A stretch of DNA of 64,000 nucleotides, taken from Thalassotalea agarivorans (GTDB taxonomy: Bacteria > Pseudomonadota > Gammaproteobacteria > Enterobacterales > Alteromonadaceae). The stretch lies in contig NZ_AP027363.1 in the NCBI RefSeq assembly GCF_030295955.1, forward strand, positions 2,767,046-2,831,045, given 5' to 3'. A program made the translations under genes and the position numbers. Below the pieces are notes generated by a model. It was not told the origin of the DNA, ran no database searches, and saw only the letters and a program-made list of their open reading frames with translations. Below, piece after piece: positions 1-64,000 of this stretch (positions are counted from its first letter, which is position 1; each line of letters begins with the position of its first letter).

Positions 1-350
1 CCGAAGAAAATTTAGCATTTAACTTAGCATTGCACGGCCATGAAAACATCGATAGTGACCAAGCATTAGCCAAAGTAAACTTAACTGGTTTCGAAGATGC
101 GTTAGCATCACATTTGAGCGCGGGGCAGCACCGTCGAATAGCCTTGGCAAAACTATGGCAAACTAACACACCTGTTTGGATTCTGGATGAACCCTTTACC
201 GCTATAGATAAGCAAGGTGTAGCTACTCTCGAAAAACTATTTGTAGAGCACGCTAAACGAGGTGGTTGCGTGATATTGACGACGCATCAAGATCTGTCTT
301 TATCAGATGATTTGTATAGTAAAATAACGCTTGAATACAGGTACTTTTAA
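1..350 (+). CDS. ccmA: Cytochrome c maturation ABC transporter ATP-binding protein CcmA (3' part)
   Basis: The reading frame is open through the left edge of the window, so only the C-terminal half is present. CcmA is the ATPase of the CcmABCD complex, which releases haem-loaded CcmE at the inner membrane. Visible are the ABC signature [14 protein letters not shown], a Walker B region [16 protein letters not shown] and the H-loop ILTTHQDL, all very close to E. coli CcmA. The TTG at 30 is internal and not the start. The stop lies two bases before the ccmB start, so it is the first visible gene of a ccm operon. Confidence 0.95.
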
Positions 351-352
351 TC

Positions 353-1054
353 ATGACTGATTCAATAGTTTCTCAAGCACCAAGTTATTCAAAAGCGTTC
401 AAGCTTATCGTTGGCCGCGACCTTACCATAGCTTTTCGCCATAAAGACGACATAGCGAACCCTTTACTGTTTTTTATCATCGTCATTACGCTATTTCCGC
501 TAGGAATTGGTCCAGAGCCCAATATGTTGACACGCATAGCGCCTGGTATCCTTTGGGTATCTGCCTTGCTCGCAACCCTGCTGTCTCTCGATAGAATGTT
601 TAAATCAGATTACGCCGATGGTTCTTTAGAACAAATGATGCTGTCGCCTACCCCTATGTTTGTGCTGGTGCTTGCTAAGGTGACCGCACATTGGCTACTG
701 ACGGGACTACCTCTGATTTTGATGGCTCCCCTGTTAGCCACAATGTTGCACCTTGCGCCAGAAAGCTACATTCCGTTGTTAATTACTCTGTTGTTGGGAA
801 CGCCGGTACTCAGCATGATAGGGGCTATTGGGGCGGCATTAACTTTGGGCATTAAAAAAGGCGGTGTATTGCTAAGCTTATTGGTAATACCGCTCTACAT
901 TCCATTACTTATCTTTGCGACGAGTGCCATCGATACTGCCGCAATGAACTTACCTTATGATTTTCAACTTGCTATAATAGCGGCGTTATTTTTTGGCACA
1001 CTAACGCTATCACCCTTTGCTGTGAGCGCAGCCTTAAAAGTGAGTACAAACTAA
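353..1054 (+). CDS. ccmB: Haem exporter protein CcmB
   Basis: This 233-residue protein is almost entirely hydrophobic, with about six predicted membrane segments, matching the usual length of CcmB (about 220). CcmB is the membrane subunit that works with the CcmA ATPase and CcmC/CcmD in haem handling for c-type cytochromes. The N-terminal stretch GRDLTIAFRHKDDIANPLLFF is followed by LFPLGIGPEPN, typical of the family. It is two bases downstream of ccmA and two bases upstream of ccmC, so translation is probably coupled along the operon. Confidence 0.95.
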   Translation: MTDSIVSQAPSYSKAFKLIVGRDLTIAFRHKDDIANPLLFFIIVITLFPLGIGPEPNMLTRIAPGILWVSALLATLLSLDRMFKSDYADGSLEQMMLSPTPMFVLVLAKVTAHWLLTGLPLILMAPLLATMLHLAPESYIPLLITLLLGTPVLSMIGAIGAALTLGIKKGGVLLSLLVIPLYIPLLIFATSAIDTAAMNLPYDFQLAIIAALFFGTLTLSPFAVSAALKVSTN

Positions 1055-1056
1055 TT

Positions 1057-1797
1057 ATGTGGAAATGGTTACACCCCTACGCTAACCCTGAAGTAACTTA
1101 TCACTTTACCAATAAACTTATCCCGTGGTTTAACCGTATTGCCTTTATATTGTTATTAACCGGTATGGTATGGGCACTACTTTTTGTGCCACCTGATTAT
1201 CAACAAGGCAATAGCTTTAGAATATTTTATATCCACGTACCGGCTGCTATTTTGTCCATGGCTATCTATTTTTGGATGGCGGTTGCCGCGCTAACGAGTT
1301 TGGTTTGGCAAGTTAGACTCGCCGACGCCTCTGCTGCTGCAATGGCTCCTATTGGTGCCATCTTTACCGCAATTGCCTTATTTACAGGTGCAGCTTGGGG
1401 CAAACCAACATGGGGTACTTGGTGGGTGTGGGATGCTAGGCTTACGTCAGAGTTAATACTGCTTTTCTTGTATCTAGGTGTCATCGCACTGCATAACGCC
1501 TTTGACGACAAAGTATTAGCAGGAAGAGCCGCAAGTATTTTAGCACTTGTTGGCGTTGTAAATTTACCTATCATCCATTACTCGGTTGAATGGTGGAATA
1601 CCTTGCATCAAGGTTCAACGGTCACCAAACTCGGCGCGCCTAATATGGCGATGGAAATGTATTGGCCGTTTGTAGTATGTTTCTTTGGGTTTGCATTTTT
1701 AGCAGGCAGTATTATTTGTACTCGATTTAAAACAGAAATATTGGCCAGAAATAGTATGCGCCCTTGGGTAAAATCATTAGTGAGTGAAGGAGCGTAG
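1057..1797 (+). CDS. ccmC: Haem-handling protein CcmC
   Basis: CcmC (246 residues) is an inner-membrane haem-handling protein that presents haem to CcmE. The hallmark tryptophan-rich periplasmic motif WGTWWVWDARLT is present near residue 125, and the family's axial histidines appear in the contexts FYIHVPAA (His60) and IIHYSVEWW. Six membrane segments can be traced. It sits between ccmB and ccmD with two-base gaps on each side. Length and motifs match E. coli CcmC, so the assignment is firm. Confidence 0.96.
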   Translation: MWKWLHPYANPEVTYHFTNKLIPWFNRIAFILLLTGMVWALLFVPPDYQQGNSFRIFYIHVPAAILSMAIYFWMAVAALTSLVWQVRLADASAAAMAPIGAIFTAIALFTGAAWGKPTWGTWWVWDARLTSELILLFLYLGVIALHNAFDDKVLAGRAASILALVGVVNLPIIHYSVEWWNTLHQGSTVTKLGAPNMAMEMYWPFVVCFFGFAFLAGSIICTRFKTEILARNSMRPWVKSLVSEGA

Positions 1798-1799
1798 CA

Positions 1800-2003
1800 A
1801 TGCAATTTGACACGTTTTCACAGTTTATCAATATGGATGGCCACGGCTTTTATGTCTGGTTATCGTATGGGTTTTCTTGGCTACTGATTGCTGTAATAGC
1901 GGTAATGAGTAAAAAAAGTTTAACCGATAAAAAACAAGAGATCGCCAAGCGTATTGCAAGGCAAGATCGCTTGAAAGCTGCTCAAAAACAGCAGTCATCA
2001 TAG
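1800..2003 (+). CDS. ccmD: Haem exporter protein CcmD
   Basis: This is a 67-residue protein with one membrane span (about residues 17-37, beginning GFYVWLSYGFSWL) followed by a basic, charged tail. That is the standard architecture of CcmD, the small subunit that stabilises the CcmABC-CcmE complex. The position between ccmC and ccmE supports the call, since CcmD is poorly conserved in sequence. The start codon is two bases after the ccmC stop. Confidence 0.9.
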   Translation: MQFDTFSQFINMDGHGFYVWLSYGFSWLLIAVIAVMSKKSLTDKKQEIAKRIARQDRLKAAQKQQSS

Positions 2004-2016
2004 TTTGAGGTAGTTT

Positions 2017-2502
2017 ATGCATCCGCGTCGTAAAAAAAGATTAACCGTTGTCACATCAATACTTGTGGGATTTGCAGTGGTACTAGGGTTCGTGCTTTAC
2101 GCATTAAGTAATACGGTCGACTTATTCTTTACCCCATCCGAAATCGTACAAGGGAAAAAAGAAACAGGTGAAAAACCTGTTATTGGCCAGCGTATACGAG
2201 TTGGTGGCCTTGTAGTACCAGGTACCGTAAGCCGTGACCCGAAGAGTCTAAAAGTGAGTTTTCAACTTGTCGATACAGGCCCAATAATTACTGTTAAGTA
2301 TGATGGAATCCTGCCAGATCTATTCAGAGAAGGGCAAGGCATCGTTGCCAATGGCATACTTGTGGGTGATACCGTGCTAGAAGCTAATGAAGTTTTGGCA
2401 AAACATGACGAAAACTATATGCCAAAAGAAATTGCAGATGCAGTTGGTCAATATCACGACAAACCAAGCTACAGTAAAGAGCAGTTAGAAAACAAAAACT
2501 AA
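2017..2502 (+). CDS. ccmE: Periplasmic haem chaperone CcmE
   Basis: CcmE (161 residues) is a membrane-anchored periplasmic chaperone that binds haem covalently and passes it to the CcmF/H lyase. It has an N-terminal anchor (about residues 9-31), an OB-fold body and the motif [10 protein letters not shown]. His130 is the expected covalent haem-binding residue and Tyr134 the expected axial ligand, at the same numbers as in E. coli CcmE. It is the last ccm gene here: a strong terminator follows and ccmF, ccmG and ccmH are not downstream. Confidence 0.97.
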
Positions 2503-2527
2503 GCCAACACCATTCTTAAACAAATGA

Positions 2528-2566
2528 GCGAGAAACATGCATTTAGGCCGTGTTTCTCGCTTTTTT
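2528..2566 (+). terminator. Rho-independent terminator after ccmE
   Basis: A perfect 10-bp stem GCGAGAAACA / TGTTTCTCGC (2528-2537 and 2551-2560) is followed by a run of six T. It lies 26 bases after the ccmE stop and closes the visible ccm operon. Confidence 0.88.
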
Positions 2567-2640
2567 CTACCTTTTTAACCCCTATTGTGCGACACTATCA
2601 GGTATAAAAATCTTCTACATCAATTAAATAGGATTGCCCA

Positions 2641-4017
2641 GTGACGGCGTTTTCAAAAAGTTATAGGTTTAAGAAATCTATTTCTTCTCTTATTTTTTCC
2701 AGTGTATTGATTGGCATGCCGTCTTTTGCCAATGCACAGCAAGACCAACAAGAAGAACCTGAGTTGGTTGAAATTGAATACACACCTCGTATCACCAATA
2801 CCGATTGGCAAAACTTTAAAGTAGATCCTTCGTTTTATGAAGATCCTTTCCAAATGTCTTTGTTCTCGCCGCAAAATGGTGAAGATAGTGAAAGACTATG
2901 GTCTCAAACCAAGTCAATCTTTACCTTTGGGTTTGCAGTAATTGGGGTTATCGCCTTGCTACCGGAAGATATATCCAACTGGGAGAAAGGTAACATCCTG
3001 GGTAAATGGGATGAAAATGTTAAAAACCCTGTGTGGGACCGAGACGGCTGGGTGATTAATGTCGTTGGCCATGGTTACTTTGGTGGTGTTTATTATCAAG
3101 CCGCGCGAAAGTCAGGTTACCGTCAGTGGGATTCATTCCTTTATTCAACGCTTATGTCTACCTTTTATTGGGAATTTGGCATTGAAGCGTTTGCTGAAAA
3201 GCCGTCAATTCAAGATTTATGGCTAACGCCAGTGATTGGTTGGGGTCTCGGTGAATGGATGTATCAACAGGAAAGAAGCATTCTCGCCGATAATGGCGAA
3301 GTTTGGGGCTCTGAAACGCTTGGTAGCGTTACGCTTGCGGTATTGGATCCAGTTGATGCTATTTCAGTTGGCGTCAATAATCTTTTTGATCACGAAGTCT
3401 TTACCGCAGGTACAGGGTATATCTCGGCAAATGAAGTGCCACTGGCAAACGGTGAAACAGAAAATCAATATCAAGTTGGTGTCACCTATCAATTAGGTTC
3501 TGGTAAGCGCAAGCATCGCAAGTACAGAAGTACCTACAGTAAAGTATCTGGAGACCCAGTTGATGTAGGTGTTTTAGGGATTAGCTTTGGTTTTGGCCGA
3601 GTTCACTTTGACCCCGTATGGCAGATTCCTGATGACAATTGGTACGAATACGCCATGGGCCTATATTTGTCGCCCCGTTACTCGTTAAGACTTCAGTACG
3701 CAAGACAAGATATTTTTCAAGCAGGTGTAGACCGCAAGCAGCGCTATGAGAATTATTCAATTAGCAACCAAGTTTATTTCTATCCTGAATATGACTTAAG
3801 GCCATTCGTAAGTTTTGGTTTTGGTGAAAGCATATTGGATAAGGACTACGACCGTAAAACGTTCCAGCTTCACTATGGCGCTGGATTACACTACAAGATT
3901 GCCACCAAACTTGCGCTCCAGGTTGACGCTAGAAACTACTATTCAACTAATACTGACACGACTGAATCAAGCATAACCACTACCTTGATTTATCGTTTCG
4001 GCCAAGGCGAATTTTAA
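2641..4017 (+). CDS. DUF3943 domain protein, probable outer-membrane protein
   Basis: This 458-residue protein starts at GTG 2641, preceded by AGGA about nine bases upstream. It has a cleavable signal peptide (roughly residues 1-32, ending SFANA). The middle region contains HGYFGGVYYQAARKSGY and YWEFGIEAFAEKPSIQDL, which resemble the DUF3943 family. The C-terminal half has alternating hydrophobic and aromatic strands and ends in a short strand (TLIYRFGQGEF), consistent with a beta-barrel in the outer membrane. No biochemical function is known for the family. It stands alone between the ccm terminator and a palindromic terminator. Confidence 0.75.
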   Translation: MTAFSKSYRFKKSISSLIFSSVLIGMPSFANAQQDQQEEPELVEIEYTPRITNTDWQNFKVDPSFYEDPFQMSLFSPQNGEDSERLWSQTKSIFTFGFAVIGVIALLPEDISNWEKGNILGKWDENVKNPVWDRDGWVINVVGHGYFGGVYYQAARKSGYRQWDSFLYSTLMSTFYWEFGIEAFAEKPSIQDLWLTPVIGWGLGEWMYQQERSILADNGEVWGSETLGSVTLAVLDPVDAISVGVNNLFDHEVFTAGTGYISANEVPLANGETENQYQVGVTYQLGSGKRKHRKYRSTYSKVSGDPVDVGVLGISFGFGRVHFDPVWQIPDDNWYEYAMGLYLSPRYSLRLQYARQDIFQAGVDRKQRYENYSISNQVYFYPEYDLRPFVSFGFGESILDKDYDRKTFQLHYGAGLHYKIATKLALQVDARNYYSTNTDTTESSITTTLIYRFGQGEF

Positions 4018-4023
4018 TCAATA

Positions 4024-4059
4024 TTTGGGGTCAGAACATGTTCTGACCCCAAATTTTTT
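4024..4059 (+). terminator. 30-bp perfect palindrome plus T-run
   Basis: Positions 4024-4053 form a perfect 30-bp palindrome whose arm reads TTTGGGGTCAGAACA, followed by six T. It starts seven bases after the DUF3943 stop and could terminate that transcript. The GGGGTCAGA...TCTGACCCC arms also resemble REP-type palindromes seen near REP-associated transposases in marine Gammaproteobacteria; that is a recollection, not a search result. No second copy was noticed in the window. Confidence 0.6.
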
Positions 4060-4130
4060 CTCTATAAATTTTAGTTAGTTAACTTTTCATTTGCGACGTA
4101 ATAGCGCTACTTTTCAGAATTATGGTAATA

Positions 4131-4156
4131 AAAAAGGCTGCAATTGCAGCCTTTTT
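4131..4156 (-). terminator. Terminator after lysS
   Basis: A 26-bp perfect palindrome with arms AAAAAGGCTGCAA / TTGCAGCCTTTTT lies 17 bases beyond the lysS stop. On the minus strand the GC stem is followed by T residues, so it closes the dsbC-recJ-prfB-lysS array; by symmetry it can also stop plus-strand transcripts. Confidence 0.85.
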
Positions 4157-4172
4157 TAATGAGTGCGAAATG

Positions 4173-5717
4173 TTACTCGCCGCCTTGAGGTTTCATGTGC
4201 GGGAATAAAATAACGTCTTTAATTGTTGGTGAGTCGGTAAATAACATTACTAAGCGGTCAATACCAATACCTTCACCTGCTGTTGGCGGTAGGCCAAACT
4301 CTAAAGCACGCACATAATCTTCATCAAAATGCATTGCTTCATCGTCACCAGCATCTTTTTCTTCTACCTGCTTACGGAAACGCTCTGCTTGGTCTTCAGC
4401 ATCGTTAAGCTCTGAGAAACCATTAGCAAGTTCTCTTCCACCGACAAAAAATTCAAAACGATCGGTAATAAAAGGATTGTCGTCGTTACGACGCGCCAAT
4501 GGTGATACTTCCCAAGGATACTCTGTAATAAATGTCGGCTGATCAAGTTTATGTTCAGCAACTTCTTCGAAAATCTCACAGATATATTTACCAGGGCCCC
4601 AAACTTTAGCAGCTTCGCCTTCTTTAACGCCTACCTGTTTAGCCATAGCTTTAAGCGCGTCAAAATTTTCTTCAGGGTTACGCAGCACGCTCTCATCCAA
4701 GTTAGGAGCATGTTTTAAAATAGCGTCAACCATAGACAAACGAGCAAATGGCTGGCCAAAGTCATAGAATTTTTCTTCTGCTACTTCACCTTCACTATTT
4801 TTAACTGTATTACGCACCGTCGTTGTACCCAGAACATCTTGTGCTAAGGTGCGCAGCATCTCTTCAGTTAAATCCATCAAGTCGTTGTAATCGGCATATG
4901 CCTGATAGAATTCAATCATGGTGAATTCTGGGTTGTGACGGGTAGACAAACCTTCGTTACGGAAGTTACGGTTAATTTCGAATACTCGCTCAAAACCACC
5001 AACTACAAGACGCTTCAAGTAAAGCTCTGGTGCAATACGCATAAACATTTCAATGTCTAATGCGTTGTGATACGTCACAAATGGCTTAGCTGTCGCACCC
5101 CCTGGGATTGTCTGTAACATCGGCGTTTCGACTTCCATGAAGTCACGCTCTGTTAAAAACTTACGAATTCCGTCAACGATTTTTGAACGCACTTTAAAGG
5201 TATTGCGTGTTTCTTCGTTGATAATCAAGTCAACGTAACGTTGGCGATATTTCGTTTCTTGGTCTGATAAACCGTGGAATTTTTCAGGAAGCGGACGCAA
5301 CGATTTTGTCAGTAACGAATACTCATCCATATTGACATACAAGTCGCCTTTGCCTGATTTATGCAATGTACCTGTTACACCGATAATGTCACCAATATCT
5401 AACAAGCCCCAACGCGCTTTAATGTCTTTTTGCACGTTTTTATCAGCATACGCTTGAATACGGCCAGTCATATCTTGTAAAACAAGAAATGGACCACGCT
5501 TAGCCATTACACGACCCGCTACACTGTATGTAGCCGTTTCAGCTTCTAACGTTTCCTTATCCTTTTCACCGTGCGCCAACTGAAGATCGTTCGCATAGTC
5601 TTTGCGATCGAACGTATTAGGGTGGCCGTTTGCCGAGCAATTTTCACGGATTTTCTCAAGCTTACCGCGACGTTCTGCAATTAGCTTGTTTTCATCTTGT
5701 TTTATTTGATCTGTCAT
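4173..5717 (-). CDS. lysS: Lysyl-tRNA synthetase, class II
   Basis: LysS charges tRNA-Lys in the cytoplasm. The 514-residue protein (E. coli 505) has an N-terminal OB-fold anticodon-binding domain (about residues 60-160) and a class II catalytic core. Motif 2 is seen as [15 protein letters not shown] and motif 3 as [12 protein letters not shown] near the C-terminus. It follows prfB by 27 bases on the same strand, the prfB-lysS order known from E. coli, and is the last gene before a terminator. Confidence 0.97.
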
Positions 5718-5744
5718 TTCAAATCTCTATCTTTGGATAAACTG

Positions 5745-6843
5745 TTATAAGCCTGACTTTAACGAGGCTTCAATAAATTTGTCTAAGTCACCGTCTAACA
5801 CGGCTTGGGTATTTCTGTTCTCAACACCCGTTCGCAAGTCTTTAATGCGGCTATCATCAAGCACGTAAGAACGTATCTGACTGCCCCACCCTATGTCTGA
5901 CTTGCCGTCTTCTAGCAGTTGCTTGTCTTTATTCTGCTTTTGAATTTCTAATTCGTATAACTTCGCTTTTAATAGCTTCATCGCAGTCGCGCGATTTTTA
6001 TGCTGTGAACGATCATTTTGGCATTGCACAACCGTATTGGTTGGCAAATGCGTAATACGAATAGCTGAATCTGTTTTGTTAACGTGTTGGCCGCCAGCAC
6101 CCGAGGCTCTGTAGGTGTCAACGCGCAAGTCTGCCGGATTAATATCTATTTCGATATTGTCATCAATTTCTGGGTAAATAAACGCAGATGCAAATGATGT
6201 ATGACGCTTCGCATTTGAATCAAATGGCGATTTGCGAACCAATCGGTGAACACCGGTTTCTGTGCGTAACCAACCATAAGCGTAGTCGCCGCTGAATTTA
6301 ATTGTACAACCTTTAATACCAGCGACATCACCAGCGGTTTCTTCAATAAGTTCAGTTTTGAAACCGTGCGCTTCCCCCCAACGTAAATACATACGTTGCA
6401 GCATTTCAGCCCAGTCTTGTGCTTCAGTGCCGCCTGAGCCAGATTGAATATCAAGATAACAATCAGCTTGGTCTTGATCGCCAGCGAACATGCGACGAAA
6501 CTCAAGCGCTTGCAATTGCTCATCTAAAGCATTTGCCTCAGTTGTAGCATCATCAAATGTTTCTTGATCGCTTTCTTCAACAGCCAGTTCAATCAAGCCC
6601 TCAACGTCTTCGCAGCCAGCAGTCAAATCGTCTATGGTTTTAACGACCGCTTCTAAAGACGAACGTTCCTTGCCTAATTGTTGCGCCCTTTCAGGCTCAT
6701 TCCAGACATCGGGCAGCTCTAATTCACGGCAAACTTCTACTAGGCGCTCTGCTTTAGTTTCGTAGTCAAAGATACCCCCTAAGCATTTCAGTACGCTCAC
6801 GGATTTCTTTTAATTGATTAACTAAAGGATTTGTTTCAAACAT
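5745..6843 (-). CDS. prfB: Peptide chain release factor 2 with programmed +1 frameshift
   Basis: RF2 recognises UGA and UAA stop codons. The gene starts at ATG 6843-6841 and encodes 25 codons ending MLRGYL, then an in-frame TGA at 6768-6766. A Shine-Dalgarno-like AGGGGG lies just upstream of the slippery CTT TGA C. A +1 shift (skipping base 6768) continues with DYETK and runs to 5745, giving 365 residues, the same length as E. coli RF2. The GGQ catalytic motif ([10 protein letters not shown]) and the SPF stop-recognition tripeptide (RKSPFDS) are intact. Translating only the long open frame from 6800 gives a false N-terminus. The shift makes RF2 synthesis self-limiting. Confidence 0.97.
6766..6785 (-). 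promoter_or_regulatory. RF2 autoregulatory frameshift site
   Basis: On the minus strand the sequence is AGG GGG TAT CTT TGA C. The anti-SD-complementary stretch, the CTT codon that slips onto UUU, and the poorly terminated UGA-C context are the three canonical elements of the bacterial RF2 frameshift. High RF2 terminates at the UGA; low RF2 allows the shift. Confidence 0.95.
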
Positions 6844-6956
6844 AACGCCAAGATCGCTAATTACAGCTAACAAAATACAAGCGCGGTATTTTATCGGAAA
6901 ACGCGCACTAATGGTAGCCCAAAGTTTGGGCTAATAGCACAATATAACAGCGTTTT

Positions 6957-8690
6957 TTATAGGTTATCCAACGATAATTGTTCGACCATCAGTTGCACAT
7001 TTTGTTTACCTCTAAACTCATTAATATCGAGCTTAAAAGCGACATGGACTTGTGTTGCGGTAGCGTTAGGCCAAATGTCTAAATCAACGTTGAAGGCTAT
7101 CGCATCTAGTGCTACGTCTTCTTTCGCTAGCACCAACTTTAAGTGCTTCTCGCCAACAATTCGTTGCTGAACAATAGTAAAAACATCATCAAATACAGGT
7201 TCTTCAAATTTTTGCCCCCACGGTCCAGACTCGCGCAGTAAACTGGCAAACTCTATTGAGTAGGCTTCAACTGGAAGTTCTCCATCTGACAAGACAACAC
7301 CTTGCAAGTCTTTTTCATCAAGCGCTTCTATGGCAAAAAGGTCGAATAGTTTTTCAAACTGTTCAAAGTCCGTTTCTGCTATCGTAAGGCCGGCGGCCAT
7401 AGCATGACCACCAAACTTTTTAATCAAGCCAGGATGCTGGCTGCTAATGTTTTCAAGCAAATCTCTGATATGTAGCCCAGGGATAGATCGAGCGGAGCCC
7501 TTTATATCCTGACCGTTTTCATCTTGTGCAAAGACAATACAAGGACGGTGTAGTTTTTCCTTTAATCGGCCGGCAACTATGCCAATAACACCTTGATGCC
7601 AATCTCTTTGATATAGCGCAATAGCGGTCGCATTATGTTTTGAGGAGTCATTAAGCTGCTGCAGAATCATCTCTGCTTGATGTTGCATAGATTGCTCTAT
7701 TTCACGACGCGCTTTATTAAGCAGATCCAGTTCTTGCGCCATCTCCTTTGCTTGTTGATCACTTTTAGCCAATAAGCAACGAATACCAAATGTCATATCA
7801 TCTAATCGCCCGGCGGCATTAATTCTTGGCCCCAAAGCAAAGCCAAAATCGCTGGCAACCAAGTTAAACTGATTTCGCTTCGCTACATTAATTAATGCTT
7901 GTATGCCTGGTCGAGTTAGGCCCCTGCGAATACGCTCAATACCTTGGGCAACTAGAATACGATTGTTTTTATCTAACGCTACGACATCGGCCACAGTTCC
8001 CAAAGCGACGATATCTAGCAATTGTGCCAAATTTGGCTCGTCAAACCCTTGTTCTGAGAACCAATTTTTTTCTCGTAGTAAAGCGCGTAATGCGAGAGCT
8101 AGATAAAATGCAACGCCTACACCAGCAATCGATTTGCTCGCAAAAGAGCAATCCAATTGATTAGGGTTTACTATCGCTGCAGCTTCTGGCAAATGTGCAC
8201 CAGGTAGATGATGGTCTGTTATCACCACATCAATACCTAACTCGTTTGCCCTTTCAACACCTTGATGGCAACTAATTCCGCTATCAACCGTAACAATTAC
8301 ATTAGCTCCTTGTTTGCTCGCAACCTCTACAATTTCGGGTGACAAACCATAGCCAAATTCAAAACGGTTAGGAACTAAAAAGTCATGATTGAAACTACCG
8401 AACAAGCTAAGCGCTTCCATCATAAGCGCGGTACTTGTTGCACCGTCAGCGTCAAAGTCGCCAATTATGATTATTTTATCTTGATTGAGAATGGCTTGAT
8501 AAAGAATCAAAGCTGCTTGTTGCAAGCCTTTCATTGTGTTTGGCGGTAACAAGCCTTTTAGTGTCAAATCGGCATCAGCGGGATCAGACATTCCCCGACT
8601 GGCGTACACTTGTCTGATAATCGGGTGAAGGTCTTGCGGTAAATGAGCGTCATCCACTTTAGCGCGGCGAAAAATAGTTTTTATCGTCAT
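6957..8690 (-). CDS. recJ: Single-stranded-DNA-specific exonuclease RecJ
   Basis: RecJ degrades single-stranded DNA 5' to 3' in recombination and mismatch repair. The 577-residue protein matches E. coli RecJ (577). DHH-family metal-binding motifs are visible: DFDADG at residues 78-83, Asp136 in VTVDSG and DHH at 159-161; a DHHA1-type region with GGHAMAAG follows near residue 425. It lies between dsbC and prfB, as in E. coli. The start at 8690 is only nine bases past a terminator-like hairpin, and I see no good ribosome-binding site next to it, so expression may be low. Confidence 0.96.
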   Translation of the reverse strand: MTIKTIFRRAKVDDAHLPQDLHPIIRQVYASRGMSDPADADLTLKGLLPPNTMKGLQQAALILYQAILNQDKIIIIGDFDADGATSTALMMEALSLFGSFNHDFLVPNRFEFGYGLSPEIVEVASKQGANVIVTVDSGISCHQGVERANELGIDVVITDHHLPGAHLPEAAAIVNPNQLDCSFASKSIAGVGVAFYLALALRALLREKNWFSEQGFDEPNLAQLLDIVALGTVADVVALDKNNRILVAQGIERIRRGLTRPGIQALINVAKRNQFNLVASDFGFALGPRINAAGRLDDMTFGIRCLLAKSDQQAKEMAQELDLLNKARREIEQSMQHQAEMILQQLNDSSKHNATAIALYQRDWHQGVIGIVAGRLKEKLHRPCIVFAQDENGQDIKGSARSIPGLHIRDLLENISSQHPGLIKKFGGHAMAAGLTIAETDFEQFEKLFDLFAIEALDEKDLQGVVLSDGELPVEAYSIEFASLLRESGPWGQKFEEPVFDDVFTIVQQRIVGEKHLKLVLAKEDVALDAIAFNVDLDIWPNATATQVHVAFKLDINEFRGKQNVQLMVEQLSLDNL

Positions 8691-8692
8691 AC

Positions 8693-8723
8693 AAACAAAA
8701 ATGGCAAGGAAGTCCTTGCCATT
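8693..8723 (-). terminator. Hairpin with T-run between dsbC and recJ
   Basis: An 11-bp perfect stem AATGGCAAGGA / TCCTTGCCATT (8700-8723, two-base loop) is followed on the minus strand by a T-rich tail that runs to the recJ start. It looks like a terminator for dsbC that may leak into recJ. Confidence 0.75.
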
Positions 8724-8755
8724 CTAACGAGTGTTTATGCTTTACGCACTTATTT

Positions 8756-9580
8756 TTAGCCTTGCGCGTAATAATCCAAAATACGTTTTAAATCTTCTGG
8801 ATCGCGTTTTCCTGATAGCATAGTGCCATCTTCTAGTATAATTGCCGGTGTACCTGTTACACCAACTTGTCTACCGAAGTTAAATTCAGCTTCAATCGGT
8901 GTTTCACAAATGCGACGCTGAGCTACATGGCCACGCTGTGCTTTTGCACTGGTCAACGCTTTTGCAGGATCTTCATTACACCAAATAGAGCGCAGGTTTT
9001 CATAACCTTGGGTGTAGTTGCCACTGCGATCTCTTATGCCTTCTCTAGGATAAGCTAAATAACGTACAGTAATACCTAGGTCATTGTATTGATTCATCAT
9101 AGTATGCATTTGACGACAAAAGCCGCAAGTAATGTCGGTAAATACAGTTACCACATACTGTTCGTTTTCGGCTTTGTATTCAATCATGTCGTCTTTAAAT
9201 TTTTCGACACCTGACAAACGCATTTTTGTCATTGCTTGTTCGGTAACATCGATAACGCGATCAGCCATACTGTAAATTTTTCCTTGCATGAAAAACTCAC
9301 CGTCATAGCTGATGTAAAACAAACCTCTATTGGTTACCACTTCGGCAAAATTAGGTACCGGACTTGGCGATACACTTTCTACCTCAAGATTTAGCATCAT
9401 CGCAATTTTAGCGCTTAAATATGCTTCGTTGTATGCAGCGTCATTCGGGGCAGCCAATGGTTTTGCAGTATCAGCTTGTACATGTGGCGCACCTTTTTCT
9501 TTGTCAGAAACAGTAGCGTAAACACCATATGTGAGCGCGAGTATAAAGCCTAATGAGATCAAGCCTACATTTTTAATCAT
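8756..9580 (-). CDS. dsbC: Thiol:disulfide interchange protein DsbC
   Basis: DsbC is a periplasmic disulfide isomerase. The 274-residue protein has an N-terminal signal sequence (about residues 1-22), a dimerisation domain and a thioredoxin-fold domain with the active site CGFC (Cys152 and Cys155; E. coli has CGYC). The cis-proline loop GVTGTPAII and the structural cysteine pair (IWCNED, RRICETP) are also present. It is somewhat longer than E. coli DsbC because of an extra N-terminal linker. It is first in the minus-strand dsbC-recJ-prfB-lysS array and divergent from fldB; xerD, its usual E. coli neighbour, is absent. Confidence 0.94.
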   Translation of the reverse strand: MIKNVGLISLGFILALTYGVYATVSDKEKGAPHVQADTAKPLAAPNDAAYNEAYLSAKIAMMLNLEVESVSPSPVPNFAEVVTNRGLFYISYDGEFFMQGKIYSMADRVIDVTEQAMTKMRLSGVEKFKDDMIEYKAENEQYVVTVFTDITCGFCRQMHTMMNQYNDLGITVRYLAYPREGIRDRSGNYTQGYENLRSIWCNEDPAKALTSAKAQRGHVAQRRICETPIEAEFNFGRQVGVTGTPAIILEDGTMLSGKRDPEDLKRILDYYAQG

Positions 9581-9782
9581 TACTACTTCCTATATTTTGG
9601 GGTCTTCTAAAAACTGACCTATAGTGATTATAGCTTACTAAGACCCTTGAATAGCCGCTAAACTTACAGATAAAAACAACACAATTCAATGATAATGTGC
9701 GTTTTAATAACAAATGAATTACCCATTAAGGGTTTGCTTCTGTTAAAATCGCGGCAAAAATTTTAACGAGATCATCAGGATT

Positions 9783-10307
9783 ATGAAAATAGGCCTATTT
9801 TACGGCTCTAGCACATGCTATACCGAAATGGCTGCTGAAAAAATTCAAGCCCATTTTGGTAGTGACACGTTAGATATTTTCAATATTAAAGATACGCCGA
9901 TAGCGCATTGCCACCAATATGACATCATTATTTTCGGTATTTCTACCTGGGATTACGGTGAATTGCAGGAAGATTGGGAGTCTCACTGGGAGCAAGTTGG
10001 TGAACTACAATTAGAGGGCAAAATAGTCGCCCTTTATGGTATGGGTGACCAAATCGGCTATACCGACTGGTTTCAAGATGCTTTGGGGTTATTACATGAA
10101 GCGTTGCAAGTAACGGGCGCGTATATTATTGGTCAATGGCCAAACCAAGGATATGAATTTGCAAAGTCAAAGGCGCTAACAGAAGACAAATCACACTTTG
10201 TTGGCTTGGCTCTTGATGAAGACAATCAATATATGTTGAGCGACGAGCGCATAGCGACGTGGTGTCAACAGTTACAAAATGAACTAGACGATATACTTTC
10301 GTCTTAA
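9783..10307 (+). CDS. fldB: Flavodoxin FldB
   Basis: This 174-residue FMN-binding electron carrier begins [15 protein letters not shown], the flavodoxin phosphate-binding loop. It carries the isoalloxazine-contacting segments [12 protein letters not shown] and [13 protein letters not shown]. Length and sequence fit FldB rather than FldA, and its divergent position next to dsbC matches E. coli, where fldB is divergent from xerD-dsbC. srmB follows 39 bases later on the same strand. Confidence 0.93.
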
Positions 10308-10346
10308 CAACATTAAATGCGTTACACGCAAAAAGGTTACTAATAC

Positions 10347-11582
10347 ATGTTTGAGCAATTTGACCTAGATGAAGCGCTGCTTGGCGGCATTCAAGCATTG
10401 GGTTACAAGAAACCTACATCGATACAAGAATTGGTATTGCCTGAGGCTATGGCAGGTAAAGATGTACTTGCAAGCGCGCCTACAGGCACGGGAAAAACAG
10501 CCGCATTTTTGTTGCCAGCTGCTCAACATTTGTTAGATTACCCGCGCACTAAACCTGGATACCCAAGAGTACTTGTACTTACCCCTACCCGCGAACTCGC
10601 CATGCAAATCAGTGACCTTAACAGCGACCTGACAAAACATACTCAAATTAAAACAGGGGTTATTACAGGCGGTGTCAACTACGGTAGTCATAAAGATATT
10701 TTGACGAGCACCACTGACATGCTTATCGCGACACCGGGTCGCCTGCTTGAGTATATAGAAAACGAACAGTTTGATGCGCGTGAAATTGAAATCCTTATTC
10801 TAGATGAAGCCGATCGTATGTTAGATATGGGGTTTGCTGAAACGATTAATCGTATTGTCGGTGAAGCTCGTTGGCGCAAGCAAACCTTACTGTTTTCTGC
10901 AACGTTAGAAGGCTCTGCAGTCCTTAAGTTTTCTAAAGACATTCTTAATGAACCTGTCTTTTTGGAATCAAATCCTTCACGCAAAGAAAAGGCTAAGATT
11001 CATCAATGGATTCATCTAGCTGATAACAAAGAACATAAGTTTGCCTTGTTATCACATATTCTCAAACAAGAGGAAGTGACAAGAGCTGTCGTCTTTGCCA
11101 ATAAACGTGAAACAGTTCAGTTTTTGCAAGGCAAGTTGCTCTCTGAAGATATTCGAGCTGCTTGGCTCGAAGGTGAAATGCCTCAAGATAAACGTAACAA
11201 TGCCATCGATCGCGTTAAATCTGGTCGAGTAAACGTACTTGTTGCTACAGATGTTGCTGCTCGCGGCCTAGATATTGACGATATTACCCATGTCATCAAT
11301 TATGATATGCCTCGCAAAGCAGACATCTATCTACACCGTATTGGTCGCACCGGCAGAGCAGGTAACAAGGGTACTGCGATTTCGTTGGTTGAAGCACATG
11401 ACATGTTATATATCGCTAAGATAGAGCGTTATATGAAAGAGAAATTCCCGAGGCGTGTTATAGACTCCTTACGTCCAATGCACAAAGAAGCGAAGGTTCC
11501 ACTTAAAAAGCCAAAAGTGAAAAAAACCACAGCACAAAAGAAAGCAAAAGCGAAAAAAATTGCCAAGCGTAAAAAGAAATAA
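10347..11582 (+). CDS. srmB: ATP-dependent RNA helicase SrmB (DEAD box)
   Basis: SrmB is a DEAD-box helicase that assists early 50S ribosome assembly. The 411-residue protein has motif I APTGTGKT (residues 44-51), PTRELAMQ, DEAD in ILDEADRMLDMGF, SAT in LLFSATLEG and motif VI HRIGRTGRAG. The stretch RWRKQTLLFSATLEG and the Q-motif region closely match E. coli SrmB. The tail is a lysine/alanine-rich basic extension, probably RNA-binding. A terminator lies 30 bases after the stop. Confidence 0.92.
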   Translation: MFEQFDLDEALLGGIQALGYKKPTSIQELVLPEAMAGKDVLASAPTGTGKTAAFLLPAAQHLLDYPRTKPGYPRVLVLTPTRELAMQISDLNSDLTKHTQIKTGVITGGVNYGSHKDILTSTTDMLIATPGRLLEYIENEQFDAREIEILILDEADRMLDMGFAETINRIVGEARWRKQTLLFSATLEGSAVLKFSKDILNEPVFLESNPSRKEKAKIHQWIHLADNKEHKFALLSHILKQEEVTRAVVFANKRETVQFLQGKLLSEDIRAAWLEGEMPQDKRNNAIDRVKSGRVNVLVATDVAARGLDIDDITHVINYDMPRKADIYLHRIGRTGRAGNKGTAISLVEAHDMLYIAKIERYMKEKFPRRVIDSLRPMHKEAKVPLKKPKVKKTTAQKKAKAKKIAKRKKK

Positions 11583-11612
11583 AACGCGAATAACGATGTT
11601 TAACTTATAAAT

Positions 11613-11637
11613 AAAGGGGCTTTCGCCCCTTTTTTTA
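11613..11637. terminator. Bidirectional terminator between srmB and aqpZ
   Basis: The stem AAAGGGGC / GCCCCTTT with a four-base TTTC loop is flanked by A on the left and T on the right, so it can serve both convergent genes. It overlaps the last codon of aqpZ. Confidence 0.85.
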
Positions 11638-12327
11638 TTCGCTCTCTTTCGCGAACATATTATAAAGTTTAGCGCCGATGAATCCACCGACAATTGGTGC
11701 GAGCCAAAACAGCCAAAGCTGAGATACGGCCCAATCACCAACAAACACAGCAACACCTGTACTACGTGCTGGATTAACAGACGTATTTGTTACTGGAATA
11801 CTGATTAAGTGAATCAAGGTTAAACATAAACCTATCGCGATAGGCGCAAAACCCGCCGGTGCGCGTTTATCAGTTGCACCCATGATAACGATAATAAATA
11901 CAGCAGTAAGCACCACTTCCGCTACCAATGCTGCCGTCATTGAATAACCACCTGGCGAGTGCTCACCAAAACCGTTCGAAGCAAATCCAGAGGCAACGAC
12001 ATCAAAGCCTGCTTGACCGGTTGCTATGACGTAAAGAATACCACCACCAATAACACCACCTATGACTTGCGCAACGATATAAGGCAATAGTTCTTTTGTT
12101 TCGAAACGACCGCCAGCCCACAAACCAACCGATACCGCGGGATTAAGATGACATCCTGAAATGTGCCCGATAGCATATGCCATAGTCAACACGGTTAAAC
12201 CAAATGCCAATGACACCCCTAAGAGACCAATGCCCACATCGGGAAAACCTGCTGCTAAAACAGCACTACCACAGCCCCCTAAAACTAACCAAAAAGTACC
12301 TATACACTCTGCAACATATTTATTCAT
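11635..12327 (-). CDS. aqpZ: Aquaporin Z
   Basis: AqpZ is an inner-membrane water channel. I start it at ATG 12327 ([14 protein letters not shown]), preceded by an AAGGAAAG ribosome-binding site, which gives 230 residues against 231 in E. coli; an upstream ATG at 12357 would add ten residues without family support. Both NPA boxes are present (HLNPAVSVG and SVNPARSTG), and the water-selectivity residues appear in [19 protein letters not shown]. Six membrane helices can be traced. It is convergent with srmB. Confidence 0.96.
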
Positions 12328-12443
12328 ATTTCTTTCCTTCTTCAGAAATGAAATCAATACGATACTGCTGTATTAATTGTAGCTACTATCAGATTATTAT
12401 TATCGGTTCTGATAGATCACCTATCGGCAATACTTTTTAAAAG

Positions 12444-14234
12444 TTAGTTGAATAAATCACCCAACTTTTCTTTAATCTTATTCTTTGCTTTATCTTCCAA
12501 CTGTTTCTTTTGCGCTTTCACAACGTCTGAACTCATTAAATCATTGAGCGCTTGATCTGTATTGTTTAGCAATTTATCCAATGACACTATTTCTTGGCCT
12601 GCTTGCGCATTTAGGTTTGTTGCACCAGCAATTTTTTCATTCAAGCCCGCTTGCACCTTATTTTGAAAAGATGCGACTTTGTCGCTAACTTGCTTTTGCA
12701 ATACTTTAGATAACAAATTGTTTAAAGGTGACGTAATCGAAAAGGATGGTTTTTGCCATGGACCAGAAGCGACAACAACTAAACTAAATTGTTGTGCGTC
12801 GTTTAGTGTATCAACTACACTACCATTGATTGAAGAGCTATTGCCGCCAGCAAAGTTTACGTCAGTTAAATTTGCGGTTGTTTTTGCTTTAAGCTCACCG
12901 TTAATCAATGCTAACTCACCGTTACCTTGCATGGCACCTTGGGTTAATGTTAACGAAAACTTGTCGCTATCTTGTAGTACTTTGTCAGTCAGTTTTATAT
13001 TTTCATAATGCCAATCACTGTCAGCTTCATATTCACCGCTTTCGAGTGATTTATAACGAGCACTAAAGTCTGCTTTACCCTCGCCCATTAAATCATCTGA
13101 AGCAAGCTTGATAGCAGACGGTTTATTCCTGATCCAATGTTGGTGAGTAAGCTCTTCACCCGAGCCTGTCATAAAGCCTTGTGGTGTTTTTACTGACAGC
13201 GTTAATTGCTCTATCAAAAAAGAGGGCATGGGATTTTCTTCTTTGAAATATACAAAACGTCCCTGGCTGCGTTTTTTCTGAACTTGCTCTTGGTTGTCTT
13301 CACCAGCACTTAAAAAAGGTGCAATGGCATCCATTCCTTTCTTCAAATATGCATAGTATTGTCGTGCTTGAGCGCCGAACAAAATATGGGCAAAGTCTGC
13401 TGTATCAATTTTATCTAGCTGATACTTTTCCTTGATTAGTTGCCAATCTTGACCCGGTGCATCCTTTACATCTTTTGCGGCTTGCGCAAGTACTTTTTTC
13501 GAATTAGCTAACTGTGTTTTTGCCGCTTCGACCTTTGCTTTATCCGCTTCAAACTGCGCTTTTAAGGCATCAAACTCTGTTTTAATAGCGTTTACATCGT
13601 CTACCGTTTTAACCTTACGTTTTGACAGCGCTTTAACTTTTTGTTGGTACTGCTCTAGAACCGCTTTATCAGGTAAGTCATCTTTTAGTGACGCTAGTGC
13701 TGCTTTCTCTTGCTCGTAAACTTGTTTAAACGCCTCAGCTGATTGGTAGCTTCTCAAACCGGCGTCAGCCATCAAGTCATCCACATTGGGCAGTGAAATA
13801 TCAACGCTCGGCATTACCGCTTTCATTTGATCTTTAAATGAAGCGTCGTCGTCTGCGTCACTGGCAACAAAAACCTCACCAGCACGTGTGCGCTTTTCAC
13901 CAAACGCTAGTTCTTCTAGCGCCATTTCTCTAATAACTGTTTTACCAAATAGATACTGCCAAAAATCTAACGATGCTGTTGCTCTATTAAATGAGACCAG
14001 ATTATATTCAGGACGTTCTTTATCTGTTGCCTGAAACTGTATGACCGTCAAGCTCAATGGTGAATAGGTTATCTCAACCGCTTCAACATTAACTTCGGCA
14101 CCTGTATATAACCCAACACCATATTCTATGCCACGTTTGACCGCGCTCTCTGCAATGAGATAGACAAACGCCAGCAGTAACGCCAAGAATACTAAAAAGC
14201 CAATTAGGCCTTGCCAACGGATAAATCGCTTCAT
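12444..14234 (-). CDS. TIGR03545 family protein
   Basis: This 596-residue protein has an N-terminal membrane anchor (about residues 9-30, GLIGFLVFLALLLAFVYLI), an AsmA-like start (VEITYSPLSLTVIQFQATD), a lysine/alanine-rich coiled-coil region (about 165-275) and a C-terminal amphipathic helical tail. This fits TIGR03545, an uncharacterised family of outer-membrane-bearing bacteria usually encoded beside TIGR03546. The start ATG overlaps the upstream gene's stop by four bases, indicating coupled translation. Most of the protein is probably periplasmic. Function unknown. Confidence 0.82.
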   Translation of the reverse strand: MKRFIRWQGLIGFLVFLALLLAFVYLIAESAVKRGIEYGVGLYTGAEVNVEAVEITYSPLSLTVIQFQATDKERPEYNLVSFNRATASLDFWQYLFGKTVIREMALEELAFGEKRTRAGEVFVASDADDDASFKDQMKAVMPSVDISLPNVDDLMADAGLRSYQSAEAFKQVYEQEKAALASLKDDLPDKAVLEQYQQKVKALSKRKVKTVDDVNAIKTEFDALKAQFEADKAKVEAAKTQLANSKKVLAQAAKDVKDAPGQDWQLIKEKYQLDKIDTADFAHILFGAQARQYYAYLKKGMDAIAPFLSAGEDNQEQVQKKRSQGRFVYFKEENPMPSFLIEQLTLSVKTPQGFMTGSGEELTHQHWIRNKPSAIKLASDDLMGEGKADFSARYKSLESGEYEADSDWHYENIKLTDKVLQDSDKFSLTLTQGAMQGNGELALINGELKAKTTANLTDVNFAGGNSSSINGSVVDTLNDAQQFSLVVVASGPWQKPSFSITSPLNNLLSKVLQKQVSDKVASFQNKVQAGLNEKIAGATNLNAQAGQEIVSLDKLLNNTDQALNDLMSSDVVKAQKKQLEDKAKNKIKEKLGDLFN

Positions 14235-14755
14235 ATCGTTTCTCCTTGGCCGGCGAACTTGAGATAAATACGATAAAACTTACTTGCTTTGATCGCTTTG
14301 ACTATCTTGAATTTATTGATATAGGCCATGACTTTGTCGCGATACTTCTCAACTAAAAACTTAGCGATAAAATAAATCGGCACTAACAACAACCAGCCGA
14401 GTACGACAGCCCCAAGCATGTAGGTATGATGGAAGTGAGCTAACTTGAACAAATTGATTTGGTATAGGCTGTTAAACAACCCATTGAGAGCAGGTGACGT
14501 TAGTAAAGATTCACCGATACTAACGATAAGAGGTGATAGCGGAAAACTAGCAAGTTTAGCTAAGCCAATGGTTAGTATAAATGCGCCCAAATTCACTTTA
14601 ATTAGCGCGACGATAAGAATGATGAACAAACCATGTACTGAGAAAATCGGCGCTAAACCGACCATAAAGCCCAAGGCAACTGCCAGTGCAATTTGACGAC
14701 TTGAGCTTTCAGAATTAAGTGCTTTTAAAAGCTTGGCTAACAAAGTGAGCATCAA
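14231..14755 (-). CDS. TIGR03546 family membrane protein (DUF2062-like)
   Basis: This 174-residue protein has three or four membrane segments (for example IALAVALGFMVGLAPIF and AVVLGWLLLVPIYFI) and a basic C-terminal tail. It resembles TIGR03546/DUF2062 membrane proteins and is directly upstream of, and overlaps, its usual TIGR03545 partner. The pair is probably a functional unit in the cell envelope, but no activity is known. A long inverted repeat (14781-14822) lies upstream. Confidence 0.8.
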   Translation of the reverse strand: MMLTLLAKLLKALNSESSSRQIALAVALGFMVGLAPIFSVHGLFIILIVALIKVNLGAFILTIGLAKLASFPLSPLIVSIGESLLTSPALNGLFNSLYQINLFKLAHFHHTYMLGAVVLGWLLLVPIYFIAKFLVEKYRDKVMAYINKFKIVKAIKASKFYRIYLKFAGQGETI

Positions 14756-14780
14756 TTCTCCTTAAAAGAGCACTTTGCAC

Positions 14781-14822
14781 TTCGTGTTAATATTTTTATG
14801 TTACATTCAATATTAACACGAA
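14781..14822. repeat. 14-bp inverted repeat upstream of the TIGR03546 gene
   Basis: Perfect 14-bp arms TTCGTGTTAATATT and AATATTAACACGAA (14781-14794, 14809-14822) enclose a 14-base spacer. It sits between yaaA and the TIGR03546 gene, both on the minus strand. Neither side has a convincing T-run, so a transcription-factor site or an RNA hairpin is as likely as a terminator. Confidence 0.6.
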
Positions 14823-14842
14823 TTTTACAATCTCAAAGCGAA

Positions 14843-15619
14843 TTATGCTTCTTGCTTACGAGTGAAAACCCAGTCATTACCTTTCGATAGAGATTCATTG
14901 TAACTATAACCCGCTACATCGAATTGTTTCACTTGCTCGACATCAGTGATTCGGTTTTCGATGATATATCTTGCCATCAGGCCACGGGCCTTCTTAGCAA
15001 AGAAACTAATCATCTTATATTGGCCATTCTTCCAATCTTTAAATGCCGGTGTAATGATGTCTGCATTTAACTGCTTTTTCTTCACCGATTTGAAATACTC
15101 ATTCGAGGCAAGGTTCACTAGCGCTGTAGTGTTACTGCTCGCTATAGCGTCATTCACTTTATCGGTAATAATGTCACCCCAAAACTGGTACAGATTGTCA
15201 CCGCGCTCATTCTTTAACTTAGTACCCATTTCTAAGCGGTACGCTTGCATTAAATCAAGTGGCTTTAGTAATCCATACAAACCCGAAAGAATACGCAAAT
15301 GCGATTGTGCAAATGCAAAATCTTCCTCTGAAAATGACGCGGCATCTAACCCCGTATATACATCGCCATTGAAAGCTAGCACAGCAGGTCTTGCGTTGTC
15401 TGGTGAAAATGGTTGTTGCCACTCGCCAAAACGCGCAGCATTGAGTCCAGCGATCTTATCGCTCACACCCATCAGCGATGAGATATCTGCAGGTGAAAGT
15501 TGCTTACACTGATCAATCAATAATTGGCTATGGGCCAATAACTCTGGTTGTGAAAATGTTTGTGTCGCTAGTGGTGACTCATAGTCTAGATTTTTTGCTG
15601 GTGATACAAGCATTAACAT
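14843..15619 (-). CDS. yaaA: Peroxide stress protein YaaA
   Basis: YaaA (DUF328) lowers intracellular free iron and limits oxidative DNA damage during peroxide stress in E. coli. The 258-residue protein begins [17 protein letters not shown] and carries the family segments [37 protein letters not shown] and [13 protein letters not shown]. Length equals that of E. coli YaaA. It is a single gene on the minus strand with no clear operon partner. Confidence 0.95.
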
Positions 15620-15897
15620 CGTTTTGGTCTCTTTCTTACACGTTAAATTAATTGTTTTGCACTATAACACAGGCAGCAAGAAAACTACCAAATGGAAATG
15701 TCGATTAGCGCAATCGATTAAACCAACATCTATTATGCTTATTTGCAATTAACTTAAGCAATTTTGGTATACATAATGAACGCCTTGTTATCCGTACAAA
15801 AAATTACAAATCAGTAAAAAAATCGTAAAAAAAGGATTTTATTCTTAGAAAAGATGTGATATTAAAAAGGTGCAGTTGTCTAAAAAAGGAGCATTTT
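15620..15897. other. Intergenic region between yaaA and the DUF3545 gene
   Basis: This 278-base AT-rich divergent region should hold promoters for yaaA and for the DUF3545 gene. I see no strong palindrome, RNA gene or credible small ORF in it. Confidence 0.5.
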
Positions 15898-16071
15898 ATG
15901 GATAGTTTCCAACAAGTATTGGATACCCTTGGCAAACAACAAAAAAGCAGTGGGGGAAATAATAAAAAACGTAAATGGCGAGAGATTGAACAACTGAAAG
16001 AGCAGTTTGAATTAGAAAAAGAACTTAAAACATACGATGACTCATTAGAGCACATGCTAGACGAATTCTAG
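15898..16071 (+). CDS. DUF3545 family small protein
   Basis: Starting at ATG 15898, which follows a GGAG ribosome-binding site, this encodes 57 residues beginning MDSFQQVLDTLG. The basic KKRKWREIEQLKEQFELEKEL segment and acidic tail match DUF3545, a family of roughly 60-residue proteins of unknown function in marine Gammaproteobacteria. An upstream in-frame ATG at 15856 would add 14 unsupported residues. Its terminator, just downstream, has been split by an IS4 insertion. Confidence 0.72.
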   Translation: MDSFQQVLDTLGKQQKSSGGNNKKRKWREIEQLKEQFELEKELKTYDDSLEHMLDEF

Positions 16072-16077
16072 TCAGAT

Positions 16078-16098
16078 AAAAAAGCCCAGCATTAGCTG
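16078..16098 (+). terminator. Left half of a terminator split by the IS
   Basis: AAAAAAGCCCAGC followed by ATTAGCTG is the left arm and loop of a hairpin whose right arm (GCTGGGCTTTTT) is at 17543-17554. Removing the IS and one copy of the 12-bp duplication restores a perfect bidirectional terminator between the DUF3545 gene and parC. Confidence 0.85.
16087..16098. repeat. IS4 target site duplication, left copy
   Basis: CAGCATTAGCTG, identical to 17535-17546. One base of boundary ambiguity with the IS end is possible. Confidence 0.92.
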
Positions 16099-16150
16099 CA
16101 ATGCTGATCTATTAAGAATGTGATCAGTTGACCGATCCAAATGATCGTGC

Positions 16151-16187
16151 AAAATCCGTAGTCAGTTTTCTGATTACGGATTTTTTT
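16151..16187 (+). terminator. Hairpin and T-run just before the transposase start
   Basis: Arms AAAATCCGTAGTCAG (16151-16165) and CTGATTACGGATTTT (16170-16184) form a 15-bp stem with one G-U pair, followed by T residues up to the transposase ATG at 16188. It can terminate plus-strand transcripts entering from the DUF3545 gene, or hide the initiation region in read-through mRNA. Confidence 0.8.
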
Positions 16188-17525
16188 ATGCCTGCCTTCA
16201 CCCAGTTTCACGATTTTATCGAAGAATCCCCAGTAGATATTGCCAAGTTAACCACCTTTTGTGAGCACATTCCTGACGATTGGGTTTATCAAGCGACAGG
16301 GTTGTCAGCCAAAGCTACAATCCGAAGACGGCGTTTGCCCAGTGATATGGTGCTTTGGTTGGTAGTTGGTATGGCATTTTTTAGAAACGAACCGATTGCT
16401 GAAGTAGCAAGGCGTATGAACATATGTGCTGAAGGCTTAGCTGATGAAAAACTTTTAGCTAAAAGTGCATTAACCGAAGCGAGAAAACGTCTTGGCTCTG
16501 AATCGATGGCATGGCTATTTAGGCAATGCAGCAACCAATGGGGATTAGAGCGTTACCCAGGTGACACTTGGCACGGCCTTCAGGTTTTTGCTGTTGATGG
16601 GGCTTTATTTCGCACAAATGATACGCCTGAATTACGTGAGCATTTCGGCTCTGGAAATACGAGCACAAATCGGCAAACGCCATTTCCTATGTTAAGGCTC
16701 GTGACGCTAATGAATGTTCGCTCTCATGTGATTGTTGATGGCGATATAAGCCCTTATCGAAAAGGTGAAATTCCTCTCGCAAAGGGGTTCATGGATAAGT
16801 TGCCAGATAACTCAGTTACCCTACTAGACAAAGGTTTCTATAGCGCAGAGCTACTTCTGGGTATAAACAAACTGGGAGACAACAGTCATTGGCTTATTCC
16901 CGCAAGAAAAGGTTTAAAGTACACGCTGCTCGACAAGCAAGAAAGTAATGACCAATTGGTCGAGATGAAGGTCTCCCCTCAGGCAAGAAAGAAGAATCCT
17001 GACTTACCGGAAACTTGGAAAGTTAGGGCTGTAACGTATGAAGTTGCTGGCAAAGTAAAAACGGTATTCACATCATTACCTCGTGATAAATACAACGCTC
17101 AAGATGTTGCCGAGTTATACCATGAGCGTTGGGAAATTGAGCTAGGTTACCGAGACATCAAATCATCAATGCAACACAATGCGATCACCCTTAGAAGCAA
17201 AACAGTTGATCTTGTATATCAAGAGTTATGGGGACTTGTGCTGGGTTACAACCTTGTTCGAAGAGAAGCTAGTCAAGCGGCCGTTTCTCATCAAAGAGCT
17301 CCTAACGAAATTAGTTTCAAATATGCTTGCCAGTTCATCGCCAGTCAATTGAAAGTGATGGCAAAAGCGCTATCACCTGGTAATACACCAAAACGATTAG
17401 CTCAGCTTCGAGGTGACTTGACCATGCTCTTCAAAGAAAACCGCCCTAGGCCATCAAGACCTAGGGCGGTAAAGATATCAAAGACCCGTTATCCAATTAA
17501 TCGCAATGCTGCTCCACTAAAGTGA
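16188..17525 (+). CDS. IS4-family transposase
   Basis: The transposase has 445 residues from ATG 16188 (IS4 has 442); a TTG start at 16128 lies upstream of a hairpin and is less likely. It matches the IS4 group throughout: LPSDMVLWLVVGMAFFRNEP, an AVDG motif holding the first catalytic Asp (AVDGALFRTNDTPE), a second Asp in TLLDKGFYS, SPQARKK, and the E motif WEIELGYRDIKSSMQ. All DDE residues appear intact, so the element may be active. Confidence 0.95.
   Translation: MPAFTQFHDFIEESPVDIAKLTTFCEHIPDDWVYQATGLSAKATIRRRRLPSDMVLWLVVGMAFFRNEPIAEVARRMNICAEGLADEKLLAKSALTEARKRLGSESMAWLFRQCSNQWGLERYPGDTWHGLQVFAVDGALFRTNDTPELREHFGSGNTSTNRQTPFPMLRLVTLMNVRSHVIVDGDISPYRKGEIPLAKGFMDKLPDNSVTLLDKGFYSAELLLGINKLGDNSHWLIPARKGLKYTLLDKQESNDQLVEMKVSPQARKKNPDLPETWKVRAVTYEVAGKVKTVFTSLPRDKYNAQDVAELYHERWEIELGYRDIKSSMQHNAITLRSKTVDLVYQELWGLVLGYNLVRREASQAAVSHQRAPNEISFKYACQFIASQLKVMAKALSPGNTPKRLAQLRGDLTMLFKENRPRPSRPRAVKISKTRYPINRNAAPLK
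17440..17470 (-). terminator. Inverted repeat near the 3' end of the transposase gene
   Basis: Perfect 11-bp arms ACCGCCCTAGG / CCTAGGGCGGT with a nine-base loop lie inside the transposase reading frame. On the minus strand the stem is followed by TTTCTTTG, so it could end transcripts entering the element from parC. The termination role is an inference. Confidence 0.5.
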
Positions 17526-17534
17526 ACAGCATTG

Positions 17535-17556
17535 CAGCATTAGCTGGGCTTTTTGT
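17535..17556 (-). repeat. Right IS4 target duplication and right terminator arm
   Basis: CAGCATTAGCTG at 17535-17546 is identical to the left duplication and runs into GGGCTTTTTG, the right arm of the original terminator that served parC on the minus strand. Confidence 0.88.
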
Positions 17557-17583
17557 TTTAAACCTTACTACAGTTAATTTGCA

Positions 17584-19881
17584 TTAATCCTCTGTCGCCG
17601 ATTCGTCCTTCGCTTCCTCAACTTCGCTTGGTAATTCCATTTCAATGCTATCAACGCGTTGTAATCCTCTTGGCAGTTTGTTGCCTCTTCTGCCACGCTC
17701 GCCTCTATAGTGTTCAATATCTGCTGCTTTAAGCGTAAGTTTTCGCTTACCTGCATGCAAGGTCACCGCACTGTCTGAAGATATAACTTTGACTAGAGTG
17801 ACATATTCTTCTCGCGATTTTGCGCGTGCCGATGGAATATTGATTATTTTGTTCCCTTTACCTTTACTTAGTTCAGGTAAATCTTTCACTGGGAAGACCA
17901 GCATTCGACCTTCGGAAGTGACCGATAACACCAAGTCGTTGTCAAAATCATTGATCGACTGTGGTGGCTGCACTTTTGCCGCCGTTGGCAAACTGATAAG
18001 CGCCTTACCATTTTTATTACGACTGATCATGTCTTCAAACTTACCAACAAAGCCATAACCAGCATCGCTACTTAATAGGTAACGTTGACCATCATCCGCC
18101 ATGACTGCCTGTTCAAAGGTTTCACCCGCAACCAAATTAAAGCGACCCGTTAAAGGCTCACCTTGGCTACGTGCACTTGGCAAGGTATGAGCATCCGTTG
18201 CAAACGCTCGTCCTGATGAGTCTATAAACACCACAGGTTTGTTGCTACGTCCGCGAGCACTGCATAAAAAAGTATCTCCCGACTTATAGTTCATTGCACT
18301 AGGGTCAATATCATGACCTTTGGCACAACGAGCCCAGCCTTTCTCCGATACAACAACAGTAACTGCTTCACTTGGCACTAGATCTTTTTGCGACAAGGCT
18401 TTTGCCTCACCACGCTCAACTAGGACTGACCTGCGCTCATCACCATATTTTTCTGCTGCCTCAATAAGCTCTTTCTTCATCAAGGTATTCATACGGGCTT
18501 TAGAGTTTAAAGTTTTCTCTAAATAGTCGCGCTCTTTACTCAGCTCTTCTTGTTCGCCACGTATTTTAATTTCTTCTAATTTGGCAAGTTGTCGCAATTT
18601 AATTTCTAGTATTGCATCCGCTTGCTTTTCCGATAAAGAAAAGCGGCTAATCAACTCAGCTTTAGGGTCATCAAAATTGCGAATGATTTCTATCACTTCA
18701 TCTATATTGAGATAGGCGATAAGTAAACCATCTAAGATGTGCAATCTAGCCAATACTTTATCTAGTCGATACTGCAAACGTTTTGTAATTGTGTCTCGTC
18801 TAAACACCAACCACTCAGACAAAATATCACGCAGATTCTTAACCGCTGGTTTTGCATCAAGCCCAATCATGTTGAGGTTAACGCGATAGTTTTTCTCTAA
18901 ATCTGTTGTCGCAAACAGATGTTGCATAACTTGTTCAACATCTACACGATTTGAACGCGGTACGACTACTAATCTGATCGGGTTTTCGTGATCAGATTCA
19001 TCTCTCAAATCAACCACCATAGGTAGTTTTTTGGCCTGCATTTGAGCTGCTATTTGCTCTAAAATTTTAGCGCCACTTGCTTGGTGAGGTAACGCGGTAA
19101 TAACGATTTCACCGTGCTCCATTTCATACTTAGCACGCATTTTAATGCTGCCACGCCCTTGCTCATAAATTTTCGTTATTTCATGTTTAGGCGTAATAAT
19201 CTCTGCGTCTGTTGGATAATCAGGACCTTGCACAAACTCAAGTACATCAGCTACGTCTGCTTTAGGGTTCTCGATTAAATGGACACAGGCATTAGTAATT
19301 TCTCTGACATTGTGTGGCGGGATATCCGTCGCCATACCAACGGCAATACCGGTAATACCATTAAGTAAGATGTGAGGTAATCGAGCGGGCAGCGTTTTAG
19401 GTTCTTTCATGGTGCCATCGAAGTTAGGAATCCAATCCACAGTACCCTGCCCTAACTCAGACAGCAGTACTTCACTAAACTTCGACAGGCGTGCCTCGGT
19501 GTAACGCATCGCCGCAAACGATTTAGGATCATCAGGAGCACCCCAGTTTCCCTGTCCATCTACCAGTGGGTAACGATAAGAGAACGGTTGCGCCATTAGC
19601 ACCATAGCTTCGTAACAAGCTGAGTCGCCGTGAGGGTGAAACTTACCTAACACATCACCAACTGTACGCGCCGATTTTTTATACTTAGCAACGGCTGACA
19701 AGCCCAGTTCGGACATGGCATAAACAATTCTTCGCTGTACCGGCTTAAGGCCATCTCCAATATGTGGAAGTGCGCGATCCATGATCACGTACATCGAGTA
19801 ATTTAAGTAAGCGTCTTCAGTAAATTGTCTTAAAGGTACCTGCTCGATCCCTTCAAGGCTTAGGTCAATAGCGTCTGACAT
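17584..19881 (-). CDS. parC: DNA topoisomerase IV subunit A
   Basis: ParC is the DNA-breaking subunit of topoisomerase IV, which decatenates daughter chromosomes. The 765-residue protein has the catalytic tyrosine in [10 protein letters not shown] (Tyr127) and C-terminal DNA-wrapping repeats. In the quinolone-resistance region the residues equivalent to E. coli Ser80 and Glu84 are unchanged ([12 protein letters not shown]), so no target-site quinolone resistance is indicated. parE is on the same strand, separated by two GGDEF genes. The terminator beyond its stop has been split by the IS4 copy. Confidence 0.97.
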
Positions 19882-19972
19882 AATGATGAGTGTCCCAAAA
19901 TATTACGCACGAATAATTTTAATGATGATGTGCTAACAACAAGCTTATCGCATCTTTGAATGGCTTAAAACC

Positions 19973-21133
19973 CTAATAACACATTACCGCATTCTTACCT
20001 TGCTCTTTGGCGCGATACATCGCGACATCGGCTTGCTTGAGTAAGGATGAAAAGTCGCTATCTAGCGTATGGCTACTACTGATGCCAAAACTCGCAGTGA
20101 TGTATTTCCCTTGAGGTAAAAAGCCATATTCTTGTTGGCACAGCTTTTCTTGAATACGCTTGGCTATTGAAGTTGCCTCTTCTATCGACGTATTTGGCAG
20201 AACGACGACGAATTCTTCGCCACCAAGTCGTGCAAAAATGTCACGTGCACGCAAAACATCCTTTGTCACTTTGGTTATTTTCTTAAGCACGCTGTCACCG
20301 ATATGATGGCCGTGGTTATCATTGATGGCCTTAAATTCATCTAAGTCGAATAAAATCAAGCTAATGCTTTTGTTGCTCGCAGCGTGCTCAGCTAATAGTT
20401 GCTCTCCTTGTGAAAACAAACTTCTGCGATTGATGAGACCTGTAAGGCCGTCTCTTTCAGCGAGATAACTTAGCTTTTGCTTAACAATCAATTGTCTAAC
20501 TACTGCGATGGCAACAATTGAGCATAATAGAATCAGTAGGATATTGTTCCGCCTAGCAATGCTATTTTTTTGCTGTGCCTGTTCCAGTGACAATGCCACC
20601 AATTCCTGCTCTTGCACTAGCAACTGATGTTGTTGGCGTTTTTTGACAGAATTGTACTCAATCTCTAATTGCGTTATTTGAATTTCGCGCTCAAGCTGTT
20701 GCTGCACTTGATACTTTTCTACGTATGTCTTTCTCTCTTGTAAGGCAGATTTATAATCACCAAGTTCTTGGTATGCCGACGACATCAAATGATGAATGGC
20801 GGCAAATTTTTCGCGATGAAGTTGGCGCTCAGGGATCTCACTAGCAAGCAATAGTGCTTTTTTACAGAGCTCAATCACTGTGACTGCATCATTTTCTCGC
20901 TTGGCTACTTCTGCTTTGGCAAACAACAACAAATATTGCTCAGCAGGATTTAATACATAATCCTGTTGCTGAGCAAACGCTATGTTTTCCTTAGCTTGAT
21001 TGAGGGGTATCTGATCCACATTTGCAAGTACATGAATGGCTGCCCGTAGCGGCAATTCAGCACGTTGAAAACCTTCAACGGGTAAAACTAATAATATGAT
21101 AAAACATAACGCAAGCCTGTTAATTAGTAACAT
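19973..21133 (-). CDS. TPR-containing diguanylate cyclase (GGDEF), shorter of the pair
   Basis: This 386-residue protein has a signal or anchor sequence (about residues 1-21), a helical TPR-like periplasmic region (30-165), a coiled coil, one membrane span near 200-217 and a GGDEF domain (about 225-386). The active site reads GGEEF and an inhibitory RxxD site (RARD) stands five residues upstream, so an active, product-inhibited cyclase making c-di-GMP is expected. The start overlaps the end of the upstream GGDEF gene by ten bases. parC begins 91 bases after its stop. Confidence 0.88.
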   Translation of the reverse strand: MLLINRLALCFIILLVLPVEGFQRAELPLRAAIHVLANVDQIPLNQAKENIAFAQQQDYVLNPAEQYLLLFAKAEVAKRENDAVTVIELCKKALLLASEIPERQLHREKFAAIHHLMSSAYQELGDYKSALQERKTYVEKYQVQQQLEREIQITQLEIEYNSVKKRQQHQLLVQEQELVALSLEQAQQKNSIARRNNILLILLCSIVAIAVVRQLIVKQKLSYLAERDGLTGLINRRSLFSQGEQLLAEHAASNKSISLILFDLDEFKAINDNHGHHIGDSVLKKITKVTKDVLRARDIFARLGGEEFVVVLPNTSIEEATSIAKRIQEKLCQQEYGFLPQGKYITASFGISSSHTLDSDFSSLLKQADVAMYRAKEQGKNAVMCY

Positions 21134-22995
21134 ACCCTATCCTTCCCTGCTCGCTTCGCTTCGTAAAGATGTTTATCTGCAACGATAGCTAAATGTTCAA
21201 AGGTATCCGCCATGTCTTGTTGTACCGCTATACCAATACTCACTGTTTTTGCATGCGCACCCGCTACTTGCCAATGTATTTTTGCTAACATTTCTCTAAT
21301 GCGGTTGGCGATTTCAATGGCTTGTTGCAAGGTTATTTTGGGTAAAATAGCAATGAATTCTTCACCACCTAAGCGCCCTAGTGCATCGTCTGTTCTTAAG
21401 GTAGATCGAATACTGTTTGCTATTGTGCGTAACACCTCGTCGCCAACATCGTGGCCATATTTATCATTCAACGCCTTAAACTCATCAACATCTATCATCA
21501 TCACCACTAACGGTTTTTGAGCGTCTTTACTGCGGCGCAGCATCACTGGCCCAAGTTCCATAATAGCGCGTCTATTGAGTACACGAGTTAAGTCATCAAC
21601 CGTGGTTGCCATGGTTAATTTTTTTCTATTTTTTACCAAACGATAAGCAACAAACAGCAAGGTTAATAGGCAGAGCAATAGCAAAACACTGAACAAACTT
21701 TTTTGTTCTATTTGCTCTTCGTGGGCATCAAGCTCGAGCTGACTAATTTCCTTATTTTTCTGCAGTATTTCTGCTTCTAATCGCTGTTCTAATTGCTCGA
21801 ATTTAAGGTGATTGGCATCTACTTCTCTTTTATTTATCGCTGTTAAGTAGGAAGTATAACGACGTTCAAAATCATTATAGAGTTCAAATGCTTTTTGATA
21901 GTCCTGCTTTTGTTCATATATTCTTGCACGTATACGAGAGGCTCTTAGCCTTACGTACATAACACTGTCATGGGGTATTTGGAGAAGCAGTTCATCTATC
22001 TCTGCCATCGTTTCAAGAGCAGAGTCAAAACGCTCTACTTCAGCCAAAATTTGCGCCTTTTCTAATAGGGAATCTATCAGCTCGAGGGGTGATTCGATTT
22101 GTCGAGCCAATCGCTCCGCAATATCGACGTATTCCAGGGCTTTAGTTAAGTTTCCATTGTCGGATTTAACATGAGCAGAAGCTAAATTAGCAAAAATACC
22201 GGCTAATACCTCTTCCGAGCCGTCTTCTTCAACCGACTCTATTGCTTCAGTTAGAATGAATATCGCCTTATCATGCTCTTCACTATTGATATAAGCGATA
22301 CCAATATTTCTCGCTAAGCCAAGTGCTTCTAAAGGTTGCTCTAACGACTTGTAAATATCATATGAGCGTTGGTAGTAATTGATTGAACGTTGTTCTTTAT
22401 TAATGTTGCCATAAAGAACGCCCAACACATTATATACATATGCTAAAAGCTGCTGATCTTGCAATTCTTGCGCAATTTGAAGTGCTTCATTAAGTGTTTT
22501 TATAGACTCTTCGTATCGATAGGTTTGATAATAAACAGCGCCTAAGTCCGTTAAGCCAGAGGCGATACTTTCTTGATCGTCTAAGATTCGAGAGAATGAG
22601 AGTCCACGTTCATAGTCATTTTCAGCTGCATCCAGCTGACCTTGTACTTCGTATGCGTAGCCTCGACTGTAATACAAAAGTTGCAAACATCGGCTGGGTT
22701 TACCCAAGCTATTTGCTAGTGTCAGCCCCTGATCTGCAATCTCTATGGCTTGTTTGTACAGGCCTAACTGATTAAACACTTCTGCTTGGTTTTGATAGAA
22801 ACGAACCCGCTCTCCTTGCGAGGCTGTTGGTAGGTGCTCTGCCAGTTTGTTTAACAACAATTGAGCTTGTTCAGCGTCATTGTCTTTGACTGACTCAATA
22901 TAGAGAATACGTTCTTTAAAGGTAGCGTTATCAGCAACACATAAGGGCGCGGCAGCAAAAATAAAAATCAATAAAACAACTTTGACTACTGGCAC
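21124..22995 (-). CDS. TPR-containing diguanylate cyclase (GGDEF), longer of the pair
   Basis: This 623-residue protein has a signal peptide (about 1-22), a long array of tetratricopeptide repeats (about 45-380, for example SGLTDLGAVYYQTYRYEESI), a coiled coil, a membrane span (about 430-450) and a GGDEF domain. GGEEF and the I-site RTDD are both present. The periplasmic repeats probably sense a protein partner or ligand. It starts 37 bases after parE and overlaps the second GGDEF gene, so both are likely co-transcribed with parE. Confidence 0.9.
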   Translation of the reverse strand: MPVVKVVLLIFIFAAAPLCVADNATFKERILYIESVKDNDAEQAQLLLNKLAEHLPTASQGERVRFYQNQAEVFNQLGLYKQAIEIADQGLTLANSLGKPSRCLQLLYYSRGYAYEVQGQLDAAENDYERGLSFSRILDDQESIASGLTDLGAVYYQTYRYEESIKTLNEALQIAQELQDQQLLAYVYNVLGVLYGNINKEQRSINYYQRSYDIYKSLEQPLEALGLARNIGIAYINSEEHDKAIFILTEAIESVEEDGSEEVLAGIFANLASAHVKSDNGNLTKALEYVDIAERLARQIESPLELIDSLLEKAQILAEVERFDSALETMAEIDELLLQIPHDSVMYVRLRASRIRARIYEQKQDYQKAFELYNDFERRYTSYLTAINKREVDANHLKFEQLEQRLEAEILQKNKEISQLELDAHEEQIEQKSLFSVLLLLCLLTLLFVAYRLVKNRKKLTMATTVDDLTRVLNRRAIMELGPVMLRRSKDAQKPLVVMMIDVDEFKALNDKYGHDVGDEVLRTIANSIRSTLRTDDALGRLGGEEFIAILPKITLQQAIEIANRIREMLAKIHWQVAGAHAKTVSIGIAVQQDMADTFEHLAIVADKHLYEAKRAGKDRVCY

Positions 22996-23032
22996 GTTAT
23001 TCCCTTATTTACTGCACATCGAGCGGTATTAA

Positions 23033-24922
23033 CTACAACTCAACTAGGTCGCCTTTATTCTGCAACCAGCTTTTGCGGTCACCACTACGTTTTTTGGATA
23101 ACAGCATATCCATCATTTCCATTGTCTCGTCGTGTTCGTCAACGGTCAGTTGTACCAAACGGCGAGTATTTGGATCCATGGTCGTTTCTCGAAGCTGCAT
23201 AGGGTTCATTTCACCCAATCCTTTAAAGCGTTGTACGTTTACTTTACCTCGTTTTTTTTCTGCTTCGATTCGATCTAATACGCCATCTTTTTCTGATTCA
23301 TCAAGCGCGTAATAAACTTCTTTGCCTACATCGATTCGATATAGGGGTGGCATCGCTACATATACGTGGCCGGCTCTAACAAGCGGCAGAAAGTGCTGTG
23401 TAAATAAAGCGCACAGTAATGTCGCTATATGCAAGCCGTCGGAATCGGCATCAGCCAAAATACAGACCTTGCCATATCGCAATGCAGATAAATCTTCACT
23501 TTCTGGATCAATGCCTAAAGCGACAGATATATCATGGACTTCTTGTGACGCAAGAATTTGACCTGATTCAACTTCCCACGTATTAAGAATCTTACCTCGC
23601 AGCGGCATAACTGCCTGAAACTCGCGATCACGCGCTTGTTTCGCACTACCACCGGCTGAATCACCCTCTACAAGGAACAGTTCTGTTTTCTCGCTTTCTT
23701 GACTACCGCAGTCAGTCAACTTACCAGGTAAAGCAGGCCCCTGAGTGACTTTTTTACGCACAACTTTCTTCGCGGCGCGCAAACGCCTTTGCGCGTTAGC
23801 AATACAAAATTCAGCCAGCGCTTCTGCTATTTCAGTATGCTCATTGAGCCATAGCGAAAATGAGTCTTTAACAACGCCCGTGACAAATGCTGCGCTTTGG
23901 CGCGAAGATAGGCGCTCTTTCGTTTGCCCAGCAAACTGAGGGTCAGCCATTTTTATCGACAGAATATATGAACACTTATCCCAAATATCATCAGGCGTTA
24001 GCTTTACACCTCTTGGGATCAGGTTTCTGAATTCACAAAACTCACGCATAGATTCCAGTAAACCCTGTCTTAGACCATTAACATGGGTACCGCCTTGAAT
24101 CGTCGGAATTAAGTTTACGTAACTTTCACCAATACTATCGCCACCTTCTGGGAGCCAAGTAACCGCCCAGTCAGCCGCTTCACTTTGTGCACTAAAACTC
24201 CCAACAAACGGCTCTTGAGGTAGACTTTCAAACGCTTTAACAGATTCTTTTAAATAGTCTCTTAGGCCATCTTCGTAACACCACTGATGTTTACTATCAT
24301 CGTTTTTATCGTGAAATTTGATCGTTAAACCAGGGCATAAAACCGCCTTGGCTTTTAACAAATGAATTAAACTTTTGGCTGAAAATTTTGGTGAATCAAA
24401 GTAACTACCATCAGGCCAAAATTTAACACGAGAACCGGTATTACGTTTACCAACCGTGCCAACTTCAGTTAATTCTTGTACTTTTTCGCCATTCTCGAAG
24501 GCCATTTCAAACACTTTGCCATCGCGTTTAACAGTTACATCAACGCGTGTAGACAAGGCATTCACAACAGATATACCAACACCATGCAAACCACCAGAAA
24601 ACTGATAGTTTTTATTGCTAAATTTGCCACCAGCATGGAGTTTACAAAAAATTAATTCTACCCCTGAAACACCCTCTTCTGGGTGAATATCAGTGGGCAT
24701 ACCTCGACCATCATCGAGTACTTCCAAAGATTGGTCTTTATCCAGAATAACCGTGATGTTTTTACAGTGACCTGCCAGCGCCTCATCGACAGAGTTATCA
24801 ATGACTTCTTGGCCTAAGTGATTAGGGCGGTTTGTATCGGTATACATGCCCGGGCGACGCCTAACTGGCTCAAGACCACTTAAGACTTCAATAGAATCAG
24901 AATTATATTGTTGTTCACTCAT
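23033..24922 (-). CDS. parE: DNA topoisomerase IV subunit B
   Basis: ParE is the ATPase subunit of topoisomerase IV. The 629-residue protein (E. coli 630) has a GHKL ATP site (VIDNSVDEALAGH, DDGRGMPTD, GGLHGVGISVVNAL) and a TOPRIM domain (LFLVEGDSAGGSAKQARDR, DADSDG). It ends with the family motif QRFKGLGEMNPMQL. It follows yqiA on the minus strand as in E. coli. Confidence 0.97.
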   Translation of the reverse strand: MSEQQYNSDSIEVLSGLEPVRRRPGMYTDTNRPNHLGQEVIDNSVDEALAGHCKNITVILDKDQSLEVLDDGRGMPTDIHPEEGVSGVELIFCKLHAGGKFSNKNYQFSGGLHGVGISVVNALSTRVDVTVKRDGKVFEMAFENGEKVQELTEVGTVGKRNTGSRVKFWPDGSYFDSPKFSAKSLIHLLKAKAVLCPGLTIKFHDKNDDSKHQWCYEDGLRDYLKESVKAFESLPQEPFVGSFSAQSEAADWAVTWLPEGGDSIGESYVNLIPTIQGGTHVNGLRQGLLESMREFCEFRNLIPRGVKLTPDDIWDKCSYILSIKMADPQFAGQTKERLSSRQSAAFVTGVVKDSFSLWLNEHTEIAEALAEFCIANAQRRLRAAKKVVRKKVTQGPALPGKLTDCGSQESEKTELFLVEGDSAGGSAKQARDREFQAVMPLRGKILNTWEVESGQILASQEVHDISVALGIDPESEDLSALRYGKVCILADADSDGLHIATLLCALFTQHFLPLVRAGHVYVAMPPLYRIDVGKEVYYALDESEKDGVLDRIEAEKKRGKVNVQRFKGLGEMNPMQLRETTMDPNTRRLVQLTVDEHDETMEMMDMLLSKKRSGDRKSWLQNKGDLVEL

Positions 24923-25015
24923 GAATATTTAGAATCGTTGTTATAGTGAAATTTACAGCTAATAAGTACAAATTGCCTTAATACAAGCTTCAGGTCAAGG
25001 CATTAAAAAAGCAGA

Positions 25016-25621
25016 TTATGCTTGGGCAACACGCAAGGACAATTTTTGTTCAAAGAACTGGCCGATACGCGGCAATTGGCGCTCGTAATTAACAAAGCTA
25101 TGATCGCCACCTTTTTCTACTAGCAGATCTGTTTTTGCGTATTTTTTTTGTGCTTGACGATAGTCGAGTACCTCATCACCGGTTTGTACCAGTACTTTAA
25201 ACAGTGATGGTTCAATGGCGTCAATAAATAGTGAACGCAATTGTTCCATATGCTGAGGTAGTACTTGATATACCTCATGCGTGTATGGGTTCGTTTGCTC
25301 TCCAATAAAATCCTGCAACAATTCAAAAGGTTTTACCGCCGGATTAATCAATACCGCAGGAGCATTGTACTTAGTCGCTAAGTAAGTAGAAAAATACCCC
25401 CCTAGCGAAGAGCCCATAAACAGCCACTGCGTATCAGGATACTCATCGACAATGCTTTGTAATTGCGATATGGCCTCTTGCGGCGAATTTTTTAACTGCG
25501 GGCATACAAAGCCAATATCAGGGAAGTGTTCATTAAAATACTGTTTAGTTTGCTCTGCCTTTACGGATAACGGCGATGAATTAAAACCGTGAATATAGAG
25601 AATAGAGACGTTGTTATTCAA
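25016..25621 (-). CDS. yqiA: Esterase YqiA
   Basis: This is a 201-residue alpha/beta hydrolase of the UPF0227/YqiA family. The N-terminus reads ILYIHGFNSSP, the nucleophile elbow is GSSLGG with serine as the likely nucleophile, and the catalytic histidine is in KGGDHSFVNYE. Esterase activity is known for E. coli YqiA. It sits between cpdA (three-base gap) and parE, the order seen in E. coli. Confidence 0.92.
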   Translation of the reverse strand: MNNNVSILYIHGFNSSPLSVKAEQTKQYFNEHFPDIGFVCPQLKNSPQEAISQLQSIVDEYPDTQWLFMGSSLGGYFSTYLATKYNAPAVLINPAVKPFELLQDFIGEQTNPYTHEVYQVLPQHMEQLRSLFIDAIEPSLFKVLVQTGDEVLDYRQAQKKYAKTDLLVEKGGDHSFVNYERQLPRIGQFFEQKLSLRVAQA

Positions 25622-25624
25622 TAC

Positions 25625-26374
25625 TTACTCCAAATAATGGCATTGCGTTGTATAGCTGCCATCTTGATAGAATTGCCAAATGCGTAAGCCCGGCCTTATA
25701 GACGCGGCAACTAAGTCCGCTGGGTGCTTATCGAATTCAATCGACGTAGCTGGGCAAGTGTATACGTTGCAACAAAGACCTGTGTCTTCTTTGCTAAATT
25801 TCAATCCTTTGTGCACATGGCCACAGGCTACCAGTTTTACATTATTATGCTCTGTTAAAGCAGGCCAAAATGATGCGCTATTCTTTAGGCCATGGCGATC
25901 TATGAAATAACCTACGGGAACAGGATGATGATGCATGAACAAGGCTATATGTCGCTCCGCATCAAATTCAGCTAACTGGGCTACATCAAAATACCCTGCA
26001 GGCGTATCAGATGTAGAGTCTGTAAAAGCACATTGCCAATAGGCTGTTTTAAGCGAATTTGCTTGCACAAAGGGGTTGTCATTGAGGACGGTTTGTAAAT
26101 AGTGGCTGTCATCATGATTCCCAGGCAAAACATAAACGGGTATACGTATATCGGCACCTTGAAATGCATCAACAAACCTTTGATAAGATGCTTCACTGTG
26201 ATCTTGCGTCAGGTCACCCGTAAAAACAATCGCATCCAATGAAAACTGTTTACTATACTCGAGAACTTCAACAAGGTTGTTGTAGACAGATGCACCAAAA
26301 TGTAGTCCATCTTTCTCTGCAAAAAGGTGGCTATCCGAAATTTGAAGAATGGAAAGATCTAATTTAGACGTCAT
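25625..26374 (-). CDS. cpdA: 3',5'-cyclic-AMP phosphodiesterase CpdA
   Basis: CpdA hydrolyses cAMP to AMP and so damps CRP-cAMP signalling. The 249-residue metallophosphoesterase has all class III metal motifs: QISDSHLF, FTGDLTQD, LPGNHDD, FMHHHPVPVG and ACGHVHKG. Its start overlaps the yqiB stop (TAATG), which suggests translational coupling. Gene order yqiB-cpdA-yqiA-parE is the same as in E. coli. Confidence 0.95.
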   Translation of the reverse strand: MTSKLDLSILQISDSHLFAEKDGLHFGASVYNNLVEVLEYSKQFSLDAIVFTGDLTQDHSEASYQRFVDAFQGADIRIPVYVLPGNHDDSHYLQTVLNDNPFVQANSLKTAYWQCAFTDSTSDTPAGYFDVAQLAEFDAERHIALFMHHHPVPVGYFIDRHGLKNSASFWPALTEHNNVKLVACGHVHKGLKFSKEDTGLCCNVYTCPATSIEFDKHPADLVAASIRPGLRIWQFYQDGSYTTQCHYLE

Positions 26375-26826
26375 TAAACAACCGACTCAGATATCCTGCC
26401 TTGTTCAATACACATGTTTAACCATTCTTTTAAAAATTGGTTAATTTGCATTTTTTCATCCGGCAATTTCATTTCTTTATTTGGATAAGGGTATTTTGGT
26501 TTTATTTGCCTCACCCCTTGACTTGAAATCACCTCTGCAACGCGCGCGTCATGATAAAGGCGCACCTCCATCGTCGGTGTAATCATAGTGGGAATGGCGA
26601 CATTTTGTGCATTAGCTACCTGTTCTAAATGAACCAACGTGGTGTACTTGGTCACTTCTTTTATGTCCAGAGTCAGAGTTAAATTTGTAGCAACATTGAA
26701 GACTAGCGAATGCCCCTTTTTCTCATTTTTCACTATCAACCGAGACAACAAGGCATAGTTTTGTGCACACAACCGCATTAATTGCGCAAGGCTTGGATGA
26801 TAAGGTTTTGTGCCAAATTTAGTCAT
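26374..26826 (-). CDS. yqiB: DUF1249 family protein YqiB
   Basis: I place the start at ATG 26826 (MTKFGTKPYHPSLAQLMRLC), giving 150 residues; the longer frame from 26868 would add 14 residues inside nudF. The protein matches the DUF1249/YqiB family in the PSLAQLMRLCAQNYALL segment and in the YHDARVAEVIS region. Function is unknown. It overlaps the end of nudF by eight bases and shares a TAATG junction with cpdA. Confidence 0.88.
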   Translation of the reverse strand: MTKFGTKPYHPSLAQLMRLCAQNYALLSRLIVKNEKKGHSLVFNVATNLTLTLDIKEVTKYTTLVHLEQVANAQNVAIPTMITPTMEVRLYHDARVAEVISSQGVRQIKPKYPYPNKEMKLPDEKMQINQFLKEWLNMCIEQGRISESVV

Positions 26827-27448
26827 GAGTAATTGTGTTGTAGTGTAAAGCCAACCATTGTAGCGCAATTATAGTCGAAGCATTAACAATTTCGCCTTTC
26901 TCAACCATGGATAAAGCATGCTCCCTTGATACTTTATGCACTTTAATATCTTCATGTTCATACTCCACACCAAAGACGCCGCAAACATTTTTACTATCAA
27001 CGCGCGCTACAAACATGGTTATACGTTCGCTGGTGCCACCTGGACTGGTGTAATAAGTAAAAACTTCACGCAAATCTGTTGGCTTAATGTCAAGATTTGC
27101 TTCTTCCTTTGCCTCGCGTATGGCCACATCAGCAGGTGACTCTCCAGTGTCGTACATACCTGCAACACATTCCAACATCCAGGGGGAATTAGCATCTTTT
27201 AATGCGCCTGCTCTAAACTGTTCTTGCAACACGACCATATCTTCAATGGGATCATACGGAAGCACAACAACGGCGTCACCTCGTTCAAATACTTCTCTCG
27301 AAAATACCTCTGTTGACCCGCCGTTGAACAGCGCATGACTTATCTGGTAACACTCTATTTTAAAAAAACCTTTGTAGTATGTTTTTTTGGCATGAACCGT
27401 TGCATCTAGTTTGGTAAAAGTGGGCTTTAGCATGGTTTTCTCTTTCAT
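26819..27448 (-). CDS. nudF: ADP-ribose pyrophosphatase
   Basis: NudF hydrolyses ADP-ribose to AMP and ribose 5-phosphate. The 209-residue protein has the Nudix box GMYDTGESPADVAIREAKEE; the usual glycine after EEx is asparagine here (EEANLD), a mild deviation. LPYDPIEDMVVLQEQFRAGA precedes it as in E. coli. An alternative ATG at 27433 is preceded by AAAGAGA and could be the true start. It opens the minus-strand nudF-yqiB-cpdA-yqiA-parE operon and is divergent from tolC, as in E. coli. Confidence 0.93.
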   Translation of the reverse strand: MKEKTMLKPTFTKLDATVHAKKTYYKGFFKIECYQISHALFNGGSTEVFSREVFERGDAVVVLPYDPIEDMVVLQEQFRAGALKDANSPWMLECVAGMYDTGESPADVAIREAKEEANLDIKPTDLREVFTYYTSPGGTSERITMFVARVDSKNVCGVFGVEYEHEDIKVHKVSREHALSMVEKGEIVNASTIIALQWLALHYNTITHD

Positions 27449-27642
27449 AATTGTTCACTTGTTTCAACAAAGTGGCTTAAACCCGCATAAATCTTAAGCC
27501 ATACATGGTGATTGCTTATCCTTTCTTAAATATTTTGTTACACTAGATCGCATCGGTAAACATTTATTTTATTTGGCTTTAATACAAAGCCGTGTAGGAT
27601 AAACAAAAAATAAAAGCAGCTGACATTAGGAATTGCTTATCT

Positions 27643-28983
27643 ATGAAAAGAACCATTTCATCTTTACTAATTGGTTTGGCTTGGATTGCCCCATCTTCAG
27701 CAGAAGATCTAAAAACAGTTTATGAACAAGCAAAAGCAAATGACCCGGTTGTGCTTAAAGCGCAAGCGTTGTATTTGGCTTCAGAAGAAAGTGTTGATGT
27801 AGCGCGTTCAGTGTTATTGCCGCAAATCAACGCAAATGCTAGCGCAGGCTTTAGCAGCACAGAATCTGATCGTCTCGGGACTGTCATTGAATCTGAAGGT
27901 ACCACGGTAGGCTGGGGTGCCAGCCTAAACATGCAACTTTATCATCACGATTCTTGGTTAAACATGGACATTGCAGACATGCAAGCCCATCAGGCGGACA
28001 TTGCCTTTCAAGCAGCGAAGCAAGACTTGATATTACGCGTAACACAAGCCTACTTCGATGTGCTTCAATCTGAAGATGATTTAGAATTTGCAATCGCCGA
28101 AACAGCTGCCATCGAACGCCAGCTTGAACAAACTAAGCAAAGATACTCTGTTGGCTTAACGGCCATTACGTCGGTACATGAAGCACAAGCACAATACGAT
28201 TCTTCAGTTACTGAACAGATTCGAGCTGAAAACGAACTTGCGAATTCAAAAGAAGCACTCCGCGTGCTTACCAATGTTTACCCTGGTCCACTACATAAGT
28301 TAGATATCGCGAAGTTTAGTACGACACGGCCAACACCTGATAGTGCTGATGGCTGGCAGCAATATGCGGAAGATAAAAATTTAGACCTGATTTTTCAAAA
28401 AATTGGTGTCGATATTGCCAAACAAAACATCGACGCGACTCGCGCAGGTCATTACCCAACGTTAGACTTGGCCGCCACTTATGATTCAGATTCAACAGAA
28501 CCTGATGTAGGTAATGATTTTTACAACGACCAGTTGTTTGTTGGTGTGCAGTTCAACCTACCTATTTATTCAGGTGGTAGAACATCAAGTCAAACTGACG
28601 TCGCACAGAATCAATATGTTGCATCTAGCCAAGATTTAGCACAAACACATCGACAAGTTGTGCAAGTGGCACGCAATTCATATAACTTAGTGATTGCGGC
28701 TATCTCGGCGATTAGAGCATTCGAACAGTCGGTAGTTTCAGCAGAAAGTGCGCTTAAAGCGACACAAGCCGGTTTTGATGTAGGTACTCGTACAATCGTT
28801 GATGTTTTGGATAGTACACGTAATGTCTACAATGCCAAAAGAAATCTATCGTCAACACGTTACGGCTATATCAGCGCTATTTTAACGTTGAAACGTGCAG
28901 GGGGCATGATTACAGAGCAAGACCTGCTTGATATCAACAAAGGCTTAATTCCAGCAGAATTAGCGCCGCCAACAACGAATTAG
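27643..28983 (+). CDS. tolC: Outer membrane efflux channel TolC
   Basis: TolC is the trimeric outer-membrane exit duct for RND/ABC efflux and type I secretion. The 446-residue protein has a signal peptide (1-20, cut after PSSA) and two repeated helical-barrel halves, with the conserved QAYFDVLQSEDDLEFA and GTRTIVDVLDSTRNVYNAKR. Its position divergent from nudF matches E. coli. A strong terminator follows the stop. Confidence 0.94.
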   Translation: MKRTISSLLIGLAWIAPSSAEDLKTVYEQAKANDPVVLKAQALYLASEESVDVARSVLLPQINANASAGFSSTESDRLGTVIESEGTTVGWGASLNMQLYHHDSWLNMDIADMQAHQADIAFQAAKQDLILRVTQAYFDVLQSEDDLEFAIAETAAIERQLEQTKQRYSVGLTAITSVHEAQAQYDSSVTEQIRAENELANSKEALRVLTNVYPGPLHKLDIAKFSTTRPTPDSADGWQQYAEDKNLDLIFQKIGVDIAKQNIDATRAGHYPTLDLAATYDSDSTEPDVGNDFYNDQLFVGVQFNLPIYSGGRTSSQTDVAQNQYVASSQDLAQTHRQVVQVARNSYNLVIAAISAIRAFEQSVVSAESALKATQAGFDVGTRTIVDVLDSTRNVYNAKRNLSSTRYGYISAILTLKRAGGMITEQDLLDINKGLIPAELAPPTTN

Positions 28984-28999
28984 TTTTCTGTTTCAAACT

Positions 29000-29036
29000 A
29001 AAAAGCCCAAGACAATGTCTTGGGCTTTTTTTATGA
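29000..29036. terminator. Bidirectional terminator between tolC and hldE
   Basis: Arms AAAAAGCCCAAGACA and TGTCTTGGGCTTTTT (29000-29014, 29016-29030) form a long stem flanked by A and T runs. It serves tolC on the plus strand and hldE on the minus strand. Confidence 0.9.
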
Positions 29037-30467
29037 CGTTTCGGCGTTATCTTTTATCACTTGGATAATGTTTGATGTTGATATGCCTGCTTCAAAATTA
29101 AGCACCTGCACGTCACCACCGTTAGCAAAGACTTCTTTAGCCCCTGCAATTTCATCAACATGGTAGTCACCGCCTTTAACAAGAAGGTCTGGTAAGATAT
29201 CTGCAATCAGTTGTTGCGGCGTATCATCAGAAAAACTTACAACCCAATCGACTGCGGTAAGCCCGGCAAGCACTTCCATGCGCTGAGCTAAAGGATTAAC
29301 CGGACGAGACTCGCCTTTCAACGTTCGCACCGAATCGTCTGAGTTTACGGCAACAATTAATCGATGCCCCATCTCTGCCGCTTTGTTCAAATAAGAGACA
29401 TGTCCCGCGTGTAATATATCGAAACAACCGTTGGTCATTACAATGCGCTCACCCTTTTCTTGCGCTGTTTGCACAAGCACTTTCAATTGCTCTTTTGAAA
29501 CAACTCCTGATTTAGTGGCATGCCATAAATCATTTCTCGAACGCAATTCATCTTTAGTTACGTTTGATGTCCCGAGCTTACCTACTGCTATTCCCGCAGA
29601 CAAATTAGACAGCGTTGCGGCTTGCTGCAGATTAGTTGACGCAGCGATAGCTATCGCCATAGTTGCGATAACAGTATCGCCGGCACCTGTGACATCAAAA
29701 ACATCTTGTGCTTGAGTAGGAATATGAAAAGGTGGTTTGTTAGGTTCAAATAACGTCATACCATGTTCACTACGCGTTAATAGAAGCGCACTGAGCGAAA
29801 AGTTATTAAGCAACCGTTGCGCCTTTTCAGTTACAACCTGCTCTGAATCGCATTTACCCATAATGCGTTCAAATTCCGACATATTAGGCGTGAGTAAATT
29901 AGCGCCTCTGTATTTATCAAAAGAGGGACCTTTTGGGTCAACTAACACCGGAACTCCTTGTGCAGTTGCTAATTCGATCAATTCGCGACAATGCGATAAA
30001 GTTCCTTTGTTATAATCTGACAAAACAATTAAATCATGTGTTGCTAGCAGTGCTTGAGCAACCGTTACCAGTGATTCTTTTGAAAGCTCATGCATAGGTT
30101 CTTCAAAATCAACACGTAACATCTGTTGGTGGTGGCTAACAACTCTATGTTTGGTAATAGTTGGAACATCTGGAGAGCGAATAAGATGATGCGTGATCCC
30201 TTGTTCGTTTAACAGCGATTGCACACTATCCGCGGCTTCATCTTGACCAACTAGTCCTATCAAGGTTGCTTGCCCACCAAGGGCTTGAATATTAGAAGCG
30301 ACATTAGCTGCACCGCCAAGCCTGTCTTCACTTTGTGCTACATTTACAATGGGTACTGGTGCTTCTGGAGAGATTCTGTTGGAGCTTCCATGCCAATAGC
30401 GATCAAGCATAACGTCGCCAACTACCAGTACGTTTACCTGAGAAAATTCAGGAAGTTCTACTTTCAT
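29031..30467 (-). CDS. hldE: Bifunctional heptose 7-phosphate kinase / heptose 1-phosphate adenylyltransferase HldE
   Basis: HldE makes ADP-heptose for the lipopolysaccharide inner core. The 478-residue protein has an N-terminal PfkB-type kinase (1-320; GAANVASNIQALGG, DVTGAGDTV) and a C-terminal nucleotidyltransferase (about 340-478) with the motif NGCFDILHAGH. Length matches E. coli HldE (477). An AAGGA site lies nine bases before the start. It is divergent from the LpxL-like acyltransferase gene, so two LPS-related genes may share a control region. Confidence 0.96.
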   Translation of the reverse strand: MKVELPEFSQVNVLVVGDVMLDRYWHGSSNRISPEAPVPIVNVAQSEDRLGGAANVASNIQALGGQATLIGLVGQDEAADSVQSLLNEQGITHHLIRSPDVPTITKHRVVSHHQQMLRVDFEEPMHELSKESLVTVAQALLATHDLIVLSDYNKGTLSHCRELIELATAQGVPVLVDPKGPSFDKYRGANLLTPNMSEFERIMGKCDSEQVVTEKAQRLLNNFSLSALLLTRSEHGMTLFEPNKPPFHIPTQAQDVFDVTGAGDTVIATMAIAIAASTNLQQAATLSNLSAGIAVGKLGTSNVTKDELRSRNDLWHATKSGVVSKEQLKVLVQTAQEKGERIVMTNGCFDILHAGHVSYLNKAAEMGHRLIVAVNSDDSVRTLKGESRPVNPLAQRMEVLAGLTAVDWVVSFSDDTPQQLIADILPDLLVKGGDYHVDEIAGAKEVFANGGDVQVLNFEAGISTSNIIQVIKDNAETS

Positions 30468-30521
30468 CCTTAGTTCCTTAATGGATATAATATGGTTAGT
30501 GTAACATGATATGGGCCGATT

Positions 30522-31460
30522 GTGAGTAAAAATAAAGTCTTACAACCTAATTTTAAAGTGTCTTTTCTTTTGCCAAAGTATTGGTTAACTTGGCTCGGTG
30601 TAGTTGTTCTTTATTCCATTTCTTGGCTCCCCTATAAACTCCAACTAGCAATGGGACGCGGTCTTGGTTTGATATTTTACCGCATTGGCTCAAAACGCCA
30701 GCATGTCGCGCGCACCAATTTAAAGCTATGCTTTCCAGAAAAATCTGAACAAGAAATCGAATTTTTACTCAAAGAAAACTTCAAAAACACCGGTATCGCT
30801 TTATTTGAAACGGGCATGGGTTGGTGGTGGCCAGATTGGCGGGTTCGCAAACATGCCACAATTGAAGGTGTCGAGCATTTAGAAAAAGCTCATGCTGAAG
30901 GTAAAGGCGTTTTAATGATTGCAATGCATTATCTTAGCGTTGAAATTAATTGCCGCTCTATTGGCTTTGGACACCCTATGGTGGTGTTTTATCGCCCGCA
31001 CAACAACCAATTAATGGAGTATTTCCAGTTCAGAGGCCGTGGTCGCTCGAATAAATACATGCTAGGAAAACGCGATGTTAAAGGACTTATAAAGGCGCTA
31101 CGCGATGGCGAAGTCTGTGTTTATTTGCCTGATCAGGACTACGGTAGAAATAAAAGCATGTTTGTACCGTTTTTTGCGGTACCAGATGCGGCAACTACCA
31201 TGGGAACACTTATCTTTGCTAGGCAGCCTGATATAGAAACAGTAATGGTAACGCCAACAAGAAACGACGACGATTCTGGTTATACGCTGACTATATCGCC
31301 CCCGTTTAAGGACTTCCCGACAGGTGACGATGAGCAAGATTTAATTAGAATAAACCAAGAGTTAGAAAAGGCGATAAGCTACAAGCCTGAACAATACATG
31401 TGGCTTCATAGACGTTTCAAAACACGTCCTGATGCTGACGCGCCCTCTGTCTATAAATAG
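30522..31460 (+). CDS. LpxL/HtrB-family lipid A acyltransferase
   Basis: This 312-residue membrane-associated acyltransferase (LpxL/LpxM family) adds a secondary acyl chain to lipid A. It has an N-terminal membrane segment (about residues 17-40) and the HX4E catalytic motif in IAMHYLSVEINCR. VCVYLPDQDYGRNKSMFVPFF and the C-terminal YMWLHRRFKTRP are family hallmarks. The GTG start at 30522 fits the expected N-terminus. Which acyl position it serves cannot be told from sequence alone. It is flanked by minus-strand hldE and glnE. Confidence 0.9.
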   Translation: MSKNKVLQPNFKVSFLLPKYWLTWLGVVVLYSISWLPYKLQLAMGRGLGLIFYRIGSKRQHVARTNLKLCFPEKSEQEIEFLLKENFKNTGIALFETGMGWWWPDWRVRKHATIEGVEHLEKAHAEGKGVLMIAMHYLSVEINCRSIGFGHPMVVFYRPHNNQLMEYFQFRGRGRSNKYMLGKRDVKGLIKALRDGEVCVYLPDQDYGRNKSMFVPFFAVPDAATTMGTLIFARQPDIETVMVTPTRNDDDSGYTLTISPPFKDFPTGDDEQDLIRINQELEKAISYKPEQYMWLHRRFKTRPDADAPSVYK

Positions 31461-31473
31461 GCGAACTAACTGC

Positions 31474-34335
31474 TTAATGTTTTGGTGTTACAAGTGCTGG
31501 TAAATACTGATGGCATATTGAGAGTACTTGTGTCGCTAAACGTTCAAATGAAGCCTTTTCTAGCATCCGCTGACCACCTCTTAGCGTCGCATGATGACCA
31601 GCATCCCTTAATTGACAGTAGCTTTCTATCAATAACAGTGCTTCTGATTGTGCAATAACTCCTGTGCTTGCAAGCGCTTCAAACATTCTTACATTATCAC
31701 TGTATTCGTAAATGACGGGATTCTTTTTGCTATATGCCAATACCAGGTATTGCGCTAAAAATTCTATATCTACAAGTCCACCAAGCCCTTGTTTAATATC
31801 TATGTGGTCCTCGGATGATTTGTCCAAATGGTCTCGCATTTTTGCGCGCATAGTGGCTACGTCCGCCGAAAGAGAGTCCAAGTCCCGTTCAAGTGAGAGT
31901 ATATTGCCCCTAATGTCATCGAATCGTTTCAAAATACTTTGATGCCCAAAAATACACCGAGCACGCACTAAGGCTTGATGTTCCCATGTCCAAGCCTCAT
32001 GCATCTGGTAATGTTCATAGGTGTCTACATGAACAACGAGTAGACCTGAATTACCAGAAGGTCTTAACCTTAAATCAAGTTCATATAAAATACCTGTTGC
32101 CATACGTGTGTTGAAAATATGCATCACACGTTGTGCCAATTTCAAATAAAATTGGCCGGCAGACACGGTATTCGTGCCGTTAGTGAATTCATTCACATCT
32201 CGATCATGAACAAAGACTAAATCTAAATCGCTACTATAACCAAGCTCAATGCCACCCACTTTGCCATAACCAATAACACCAAACCCTTTCTCATCAGTAC
32301 CTTCCAAAGACGCAGGAATGCCAAACCGTTCACTTACCTGTTGCCAAGCTATTTGTATCACCTCGTCTAATATTGCACTAGCAAGCGCGGTTAGGTGATC
32401 ACTCACTTGCATAATAGGTAATACGCCAGAAATATCTGCAGCCGCAATACGCAATGACTGTGCTTTTTTGAAATGACGTAACTGTTCCATTTGCGCTTCT
32501 AAATCTTCCTCTGGAATTCGCAGCATAACTTCTCGAATATCCAAGGCATATTGCGCTAACTGTGGGGGGTTATGCAGCAGTTTTGGATCAAGTAGTTCAT
32601 CAAGTAAAATTGGGTACTGTGCGATTTGCTCTGCAACCCAATCGCTAGCTGAACATAGCTTGATGAGCTGCTTTAGCGCCCCTTCATTCTCAAAAAGAAG
32701 CTCCAGATAAGCCGTACGAGTTAGTACTTTCCGAACAATGTTAAACAACAAATTGAGCGTAGCAACACTGGCCTTTACTTCGATCAAATGCCAAAACAAA
32801 ATAGGAACAAGCTTATCAAGCACCTGCCTGCCGCGCTGACCTATGGCGCGCTTGCTCACTTCCAACTGGAAGTCTTTGACGGTTGCCCAATATTTATCGC
32901 TATCAGTTTTGGTGACGAACTCTTCGATATACTCAATCGCGGTTTCATCATCCCAATTGTTATTCCAAAGGAGCTGCCACTTCTCCTCTTTCGCCTCAAT
33001 ATTGGGTGTTTCTTCACCTATAAGTAGATGAAATTCTTGATGCACCGCCGTGGTATGCCGTGAGAGCAAACTCAAAAAATCAGACCAAGTGTCGATAGAC
33101 AATACGTTAAGTAGACGAGCTTGATTGAGCGCGTCATCAGGCAAAGTTTGCGTTTGTTTATCCGCAAATGCTTGAATCGCATTTTCAACCCGCCTCAAAA
33201 ACAAATAGGCGTCAGTCAATACACCAGCAGTTTGTGCTGAAACCACCTCTTTTTGTTTCAACATGTCTAGTGCGTTGAGCAAATGCCGTTGCTGCAGCTG
33301 TGGCACACGACCGCCTCTAATCAATTGAAATACTTGTACAATAAACTCAATTTCTCTGATACCGCCAAGGCCTAGTTTAATATTGTTTTTAAGCTGCTTT
33401 CGTCTCACTTCCTGTGCAATCATTAGTTTCATTTTGCGCAAGCTATCGATAACACTAAAGTCGATATATCGCCGATATACAAAGGGTTTAAATAATGATG
33501 TTAGTGCCTGATTATGTTCTGGTGTGACAACACGTGCTTTGAGCATGGCATACCTTTCCCAGTCCCTACCCTGCTCTTGATAGTAGTCTTCCATTGCGCT
33601 GTAAGTAAGTACTAACGGACCGCTTTCACCAAAAGGTCTCAACCTCATATCCACACGATATACAAAGCCATCGATTGTCTGCTGGTGAAGCGCCGCAATG
33701 AGTTTTTGTGCTAGACGCGTAAAAAAGGTTTGAGTGTCTAGCGTCTTGCCACTACCTTGTGTTTCGCCCACTTCGGGATAACAAAATATCAAATCGATAT
33801 CAGAAGAAAAGTTGAGTTCTCGACCACCTAATTTGCCCATACCAAGCACAGAGAGCTGCTGAACATTTCCATGTTTATCTATAGGTGTTCCCCATTTTTC
33901 ACAACAAAATGTCATCAGCCAATCTCTAGCAGCAACGATAAGCGCGTCAGCTAAACTAGACAAATTTGCCAGAGAGACATGAATAGGTGCATCAAACACT
34001 AGGTCACCAATAGCGATTTCGGTTAGCTTTTGATGGCGAAAAATACGCAGTTGTTGATGTAAACTGCTTTCAGAATCACAATTTGAAAGCAGGTCTTTTA
34101 GCTCAGATAAATAGCTTTCAATCGTTGATTGAAAGGATTGTTTTTGAATGATGGAAAATACGGCGTCAGGTTGCGATAACGCTGTTTGCAGTATGTAGTC
34201 ACTGAGTGTGATTGCGCGCTTAAAGTCAGCCAAATCTTGCGCTGACAGTTGCTCGGTAACCCCTTCATCATACTTATCAATAAATTGTTGCCATGCGTTA
34301 CTTTGTTGTGCATCAAGTTGTACCTGCGCAGACAT
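31474..34335 (-). CDS. glnE: Bifunctional glutamine synthetase adenylyltransferase/deadenylase GlnE
   Basis: GlnE adenylylates glutamine synthetase when nitrogen is plentiful and removes AMP when it is scarce, under PII control. The 953-residue protein (E. coli 946) has two nucleotidyltransferase domains: LGMGKLGGRELNFSSDIDLIF in the N-terminal deadenylase half and GYGKVGGIELGYSSDLDLVF in the C-terminal adenylylase half. GGAG precedes the start. It lies between hldE and ygiF, as in E. coli but with extra plus-strand genes between. Confidence 0.96.
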   Translation of the reverse strand: MSAQVQLDAQQSNAWQQFIDKYDEGVTEQLSAQDLADFKRAITLSDYILQTALSQPDAVFSIIQKQSFQSTIESYLSELKDLLSNCDSESSLHQQLRIFRHQKLTEIAIGDLVFDAPIHVSLANLSSLADALIVAARDWLMTFCCEKWGTPIDKHGNVQQLSVLGMGKLGGRELNFSSDIDLIFCYPEVGETQGSGKTLDTQTFFTRLAQKLIAALHQQTIDGFVYRVDMRLRPFGESGPLVLTYSAMEDYYQEQGRDWERYAMLKARVVTPEHNQALTSLFKPFVYRRYIDFSVIDSLRKMKLMIAQEVRRKQLKNNIKLGLGGIREIEFIVQVFQLIRGGRVPQLQQRHLLNALDMLKQKEVVSAQTAGVLTDAYLFLRRVENAIQAFADKQTQTLPDDALNQARLLNVLSIDTWSDFLSLLSRHTTAVHQEFHLLIGEETPNIEAKEEKWQLLWNNNWDDETAIEYIEEFVTKTDSDKYWATVKDFQLEVSKRAIGQRGRQVLDKLVPILFWHLIEVKASVATLNLLFNIVRKVLTRTAYLELLFENEGALKQLIKLCSASDWVAEQIAQYPILLDELLDPKLLHNPPQLAQYALDIREVMLRIPEEDLEAQMEQLRHFKKAQSLRIAAADISGVLPIMQVSDHLTALASAILDEVIQIAWQQVSERFGIPASLEGTDEKGFGVIGYGKVGGIELGYSSDLDLVFVHDRDVNEFTNGTNTVSAGQFYLKLAQRVMHIFNTRMATGILYELDLRLRPSGNSGLLVVHVDTYEHYQMHEAWTWEHQALVRARCIFGHQSILKRFDDIRGNILSLERDLDSLSADVATMRAKMRDHLDKSSEDHIDIKQGLGGLVDIEFLAQYLVLAYSKKNPVIYEYSDNVRMFEALASTGVIAQSEALLLIESYCQLRDAGHHATLRGGQRMLEKASFERLATQVLSICHQYLPALVTPKH

Positions 34336-34467
34336 CGAGCTTCTCCATCAATACTCAGTAAAATAATAGGCTATTGATATAGTTCAAATTTCGCCAAAAA
34401 ATATGCTAATTTAAGAATACCACTTTTTAAAGGGCTAGCCGTAAAAAGTTAGCGCAAGCTATTGTCC

Positions 34468-35370
34468 ATGAATCCGTTTATAACTATTACTAACTTTACT
34501 AGTCATCAAGTACTGTTGCTTTTCGCCGACTTCGTATTGGCCCTTATGCTGCTTTTTGCTACTCGTATTTTTCTCAAATCTCGCGTCAAATCAAAGCCTG
34601 AGGATATGCTAGCGTCTCAAGACAACTTCGCTTACGGCATTAGCTTTGCTGGAAGTTTAGTGGCGATGGCAATCATCTTAAGTGGTGCCATTTCAAGTGG
34701 CATGCGATCAGATTTTATTGAAGATTTCTCTCGTATGCTCAGCTATGGCATTTATGGTCTGATTTTAATTCGCGTGGGAACCTATTTATTCGACCGCATT
34801 GCCCTAAATCAGCTCGACAAATGGCAAGAGCTTTATAATAAAAACATCAGCGTGAGTATTGTCGACGCGGCAAGCGCCATTGCTATTGCCATTGTTATTC
34901 GCGAATTATTGATTTGGGTCCATGGATTAAGTGTTTACACTGTCATTGCCGTAACGGTCGGCTTCGTTATTGCGTTTTGTGTCCTGATTATCGTGACCAG
35001 AATGAAAGAAAAAGAGTACGCAAAAAACAATCAAGCAGATTCAATGCAAAAGGCCTTTAAACTTGGGCAGGAAGCACTTGCGCTTCGATTTTCTGGACAA
35101 TTGATTAGTACTTCGTTAGCTGTCTCTGCAGCAGGTCAATTTTTTATTTTTGACCCGGCTACCCTAGTCTCTGCGCTGCTTGGCTGGAGCGCTATTGCTT
35201 TGATCATGATACTACTGGTATCAACAATATCACGTATTGCAAAGCACTTTATTCTTTGGAAGGTCAACCTAGTGACTGAGGTAGATCATCAACACAATAT
35301 CGGTGTCGCTAGTATCGAAATGGCCACCAGTATCTCAATCGCGTTAATTCTGACCTCTTTAATCGGCTAG
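34468..35370 (+). CDS. DUF350 family membrane protein
   Basis: I start at ATG 34468; a TTG at 34462 is also possible. The 300-residue protein is a tandem of two DUF350-like halves with about eight membrane segments. The repeated units begin NFAYGISFAGSLVAMAIILSG and NIGVASIEMATSISIALIL. DUF350 proteins (YjfL/YshE type) have no established function. The last 12 bases overlap the end of convergent ygiF. Confidence 0.8.
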   Translation: MNPFITITNFTSHQVLLLFADFVLALMLLFATRIFLKSRVKSKPEDMLASQDNFAYGISFAGSLVAMAIILSGAISSGMRSDFIEDFSRMLSYGIYGLILIRVGTYLFDRIALNQLDKWQELYNKNISVSIVDAASAIAIAIVIRELLIWVHGLSVYTVIAVTVGFVIAFCVLIIVTRMKEKEYAKNNQADSMQKAFKLGQEALALRFSGQLISTSLAVSAAGQFFIFDPATLVSALLGWSAIALIMILLVSTISRIAKHFILWKVNLVTEVDHQHNIGVASIEMATSISIALILTSLIG

Positions 35371-36870
35371 CCAATATGGTTGTTGCTCGAGCGCATTTAG
35401 CCTCGAGCTCTCCAAGGCCACGAGTAGTTTACTTAGCTTAGTACTTTGCCATTTTAAAAGCTTTTGTTCAGGGGTATCTAGGGTCAACAATTGTTGATGT
35501 AACAGCCACAGCACTTCAAGTTCGCTTATACCTTGTTTGATATCCAACCACGGGTTGCGAAACTCTAATCGCGCGGCTTTATCAAATAGGTTTCCAAACC
35601 AGCAGCCGGTCAACAGACTTCTCACCACAAGCTTATGCCGCTCGAGATACTGCTCAACAGGCAAAGGTGTTTGGCTTGCCATCGCAGGGATAAGGTTTTG
35701 AAAGTGAACATCTAAACACGCTCTTGCCACGTCAAATGTTTTTTCATTTTTTGGATTTACCGTAACACCATTGTTTTCAATAGCTAAAACAAGCTTTAAC
35801 AATTCAAGCAGTAGCTGATTAAATGATTGGCTATGCAAAATTTGAATAACGCTGTCCGCTTCTGGCAGTGCTTGTTGCTCTAGATCCAATTGTTCGATTA
35901 ATTGCTCACTGTATTCTATTTTACGGCGAAAATTTCCGGTTTTGTTGGTCAACTCATTTAAATACGTCGCTTTGTCTACCCAAGAAAATTGCTGCATAAA
36001 TGCGCTAAGCTGTTCTCGAAGCACTAAAACTTGCGCAGGCAACGCTTGCTCAAACATCCAGAATCCATGACGCATGATGGCAAGCATTTCAGTCATTTTA
36101 ACTAAATAAATCAACCTAGGCCGCTGTGTATAGGCGTTAATCAAACCATGTAATTGCGCCAAGCTCTCGCTGATTGCTTTGCTAAATACCGAATCTAAGG
36201 TATCACTAGGTTTTACTGCGATTAAACTAAGCGGTGTTAAATCGGGCTCAATTGGCCGACGATGAAAGAGTGCATAACCACGAGCGGCTTTACTGACGTT
36301 GCCAACACGAAGCGGTAAAAATTCAAACAACTTTTCGGCTAACAAAAATAAACTTTCACGAGCACCTGAAAGCAGTTCAAGCTCTATCTCGTTAATTTTC
36401 TCATTGCCATTGTTACTAGAAATAGAGCCGCTGTCATAAGCGAGTTCTATTGAACCTCCAGCAATGTTTTCTACCGTAAATACCTGACGCACAAAATGCG
36501 TGTCAAAGAGTGGCGTAAGTTGCTCTTGAATGAGCTGGCATTGACTAGCGTCTTGCCAAAGCTGTTCTGGGAAAAGCGCGAGCTCAGGCACAGAGCCTGA
36601 TATTTCAACATTGTATTCTGGTCTTGAGTGCAAACCAGAAACAACTTGCCCTCTGGTTTTAATCGTCTGCTCTTGGAAAGTACTATATGTTCGGATTCTC
36701 AGACCATAGTCAAGCTGACGCAGTTTAAGATCTGGCGTATCAAAATAGGTATTTTTAAGTGTTTTTTCTTCTTCTTTAAATGTGAAATTATGATGGGTCA
36801 GACATTGTCTGATGTTATCTGCAACATTTTCACCTTGAACCAAAAACTTCAGCTCTATTTCAGTGTCCAT
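35359..36870 (-). CDS. ygiF: CYTH and CHAD domain inorganic triphosphatase YgiF
   Basis: This 503-residue protein has an N-terminal CYTH triphosphatase domain (1-200; it starts MDTEIELKFLV with the EIELKF signature, and basic residues GLRIRTY and TIKTRG line the tunnel). A C-terminal helical CHAD domain (about 220-500), thought to bind polyphosphate, follows. E. coli YgiF hydrolyses inorganic triphosphate. Order glnE-ygiF-ygiM is as in E. coli. It is convergent with, and overlaps by 12 bases, the DUF350 gene. Confidence 0.9.
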   Translation of the reverse strand: MDTEIELKFLVQGENVADNIRQCLTHHNFTFKEEEKTLKNTYFDTPDLKLRQLDYGLRIRTYSTFQEQTIKTRGQVVSGLHSRPEYNVEISGSVPELALFPEQLWQDASQCQLIQEQLTPLFDTHFVRQVFTVENIAGGSIELAYDSGSISSNNGNEKINEIELELLSGARESLFLLAEKLFEFLPLRVGNVSKAARGYALFHRRPIEPDLTPLSLIAVKPSDTLDSVFSKAISESLAQLHGLINAYTQRPRLIYLVKMTEMLAIMRHGFWMFEQALPAQVLVLREQLSAFMQQFSWVDKATYLNELTNKTGNFRRKIEYSEQLIEQLDLEQQALPEADSVIQILHSQSFNQLLLELLKLVLAIENNGVTVNPKNEKTFDVARACLDVHFQNLIPAMASQTPLPVEQYLERHKLVVRSLLTGCWFGNLFDKAARLEFRNPWLDIKQGISELEVLWLLHQQLLTLDTPEQKLLKWQSTKLSKLLVALESSRLNALEQQPYWLAD

Positions 36871-37097
36871 ATAGTGGTAATTTGACGAGTTTTTTCTTAT
36901 GCGTTTAACTAAACATACAAAAGCTTTGTCATCCCCGCAAATAATTCACGTTAATTGCTTAAAAAAAAAGCAAACAAACCTTATTTTACACGCTTTTTCG
37001 CTACAAACTTGCTATAAATAAAGCAACGTTCTAATATCGTGGCTTATCTACGAAAAACACTCTAGTTTAAAGCTCACACGCTTTTCTTGGTTTAAAT

Positions 37098-37688
37098 ATG
37101 AAAAATGTAAAGCAAATCATTATTGCTTGGACGCTGGTGCTGAGCGCACTTTTTAGTTTTGGTGCTAACGCGCAACAAGGCTATGTCATTGATGACTTAT
37201 TTATCTACATGCACTCTGGTGCAGGTAATCAATATCGTATCGTGGGTACGGTAAACGCCGGTGCTGATGTAAAACTAACTGGTCAAGTGGCTAATGGTTA
37301 TACTCAGATCATCACAGATAAAAATGTAACCGCTTGGGTCGAATCAAAGTTTGTTACCCGTACAGCAGGTATTCGTGTTGCCTATGCTCACTTAAACAAT
37401 CAACTTAAAGAGAGCAATTCAGGTATCAATGCGTTATCAAGCAAATTAGAAAGCGCTCGCGATCAAGTCATTACACTGAAGAGTGAAAATACTGACTTGA
37501 CGAATCAAATCGCTCAACTAACCACAGAGTTAGCACAAGTAAAAAGCGATATGAAAAGCCAAGACAGTAGTTTGATCAATCATTGGATGATGCGTGGCGC
37601 AATGATTCTTGGTGTTGGATTGATATTAGGCCTTGTGCTTCCTCGTTTAGGAGGAAGCAAAAAACGTCACTCACAGTCTTGGAAATAG
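37098..37688 (+). CDS. ygiM: SH3 domain protein YgiM (TIGR04211)
   Basis: This 196-residue envelope protein has a signal peptide (about 1-25, ending SFGANA), a bacterial SH3 domain (27-92; YVIDDLFIYMHSGAGNQYRIVG), a coiled coil (about 95-155) and a C-terminal membrane span (about 167-185, MILGVGLILGLVL). This architecture defines the YgiM/TIGR04211 family. In E. coli ygiM precedes cca; here cca is 10 kb away. Its stop is only three bases from the stop of the convergent glycosyltransferase. Confidence 0.9.
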   Translation: MKNVKQIIIAWTLVLSALFSFGANAQQGYVIDDLFIYMHSGAGNQYRIVGTVNAGADVKLTGQVANGYTQIITDKNVTAWVESKFVTRTAGIRVAYAHLNNQLKESNSGINALSSKLESARDQVITLKSENTDLTNQIAQLTTELAQVKSDMKSQDSSLINHWMMRGAMILGVGLILGLVLPRLGGSKKRHSQSWK

Positions 37689-37691
37689 AAC

Positions 37692-38780
37692 TTAGTCTTT
37701 AATTAGCTTTAGGTATTGTTTTGCAATATCTAAAGCGCCTACCTTATCTAGTATTTCTGGCTTCGGTATAACACCTTCTTTGTGTTCTAGTATGCCGTCA
37801 AGCTGATTCGCTAATGCCCCTGAATCGCCAACAGGCCACAAGCAACGAGAGAGCTTGCCCGTTAATATTTCACTTGGACCATGCGGACAGTTTGTACTCA
37901 CTACCGCTACACTAAGTGCCAACGCCTCAACCAAGACGTTGCCAAAGCCTTCATAATCCGACGTTAATACAAGACACTCAGCGTGTTTTATCCAAGCATA
38001 AGGGTTTTGAACAAAACCTGGAGTAATCACCTGATCATCCACCTGATATTTTCGAGCAATTGTTCGCACTTTTTTAATGTTACTGCACAGCACCACTACT
38101 GATATCTTTTGCTTCATTTTAGCCAAGGCGCTAAAAAGAACATCATGTCTTTTTTGCTTGGCCACACGGCCAACATGAATAATATAGGGATGCTTGGGAA
38201 TACCCATTTGTTTTTCTTGTGCAAACCGCTTTATTTCTTGGAAATTAAAGGGGTTATAAATGCGCGTTATGGATTTTGGGACAAGCCAATCCAATGATTC
38301 GATTTCACTTTTAATACCGTCTGATACTGCCACTAGATTTTCACCAGACAACCTTTGTTTAGATGATTTCAGGTAGCGATAGGAAAAGAAACCAAGCTTA
38401 GTTTGACGTTCAAGCTCACCTTTAATCGAGTTATGTACTACATAAAATACGTTATTTATTTTTGATTGGGTGAGTAAATTATTCGCTTTGTCTAAGTGTG
38501 AAAGCACTAAATCAGCAGGAATTGGTAACCCATCAAACCAACGTTCCAATAACTTAATACTGTAACGCTTTCGCCAAAAAGCATCTATCTTGCGTCGATT
38601 ATCTATATATAAAAACTCGACATCAATGTCGACAGGAAGGTCATAATCGTGCTTTTTTACTAGAGACAAAAACGTCACTTTATGTCCCAAAGCCTGCAGA
38701 GACTGCGCCAACACAATCGCCATTTTTTCTGCGCCGCCACCAGATAAGCTGTCGATGACACAAACGATGTGTTTTTGCAT
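37692..38780 (-). CDS. Glycosyltransferase family 4 protein
   Basis: This 362-residue GT-B glycosyltransferase begins with IDSLSGGGAEKMAIVLAQSL, a donor-site glycine loop. The C-terminal half has IIHVGRVAKQKRHDVLFSAL and EGFGNVLVEALAL, the GT4 EX7E-type nucleotide-sugar site. It probably adds a sugar to a surface polysaccharide or glycolipid; donor and acceptor cannot be inferred. It lies 12 bases downstream of another glycosyltransferase-like gene and near a Wzi-like gene. Confidence 0.85.
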   Translation of the reverse strand: MQKHIVCVIDSLSGGGAEKMAIVLAQSLQALGHKVTFLSLVKKHDYDLPVDIDVEFLYIDNRRKIDAFWRKRYSIKLLERWFDGLPIPADLVLSHLDKANNLLTQSKINNVFYVVHNSIKGELERQTKLGFFSYRYLKSSKQRLSGENLVAVSDGIKSEIESLDWLVPKSITRIYNPFNFQEIKRFAQEKQMGIPKHPYIIHVGRVAKQKRHDVLFSALAKMKQKISVVVLCSNIKKVRTIARKYQVDDQVITPGFVQNPYAWIKHAECLVLTSDYEGFGNVLVEALALSVAVVSTNCPHGPSEILTGKLSRCLWPVGDSGALANQLDGILEHKEGVIPKPEILDKVGALDIAKQYLKLIKD

Positions 38781-38792
38781 AGCAATCCTTTA

Positions 38793-39839
38793 TTAGTTTG
38801 ACATAAGTGCTTCTAGTATAGTGCTTAAACCATTTTTTAACGGCGGCTGAGAACTTACCCCTTGTTGTTTGAATAATGTCATCACTTTTGTCGCTTGAAT
38901 CACTATTTTCTTGGGTTCAACTGCAAGGGTAAGCCCTTCACTTTGAAATTGCTGTAAGCGGCGATATTGGTCTTTAGCTATTGCCTGGCATAACGACGGC
39001 ACTTGCATTGCCGCAGACTGAACTAAGGTATCTCCCGCGCTTATGACAACAAGTTCCGCTAACTTGAGCAAACCGACAAAGGTATCGTTTTGCAATGCCC
39101 TAACATACGTGATGGCCGCTGAGTTTTCAGGGGCTTCATAAGGGTAGTTTGGACCAATAACCACGATACAATGAAGCTTGAGTGCTTGCGATAACTGCAG
39201 CGCATAGTCATTAAAAAGCTCCGTCGCATAAAGTCCGTTAATATGGTGGCCACCTGATCCAGCGCTTAACAACACAAAAGGTTTATCGTTCAAGTTATGG
39301 TCGATTAACCATTGCTGCGTTTTTGCGATATCAGGCTCATTGTAAACCGCGTCAATGTGCGTAGGTCTCGCCGCAGGAAAAATCCGAAGCTTTAAACGTG
39401 CAACAAGCGATAATGGCGGTAAGCAGAAGCTTGGTTGAACAACAAAATGATGGTCTATGTAAGGCAAGCGGTTTAATTTGAGACCACGCGCTCTTTTTTT
39501 CTTGTGTTGAGAAATAAAGACAACTTTTGCACCTAAGCGTTTTGCTAATTTGAATTGTTTCGCCCGACCAGACGCATCAAAGATGACTACATCTGGCTGA
39601 AATTCTTTCAATGCCTGTTCAACCGCTTTTGAATCCTTTGTTGCTGACCCTTTTGAACCAAAAACTGTATATGGACAGTGTGCGGTATAAGGCGCTCTCT
39701 CATTCAAAATAAATGCGATTTCAGCATTTGCTCTTTTTTCTTGTAGTGCATCAGCCACCAGCAAACTGCGCATATATTCACCCATACCTTCGGGTGAAGA
39801 TACAGGAATAAAAAGCACCTTTAACGGTTGATTTTCCAA
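38793..39839 (-). CDS. MurG-like GT-B glycosyltransferase superfamily protein
   Basis: This 348-residue protein has a GT-B-like layout: an N-terminal fold starting KVLFIPVSSPEGMGEYMRS and a C-terminal half with LLSAGSGGHHING and LVVISAGDTLVQSAAMQVPSL, resembling the sugar-nucleotide site of MurG-type enzymes. I do not recognise a specific family member. It is the first gene of a two-gene minus-strand unit with the GT4 gene and is divergent from the Wzi-like gene. Confidence 0.65.
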   Translation of the reverse strand: MENQPLKVLFIPVSSPEGMGEYMRSLLVADALQEKRANAEIAFILNERAPYTAHCPYTVFGSKGSATKDSKAVEQALKEFQPDVVIFDASGRAKQFKLAKRLGAKVVFISQHKKKRARGLKLNRLPYIDHHFVVQPSFCLPPLSLVARLKLRIFPAARPTHIDAVYNEPDIAKTQQWLIDHNLNDKPFVLLSAGSGGHHINGLYATELFNDYALQLSQALKLHCIVVIGPNYPYEAPENSAAITYVRALQNDTFVGLLKLAELVVISAGDTLVQSAAMQVPSLCQAIAKDQYRRLQQFQSEGLTLAVEPKKIVIQATKVMTLFKQQGVSSQPPLKNGLSTILEALMSN

Positions 39840-39931
39840 CTAAAGCACCAAGTATTTAAAAAAAGACTAAGTTCCTATTCTAGCCTTTGATACACTACGA
39901 AGTCATTAAAAAGAACAACAAGGATTTAGCG

Positions 39932-41452
39932 ATGCTTTTTTCCAAAGCCAGCATAGTATTAAGCGCTGCATTGTTATACTCCGCGTTTTCGAACGCGGCA
40001 AAATGGATTGATACCGACAACCTTACGCTTAGACATCATATACAACTGCTTGCTGATACAGGGATATTATCAGCGCCTACTTCGACTTATCCACTAAAAT
40101 GGGCCTCGATCGCTGGAGATCTAAATAAAGCCCAATCGTCGAATTTATCAGCGTCACAACAATATGCATTGAATTATGTATTGGCGGCATATCAAGCCCA
40201 GCAAAAGACAATGCAGTTAAACGTGCGATTGCAAGCAAGCAAAAACGAACGTTTTTTCACAGGTTTTGGTGATGAAGTGCGTGACAAAGCCAAATTGACG
40301 GCAAGTGCACAGTACAATGGTGAGCGATTTTTTGGCAAGTTATCACTAAATGCCCTGCCCGCTATCGATGATGCAACAAATTATAGCGATCAAAACACGA
40401 TTAATGTTGATTATAGTTACGTTGCCATGACGCTTGGAAATTGGTTGCTGTCTGCCGGCAGTGTTTCTCAATGGTATGGCCCAGGTTTAGATACCAGTTT
40501 AGTGTTATCCAACAATGCGCGTCCTATGCCTGGCATAACCGTAAGCCGCAATGATTCTTCGGCATTTGAGACCCCATGGCTAAGTTGGATAGGCCCATGG
40601 ACCTACACCGCAACCATGTCTAAACTTGAGCAGCAACGCTTTGTACCGGACGCATTACTCTTTCAAAACCGAGGGACGCTTCGACCATTTACAGGACTAG
40701 AACTTGGTATTTCGTGGGTCGCTCAATGGGGTGGCGAAGGCCAACCAAGCGGCGTTTCGGACTTCTTTGATATTATATTAGGTAAGGAAGATTGTGCGGT
40801 CAATATTGACCCCTGTCCGCCAGGTCAAGATACACAGTTCGGTAACCAGTTGGCGGGGTATGACGTTCGATGGTCTGATACTCTGTTTGAGCTACCATAT
40901 GCGCTCTATTATCAAACTATTGGCGAAGACAAATCACCTAATTTTGGCGTGACAGATAAGGGCCATCTTTTCGGTATTGAAATTAGACCATTTGTAAACA
41001 ATACACCTTGGCTATTTAACCTTGAATATACAGATACCTTTGCCGTTGATTGCGGTGGACGTGGTGGCGTTTTAGGCAATTGTTATTACGAGCATAATAT
41101 ATACGAGAGCGGCTACAGGTACCATCGCAGAAGCATTGGCGGCCAATATGATAATGATGCGACCAGCGTTGTGCTTACTGTGCTTGCTCCACTTTCGTGG
41201 GCTAACCATTGGCAAAGCAAACTCCGCTACATCGAACTAAACAAAGATAATAGCGATAAATACAAATCACAGCCTTGGCTGGGTAATACGCTATCAAAAG
41301 TTGCCCAAGAGTTATGGCAGTTTGACAATCAAGTGAGTTTTAATATGCTCGATAGCCAAGTGATGCTTGGTGTTTCTATTACGCAACGTGATGATGGTGT
41401 TCAAAGCGATACAGACGCCAATGTTTACGGAAGTTGGCAATACAATTTTTAG
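39932..41452 (+). CDS. Capsule assembly Wzi family outer-membrane protein
   Basis: I start at ATG 39932, which follows AAGGA, giving 506 residues; a TTG at 39887 would add 15 without a signal-peptide fit. There is a signal peptide (about 1-22, ending FSNAA), then a domain WIDTDNLTLRHHIQLLADTGIL and a beta-barrel with SVSQWYGPGLDTSLVLSNNARPMP. These fit the Wzi family, which anchors capsule on the cell surface. The barrel ends in WQYNF with a terminal Phe. The two nearby glycosyltransferases suggest a surface polysaccharide. Confidence 0.85.
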   Translation: MLFSKASIVLSAALLYSAFSNAAKWIDTDNLTLRHHIQLLADTGILSAPTSTYPLKWASIAGDLNKAQSSNLSASQQYALNYVLAAYQAQQKTMQLNVRLQASKNERFFTGFGDEVRDKAKLTASAQYNGERFFGKLSLNALPAIDDATNYSDQNTINVDYSYVAMTLGNWLLSAGSVSQWYGPGLDTSLVLSNNARPMPGITVSRNDSSAFETPWLSWIGPWTYTATMSKLEQQRFVPDALLFQNRGTLRPFTGLELGISWVAQWGGEGQPSGVSDFFDIILGKEDCAVNIDPCPPGQDTQFGNQLAGYDVRWSDTLFELPYALYYQTIGEDKSPNFGVTDKGHLFGIEIRPFVNNTPWLFNLEYTDTFAVDCGGRGGVLGNCYYEHNIYESGYRYHRRSIGGQYDNDATSVVLTVLAPLSWANHWQSKLRYIELNKDNSDKYKSQPWLGNTLSKVAQELWQFDNQVSFNMLDSQVMLGVSITQRDDGVQSDTDANVYGSWQYNF

Positions 41453-41572
41453 CGAGTCGATATAATGCTATATGCCTAGCTAATAATTATTAATTATATC
41501 TGCATAAAAATTTGTTGTTGCAACCTACCCGTAACTGCGGTAAAAATAAGTCAGTTAGATAGAGAGATATCG

Positions 41573-41635
41573 ATGAATACTACGAAGCAAACCTTATTAC
41601 TAAACCTCCTCCTCGCGACATTATCGCGCGGTTAG
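41573..41635 (+). CDS. leuL: leu operon leader peptide
   Basis: This 20-residue ORF reads MNTTKQTLLLNLLLATLSRG and contains seven leucine codons, six in two triplets. It lies between the Wzi-like gene and leuA and is followed by an attenuator hairpin, the classic layout for leucine-controlled transcription attenuation. An SD-like AGAGAG precedes the ATG. Confidence 0.9.
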   Translation: MNTTKQTLLLNLLLATLSRG

Positions 41636-41700
41636 GTCGTTGTTTGCTTTTTTAATTAGAACACATTCCAGAAACCCGCGCTAAATACGCGGGTTTTTTT
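41614..41700 (+). promoter_or_regulatory. leu attenuator region
   Basis: A small pause hairpin CGCGA/TCGCG (41614-41618, 41624-41628) overlaps the end of the leader peptide. The terminator stem AAACCCGCG/CGCGGGTTT (41672-41680, 41688-41696) is followed by T residues. The segment GCGCGGTT at about 41627-41632 can pair with the 5' arm of the terminator as an antiterminator. Ribosome stalling at Leu codons would favour read-through into leuA. Confidence 0.85.
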
Positions 41701-41743
41701 ATACCTGTAAATTGGTGCAGCATTGAATCTAAAGGAATAAGTC

Positions 41744-44411
<2,668 letters not shown>

Positions 44412-44412
<1 letters not shown>

Positions 44413-45818
44413 TGATGACTTCTCAAGCAATCACATTATATGACAAGTTATGGCAACGACATATTGTCGATGAAACGCCCGGAGAAACGCCACTTATTTA
44501 CGTAGATCGCCACTTAATTCACGAAGTGACATCGCCACAAGCTTTCGCTAACTTGCGTTTTCACGATCGTCCATTGAGACATCCACAGCGCACGACAGCA
44601 ACAATGGATCACAACATTTCGACGCGTTCAATTGAAATCCATGCTGCAGGTGAAGGTGCTGCCAACCAGCTAAGAACACTAGAGAAAAACTGCAAAGCGT
44701 TCGATATTGAGCTGTTTGGTATGGGCCACAAAAACCAAGGCATAGTGCATGTTATGGGGCCAGAATTAGGTTTAACCTTACCAGGCACTGTGATTGTTTG
44801 TGGTGACTCTCATACTGCAACGCATGGTGCGTTTGGTGCATTAGCGTTTGGCATAGGCACATCAGAAGTAGAACATGTTTTTGCAACACAAACACTTCGC
44901 CAAAATAAAGCAAAATCGATGAAAATCGAAATCACAGGTGATGTTGGCGTTGGCATTAGTGCGAAAGATATTATTCTAGCCATCATCGGTAAAACCGGCA
45001 GCGCCGGTGCCACTGGCTACGTAGTGGAATACTGCGGTGACGCCATCAAAAAATTATCGATGGAAGAACGTATGACCATTTGTAACATGAGTATCGAATT
45101 TGGCGCGAAAGCAGGCCTTATCGCGCCAGATGAGACAACCTTTGAATATTTAAAAGGTCGTGAATACGCGCCAAAAGATGATCTGTGGCAAATGGCTGTA
45201 GAAGATTGGCGTAGCCTTAAAACAGACGATGGTGCCGCATTTGACGCCGTTGTTACGCTAAAAGGTGAAGACATCAAAGCACAAGTGACATGGGGCACAA
45301 ACCCAGGGCAAGTGGTTTCTGTCGATGGCGCAGTGCCCGCACCGGAAGATTTTAGCGATCCAGTTGAAAAAGAGTCTTGTGTCAATGCTTTGAAATATAT
45401 GGATTTAGCGCCAGGCACAAAAATAACAGATATATCAGTTAACAAAGTCTTTATCGGTTCATGTACGAATTCTCGTATCGAAGATTTGCGCGCAGCGGCG
45501 GCAATTGCTCGCGGCAAAAAAGTTGCAAGCTCTGTTGAGGCGATCGTTGTGCCAGGTTCTTATCGCGTGAAAGAACAAGCCGAGCAAGAAGGGTTAGCAG
45601 ATATATTTACTGAGGCAGGCTTTCAATGGCGCTTACCTGGCTGTTCAATGTGCTTAGGTATGAACGATGACATTTTAGCGGAAGGCGATCGTTGTGCATC
45701 TACAAGTAATCGTAACTTTGAAGGACGACAAGGGCGCGGCAGTCGTACCCACTTAGTGAGTCCTGAAATGGCAGCTGCTGCAGCGATTGCAGGGCATTTT
45801 GTAGACGTTAACGGTTAA
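44412..45818 (+). CDS. leuC: 3-isopropylmalate dehydratase large subunit
   Basis: LeuC with LeuD isomerises 2- to 3-isopropylmalate through a [4Fe-4S] cluster. The 468-residue protein has the aconitase-type ligand cysteines in [14 protein letters not shown] and [10 protein letters not shown], and [19 protein letters not shown] near residue 130. The start is ATG 44412, or the adjacent ATG 44415, overlapping the leuB stop. leuD begins ten bases after it. Confidence 0.97.
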
Positions 45819-45828
45819 GGAGAGAACA

Positions 45829-46428
45829 ATGGAAAAGTTTACTACACATCACGGTTTAGTCGTGCCATTAGATGCTGCTAACGTCGACACAGACCAAATT
45901 ATTCCAAAGCAGTTTTTGCAAAAAACTGAGCGCGTTGGTTTTGGCCAGCACTTGTTTCATGATTGGCGGTATTTAGATCACGAAGGCAAACAAGAAAATC
46001 CAGATTTTATTATTAACCAACCTAAATATAAATCAGCCTCTATCTTATTGGCTCGTGAGAACTTCGGATGCGGCTCTAGTAGAGAACACGCGCCATGGGC
46101 ATTGCAAGAGTACGGTTTTAAAGTCATTATCGCGCCGAGTTTTGCCGATATATTCTATGGCAACTGCATTAACATTGGTGTTTTACCTATAAAACTGGCC
46201 GATGAGCAAATTAATCAATTGTTTGCCGCTGCCAATAACGCCGAACTATCACTAGAAGTTAATTTAGAAGCGCAGTATGTGAAAGCTGGCGATGTAAGTT
46301 TTAGCTTCGAATTAGACAAATTCCATAAATATTGTCTCGTAGAAGGTATAGATAGCGTCGGTTGGACCCTTACAAAATTAGATAAAATTAAGGCGTATGA
46401 AACAACCAGACCTGCTTGGTTAAAATAA
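45829..46428 (+). CDS. leuD: 3-isopropylmalate dehydratase small subunit
   Basis: LeuD is the swivel-domain subunit of isopropylmalate isomerase. The 199-residue protein has [13 protein letters not shown], the substrate-binding loop [15 protein letters not shown] and [21 protein letters not shown] precedes the start. It ends the leuABCD operon, followed at once by a terminator. Confidence 0.97.
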
Positions 46429-46455
46429 AAAAAGGAGCTTAGGCTCCTTTTTTAT
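46429..46455. terminator. Terminator after leuD
   Basis: The stem AAAAAGGAGC / GCTCCTTTTT with a four-base loop starts one base after the leuD stop. A residues on the left make it usable also for the convergent gspA-like gene. Confidence 0.88.
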
Positions 46456-46511
46456 TGCTTCAATACAACACCGCTGCATTAATGCTTTTGAATTTCTACC
46501 TTACAAAAGGG

Positions 46512-48056
46512 TTACCAGCTGGTTAGTGCTGGTAGCGAAAATACATAGCCATCCATTGATAGGACAACATGTTGCGGATGGATTTCCTCAAGAACAACGT
46601 TTGGCGCAATTAAACTGCCTTCGTATTTGTCGCGACCATTAACTCGAACCCAACCCTCGCCTTGCGTTGCGTACATATGCATTTCAAAGGCTAATGATGG
46701 CACAGCCTCTTGCACATGAGTAGGCATTTGAGAAAGCGGCGTTACATCGCTTTCGTTAGACAGCTCTGACACTGCAACCTCATCACTCTCTTCATTGCCA
46801 TTGTCGGTTTCTTCCATGGCATTTTGAAACAACGTCATCATCTCGTCAGACACGCCATCGACGGCTTCAACTGTGAATGTTTGAGATGCGTTGTCAGGTG
46901 CAGTCGACGCGTAGTCTCCCAAATCAGTATAGCCAGAGGTTTCACCCAAGATTAAAGGCTGTTGCTCTGCTTGTTGCTGAGCGGCTTGCTGTTGCGCGCT
47001 AATCGATGCATCTAATGCTTTTTGTTGCTGTTCAACGTTGTCACTTAATTGGTTGATCGCTGTGATTAAATCCGCTTGTTGCTGCTGTTCTTTGGTTTGT
47101 TGTGTTATCGCAGTATATTGCTCCTGCGCTGACTGCTGATAAAAATGAAACGTGATAAAACCGGCTGCTGCACAAACAAAAGAAAACGCGCCACCGTATA
47201 TCAATGGTTTAAAATCCATACTGGGCGATTTCGGCTTATCTTGCGTATCAAAAACGAGCACTTCGCGGGCAACTTGGTCGACCGTTTTTTTACTTACACT
47301 ATCCACTTTTTCTAGATAACTGTGTAATAACGCTTTGTCGGCGAGTAAATTAATCAACCGAGGAATACCGCCACTTTTCTGATATATACGGCTAATTGCA
47401 GATTTACTAAACAGGTGTGGTTCAGAACCGGCAACCTCTAGGCGGTGGGCGATATACTGAAACACTTCCTTTTTGGTCAATGGCATCAAGTGATAACGTG
47501 CTGTAATGCGCTGCGCAAGCTGTCTCAAATCTCTTCGGTGAAGGAGCGTTTTCAGCTCAGGTTGGCCGATTAACACAATTTGCATCAGCTTTTGTGTATT
47601 CGTTTCTAAGTTAGTGAGTAGTCGCAACTGCTCTAATACTTCAGCCTGCAAATGCTGCGCTTCATCAATAATCAACAGGGTGTTTTTATTTTCCTGATGA
47701 TTTTGCGTTAATTTTTTAAGAATCTTATCTGTCAGGGTTTTTAATGACGGATCGGTTTTTCTGTAACGAATCTTCAACTGGTCACATATTGTCGCTAACA
47801 ATTCATGGCTCGATAGCGTTGGATTAAGTATGTAAGCAACTTCAGTATTCTCTGGTACACGCTCTAATACATAGCGACTAATGGTTGTTTTCCCTGTCCC
47901 TACTTCGCCAGTGAGCAATACAAAGCCACCACTTTCGCCTAAACCATGAGACAAGTGTTGTAGTGCTTCTTTATGCCTGTCGCTAAGAAACAAAAATGCA
48001 GGGTTGGGCGCTATTGAAAATGGCGCCTGAGAAAATCCAAAATAATTGAGATACAT
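46512..48056 (-). CDS. GspA/ExeA-type ATPase fused to a GspB-like C-terminal domain
   Basis: GspA and GspB place the type II secretin in the peptidoglycan in Aeromonas and Vibrio. This 514-residue protein has an N-terminal AAA ATPase (Walker A GEVGTGKT at 50-57, Walker B LLIIDEAQ at 127-134). One membrane span (about 285-306), a glutamine-rich coiled coil (308-368), an acidic linker and a C-terminal domain (about 452-512) follow. That domain reads WVRVNGRDKYEGSLI then LEEIHPQHVVLSMDGYVFSL, which matches the T2SS GspB domain. No separate gspB follows, so this looks like a natural GspA-GspB fusion. No other T2SS genes are in the window. Confidence 0.78.
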   Translation of the reverse strand: MYLNYFGFSQAPFSIAPNPAFLFLSDRHKEALQHLSHGLGESGGFVLLTGEVGTGKTTISRYVLERVPENTEVAYILNPTLSSHELLATICDQLKIRYRKTDPSLKTLTDKILKKLTQNHQENKNTLLIIDEAQHLQAEVLEQLRLLTNLETNTQKLMQIVLIGQPELKTLLHRRDLRQLAQRITARYHLMPLTKKEVFQYIAHRLEVAGSEPHLFSKSAISRIYQKSGGIPRLINLLADKALLHSYLEKVDSVSKKTVDQVAREVLVFDTQDKPKSPSMDFKPLIYGGAFSFVCAAAGFITFHFYQQSAQEQYTAITQQTKEQQQQADLITAINQLSDNVEQQQKALDASISAQQQAAQQQAEQQPLILGETSGYTDLGDYASTAPDNASQTFTVEAVDGVSDEMMTLFQNAMEETDNGNEESDEVAVSELSNESDVTPLSQMPTHVQEAVPSLAFEMHMYATQGEGWVRVNGRDKYEGSLIAPNVVLEEIHPQHVVLSMDGYVFSLPALTSW

Positions 48057-48128
48057 GCCTAATTCATTAAAAAAGCCTTTACGGCGATGCTGTAAAAACT
48101 AACCTGTTCAATTGCTGATGTCAAAGCT

Positions 48129-49424
48129 ATGATACACTGTGAAAACAATTGCCGTAAAAACTTTAACAGCTTGAAACAAACTCAACTACAAATCTCTGAT
48201 TTAGATACCTATTTGGTGGGCGGTGCTGTGCGTGACTCACTATTGGGTCATCCAGTAAAAGATAAAGATTACTTGGTCGTTGGCGCAGACGTTGAGCGCA
48301 TGCTGTCGTTGGGCTTTACCCAAGTTGGTAAGGATTTTCCTGTCTTCCTTCATCCGGAATCAAAAGACGAATATGCGTTGGCTCGCACTGAAAAAAAGGC
48401 CGGACAGGGCTATGCAGGCTTTACTTGCTATGCTGAGCCGGACGTTACACTCGAGCAAGATCTATTGAGGCGAGACCTTACAATTAATGCGATGGCAATA
48501 GCAAAAGACGGTAGTTTGCTAGATCCATACGATGGGCAAGCCGATCTAGATAATCGACTTTTAAGGCACGTATCACCTGCTTTTGTTGAAGACCCGTTAC
48601 GTGTGCTTCGTGTCGCACGTTTTGCTGCTAGATACCACCAATATGGTTTTGTCGTTGCAGAAGAAACACTGTCATTAATGACACAACTATCTCAATCAGG
48701 CGAGCTAAACACTTTGTCAGGCGAGAGAGTATGGCAAGAAATGGTGCGAGCTTTAGCTGAACCCAATCCCGAAATATTTATCGAAGTGCTGCGCGCCTGC
48801 GGCGCCTTGGCAGCACTTTTACCAGAATTGGATAAGCTTTGGGGAATACCTAATCCGGCGCAGTGGCACCCAGAAATAGACTCCGGCGTTCATACCCTGA
48901 TGGTGCTTAAGCAAGCGGTGATATATACCAAGGACACTAAAATTAGATTTGCCACGCTAATGCATGACGTTGGTAAAGGGCTTACGCCAGAAAATGAGTG
49001 GCCTTCGCATCGAGGACATGAAAAGGCCGGTATAGCACTGATAGACAACGTTTGTGAGCGTTTAAGAATACCCAACGACTATAGAAAACTTGCTAGATTA
49101 GTCAGTGAGTTTCATTTACATGCGCATCGGGCATTTGAGCTGAAACCTGTAACCATTTTAAAAGTTTTTAATGCCTTAGATATTTGGCGTAATCCAGATA
49201 TGTTAGATGCCTTTGTAATCAGTTGCCAAGCGGACTTTACAGGCCGCACCGGTAGTGAGCAAAGTCCATACCCGCAAGCCGATTACTTAATGCAATGTGC
49301 TAAAGCATGCAGTTCGATTAGCGCTCGCCATTTTGTCGAACGAGGCTTGCAAGGAGCCCAAATAAAGCAGGCAATTATTGAAAACAGGATTGCTGCAATT
49401 GACGAAATAAAAAAGGCCGTTTGA
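48129..49424 (+). CDS. cca: CCA tRNA nucleotidyltransferase
   Basis: Cca adds or repairs the 3' CCA of tRNAs. The 431-residue protein has the polymerase-beta motif YLVGGAVRDSLLG, the catalytic aspartates in VKDKDYLVVG, the RRDLTINAMA segment and an HD phosphohydrolase domain (FATLMHDVGKGLTP). The N-terminus is about 27 residues longer than in E. coli; TTG 48171 is a possible later start and neither start has a clear ribosome-binding site. It is divergent from the gspA-like gene. Confidence 0.95.
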   Translation: MIHCENNCRKNFNSLKQTQLQISDLDTYLVGGAVRDSLLGHPVKDKDYLVVGADVERMLSLGFTQVGKDFPVFLHPESKDEYALARTEKKAGQGYAGFTCYAEPDVTLEQDLLRRDLTINAMAIAKDGSLLDPYDGQADLDNRLLRHVSPAFVEDPLRVLRVARFAARYHQYGFVVAEETLSLMTQLSQSGELNTLSGERVWQEMVRALAEPNPEIFIEVLRACGALAALLPELDKLWGIPNPAQWHPEIDSGVHTLMVLKQAVIYTKDTKIRFATLMHDVGKGLTPENEWPSHRGHEKAGIALIDNVCERLRIPNDYRKLARLVSEFHLHAHRAFELKPVTILKVFNALDIWRNPDMLDAFVISCQADFTGRTGSEQSPYPQADYLMQCAKACSSISARHFVERGLQGAQIKQAIIENRIAAIDEIKKAV

Positions 49425-49675
49425 CAATTAATACAGACACCACTATTGTCGTAAGTCATACCTGTTTAAAGGACTAAATAGAGGTTGGTTATATGCCATT
49501 TTTAAGGAAAGAAGTAGATTCTTTTAATTATTTTTATCTAAAGTGTGTGTTAATTGCACTGAGATCCCTTTTCCGCTGGCACAGAATGCTTTTGCAAAGA
49601 AGCCAGATCTAAGCACCAGCTAGCAAAAAATCCAACATAAATATCTTGTATTAAAGCATTGTAAGGGGCGCAAAC
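49425..49675. other. Intergenic region after cca
   Basis: These 251 bases lack an obvious terminator after cca and contain no convincing ORF or RNA gene. A GGGG-containing ribosome-binding site at its end precedes the next small gene. Confidence 0.4.
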
Positions 49676-49879
49676 ATGAAAACATTGGTAGTTATCTTGT
49701 TAGCGATAGCAGTACATTTACTAGTCACTCATTTTTTTATTTCGTCTTACAACCCGTTTGTGGATGAGTTTAATCTACCTAAGCTAATTCTAGATGTTTT
49801 AGTCTTTGTTCTAATTTGCTTGATTATTAATGGAGTTTGGAGTTTTATAACTAAATATTTCAAAAAGCAGCAAAGCTAG
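49676..49879 (+). CDS. Small two-span membrane protein, unknown
   Basis: This 67-residue protein has two hydrophobic segments (about residues 3-22 and 36-58) and a lysine-rich C-terminus (ITKYFKKQQS). AAGGGG lies nine bases before the ATG. I do not recognise the family. It stands alone between cca and the convergent DUF2375-like gene. Confidence 0.55.
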   Translation: MKTLVVILLAIAVHLLVTHFFISSYNPFVDEFNLPKLILDVLVFVLICLIINGVWSFITKYFKKQQS

Positions 49880-50049
49880 CAATTCAAATAGGTTTAGCTA
49901 TCATCGAACCCCAACTAGTTAATCTTAAGACTAGCCTTAGATTCTGTTCATCGAGTAAGAAAGCGTGCCAATCATCAAGGAGCAAATCAGTATCCTAACT
50001 CCCCAAAGGGCAGCGATACATAGCATTGATGCATAAGCACCTAAAAAAT

Positions 50050-50076
50050 AAAAAAGGCCGTTTAACGGCCTTTTTT
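50050..50076. terminator. Terminator between the small membrane protein gene and the DUF2375-like gene
   Basis: The stem AAAAAGGCCGTT / AACGGCCTTTTT with a one-base spacer is flanked by A and T runs. It ends just before the stop of the minus-strand gene at 50082 and is symmetric enough to work in both directions. Confidence 0.85.
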
Positions 50077-50081
50077 GATAC

Positions 50082-50300
50082 TTAAGCTACCCACTCTATC
50101 GCGGCTACTCGGTCGCCAACTTTATTCAGTACTTCGACTTCGCCGTCTACTACCGCAATAATTGACTTACCTATTTTAAAAGATTCTGGGATCTGAACTC
50201 GGCCATCTGATTCTTGTGGATATTGACCGATATGTTGATTAATTTCGAGAGAACCATCTTTGTAAAATAAAATGGTTACGGTGCGCTTTGCATTGTCCAT
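50082..50300 (-). CDS. TIGR02922/DUF2375-like small protein
   Basis: This 72-residue cytoplasmic protein starts MDNAKRTVTILFYKDGSLEI and contains GRVQIPESFKIGKSIIAVVDGEVEVLNKVGDR, which resembles TIGR02922/DUF2375, a small family first noted in Colwellia. Function unknown. The family assignment is from memory of the motif and should be checked by profile search. It lies between two terminators. Confidence 0.65.
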   Translation of the reverse strand: MDNAKRTVTILFYKDGSLEINQHIGQYPQESDGRVQIPESFKIGKSIIAVVDGEVEVLNKVGDRVAAIEWVA

Positions 50301-50621
50301 GACTACTCCGACATACTTCTTATAATTGTTAGGAATAACTTCCTGTCATTCTACGGCTAAGGGTTTCATTTTAGGGCGATAAATGACGATTGCAAGACAA
50401 TTTTCTATCCCTTTCAGCACCTTACAGACCGCAATTTAGCTGGAGCCTAGATAAAACCTGCAGTTTATACGAAAAATTTAGTATTTGAGCATAAAAAAAA
50501 CCTCGGCATTTGCCGAGGTGACCAACTATCGCTAAGGTCTATTAAGTTTCATCACATGATGAAATGCCACTTAAAAAACAAGGGGGATTTGGTGACGTTG
50601 AGGGTAAACAACCCTCAACAA
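50301..50621. other. Intergenic region between the DUF2375-like gene and nagP
   Basis: These 321 bases hold the promoter region of the DUF2375-like gene and the nag operon terminator at 50493-50518. No further ORF or RNA gene was seen. Confidence 0.5.
50493..50518 (-). terminator. Terminator of the nag operon
   Basis: On the minus strand the stem CCTCGGCA / TGCCGAGG with a two-base loop is followed by eight T. It lies about 100 bases after the nagP stop and ends the nagK-nagB-nagA-nagP transcript. Confidence 0.88.
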
Positions 50622-51920
50622 TTATTTCCAAGAAGTCATTTTATGACCTTTGACGGCATAAAATAGAATGAAGATATAACACGGTAGCATTACTAAGTAG
50701 GCACCCTGTTGTCCAATACTAGTACCTGACGCCAAGCCCCAAAACAACGGACCAAATGCTCCACCTGCTATGCCCATAATCAATAAGGCAGAACCTGTAC
50801 TAGTTAGTTTCCCTAATCCAGATAACGCAAGTGGCCAAACAGCAGGCCAAACAATAGCGTTAGCTAAGCCCAGAAAAGCAATAAACATTAAGGTATCTGG
50901 TAATTGGGCACCACCAAATGGCACCAGTAATGCGTTAGAGATAACAAACGAATCATTGCTACCAAAGGCTACTAAGAAAGTTAAAATCACACCTAGTACG
51001 GCTGAAACCATTAAAGCAGTTGGCTGCGAGATATAACGTGGGATTAAGATAATACCTAGAGTATAACCTAACACCATGCATACCATGGTATATGAGGTCA
51101 TCACAGCGTAATTTTCTACACCTAACGACAAGGCGTAAGTACCTATTGTATCGCCGGCAATAACTTCAACGGCAACATAGACAAACAGTGCAACTACACC
51201 TAAAGCTAAGTTTGGTTTAGCCAATACATCTTTAATTCGGCCGCTTTCTTGACCTTCTTCATCGTCTTCACTATCTAATTCTGGCAACGGTGATTTTTTG
51301 ACCAGCAAAGCTAAAAATCCAATAAACAATGCCATACCTAGATATGGGAATACCAAGCTATTGGCCATATCGTCAATTTGGGTTTGAGAAAGTTCTTGAC
51401 CAACAGTATCTGAGAAACCGCTCGAAATTAATGCAGCAAAAACAATCGGTGCAACAACACCCGCCGTTTTGTTAAGGATACCCATGATACTTATACGTGC
51501 AGCAGCTGATTCTTCTGGACCTATGCGCACAACGTAGGGGTTAACAGAGGTTTGCAACAGTGTTTGACCCGCACCCATCACTAATTGTGCCAACAAAAAC
51601 AGAGGAAAGATCTGCGTCTTCGCTGCCGGTATAAACATCAAACCAGCCAACATCATGCCAGCCATACCTAGCGCCATACCATTTTTGTATCCGACTTTGC
51701 GAATTACCCATGAAGATGGAATCGCAGTGAAGGTAACAGCAATATAAAAAGAGAATAAAATAAGTGACGCTTGAAAAGGCGTAAGTTGTAAAATTTGCTT
51801 GAGATACGGCATTAAACTGCCGTTAATCCAAGTCGCAAATCCTAAGATAAAAAATAAGCCTGCTACGATCGCCATTGGGATCCAGCTAGATTTACTTTGC
51901 TGCTGTACAGTTGATTCCAT
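50622..51920 (-). CDS. nagP: N-acetylglucosamine MFS transporter NagP
   Basis: I start at ATG 51920 (MESTVQQQSK), preceded by GAGGAAAG; the frame extends ten residues upstream without support. The 432-residue, 12-span protein belongs to the FucP/GluP sugar:proton symporter family (FFILGFATWINGSLMPYLKQ, NPYVVRIGPEESAAAR). NagP variants in Shewanella import GlcNAc in organisms that lack a GlcNAc PTS. It is the last gene of nagK-nagB-nagA-nagP. Confidence 0.9.
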   Translation of the reverse strand: MESTVQQQSKSSWIPMAIVAGLFFILGFATWINGSLMPYLKQILQLTPFQASLILFSFYIAVTFTAIPSSWVIRKVGYKNGMALGMAGMMLAGLMFIPAAKTQIFPLFLLAQLVMGAGQTLLQTSVNPYVVRIGPEESAAARISIMGILNKTAGVVAPIVFAALISSGFSDTVGQELSQTQIDDMANSLVFPYLGMALFIGFLALLVKKSPLPELDSEDDEEGQESGRIKDVLAKPNLALGVVALFVYVAVEVIAGDTIGTYALSLGVENYAVMTSYTMVCMVLGYTLGIILIPRYISQPTALMVSAVLGVILTFLVAFGSNDSFVISNALLVPFGGAQLPDTLMFIAFLGLANAIVWPAVWPLALSGLGKLTSTGSALLIMGIAGGAFGPLFWGLASGTSIGQQGAYLVMLPCYIFILFYAVKGHKMTSWK

Positions 51921-51961
51921 ACTTTCCTCACATAGTATTGGCTGTGCCAATCTGATTATTG

Positions 51962-53098
51962 TTATTGTTGATTAAAAACTTGTTTGCCTGCAATCCATGT
52001 TTGCGCAACGGTTAAGTCATCATTAAGCACGGCAAAATCTGCCTGTGCACCTTTAACTAGCGTGCCCAACAAGGGATCTTTATTGATATATTGCGCTGGA
52101 TACAAGCTCGCCATACGTATCGCTTCATCTAGCGGTACATTCAAATGGTTTTGTGTATTCTTTACGGCCGTTGCCATATCAAGCGCAGAACCCGCAAGTT
52201 CTCCAGTAGTGGATGTTAATTTGCCATCTTCAAGGAAGACTTGTCTATCAAAGAAGTCGAATTTGTCATCATCCGTTCCAACTGGCGGCATAGCATCTGT
52301 GACGAGAAATAGCTTGCCACTTGGTTTTGCGTTGAGCGCCACTTGGCAACTGGTATAATCGACGTGATGTCCATCAACGATAAGGCCACAACTGGTATTA
52401 TCGTACAACAATGCAGCGCCTACGACACCAGGCTCTCTGCCTTGTAGCGGTGACATTGCATTAAATAGATGAGTGAAACCATCAGCGCCTGCTTGCAAGG
52501 CTTTGTTTGCTATTTCATATGTTGCGTTAGTATGACCCAAACAAACCTTAATGCCTAAAGACACCATTTTTTCTATATCATCAGGTGCCACATTTTCAGG
52601 CGCTAATGTCACCAGGATTTGACCTAAGTCTTTTCGAGACAACACTGCCCACTCGCGTTCACTTATTGGGCGAATAAATTCTTCACTATGTGCGCCTTTT
52701 TTAGCAACACTTAAATGTGGCCCTTCAAAATGAACACCAATAATACCCGGGACGTTTTGTGAAATTGCCTCGGCTATCGCATCCGCGGCTTTTTCCATAA
52801 CCTCAATCTGATCGGTGATCAAGGTTGGCAGCATGGCTGTGGTGCCATACTTACTATGAGCGGTCATGATGGCTTTGATTCCGTCTAGCGAGGGAGAAGC
52901 ATTAAACAAAACACCGCCACCACCATTGACCTGTAAATCGATATAACCCGGCACAACTATCCCTGGTAACACACTATCTGTATTCGACGTATCGCGATCG
53001 ATTGCAACTATCTTGCCATCGGCAATAACGAGTACATGATCATCAAAAAAATGCTGACCATCAAATAGGCGTTTGGTTAAAATCCGAGTAATCGTCAT
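51962..53098 (-). CDS. nagA: N-acetylglucosamine-6-phosphate deacetylase
   Basis: NagA removes acetate from GlcNAc-6-P to give glucosamine-6-P. The 378-residue amidohydrolase has the metal-binding glutamate in GVHFEGPHLS, histidines in CLGHTNATY and FTHLFNAMSP, and the catalytic aspartate in LVTDAMPPVG. It lies two bases after nagB-II and 41 bases before nagP (corrected start), within one operon. Confidence 0.96.
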   Translation of the reverse strand: MTITRILTKRLFDGQHFFDDHVLVIADGKIVAIDRDTSNTDSVLPGIVVPGYIDLQVNGGGGVLFNASPSLDGIKAIMTAHSKYGTTAMLPTLITDQIEVMEKAADAIAEAISQNVPGIIGVHFEGPHLSVAKKGAHSEEFIRPISEREWAVLSRKDLGQILVTLAPENVAPDDIEKMVSLGIKVCLGHTNATYEIANKALQAGADGFTHLFNAMSPLQGREPGVVGAALLYDNTSCGLIVDGHHVDYTSCQVALNAKPSGKLFLVTDAMPPVGTDDDKFDFFDRQVFLEDGKLTSTTGELAGSALDMATAVKNTQNHLNVPLDEAIRMASLYPAQYINKDPLLGTLVKGAQADFAVLNDDLTVAQTWIAGKQVFNQQ

Positions 53099-53100
53099 CT

Positions 53101-54099
53101 TTATAAAGTCCGTGTTACCTTTTTCAGGCCTTTAGGTTCATCTGGGTTAAAGCCTCTGTCTACGGCTACTTTTGCAACGTCCAAATAAAAGCGTTGCAAC
53201 ACTGCAAGCGGCGCAAAACGCGGATGAATATCATTATCTACCTGCTTCATATGAACAAGCTCTGCACCACGACTAGCAACTTCGTCAATTTGTTCTTGAT
53301 GAGACTGCGCACTTTCATCATTTACAAAACAGTTTAGAATCGCTAAACCCTGCTCTACAAGTGTTACAGGCCCATGTAAGAACTCTGCACTTGAAAAAGC
53401 TTCGGCATGGATACTACTAACTTCTTTAAGCTTAAGCGCCATTTCTTTAGAAACAGCATAACCTAAGCCGCGGCCAAGCACGACCATGTTCTTCACGTTT
53501 TCTATAGAATTAGGCGTTAATTGTGGCTGTGCATCAATCATGGTTTGCAGTGCAGCAGGTAATGTATCTAACGCCTTAATAAGTTCTTCATTTTCCGTCC
53601 AATGAGCGGTCATTTGAAGTAAGGCTGATAGCGTAGCTAAATAACTTTTTGTTGCCGCGACTGAAATTTCTGCGCCAGCTTTTAAAGGTAAAACAACATC
53701 CACAATATCTTTAAGTGGTGCTGACTCGTCGTTAACTAAAGCAACACAATACGCACCGGCTTTTTTAGCCATCTCTGCTTGCGCTAAAATATCTGGGCTT
53801 CTGCCAGATTGAGAAATAACAATAACTAGCGCATCTTTCAACTTAAGTGATTTTCCATATACGCTCGCCACAGATGGTGCAGCAGCAAACGTCGGTACGC
53901 CAGCTTCTACTTCAATTAAGTACTTACCAAATACACCTGCGTGATCTGAACTTCCTCGTCCAATGATCATCACCATTTTAGGATCTATTGTTCTTAAGGT
54001 ATTACCTAAAGAGATCGCCAAAGCATGATTGTCACTAAGCTGTTTCGCGATGACACTAGGTGTCTCCATCGCTTCTTTTTCCATGATTGTTTGAGTCAT
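53101..54099 (-). CDS. nagB-II: Glucosamine-6-phosphate deaminase NagB-II (SIS domain)
   Basis: This 332-residue protein has two SIS domains like the isomerase part of GlmS but no glutaminase domain. IGRGSSDHAGVFGKYL, ISQSGRSPDILAQAE and AEISVAATKSYLATLSALL are the sugar-phosphate sites. Stand-alone proteins of this type in Shewanella replace classical NagB and convert glucosamine-6-P to fructose-6-P and ammonia. Position between nagK and nagA supports that role over a GlmS function. Confidence 0.88.
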   Translation of the reverse strand: MTQTIMEKEAMETPSVIAKQLSDNHALAISLGNTLRTIDPKMVMIIGRGSSDHAGVFGKYLIEVEAGVPTFAAAPSVASVYGKSLKLKDALVIVISQSGRSPDILAQAEMAKKAGAYCVALVNDESAPLKDIVDVVLPLKAGAEISVAATKSYLATLSALLQMTAHWTENEELIKALDTLPAALQTMIDAQPQLTPNSIENVKNMVVLGRGLGYAVSKEMALKLKEVSSIHAEAFSSAEFLHGPVTLVEQGLAILNCFVNDESAQSHQEQIDEVASRGAELVHMKQVDNDIHPRFAPLAVLQRFYLDVAKVAVDRGFNPDEPKGLKKVTRTL

Positions 54100-54116
54100 T
54101 GTTTAATACCTAATTA

Positions 54117-55004
54117 TTAATTGTTCAACGCCAATTGTTGTCTAGCGTAGATAACCGAACCTATTTCAGGTGGTTGTAGTGGTTCCTCTAGAACGGCTTG
54201 GATATTATTTGCTAACCAAGGTTTAATCCTTGGCGTTAATCCACCGATCAGGGATAGACGTGGGGGCTTATCCTTAAGTAAACTTTCGGCCAGCTTGTTG
54301 ATGTATTGCGAGCCTTCATCGACGATAGATAACGCTATTTGATCGCCCTCTTCGGCTGCGTCAAATACCAGGTTTGCCAATTGAGCAAAGAAGGTTGCTG
54401 GTTTTTTAGCAACCGCTTCTACTAGTTCGGTAGCGTCTTTTATTTTCAAAAGATCAAAGAGTTTTGGGGTTAATGCGGTCTCTTGTACTAAACCATCAGT
54501 TGCTTCAAGTGCCTGTTCAACGGCTTGTAAACCAAACCAAGCACCACTACCTTTATCGCCATGAGGGAAACCGTGCGCGCCCAACATATGTGCTTTTCCA
54601 TCAATGTAAGAAAAACCGCAAGAGCCCGTGCCTGTTATCATAACTGCACCATCATGTCCCTGATGCGCACCTAGGCAAGCCACTAATAAATCAGTCGCTA
54701 AATACATATCTTTAAATGGATGTTGCCAATGCTCTATCTGATCGAATAAAACAGGTAGATTTACGCCGGCTAGGCCAATGCCAGCAACAATATTGCTCAG
54801 TTCACTTTCGTCAATATTGGCAGCCTGAAGTGCAAGCTTTGCCGACTTAACAATATTGGTCGTCGCTTGCTCAAAACCATGCAAAGGATTGCCTGGGCCG
54901 GCAATACCCTCTCCTAGAATATTTTCCCCTCGCATGAGGACGGCTTTGCATTTACTGCCGCCACCATCAATACCTAGGATTAGTTCATTGTTGCTTGAAT
55001 TCAT
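54117..55004 (-). CDS. nagK: N-acetylglucosamine kinase, BadF/BadG family
   Basis: NagK phosphorylates imported GlcNAc. I start at ATG 55004 (MNSSNNELILGIDGGG), giving 295 residues; an ORF from 55067 would run through an operator-like palindrome. The ATP-binding phosphate loop GIDGGGSKCKAVL and the adenosine-site segments MITGTGSCGFSY and LSLIGGLTPR mark the BcrAD/BadFG ATPase fold. It is first in the nagK-nagB-nagA-nagP operon, with two palindromic operator candidates just upstream. Confidence 0.88.
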   Translation of the reverse strand: MNSSNNELILGIDGGGSKCKAVLMRGENILGEGIAGPGNPLHGFEQATTNIVKSAKLALQAANIDESELSNIVAGIGLAGVNLPVLFDQIEHWQHPFKDMYLATDLLVACLGAHQGHDGAVMITGTGSCGFSYIDGKAHMLGAHGFPHGDKGSGAWFGLQAVEQALEATDGLVQETALTPKLFDLLKIKDATELVEAVAKKPATFFAQLANLVFDAAEEGDQIALSIVDEGSQYINKLAESLLKDKPPRLSLIGGLTPRIKPWLANNIQAVLEEPLQPPEIGSVIYARQQLALNN

Positions 55005-55045
55005 GTTCAACCCGTTAAACCGTGACGCTGTCGTCACCTTTAGCC

Positions 55046-55064
55046 ATTTGACAACGTTGTCATT
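55046..55064. promoter_or_regulatory. Putative NagR-type operator proximal to nagK
   Basis: The palindrome TGACAACGTTGTCA (55049-55062), with ATT flanks, lies about 45 bases upstream of the nagK start. It shares the TGACA-N4-TGTCA core with two other sites in this locus. Regulation by a LacI-type NagR, as in other Alteromonadales, is an inference. Confidence 0.7.
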
Positions 55065-55084
55065 CATAGCTTTAGTGTACCAAA

Positions 55085-55102
55085 AATGACAGCGTTGTCA
55101 TT
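55085..55102. promoter_or_regulatory. Putative NagR-type operator distal to nagK
   Basis: AATGACAGCGTTGTCATT is an 18-bp near-perfect palindrome centred 38 bases from the proximal site. Paired operators at this spacing could allow cooperative repression. Confidence 0.72.
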
Positions 55103-55178
55103 TATTTTTTATTACATTCTTTAACAAATTATCAAGTCTATGATTTTGTTATGTTTTTAAGTGTTATTTTTGGTTGCA

Positions 55179-57797
55179 TTAAGGTGCAACAGTGGTGGTT
55201 CTACCCTTTCTGTTTGACAATGGGTCAATACTTCTTACCCATACTTGACCAGAAACCGGAATAGGTGCCGTGTAACGCTTCCAGGTATTTGCCTCATCCT
55301 TAAATTCTATTGCAAGACCAGGAAAAGCGATATTCGCCTTAAGCGTGCCATTTTCAATAATCGCACCTACCGTGGGTAGTCGGAACTGGATGTTTGACTG
55401 ACTTAGCTTGGCCAATTCTTTCTTACCGAGAGCATGCGCAAATAAATGCCATGCGTTATCTCGTTGCAGTCGTTTCTCTGTCGTAAACGCACCGCTTGAT
55501 TGGTCATATTTAGCTCCCTGAAAATTATAGGGTACTGCCCAACTTGGTTTGTGCCACGCACGCTCAGCGAGCGCAATAGCACGAGGAAAGAGTTTATGCT
55601 CTGCCATTTCGTCGCTGCGTAGGTTTTCGCTCCATAGCTGCCCTTGCATGCCTAAAAATGAAACATTAGGCGCCAACATCGACTTGGTGTCGTCAGCAAC
55701 ATAGGGGTTGTCTTCTCTATCAAGCCAAAATTCAGCATGAACAGGTAAATTATCCGGCATCATTTGGAACACTTTTTCCGTGTTTGTGTGGCGGCCTGCC
55801 CAATAGTATCCATGTTCTTTTGGATCGGCTTCATAAGGAAAATCAAAATACAACGCATCTGGTGAAGAGATAACAATTTGCCACTTTCGGTTTGCCATTT
55901 CATGAACTCTAGCGTGTCCACCCCAGAAAAGTGTATCCCAAGCATTTGCTTGAACAATGGCCGGCATTTTTTCAACACGTGTTGCATGCATTCCATCACT
56001 CCAGCCAGCTGCCTCTATACCAAGTTCTTCAAGAATTGTTGACACACGCTCGACAAAATAAGCACCTAATTGCTCAGGCTTATCGATACCTTCATCGTTG
56101 TTTGCGAGAAACGCTTTACAAATCGGCGATTCAACCCAAGCGCCTGCCGTCTCGTCAGCTCCGATATGGTATCGAGTTAACGGATGATTTGCCTCGCTAT
56201 GAATAGTTTTAACTTGTTGCATGACCTCAGTTACAAAGTCGTAAGAAGACTCCATACAAGCGTTAATCGTATTATCGCCATAGAACTGAACAGAGTGATA
56301 CTTAGTTTTATCATCAAAGTCGTGCAACAAAAATTGCGTTGCTTTTTCTTCATCTTCAGCTGCCATATAACGATTATATCTGGCTGTCATTGCTTTAATC
56401 GCAGCTCGCGCATGCCCTGGCATGTCTAAAGAAGGAATTACTTGGATGTGTCGAGCTGAAGCGGCCGCTAGAATTTCTTGATAATCAGCAACAGAGTAAA
56501 AACCATTGTTTTCAGCATTAGGATCTAAACCAGCACCAAGTTGTGGCATCAAACAATTTTGTTCGCTTGGATCGAAACAACGATGGGCGCCAACTTCTGT
56601 CAACTCCGGTAATGAAGGAATTTCTAACCTCCAACCTTCATCATCCCCTAAGTGAAAGTGCAGTTTATTAAGTTTGTATGCCGCCATTTGATCAAGTAGA
56701 TCCAGGATGAATTGCTTACTTCGAAAGTTGCGAGCGACATCAACCAACACGCCCCTAAAATCATATCTCGGTGCATCGACTATTTGACCATAAGGTACAA
56801 CAGCAGAATCGATAGAGATAAGAGCAGCCAATGACTGTAAACCATAAAAAGCGCCAGCGGCGTCGACACCAATAATTGTTATACCTACGTCGTTTAGGGT
56901 GACTTGATACGCGCCAGAAATATTATCATCACTACTGACTTTAATGGAAACAGCTACACCCTGTTGTTGCTCAGCAATACCAAAATACGCTAAGCGTTCA
57001 ATGGCAGCTTGAACGTCTTCCCTTGCCACGTTTTCAAAAGAAAAATTTACGCCATTAGCTAAATCTAGCTGCCCTGCTTTTTTGTCTAGTGCAACAAACT
57101 CTGGCGTAGGAATGATTTGAGCATCAACCTCGACTTGCGCTTCATTCACCGCTTTGTTTCTGTAATAAAGAGATTCACTATTAAGCCAAGGGGTACTGTC
57201 ATTTTCAGTGCGTTTAAACTGCGTCTCATAGTCACTAATAGTGACCACATGAGGAATGATTTCCAACCCTGTTTCTGGATCTGTTTTCAATTGGGTGCTT
57301 GCCAATACAACAGGCTCAAAACCCTCTACCGCTAAAATGTAATTAGGCATGATATCTGAGTCGGATAAATGCCAGAACATCGCTCTAAAGTCGATAAAGG
57401 CTTTCTCGCCTTGCACAAACTGCTTAAAACTCTCTTTTGGCGAAATTACATGGATGTCACCATTAACATGTTTAACGTCAAAAAACTCGCTTTGCGAACT
57501 TTGAATTGGCGCCATGTGACTAAAGTAAATCTTCCAATTTTGCGCCTCGAAGTTTGTGTTGCTTAAAAATGAAATACGCGCTTGGAAACAAGTATCCGTT
57601 TCAGCACCTTTTGTACATTTGTCATCTGAACGATTAGTTAACACCTGATACTTAACTTGTACTTGCTGTGCGAACGCACTGACCATTTGCTGACTAAGGG
57701 GGGTACTAACGTCATTGTCAGGCGTTTTAGAAGACTCGCTGCAGGAGAAAAGCAACAATAAAAATGTAAGTAATGTAAATGAACGTATTGGTTTCAT
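55179..57797 (-). CDS. Beta-N-acetylhexosaminidase (chitobiase), GH20 lipoprotein
   Basis: This 872-residue enzyme cleaves GlcNAc from the non-reducing end of chitooligosaccharides. It is a lipoprotein: the lipobox LLFSC puts Cys19 at the mature N-terminus. An N-terminal carbohydrate-binding region (about 45-180), a GH20b domain (230-340) and a catalytic GH20 barrel (345-790) follow. The catalytic pair is Asp548-Glu549 in HIGADET, and substrate contacts include KLHFHLGDDEGWRLEI. It lies 112 bases upstream of the nagK region on the same strand, and an operator palindrome precedes it. Confidence 0.95.
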   Translation of the reverse strand: MKPIRSFTLLTFLLLLFSCSESSKTPDNDVSTPLSQQMVSAFAQQVQVKYQVLTNRSDDKCTKGAETDTCFQARISFLSNTNFEAQNWKIYFSHMAPIQSSQSEFFDVKHVNGDIHVISPKESFKQFVQGEKAFIDFRAMFWHLSDSDIMPNYILAVEGFEPVVLASTQLKTDPETGLEIIPHVVTISDYETQFKRTENDSTPWLNSESLYYRNKAVNEAQVEVDAQIIPTPEFVALDKKAGQLDLANGVNFSFENVAREDVQAAIERLAYFGIAEQQQGVAVSIKVSSDDNISGAYQVTLNDVGITIIGVDAAGAFYGLQSLAALISIDSAVVPYGQIVDAPRYDFRGVLVDVARNFRSKQFILDLLDQMAAYKLNKLHFHLGDDEGWRLEIPSLPELTEVGAHRCFDPSEQNCLMPQLGAGLDPNAENNGFYSVADYQEILAAASARHIQVIPSLDMPGHARAAIKAMTARYNRYMAAEDEEKATQFLLHDFDDKTKYHSVQFYGDNTINACMESSYDFVTEVMQQVKTIHSEANHPLTRYHIGADETAGAWVESPICKAFLANNDEGIDKPEQLGAYFVERVSTILEELGIEAAGWSDGMHATRVEKMPAIVQANAWDTLFWGGHARVHEMANRKWQIVISSPDALYFDFPYEADPKEHGYYWAGRHTNTEKVFQMMPDNLPVHAEFWLDREDNPYVADDTKSMLAPNVSFLGMQGQLWSENLRSDEMAEHKLFPRAIALAERAWHKPSWAVPYNFQGAKYDQSSGAFTTEKRLQRDNAWHLFAHALGKKELAKLSQSNIQFRLPTVGAIIENGTLKANIAFPGLAIEFKDEANTWKRYTAPIPVSGQVWVRSIDPLSNRKGRTTTVAP

Positions 57798-57846
57798 AGC
57801 GCTTGATGTAGGGTATTTGATTAATTTTTATTACCTTACTATCGCT

Positions 57847-57870
57847 GTTTTTGACAGCGCTGTCAAAAAC
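57847..57870. promoter_or_regulatory. Putative NagR-type operator between chitobiase and sulfotransferase genes
   Basis: A perfect 24-bp palindrome with core TTGACAGCGCTGTCAA lies in the 157-base divergent intergenic region, 50 bases from the chitobiase start and 85 from the sulfotransferase start. It shares the TGACA-N4-TGTCA core with the two sites near nagK and may control both divergent genes. Confidence 0.78.
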
Positions 57871-57954
57871 TATTTACCCTTTTGTCATTTACGCGCTACT
57901 ATAGCTTCTTAAACAGGTAATTAGGCTGCCAACAATTATTTTGTTGAGGGTGAT

Positions 57955-59430
57955 GTGGAACAATTAAAACAACTAAGGCAACAACTTAACGCTGCAATGC
58001 ATCGCAGAGATATAAGCACTGCGTTACAAGTCGCTGATAAGATTTGCTCTTATACGACAGCAACGGAACAAGACTATGAAATGGTCTTATCTATGTATAG
58101 CCAAACTACCCATTACGACAACCTCAAAAGCGCAACTAAATTAGCCATTCATGCCTTTCCATCCAACGCTAGTTTTTACTATACGTATTACCAAGCCTTG
58201 CGTTTTTTTCGAGAGACAGAGAGCGCTAAGAACGCGCTACAAGAAGCGATTAGGCTAGCGCCAAACCAAGCGGAGTGGCAACTTGATTTAGGGAATTGGT
58301 ATCGAGAACATGGTGAGTTCGACGCAGCGATAAAAGTATTTGAGCGTGTTATTAAAACAACACCACATTTGTATAAAACCTACTGGTATCTCAGTAGTAT
58401 CCAACCAATACTTAACAGCGATGCGTTGGCCCTGTTAAAGAAGATGTTTGCTCAGGAAAACGTCAATCAATCGGATGCAAAAACCTACATTGGTTACGCC
58501 CTTTTTAATCATTACCATGCACAACAAGCCCATGAAAAAGCGTTCCACTATTTGACAGTTGCAGCTGAACATCGCAAAAGTTTAGCGCCGTTCAATATTA
58601 ATAAAGAACGCGCAGATACTAACGCGCTTTTAGACATATTCAATAAATCCTACATCAAATCAAATCTACCGGCGGTTGATCTAAAGACCGATAGTAAGCC
58701 TATTTTTATTTGTGGCTTGCCTCGCAGTGGCACGACCCTATGCGAGCAAATTCTTTCAAGCCATAGTGAAGTTACCGGCGGTGATGAGATTTTTGCTTTT
58801 TCAGAAGCGGTCGCAAGTATCGTTGAAGAAAATAACGTTACTTCGCCATATCCAGCTTTGTTTAAGGAATTGGATAAAGGCCATTATCACGAAATCGCTC
58901 AAAACTACTTGTATCGCACAACATATTTGCAAAACACACCTCTTTTTACAGACAAAATGTTATTGAACTACAAGGTAGTTGGTGCGATTCTGCTCGCGTT
59001 CCAGCAAAGTAAACTGGTGTTTTGCACGCGTGATCCGATGGACACCTTATTTGCGTGTTATCGCCAAATACTTGGCAGTGGTAATCAATACTCTTACTGT
59101 TTAGATCAAATGAGTGACATGATTGTGATGTATCACCAACTTTTAAAACATTGGCAGAAGCTATTTCCACAGCGTGTTTTTCATCTGCAATATGAGCAGC
59201 TAGTCGAGCATCCCGAGCGGACAATCAAAGCACTTGTTGCTAGTGCCGAGCTAGATTGGCAAACTCAATGTTTGCACTTTTATGAAAATGAACGCCCTGT
59301 GCATACCTTAAGTAACACGCAAGTGCGTAAACCAATAAACAAACAGCACGTTGCGAGTTGGAAGTGCTATCAAAAGCAATTACAAAAGTATCATGAAAAG
59401 TTTGTTGAGAAGGGGCTCTATACTTTTTGA
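57955..59430 (+). CDS. TPR repeat-containing sulfotransferase
   Basis: This 491-residue protein starts at GTG 57955 after a GAGGGTG site. The N-terminal half (about 20-215) is a tetratricopeptide-like helical repeat array. The C-terminal half is a PAPS-dependent sulfotransferase with the 5'-phosphosulfate loop FICGLPRSGTTLCEQIL (251-267), GGDEIFAF, and the 3'-phosphate loop region VFCTRDPMDTLFACY. Acceptor unknown. It is divergent from chitobiase, and its 3' end overlaps the halogenase-like gene by 13 bases. Confidence 0.87.
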   Translation: MEQLKQLRQQLNAAMHRRDISTALQVADKICSYTTATEQDYEMVLSMYSQTTHYDNLKSATKLAIHAFPSNASFYYTYYQALRFFRETESAKNALQEAIRLAPNQAEWQLDLGNWYREHGEFDAAIKVFERVIKTTPHLYKTYWYLSSIQPILNSDALALLKKMFAQENVNQSDAKTYIGYALFNHYHAQQAHEKAFHYLTVAAEHRKSLAPFNINKERADTNALLDIFNKSYIKSNLPAVDLKTDSKPIFICGLPRSGTTLCEQILSSHSEVTGGDEIFAFSEAVASIVEENNVTSPYPALFKELDKGHYHEIAQNYLYRTTYLQNTPLFTDKMLLNYKVVGAILLAFQQSKLVFCTRDPMDTLFACYRQILGSGNQYSYCLDQMSDMIVMYHQLLKHWQKLFPQRVFHLQYEQLVEHPERTIKALVASAELDWQTQCLHFYENERPVHTLSNTQVRKPINKQHVASWKCYQKQLQKYHEKFVEKGLYTF

Positions 59431-60965
59431 AGACCAAAACGTTTTATTTTTTCTAAAAGCTCGCGATGTTTAGGCAGTCTGTCTAACGCTGTCTGACAAT
59501 GTTGCTCTAATTGCTGAAAATACGCCTTAGCGTGTTCTTCTTGCCCCGCTTTGTATGCCAAGTGAGTCGCGTCAGTGTCAAAGTGCATGCCATAAAGCAC
59601 ATAAAGGTAATTTTCTTTATTGAAGACAGAAAATTTATTCTCAAAGTCATACGCATGTGGGGGCTGCAACGCCCATCGTTCCAGCTTTTGTTGTAATGAT
59701 AATGGAATAGAAGCTAATGAACGATTGTCACGCCAGAAAGGCGTATCGTCTCGCTTGCTAATACAGTAATGCAATTTAATAAAATCTATAACATGCAACC
59801 AACTGGCTTTGACGCGCTCATTAAAACAATCAGCCATTAGTGGCATTTGTTCTTTAAAGGTAGGAAACTGCTCTGCTAACATTCGGGCTGTAGCATCAAA
59901 GACTAAAAGGCCTGTAGCCTCCAGCGGTTCAACAAACCCCTGAGAAAGACCTATTGCCGCACAGTTTTTGAACCAAAACTTTTCTCGATAACCAATATTC
60001 ATGTCGATAAAGCGAGCACCTTCGACTAAAGCGTCATCACCTAGGTATTGTGCTAGCGTGTATTTAGCTTGTTCGTCACTACAGTATTTAGATGAAAAGA
60101 CATAACCAGTGCCTCGCCTCGTCGTTAGTCCAATATCCCAAATCCAGCCTGCATCTTGAGCCGATGCAATGGTGTAGGAGGGAATTTCATCTGATGGCGC
60201 AACGTAAGGCACCTGAACAGCAAGCGCTCTATCGGCAAAAAGGACGTCACTTTGATCAATGAAGCTAACATCAAGCGTTTTACCCAACAGCAAACTTTGA
60301 AAGCCAGTACAATCGACAAAAAAATCACCAGAAATGGCACCTAATTCTTTAGTGATAATCGCAGAGATATCACCTAAAGGCGCTGTTTCAACCTGCTCAA
60401 CCGTCGCCTTTACATGCTTTACGCCCATGTCGGTCGCATGCTTAGTCAGTAATTTTGCAAACTTTGCGGCATCAAGATGGTAGGCGTAAGAAACCGCACC
60501 CTGATATTCCGGCGTAGTGATGAGTTTTGGCGCCAAGTTGTTGTCGCACACTCTCCCCTGAATAGAAACCGCATCAACAAAGCTTTGATGGGTGTTACTA
60601 TTTAGCCAATACAATGTTGAATCAATGTCGGCTGGCGCAGGATAATCAAAAATATGATGATAACTATGCTCGCCTTTATCGGCTGGATTGTGCTCCCAAT
60701 TTACAAACTTAATACCTTGTTTAAATGTGGCATCACATTGTTGCAGAAAATCGGTTTCTGATATGCCAAGGTACTGCAACGATTGACGCATCATAGGCAC
60801 AGTCCCTTCGCCAACACCTACCGTTGGAATATTGGGCGATTCGACTAACGTAATCGTTACATCAGTATTTGAACTTGGTTGGAGTTGTTTGGCTAAATGA
60901 TTCGCCGTAAGCCAGCCGGCAGTACCGCCACCGACGATGACAATATGACGTATTTTCTCAGACAT
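59418..60965 (-). CDS. Tryptophan halogenase-like flavoprotein
   Basis: This 515-residue protein belongs to the flavin-dependent tryptophan halogenase family. The FAD loop is GGGTAGWLTANHLA; GVGEGTVP follows, and FKQGIKFVNW (residues 81-90) contains lysines at the position of the catalytic Lys79 of PrnA and RebH. EPLEATG carries the conserved glutamate. The WxWxIP motif is changed to WIWDIG (274-279), so halogenation is uncertain. Such proteins recur beside SapC and TonB receptors in marine polysaccharide loci; their reaction is not established. It lies 29 bases after sapC. Confidence 0.85.
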   Translation of the reverse strand: MSEKIRHIVIVGGGTAGWLTANHLAKQLQPSSNTDVTITLVESPNIPTVGVGEGTVPMMRQSLQYLGISETDFLQQCDATFKQGIKFVNWEHNPADKGEHSYHHIFDYPAPADIDSTLYWLNSNTHQSFVDAVSIQGRVCDNNLAPKLITTPEYQGAVSYAYHLDAAKFAKLLTKHATDMGVKHVKATVEQVETAPLGDISAIITKELGAISGDFFVDCTGFQSLLLGKTLDVSFIDQSDVLFADRALAVQVPYVAPSDEIPSYTIASAQDAGWIWDIGLTTRRGTGYVFSSKYCSDEQAKYTLAQYLGDDALVEGARFIDMNIGYREKFWFKNCAAIGLSQGFVEPLEATGLLVFDATARMLAEQFPTFKEQMPLMADCFNERVKASWLHVIDFIKLHYCISKRDDTPFWRDNRSLASIPLSLQQKLERWALQPPHAYDFENKFSVFNKENYLYVLYGMHFDTDATHLAYKAGQEEHAKAYFQQLEQHCQTALDRLPKHRELLEKIKRFGLQKV

Positions 60966-60994
60966 AATGTCGACCTTACTCCAACCTAATTGAC

Positions 60995-61696
60995 CTAGTT
61001 ACTTGCTTTTAAGCGAGCAACATTTTTTAGCTGATGAAGCGAACCAAGATGATGATAAATTAAGGCGATAAAACCTTTTTCACGCAACGTCAGATAATCT
61101 TCATCTGAAAGCTGAGCAAGCGCTTTTTCGTCAACTAAATAGACTCCTTCAATAAGGATTTTGTCACCACTAAAGTTAAGTGTCAGTTGTTGCTCTTTTA
61201 ACAGGCCCATATCAGACAACATTTTAACAAAAGCCGTTGTTACCTGTGCATTTTCAAAATAGCGACCGAGTGCATTCTTGCGTTGCGTTAAATACTCACT
61301 TTCGTTACCAACATCATCAAATAGACCTTCACCTTCAGTCTTGTTAACCAAAGGGCTTTCTTCGTTGATCAACAACTGCAATTGCGTTTCGTCAGACACA
61401 GAAGGCATTAGCGCAAAAGGCTGGTGAGTTAAAATACTCGGAATATAATGACCACGCCATTTTTCATCTTGATAAAATACATTTTCTTTCTGGTTTAAGC
61501 CCAGCAATGCTACCGCTTGAAATGCACCAGTTTCTGCATTCTTCACAAACACTACTGGCATCTCCGAACCCGCTGTCGCGAATTCATGCGCCGCTACTGG
61601 CACAATTTGTTGTGTTTCAAGCCCAGGAAAAGAAGTGATTGGTTTTACTTTAAGTTCACTATGAAGCTCAAAATTGAGTGGTTTGAAAGAAGACAT
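60995..61696 (-). CDS. SapC family protein
   Basis: This 233-residue protein matches SapC (PF07277) in its N-terminal FPGLETQQIVPVAAHEF and in the central DEKWRGHYIPSILTHQPFAL segment. SapC was named from a Campylobacter surface-layer locus; in marine bacteria it is found with TonB receptors and tryptophan-halogenase-like proteins, function unknown. It lies between the TonB receptor and the halogenase on the same strand. Confidence 0.88.
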   Translation of the reverse strand: MSSFKPLNFELHSELKVKPITSFPGLETQQIVPVAAHEFATAGSEMPVVFVKNAETGAFQAVALLGLNQKENVFYQDEKWRGHYIPSILTHQPFALMPSVSDETQLQLLINEESPLVNKTEGEGLFDDVGNESEYLTQRKNALGRYFENAQVTTAFVKMLSDMGLLKEQQLTLNFSGDKILIEGVYLVDEKALAQLSDEDYLTLREKGFIALIYHHLGSLHQLKNVARLKASN

Positions 61697-61744
61697 GTTA
61701 CACCTAGAAAAGTCATTAAAATTTTAGAAGTTAAATTTAGCGAC

Positions 61745-61772
61745 AAAAAAGGGGAGTTACAACTCCCCTTTT
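61745..61772 (-). terminator. Terminator between the TonB receptor gene and sapC
   Basis: On the minus strand the stem AAAAGGGGAGTT / AACTCCCCTTTT with a short loop is followed by extra T. It lies about 20 bases after the receptor stop and would make receptor mRNA more abundant than the downstream sapC-halogenase message. Confidence 0.82.
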
Positions 61773-61789
61773 GTTACTTTTCGCTAATT

Positions 61790-64000
61790 TTAGAAGCGAA
61801 CCGCTACACCAGCAACAACACGTGTTGCCATTTCATATTGGTATAGTGGGAAGCCGTCAGCAAAGCCACTTGCATTTGTTTGGAACGCATTGTTACCAAA
61901 TTGCAATGAGTCTTCACCTGTCGCATTGATTACGTCAAGTGACAAATCAATGTTCTCAGTTACGTGGTATACACCGCTGATATCAAGTGTACCGAAACCA
62001 TCGTGTAAACGGTTACCGTATGCACCTTCTTCACGTAACATGTATTCGCTACGGTAGTTGTATGAAACGCGTACTGAGAAATCATCGTTTTCATAGTAAC
62101 CCGTCGCATTGAATACGTGATCTGAACTGTCACTTAAGAACGGGTTCATATCTGTAAACGTATCAGAATCAGTCGACGTATCAGTGTATGTATAGTTAGC
62201 TAACAAACCGAAACCGTTGCTGAAATCTTGTTGGTATTGAAGTTCTAAACCAGAAACATCACCTTTTTTCGAGTTTTGCTTCTCTTGAACTGTCCAACCG
62301 TTTGCGATTTCATCAGGGCGCATGTTTGCTGTGTCGTAACTACCATTTGGTAAGTCTTCTGTCGCAACATTGTATGTCTCAGCAATGCTGATGAAGTTTT
62401 CTACTTGCTTCATAAATACTGTTGCAGAAAGTAGAGAACTCTCGTTGAAGTACCACTCAACACCAATTTCAAACTGGTTTGCTAAGAACGGATCCAAATC
62501 AACGTTACCCATGATCCAGAATTGGTTATCTGGTACATCATCGTTTGCACCAACCGCACTTGGGTTAGTATACATATCGTTATACTGAGGACGTGCCATT
62601 ACACGCGCAGCAGCTGCACGAAGAACAACTTCATCAGTTAGGTCATACGCTAATGTGAAACTTGGAAGAATTTCGCTGTAGTCACCTTCTGCTTCTGTTT
62701 TATTACCGTCTAAGTAATATGTAGATGTTGCATCAGTTTGTACGTAACGAACACCAAAGTTACCGCGGAAGTTTTCACCACCGTAGTTAGCCATTACGTA
62801 TAGCGCAGTGTTGGTTTCATCAATTTCACTGTAAGCACCAAGCTCTTCAGTTTCACCAACGATACTTGCTTTCGCCCATGCTTTGATTGCATCTACGTCA
62901 AATTTTGAAATTTGGTAGTCGCCGTAGCCTACATCAATTGTACCAACACGTAGGTCAGCTGTAGAAATACGGTTATTAAAACCAGCTTCTTGATCTAAGT
63001 ACATTTGACGAGAAGTTGTGTTGTGTTGACCAACACGAGCACCCATCTTAACGCTTGAGATAAAGTCCATATCTAGTGGAAGCTCTAAATCAATTTGTGC
63101 GTAAGTTTCTTCGTCAGTTTTCGGTGTTTTGTTGAATGCAGTACCAGTACCCATTAGTAATGAACCTGGGTCATAGTCAGCCATAGATTGGCCGCCGATA
63201 CCATTTGGTAATGACCAAGTTAACTCGTCACCAGTAAAGTCATATGTGCCGTCTACGATAGGTGTGTTTACACCGTCATCAACAACCATTTCAAAGTCAG
63301 TACCACCTGTTGATGTTGTTCTACCGATTTGAACATCTAAAGTGAAGCTATCAGCTTCATATGTTGTTACTAAATCGATAACATCAGAATTCATTGTCGC
63401 TTCACGAGGACGCGCTTGATAGTAACCTGTTGCTAGTTGACCTTGAACAGCTGTACCACGAGGGTTTACACAATTACCACCTAAACATGCATCTGGTGTA
63501 TTACCTGACCAAGATGTATCACCTTGCGTTAACCATAATGCGTAGTTTGTATTGTCCGCTTCCATTTTCATGTCTAGCGCATTAAATACAAAAGAAAGGT
63601 TTTCAGTCGGTGCGTATTCTAAAGCTACAGTTAAAGCGCTACGCTTACGATCTTGTTCGAATGCAACCGGACCTGCACCCCATTCCCAGAATGCTTCGTT
63701 ACCTTGACGCTGAAGAGCACGCTCTTGTGCTACAGCTGATACTAAAACACCAAAGTTTTCTGCATCGTTTTTCCAGCTATACATACCTGAAAGTTGAGGT
63801 GATACTTCACCTGAATCGTCAGAATGTTCGCCTTCTAATGAAGCGTAAACAGTATTGGCGTCTAACTCTAGCGGAGTGCGCGTGTTTACAATTACAGTAC
63901 CACCAACACCACCTTCAATTAGGTCAGCTTGAGCAGACTTGTAAACTTCTAAGTCACCAACAAGTTCAGATGGAAGCAACTCATAGTTAAAACTACGCTT
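61790..64000 (-). CDS. TonB-dependent receptor (3' part)
   Basis: The frame is open through the right edge, so the signal peptide and part of the plug are missing; about 736 residues remain. The plug domain end reads LLPSELVGDLEVYKSAQADL and EGGVGGTVIVNTRTPLEL, as in the oligosaccharide-type receptor class of Alteromonadales. The rest is a 22-strand-type barrel ending in AGVAVRF with a terminal Phe. Receptors of this class next to nag genes import chitooligosaccharides. Substrate is inferred from context only. Confidence 0.93.
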   Translation of the reverse strand, partial: KRSFNYELLPSELVGDLEVYKSAQADLIEGGVGGTVIVNTRTPLELDANTVYASLEGEHSDDSGEVSPQLSGMYSWKNDAENFGVLVSAVAQERALQRQGNEAFWEWGAGPVAFEQDRKRSALTVALEYAPTENLSFVFNALDMKMEADNTNYALWLTQGDTSWSGNTPDACLGGNCVNPRGTAVQGQLATGYYQARPREATMNSDVIDLVTTYEADSFTLDVQIGRTTSTGGTDFEMVVDDGVNTPIVDGTYDFTGDELTWSLPNGIGGQSMADYDPGSLLMGTGTAFNKTPKTDEETYAQIDLELPLDMDFISSVKMGARVGQHNTTSRQMYLDQEAGFNNRISTADLRVGTIDVGYGDYQISKFDVDAIKAWAKASIVGETEELGAYSEIDETNTALYVMANYGGENFRGNFGVRYVQTDATSTYYLDGNKTEAEGDYSEILPSFTLAYDLTDEVVLRAAAARVMARPQYNDMYTNPSAVGANDDVPDNQFWIMGNVDLDPFLANQFEIGVEWYFNESSLLSATVFMKQVENFISIAETYNVATEDLPNGSYDTANMRPDEIANGWTVQEKQNSKKGDVSGLELQYQQDFSNGFGLLANYTYTDTSTDSDTFTDMNPFLSDSSDHVFNATGYYENDDFSVRVSYNYRSEYMLREEGAYGNRLHDGFGTLDISGVYHVTENIDLSLDVINATGEDSLQFGNNAFQTNASGFADGFPLYQYEMATRVVAGVAVRF

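Follow-up and report, generated by a model that had tools for sequence, protein, structure and literature searches.

A 64,000-nucleotide stretch of the Thalassotalea agarivorans genome (the window) holds a TonB-dependent receptor, a SapC family protein, a halogenase-like flavoprotein and a TPR-sulfotransferase beside genes for chitin and N-acetylglucosamine (GlcNAc) use. What do these accessory proteins modify: the receptor, the saccharide or another component? Open reading frames and profile searches confirmed the layout given in a first-pass annotation, in which receptor, SapC and halogenase-like gene lie in a row, the sulfotransferase gene converges on them, and chitobiase and nag genes (GH20, NagK, NagB-II, NagA-like and MFS transporter) adjoin the accessory genes. 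The features are as follows.

50622..51950, minus strand: NagP-like MFS transporter (PF07690), the name following from locus position
51962..53098, minus strand: NagA-like amidohydrolase (PF01979)
53101..54099, minus strand: glucosamine-6-phosphate deaminase NagB-II (NF046059, 553 bits; cut-off, 430)
54117..55067, minus strand: N-acetylglucosamine kinase NagK (NF046058, 426.8 bits; cut-off, 370)
55049..55062, no strand: operator TGACAACGTTGTCA at the nagK start (genome-wide pattern scan)
55087..55100, no strand: operator TGACAGCGTTGTCA before nagK (genome-wide pattern scan)
55179..57797, minus strand: GH20 chitobiase/hexosaminidase (Pfam)
57852..57865, no strand: operator TGACAGCGCTGTCA in the GH20/TPR-sulfotransferase gap (genome-wide pattern scan)
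57955..59430, plus strand: TPR-sulfotransferase, 491 aa, GTG start (Pfam Sulfotransfer_3 and TPR)
59418..60965, minus strand: Trp_halogenase-family flavoprotein of the HalB type, 515 aa (Pfam PF04820, 438.5 bits)
60995..61696, minus strand: SapC family protein, 233 aa (Pfam PF07277, 223.4 bits; cut-off, 28.9)
61747..61772 (L007 8792-8817): terminator- or attenuator-like hairpin between receptor and SapC, 11 pairs, T-rich flank (consensus match only)
61790..64000, minus strand, running past the window end: TonB-dependent receptor of the TIGR01782 type (ORF list, profile search)

The 3' ends of the convergent sulfotransferase and halogenase genes overlap by 13 bases, and 29 bases separate SapC from the halogenase gene. 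In the scan that returned the hairpin, 7.3 kb held 13 terminator-like sites, compared with 7.0 ± 2.6 in shuffled sequences, and promoter-like sites were more frequent in the shuffles than in the real sequence. The in-window part of the receptor is the TonB_dep_Rec barrel (Pfam); the full ORF (876 aa; L007:8835-11465) scored 596.7 bits with TIGR01782 (cut-off, 310).

The operator-type palindrome, claimed earlier to be common to the accessory and nag genes, was indeed found on both sides. Four of the five exact TGACARCGYTGTCA sites in the 3.35-Mb genome lie at the chitin/GlcNAc locus: two at nagK, one in the GH20/sulfotransferase gap and one before the receptor, 476 bases beyond the window end. 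The fifth precedes a distant nagX-like gene, whose product matched only an acyltransferase profile, below the cut-off. With up to one mismatch, the true pattern occurred at 8 places in the genome and the backwards-read pattern at 3. A LacI-family regulator gene (L007:11954-12973; PF00356 and Peripla_BP_3) adjoins the locus, and an operator site with one mismatch precedes the LacI-family gene. Among 28 scanned halogenase-bearing nag-type loci that hold a receptor, an exact operator stands before the receptor in 25, an operator with one mismatch in 2 and none in L087. All five scanned nag loci with a TPR-sulfotransferase, that of T. agarivorans included, carry an exact operator in the GH20/TPR-sulfotransferase position.

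As a regulon, the locus is of the usual NagR type. It has in common with the LacI-family NagR regulon of Alteromonadales, as described in the cited passages of PMC2996990 and PMC5343134, the LacI-type regulator gene, the NagK and NagB-II equivalogs, and palindromic operators before the receptor, the nagK operon, GH20 and the nagX-like gene. It differs by adding SapC, HalB and the TPR-sulfotransferase, and the words halogenase and SapC do not occur in the main text of these two papers. The new part of the locus is the accessory module and not the regulon. The module genes are probably derepressed through NagR.

A neighborhood survey, as the first-pass annotation had recommended, revealed conserved co-occurrence. 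Within 6 kb of the 80 nearest HalB relatives, which span gamma- and alphaproteobacteria, a TonB receptor was found in 77 cases, SapC in 77 and both in 75. A draw of 90 genomes from across the order contained 87 halogenases: 64 had a listed TIGR01782 receptor 6 kb or less away (expectation, about 2%), and the other 23 had no listed receptor at that distance; 26 genomes held halogenases and 26 held receptors, with 24 genomes common to both. The genome samples surveyed overlap (L233 and L079 have identical sulfotransferase ORF starts and lengths) and are therefore not independent. Receptor and HalB share a strand, with HalB downstream, in 101 of 104 sets. Mirror-tree correlations (rho), uncorrected for species relatedness, were 0.57 for SapC and receptor, 0.53 for HalB and receptor, and 0.47 for HalB and SapC (P = 0.002, the lowest value that 499 permutations allow). 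The module genes are a real conserved set and not a chance row. The specific link of this set to chitin and GlcNAc that had been proposed was not supported: only 14 of the 80 HalB loci are nag loci; of the 65 SapC genes that lie within 6 kb of both a receptor and a halogenase, 46 lack GH20 and NagK genes at that distance; and the annotated plasmid examples of the set are galactoside and agar loci.

Besides the core set, Cupin_8 and DUF6445 proteins are optional but recurring members of the module. An HxD...H triad is present in all 28 Cupin_8 and all 18 DUF6445 proteins, and the module Cupin_8 proteins, of the JmjC type, are nearest to JMJD5 and FIH. Both families are likely Fe/2OG oxygenases; for DUF6445 this reading comes from the HxD...H motif only.

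The locus HalB retains the flavin site GGGTAG (GxGxxG), K82 and E349, and the catalytic Lys and Glu are kept in all 111 aligned proteins (71 HalB and 40 HalA). The WxWxIP motif reads WIWDIG in the locus HalB; its final position is Pro in 2 of 71 HalB proteins versus 40 of 40 HalA proteins and is G, A, D or S in the other 69 HalB proteins. Because of this departure from WxWxIP, we file HalB as a PF04820 flavoprotein and not as a proven halogenase. HalA of T. agarivorans is nearest to PDB entries 6y1w, 9luq and 6frl, of which we take 6y1w to be Xcc4156 and 6frl to be BrvH; HalB is nearest to 9lu2 and 2pyx. According to the cited passages of PMC5945002 and PMC7336383, Xcc4156 and BrvH accept indole derivatives in vitro, and what they act on natively is unknown. 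HalB shares with them the family, Lys and Glu but is a separate type, with a WxWxIP end that is mostly not Pro. The Trp4 motif for free tryptophan, as quoted from part of PMC8269204, was present in none of the 111 aligned halogenases. The T. agarivorans genome encodes nine full halogenases across six receptor loci, which is consistent with a receptor-specific substrate.

A precedent for protein modification is QhpG, a halogenase-like flavoprotein that, according to the cited part of PMC7876137, dihydroxylates protein tryptophan in the cytoplasm before export and gives no reaction without its substrate-holding partner, QhpD. The likeness lies in the pairing of such a flavoprotein with a substrate-holding partner and, for QhpG, in action before export. 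HalB resembles QhpG and LodB, flavoprotein maturases for protein tryptophan modification, only below the curated cut-offs (39.1 of 240 bits and 25.2 of 400 bits, respectively).

The predicted model of the sulfotransferase catalytic domain, built on a seven-row alignment of which one row (L282) turned out to be a TPR/GT41 protein and not a sulfotransferase, matched TPST1 with a Z score of 20.6 over 231 residues at 2.8 Å. In the fold search, seven TPST entries (Z, 20.1 to 20.6) ranked above polyketide-type sulfotransferase domains (Z, 17.2 to 17.4), and the predicted fold is protein-tyrosine sulfotransferase-like. Unlike TPST1/2, the protein is bacterial, has a TPR domain in front and no signal peptide by eye, and shares about 20% identity. 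The PRSGT motif and Glu278 are kept in five of five TPR-sulfotransferase relatives. L282 is also one of the three TPR-sulfotransferase matches among the 80 nearest HalB loci.

We favor, tentatively and at somewhat below an even chance, a reading in which a cytoplasmic kit tailors its partner receptor prior to export and SapC serves as the client adaptor. Upon NagR derepression, the receptor would be made together with SapC, HalB and the TPR-sulfotransferase. SapC would bind the unfolded receptor chain in the cytoplasm before export, and HalB would oxidize an aromatic residue presented in this way, by halogenation or perhaps hydroxylation. Elsewhere, HalA and the likely Fe/2OG oxygenases Cupin_8 and DUF6445 may add further oxidations; in the T. 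agarivorans locus, the TPR-sulfotransferase may sulfate a tyrosine. The modified receptor would then be exported and might work or last better in the outer membrane. The reaction of the module enzymes is a proposal drawn from sequence.

Points for receptor tailoring are the linkage and gene order, the independence of the module from any one sugar, the nine halogenases over six receptor loci, the retained catalytic residues and HxD...H triads, the TPST1-like sulfotransferase domain, halogenase-free SapC genes that in some loci adjoin genes for other large surface proteins or, in L054, a receptor, and, as far as the cited part of PMC7876137 goes, the QhpG/QhpD precedent. Points against it are that none of the aromatic residues in the receptors follows halogenase linkage, that 23 of 87 halogenases are without a listed receptor within 6 kb, that module receptors have relatives without the module, that SapC has no receptor and no halogenase nearby in 27 of 99 cases, that half of the 12 plasmid SapC neighborhoods opened show no gene for a large surface protein, that HalB or HalA adjoins receptors without SapC in L149, L200 and L203, and that the QhpG and LodB matches fall far below their curated cut-offs. 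Against the adaptor role of SapC, there is no fold match pointing to a chaperone.

Possible, but doubtful, is that the substrate is a small indole- or phenol-like molecule encountered or produced during sugar use (a signal, a defense compound or an imported conutrient) that the halogenase would modify, with SapC aiding the reaction or handling the product. The kinship of HalA to 6y1w, 9luq and 6frl would fit this, as would the in vitro activity of Xcc4156 and BrvH on indole derivatives and the HalA/HalB pairs away from listed receptors. A shared small-molecule product, however, would need no copy per receptor, so that nine copies over six loci in one genome count against it. Moreover, no recurring biosynthetic genes were seen among the typed neighbors, which are a minority of neighbors, and the BrvH authors, in the cited passage, call its activity on indole low.

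What SapC itself does bears on a further reading. SapC shows no obvious signal peptide by eye, and its AlphaFold2 model has a pLDDT of 95.9. Foldseek returned no PDB match at an E value of 0.001 (best E, 0.15), VIA gave a best Z score of 3.5, and no viral structure matched at an E value of 0.001; the absent PDB match does not prove a new fold. A sequence search of the PDB with SapC and DUF6445 gave nothing credible, and no recognizable second domain was seen by eye in four long open frames for SapC fusions. Among the 99 SapC genes counted (L058, which has SapC, was left out of the count and of the distance comparison), 27 had no receptor and no halogenase in a 6-kb radius, 5 of them near ends of the available DNA. 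Halogenase-free SapC adjoins two-partner-secretion TPS/ShlB genes in L028, L039 and L042 (Pfam checked), filamentous hemagglutinin or LEPR-XLL giant-adhesin genes in some loci, and ExbB, TonB and a receptor in L054. Long repeat-like ORFs next to SapC in L021, L026, L033 and L035 had no Pfam match, the neighbors in other orphan loci were read by eye, and 6 of the 12 plasmid SapC neighborhoods opened held no large surface-protein gene. In the literature searched, subscription papers lying outside its scope, we found no published SapC function and no paper with both SapC and halogenase, and a gene-neighborhood remark may exist in such papers; PMC11897816 and PMC6431674 mention neither SapC nor halogenase.

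These neighborhoods would suit a SapC that chaperones the export or assembly of large beta-rich surface proteins, with the flavoenzyme and oxygenases acting on another surface molecule (glycan or lipoprotein) or on SapC itself. We regard this as unlikely: the presence of SapC in 77 of the 80 nearest HalB loci is tight for enzymes needing only another molecule, and HalB with receptor but no SapC nearby in L149 and L200 implies that receptors do not always need SapC at hand.

Receptor sequences were compared in an alignment of 134 (76 halogenase linked, 52 without an accessory gene and 6 with another accessory gene only). No aromatic column tracked halogenase linkage across the four clades having linked and unlinked members. 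Among nag-type receptors (18 with halogenase versus 7 without), T120 and T132 occurred in 18 of 18 linked and 0 of 7 unlinked members, and V110, S111 and G171 were enriched in linked ones; these five were rejected as linkage marks, having no repeat in other clades. Tyr416, in an acidic context (ADYDP), is present in five of five nag loci with the TPR-sulfotransferase versus 6 of 26 without. As a candidate sulfation target, it is only a lead, because many nontyrosine residues show an identical clade pattern.

The module is dispensable, since relatives of its receptors occur without it. This, together with the 23 halogenases lacking a listed receptor nearby, would be expected if the accessory genes were passengers of sugar loci with no functional tie to the receptor. 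Such a reading is very improbable given linkage over two classes, a fixed gene order that most of the 104 sets share, retention of catalytic residues, and operators adjoining accessory genes in different nag loci. That the kit modifies the imported saccharide, as the operator common to kit and nag genes might suggest, is hardly credible, because the set mostly stands without GH20 or NagK (46 of 65) and its plasmid examples are at galactoside and agar loci; sugars also lack the electron-rich ring on which halogenase-type enzymes act. Of the targets named in the first-pass annotation, the saccharide is therefore unlikely, and the receptor or another surface protein stays as the best inference.

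To our knowledge, TonB receptors are generally treated as unmodified. The repeated partnership of receptor, SapC and halogenase, not only at chitin genes, suggests an unrecognized chemical finishing of surface proteins before export. It is rather doubtful, yet conceivable, that such finishing of outer membrane TonB receptors is widespread in Proteobacteria, with SapC presenting the chain and flavin halogenases or oxygenases, Fe/2OG oxygenases and sometimes a tyrosine sulfotransferase modifying side chains. If true, products such as bromo- or hydroxy-tryptophan and sulfo-tyrosine would occur on receptors, and receptor side chains would be the native substrate of this halogenase branch; the cited passages of PMC5945002 and PMC7336383 describe as unknown what BrvH and the Xanthomonas halogenases act on natively. 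Beyond the first-pass annotation, the survey added SapC without halogenase, sometimes beside genes for large exported surface proteins, and recurring oxygenase partners.

The final 6 kb of the window carries genes for a TonB receptor, SapC, HalB (a Trp_halogenase-family flavoprotein) and a TPR-sulfotransferase, adjoining GH20, NagK, NagB-II, a NagA-like gene and an MFS transporter. The row beside nag genes with a common palindrome that the first-pass annotation had described is present in all its parts. The receptor gene runs on past the window end, and a LacI-family gene is divergent from it. Because a hairpin lies 3' of the receptor gene, SapC and HalB may be expressed at a lower level than the receptor. 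The palindrome TGACARCGYTGTCA has exactly five exact copies in the whole genome.

Exact sites of TGACARCGYTGTCA
two sites at nagK
one site in the gap between the GH20 and sulfotransferase genes
one site before the receptor gene
one site elsewhere, before a gene that we take to be nagX-like

A sixth site, with one mismatch, lies upstream of the LacI gene, and a genome scan allowing up to one mismatch found 8 places for the palindrome versus 3 for the reversed pattern.

The neighborhood survey proposed in the first-pass annotation bore out the conserved co-occurrence of SapC and halogenase. From at least 581 halogenase relatives we took the nearest 80, with representatives from Thalassotalea, Colwellia, Pseudoalteromonas, Shewanella, Microbulbifer, Cellvibrio, Sphingomonas, Novosphingobium, and Caulobacter among them. 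Of these 80, 77 had a receptor within 6 kb, 77 had SapC, and 75 had both; the exceptions were loci L236, L244, L277, L283, and L309, and in L277 and L309 the available DNA stops close to the halogenase. SapC was found in 46 of the 197 genomes of an order-wide sample. Within 6 kb of 99 SapC genes, taken from the regions examined and the T. agarivorans genome (the L058 copy, with receptor and halogenase, was left out), there was a receptor for 69, a halogenase for 68, both for 65, and neither for 27, 5 of which are near the ends of the DNA examined. Gene order was compared across 104 unique sets, the criterion for a set being that its receptor, SapC, and HalB fall within three ORFs: receptor-HalB-SapC prevailed (73 sets), followed by the window's receptor-SapC-HalB (14 sets), an opposite-strand SapC ahead of the receptor (11 sets), and other orders (6 sets).

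In a 90-genome order-wide draw, TIGR01782 receptors and halogenases occurred in 26 genomes each, 24 of them common to both, and 64 of 87 halogenases had a listed receptor within 6 kb versus about 2% expected, which is a lower bound because scoring covered no more than nine receptors in any genome. With that scoring, the other 23 had no listed receptor within 6 kb. Tandem HalA/HalB clusters (HalA being a second halogenase type) lacking any listed TIGR01782 receptor within 6 kb, namely G267:C1:972392-975233, G232:C7:143531-146461, and G242:C4:2291-6827 (genome:contig:positions; the last near a contig start), could point to a nonreceptor substrate. G233 and G268, the only halogenase-bearing genomes of the draw without a listed TIGR01782 receptor, hold adjacent halogenase pairs (G233:C1:2012642-2015589 and G268:C2:143037-145993), perhaps of a different pathway.

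The specific tie to chitin and GlcNAc did not hold up: GH20 or NagK lay within 6 kb in only 19 of the 65 SapC sets having both partners, most remaining neighbors of these sets being without assigned type; 14 of the nearest 80 halogenase loci were nag loci by the criterion of this analysis, and the annotation of two plasmid examples marks them as galactoside and agar loci. The conserved module thus occurs in settings other than chitin as well.

A NagR regulon of the LacI type that comprises a receptor, nagP, nagB-II, nagK, and nagX has been described in Shewanella (PMC2996990 and PMC5343134). We scanned 36 nag-type loci for the operator (L233, L238, L241, and L277 are among those left out, and L114 was counted through its nag-type receptor only). 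A halogenase and a receptor occurred in 28; 6 had a receptor without halogenase or SapC, with a Cupin_8 gene in two of these, and 2 had no receptor on the DNA examined. Of the 28, 25 had the exact operator ahead of the receptor and two more had a one-mismatch copy there; L087 had no operator at this place. The operator was likewise exact in five of the six loci with a receptor but no halogenase or SapC and had one mismatch in the sixth. All five TPR-sulfotransferase loci of the scanned set carried an exact operator between GH20 and the sulfotransferase, a slot that is filled in L243 by a DUF6445-SapC-HalB operon. The regulon itself is ordinary; the conserved module inside it is real and unexplained. 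In L079, the LacI gene and the receptor are separated by a phosphoglucose isomerase gene (PF00342; 3227-4870), which has an operator upstream, and L234 and L281 have ORFs alike in size and start at the same place.

The pattern recurs within the T. agarivorans genome, where nine full-length halogenases are spread over six receptor loci; for one halogenase, the distance to its receptor is 7.5 kb. Of the 10 above-cutoff TIGR01782 receptors of this genome, 4 have no halogenase nearby. One locus reads receptor, HalB, SapC, Cupin_8, HalA, and DUF6445; a second reads receptor, HalB, and SapC; L149 has HalB and a receptor without SapC. At L147:7469-8836, outside the window, two full HalA genes next to a TonB receptor flank the gene of a 456-amino-acid protein whose Trp_halogenase match is only partial (46.4 bits), a diverged and possibly noncatalytic paralogue. 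Two tandem HalB genes occur in each of L074, L079, L104, L105, and L114; in L074, L079, and L105, one is near the window's HalB and the other is diverged.

All HalB (71/71) and HalA (40/40) proteins retain the catalytic Lys and Glu. The WxWxIP motif is kept in HalA (40/40), and its proline in 2 of 71 HalB proteins. Because this proline is mostly gone and PMC5945002 cites a suggestion that the motif prevents monooxygenase activity, HalB may either halogenate or hydroxylate. The free-tryptophan-binding motif, as defined in PMC8269204, occurred in none of 111 halogenases. The nearest structures were 6y1w, 9luq, and 6frl for HalA and 9lu2 and 2pyx for HalB. The HxD...H signature of Fe/2OG oxygenases is present in the optional members Cupin_8 (28/28) and DUF6445 (18/18), and Cupin_8 is closest to the protein hydroxylases JMJD5 and FIH. 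The predicted TPR-sulfotransferase fold (pLDDT 87.6, from an alignment of seven rows, one not a sulfotransferase) resembles the protein-tyrosine sulfotransferases TPST1 and TPST2 (Z 20.1 to 20.6 over about 230 residues) more than polyketide-type sulfotransferase domains (Z 17.2 to 17.4).

The first-pass annotation had proposed modification of the receptor, the saccharide, or a surface component; we favor the receptor, whereas the sugar-tied reading fares poorly since the module extends beyond chitin. The substrate would be something that each locus owns independently of the sugar, for which the receptor is the best fit. Modification would precede export, because none of the accessory proteins has an obvious signal peptide by eye. 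This would resemble QhpG, which dihydroxylates protein tryptophan in the cytoplasm and requires QhpD (PMC7876137); SapC, by analogy with the substrate-holding QhpD, would act as the holder. Among the 134 receptors compared, no aromatic position tracked the module, and this direct test gave the receptor reading no support; the targets may lie in unalignable receptor loops or differ from clade to clade. Receptor tailoring is the leading explanation of the module, held tentatively and with somewhat more doubt than belief.

The SapC model is confident (pLDDT 95.9), and the sequence and fold searches made found no solved relative. Among class-wide loci, L028, L039, and L042 place SapC beside two-partner-secretion genes (ShlB type; with TPS cargo in L039 and L042), with no halogenase within the short flanks. 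At L054:5430-8702, SapC has as neighbors a TonB receptor and genes that Pfam assigns to ExbB and TonB, with no halogenase; this may be read as a dedicated TonB system that includes SapC. Of 55 plasmid records, 12 neighborhoods were opened: two have receptor and halogenase, two (alphaproteobacterial, halogenase free) have filamentous-hemagglutinin genes, one, likewise halogenase free, has a LEPR-XLL gene of 38.8 kb together with an HlyD-type gene, one has an unnamed 12.5-kb gene, and six have no receptor/halogenase or large surface-protein gene of such kind. Some orphan SapC copies within the order are found at housekeeping genes, mraZ being one example. Given these mixed settings, SapC often, but not always, has a large exported surface protein as its neighbor. 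The mraZ arrangement was seen in L084:7089-8672 (Pfam) and L107 (by eye), and L085, L090, and L094 resemble it by ORF sizes. At L059:7941-16660, an orphan SapC lies beside an ORF of at least 2,270 amino acids with a LEPR-XLL-like start, close to ORFs resembling ABC-transporter genes.
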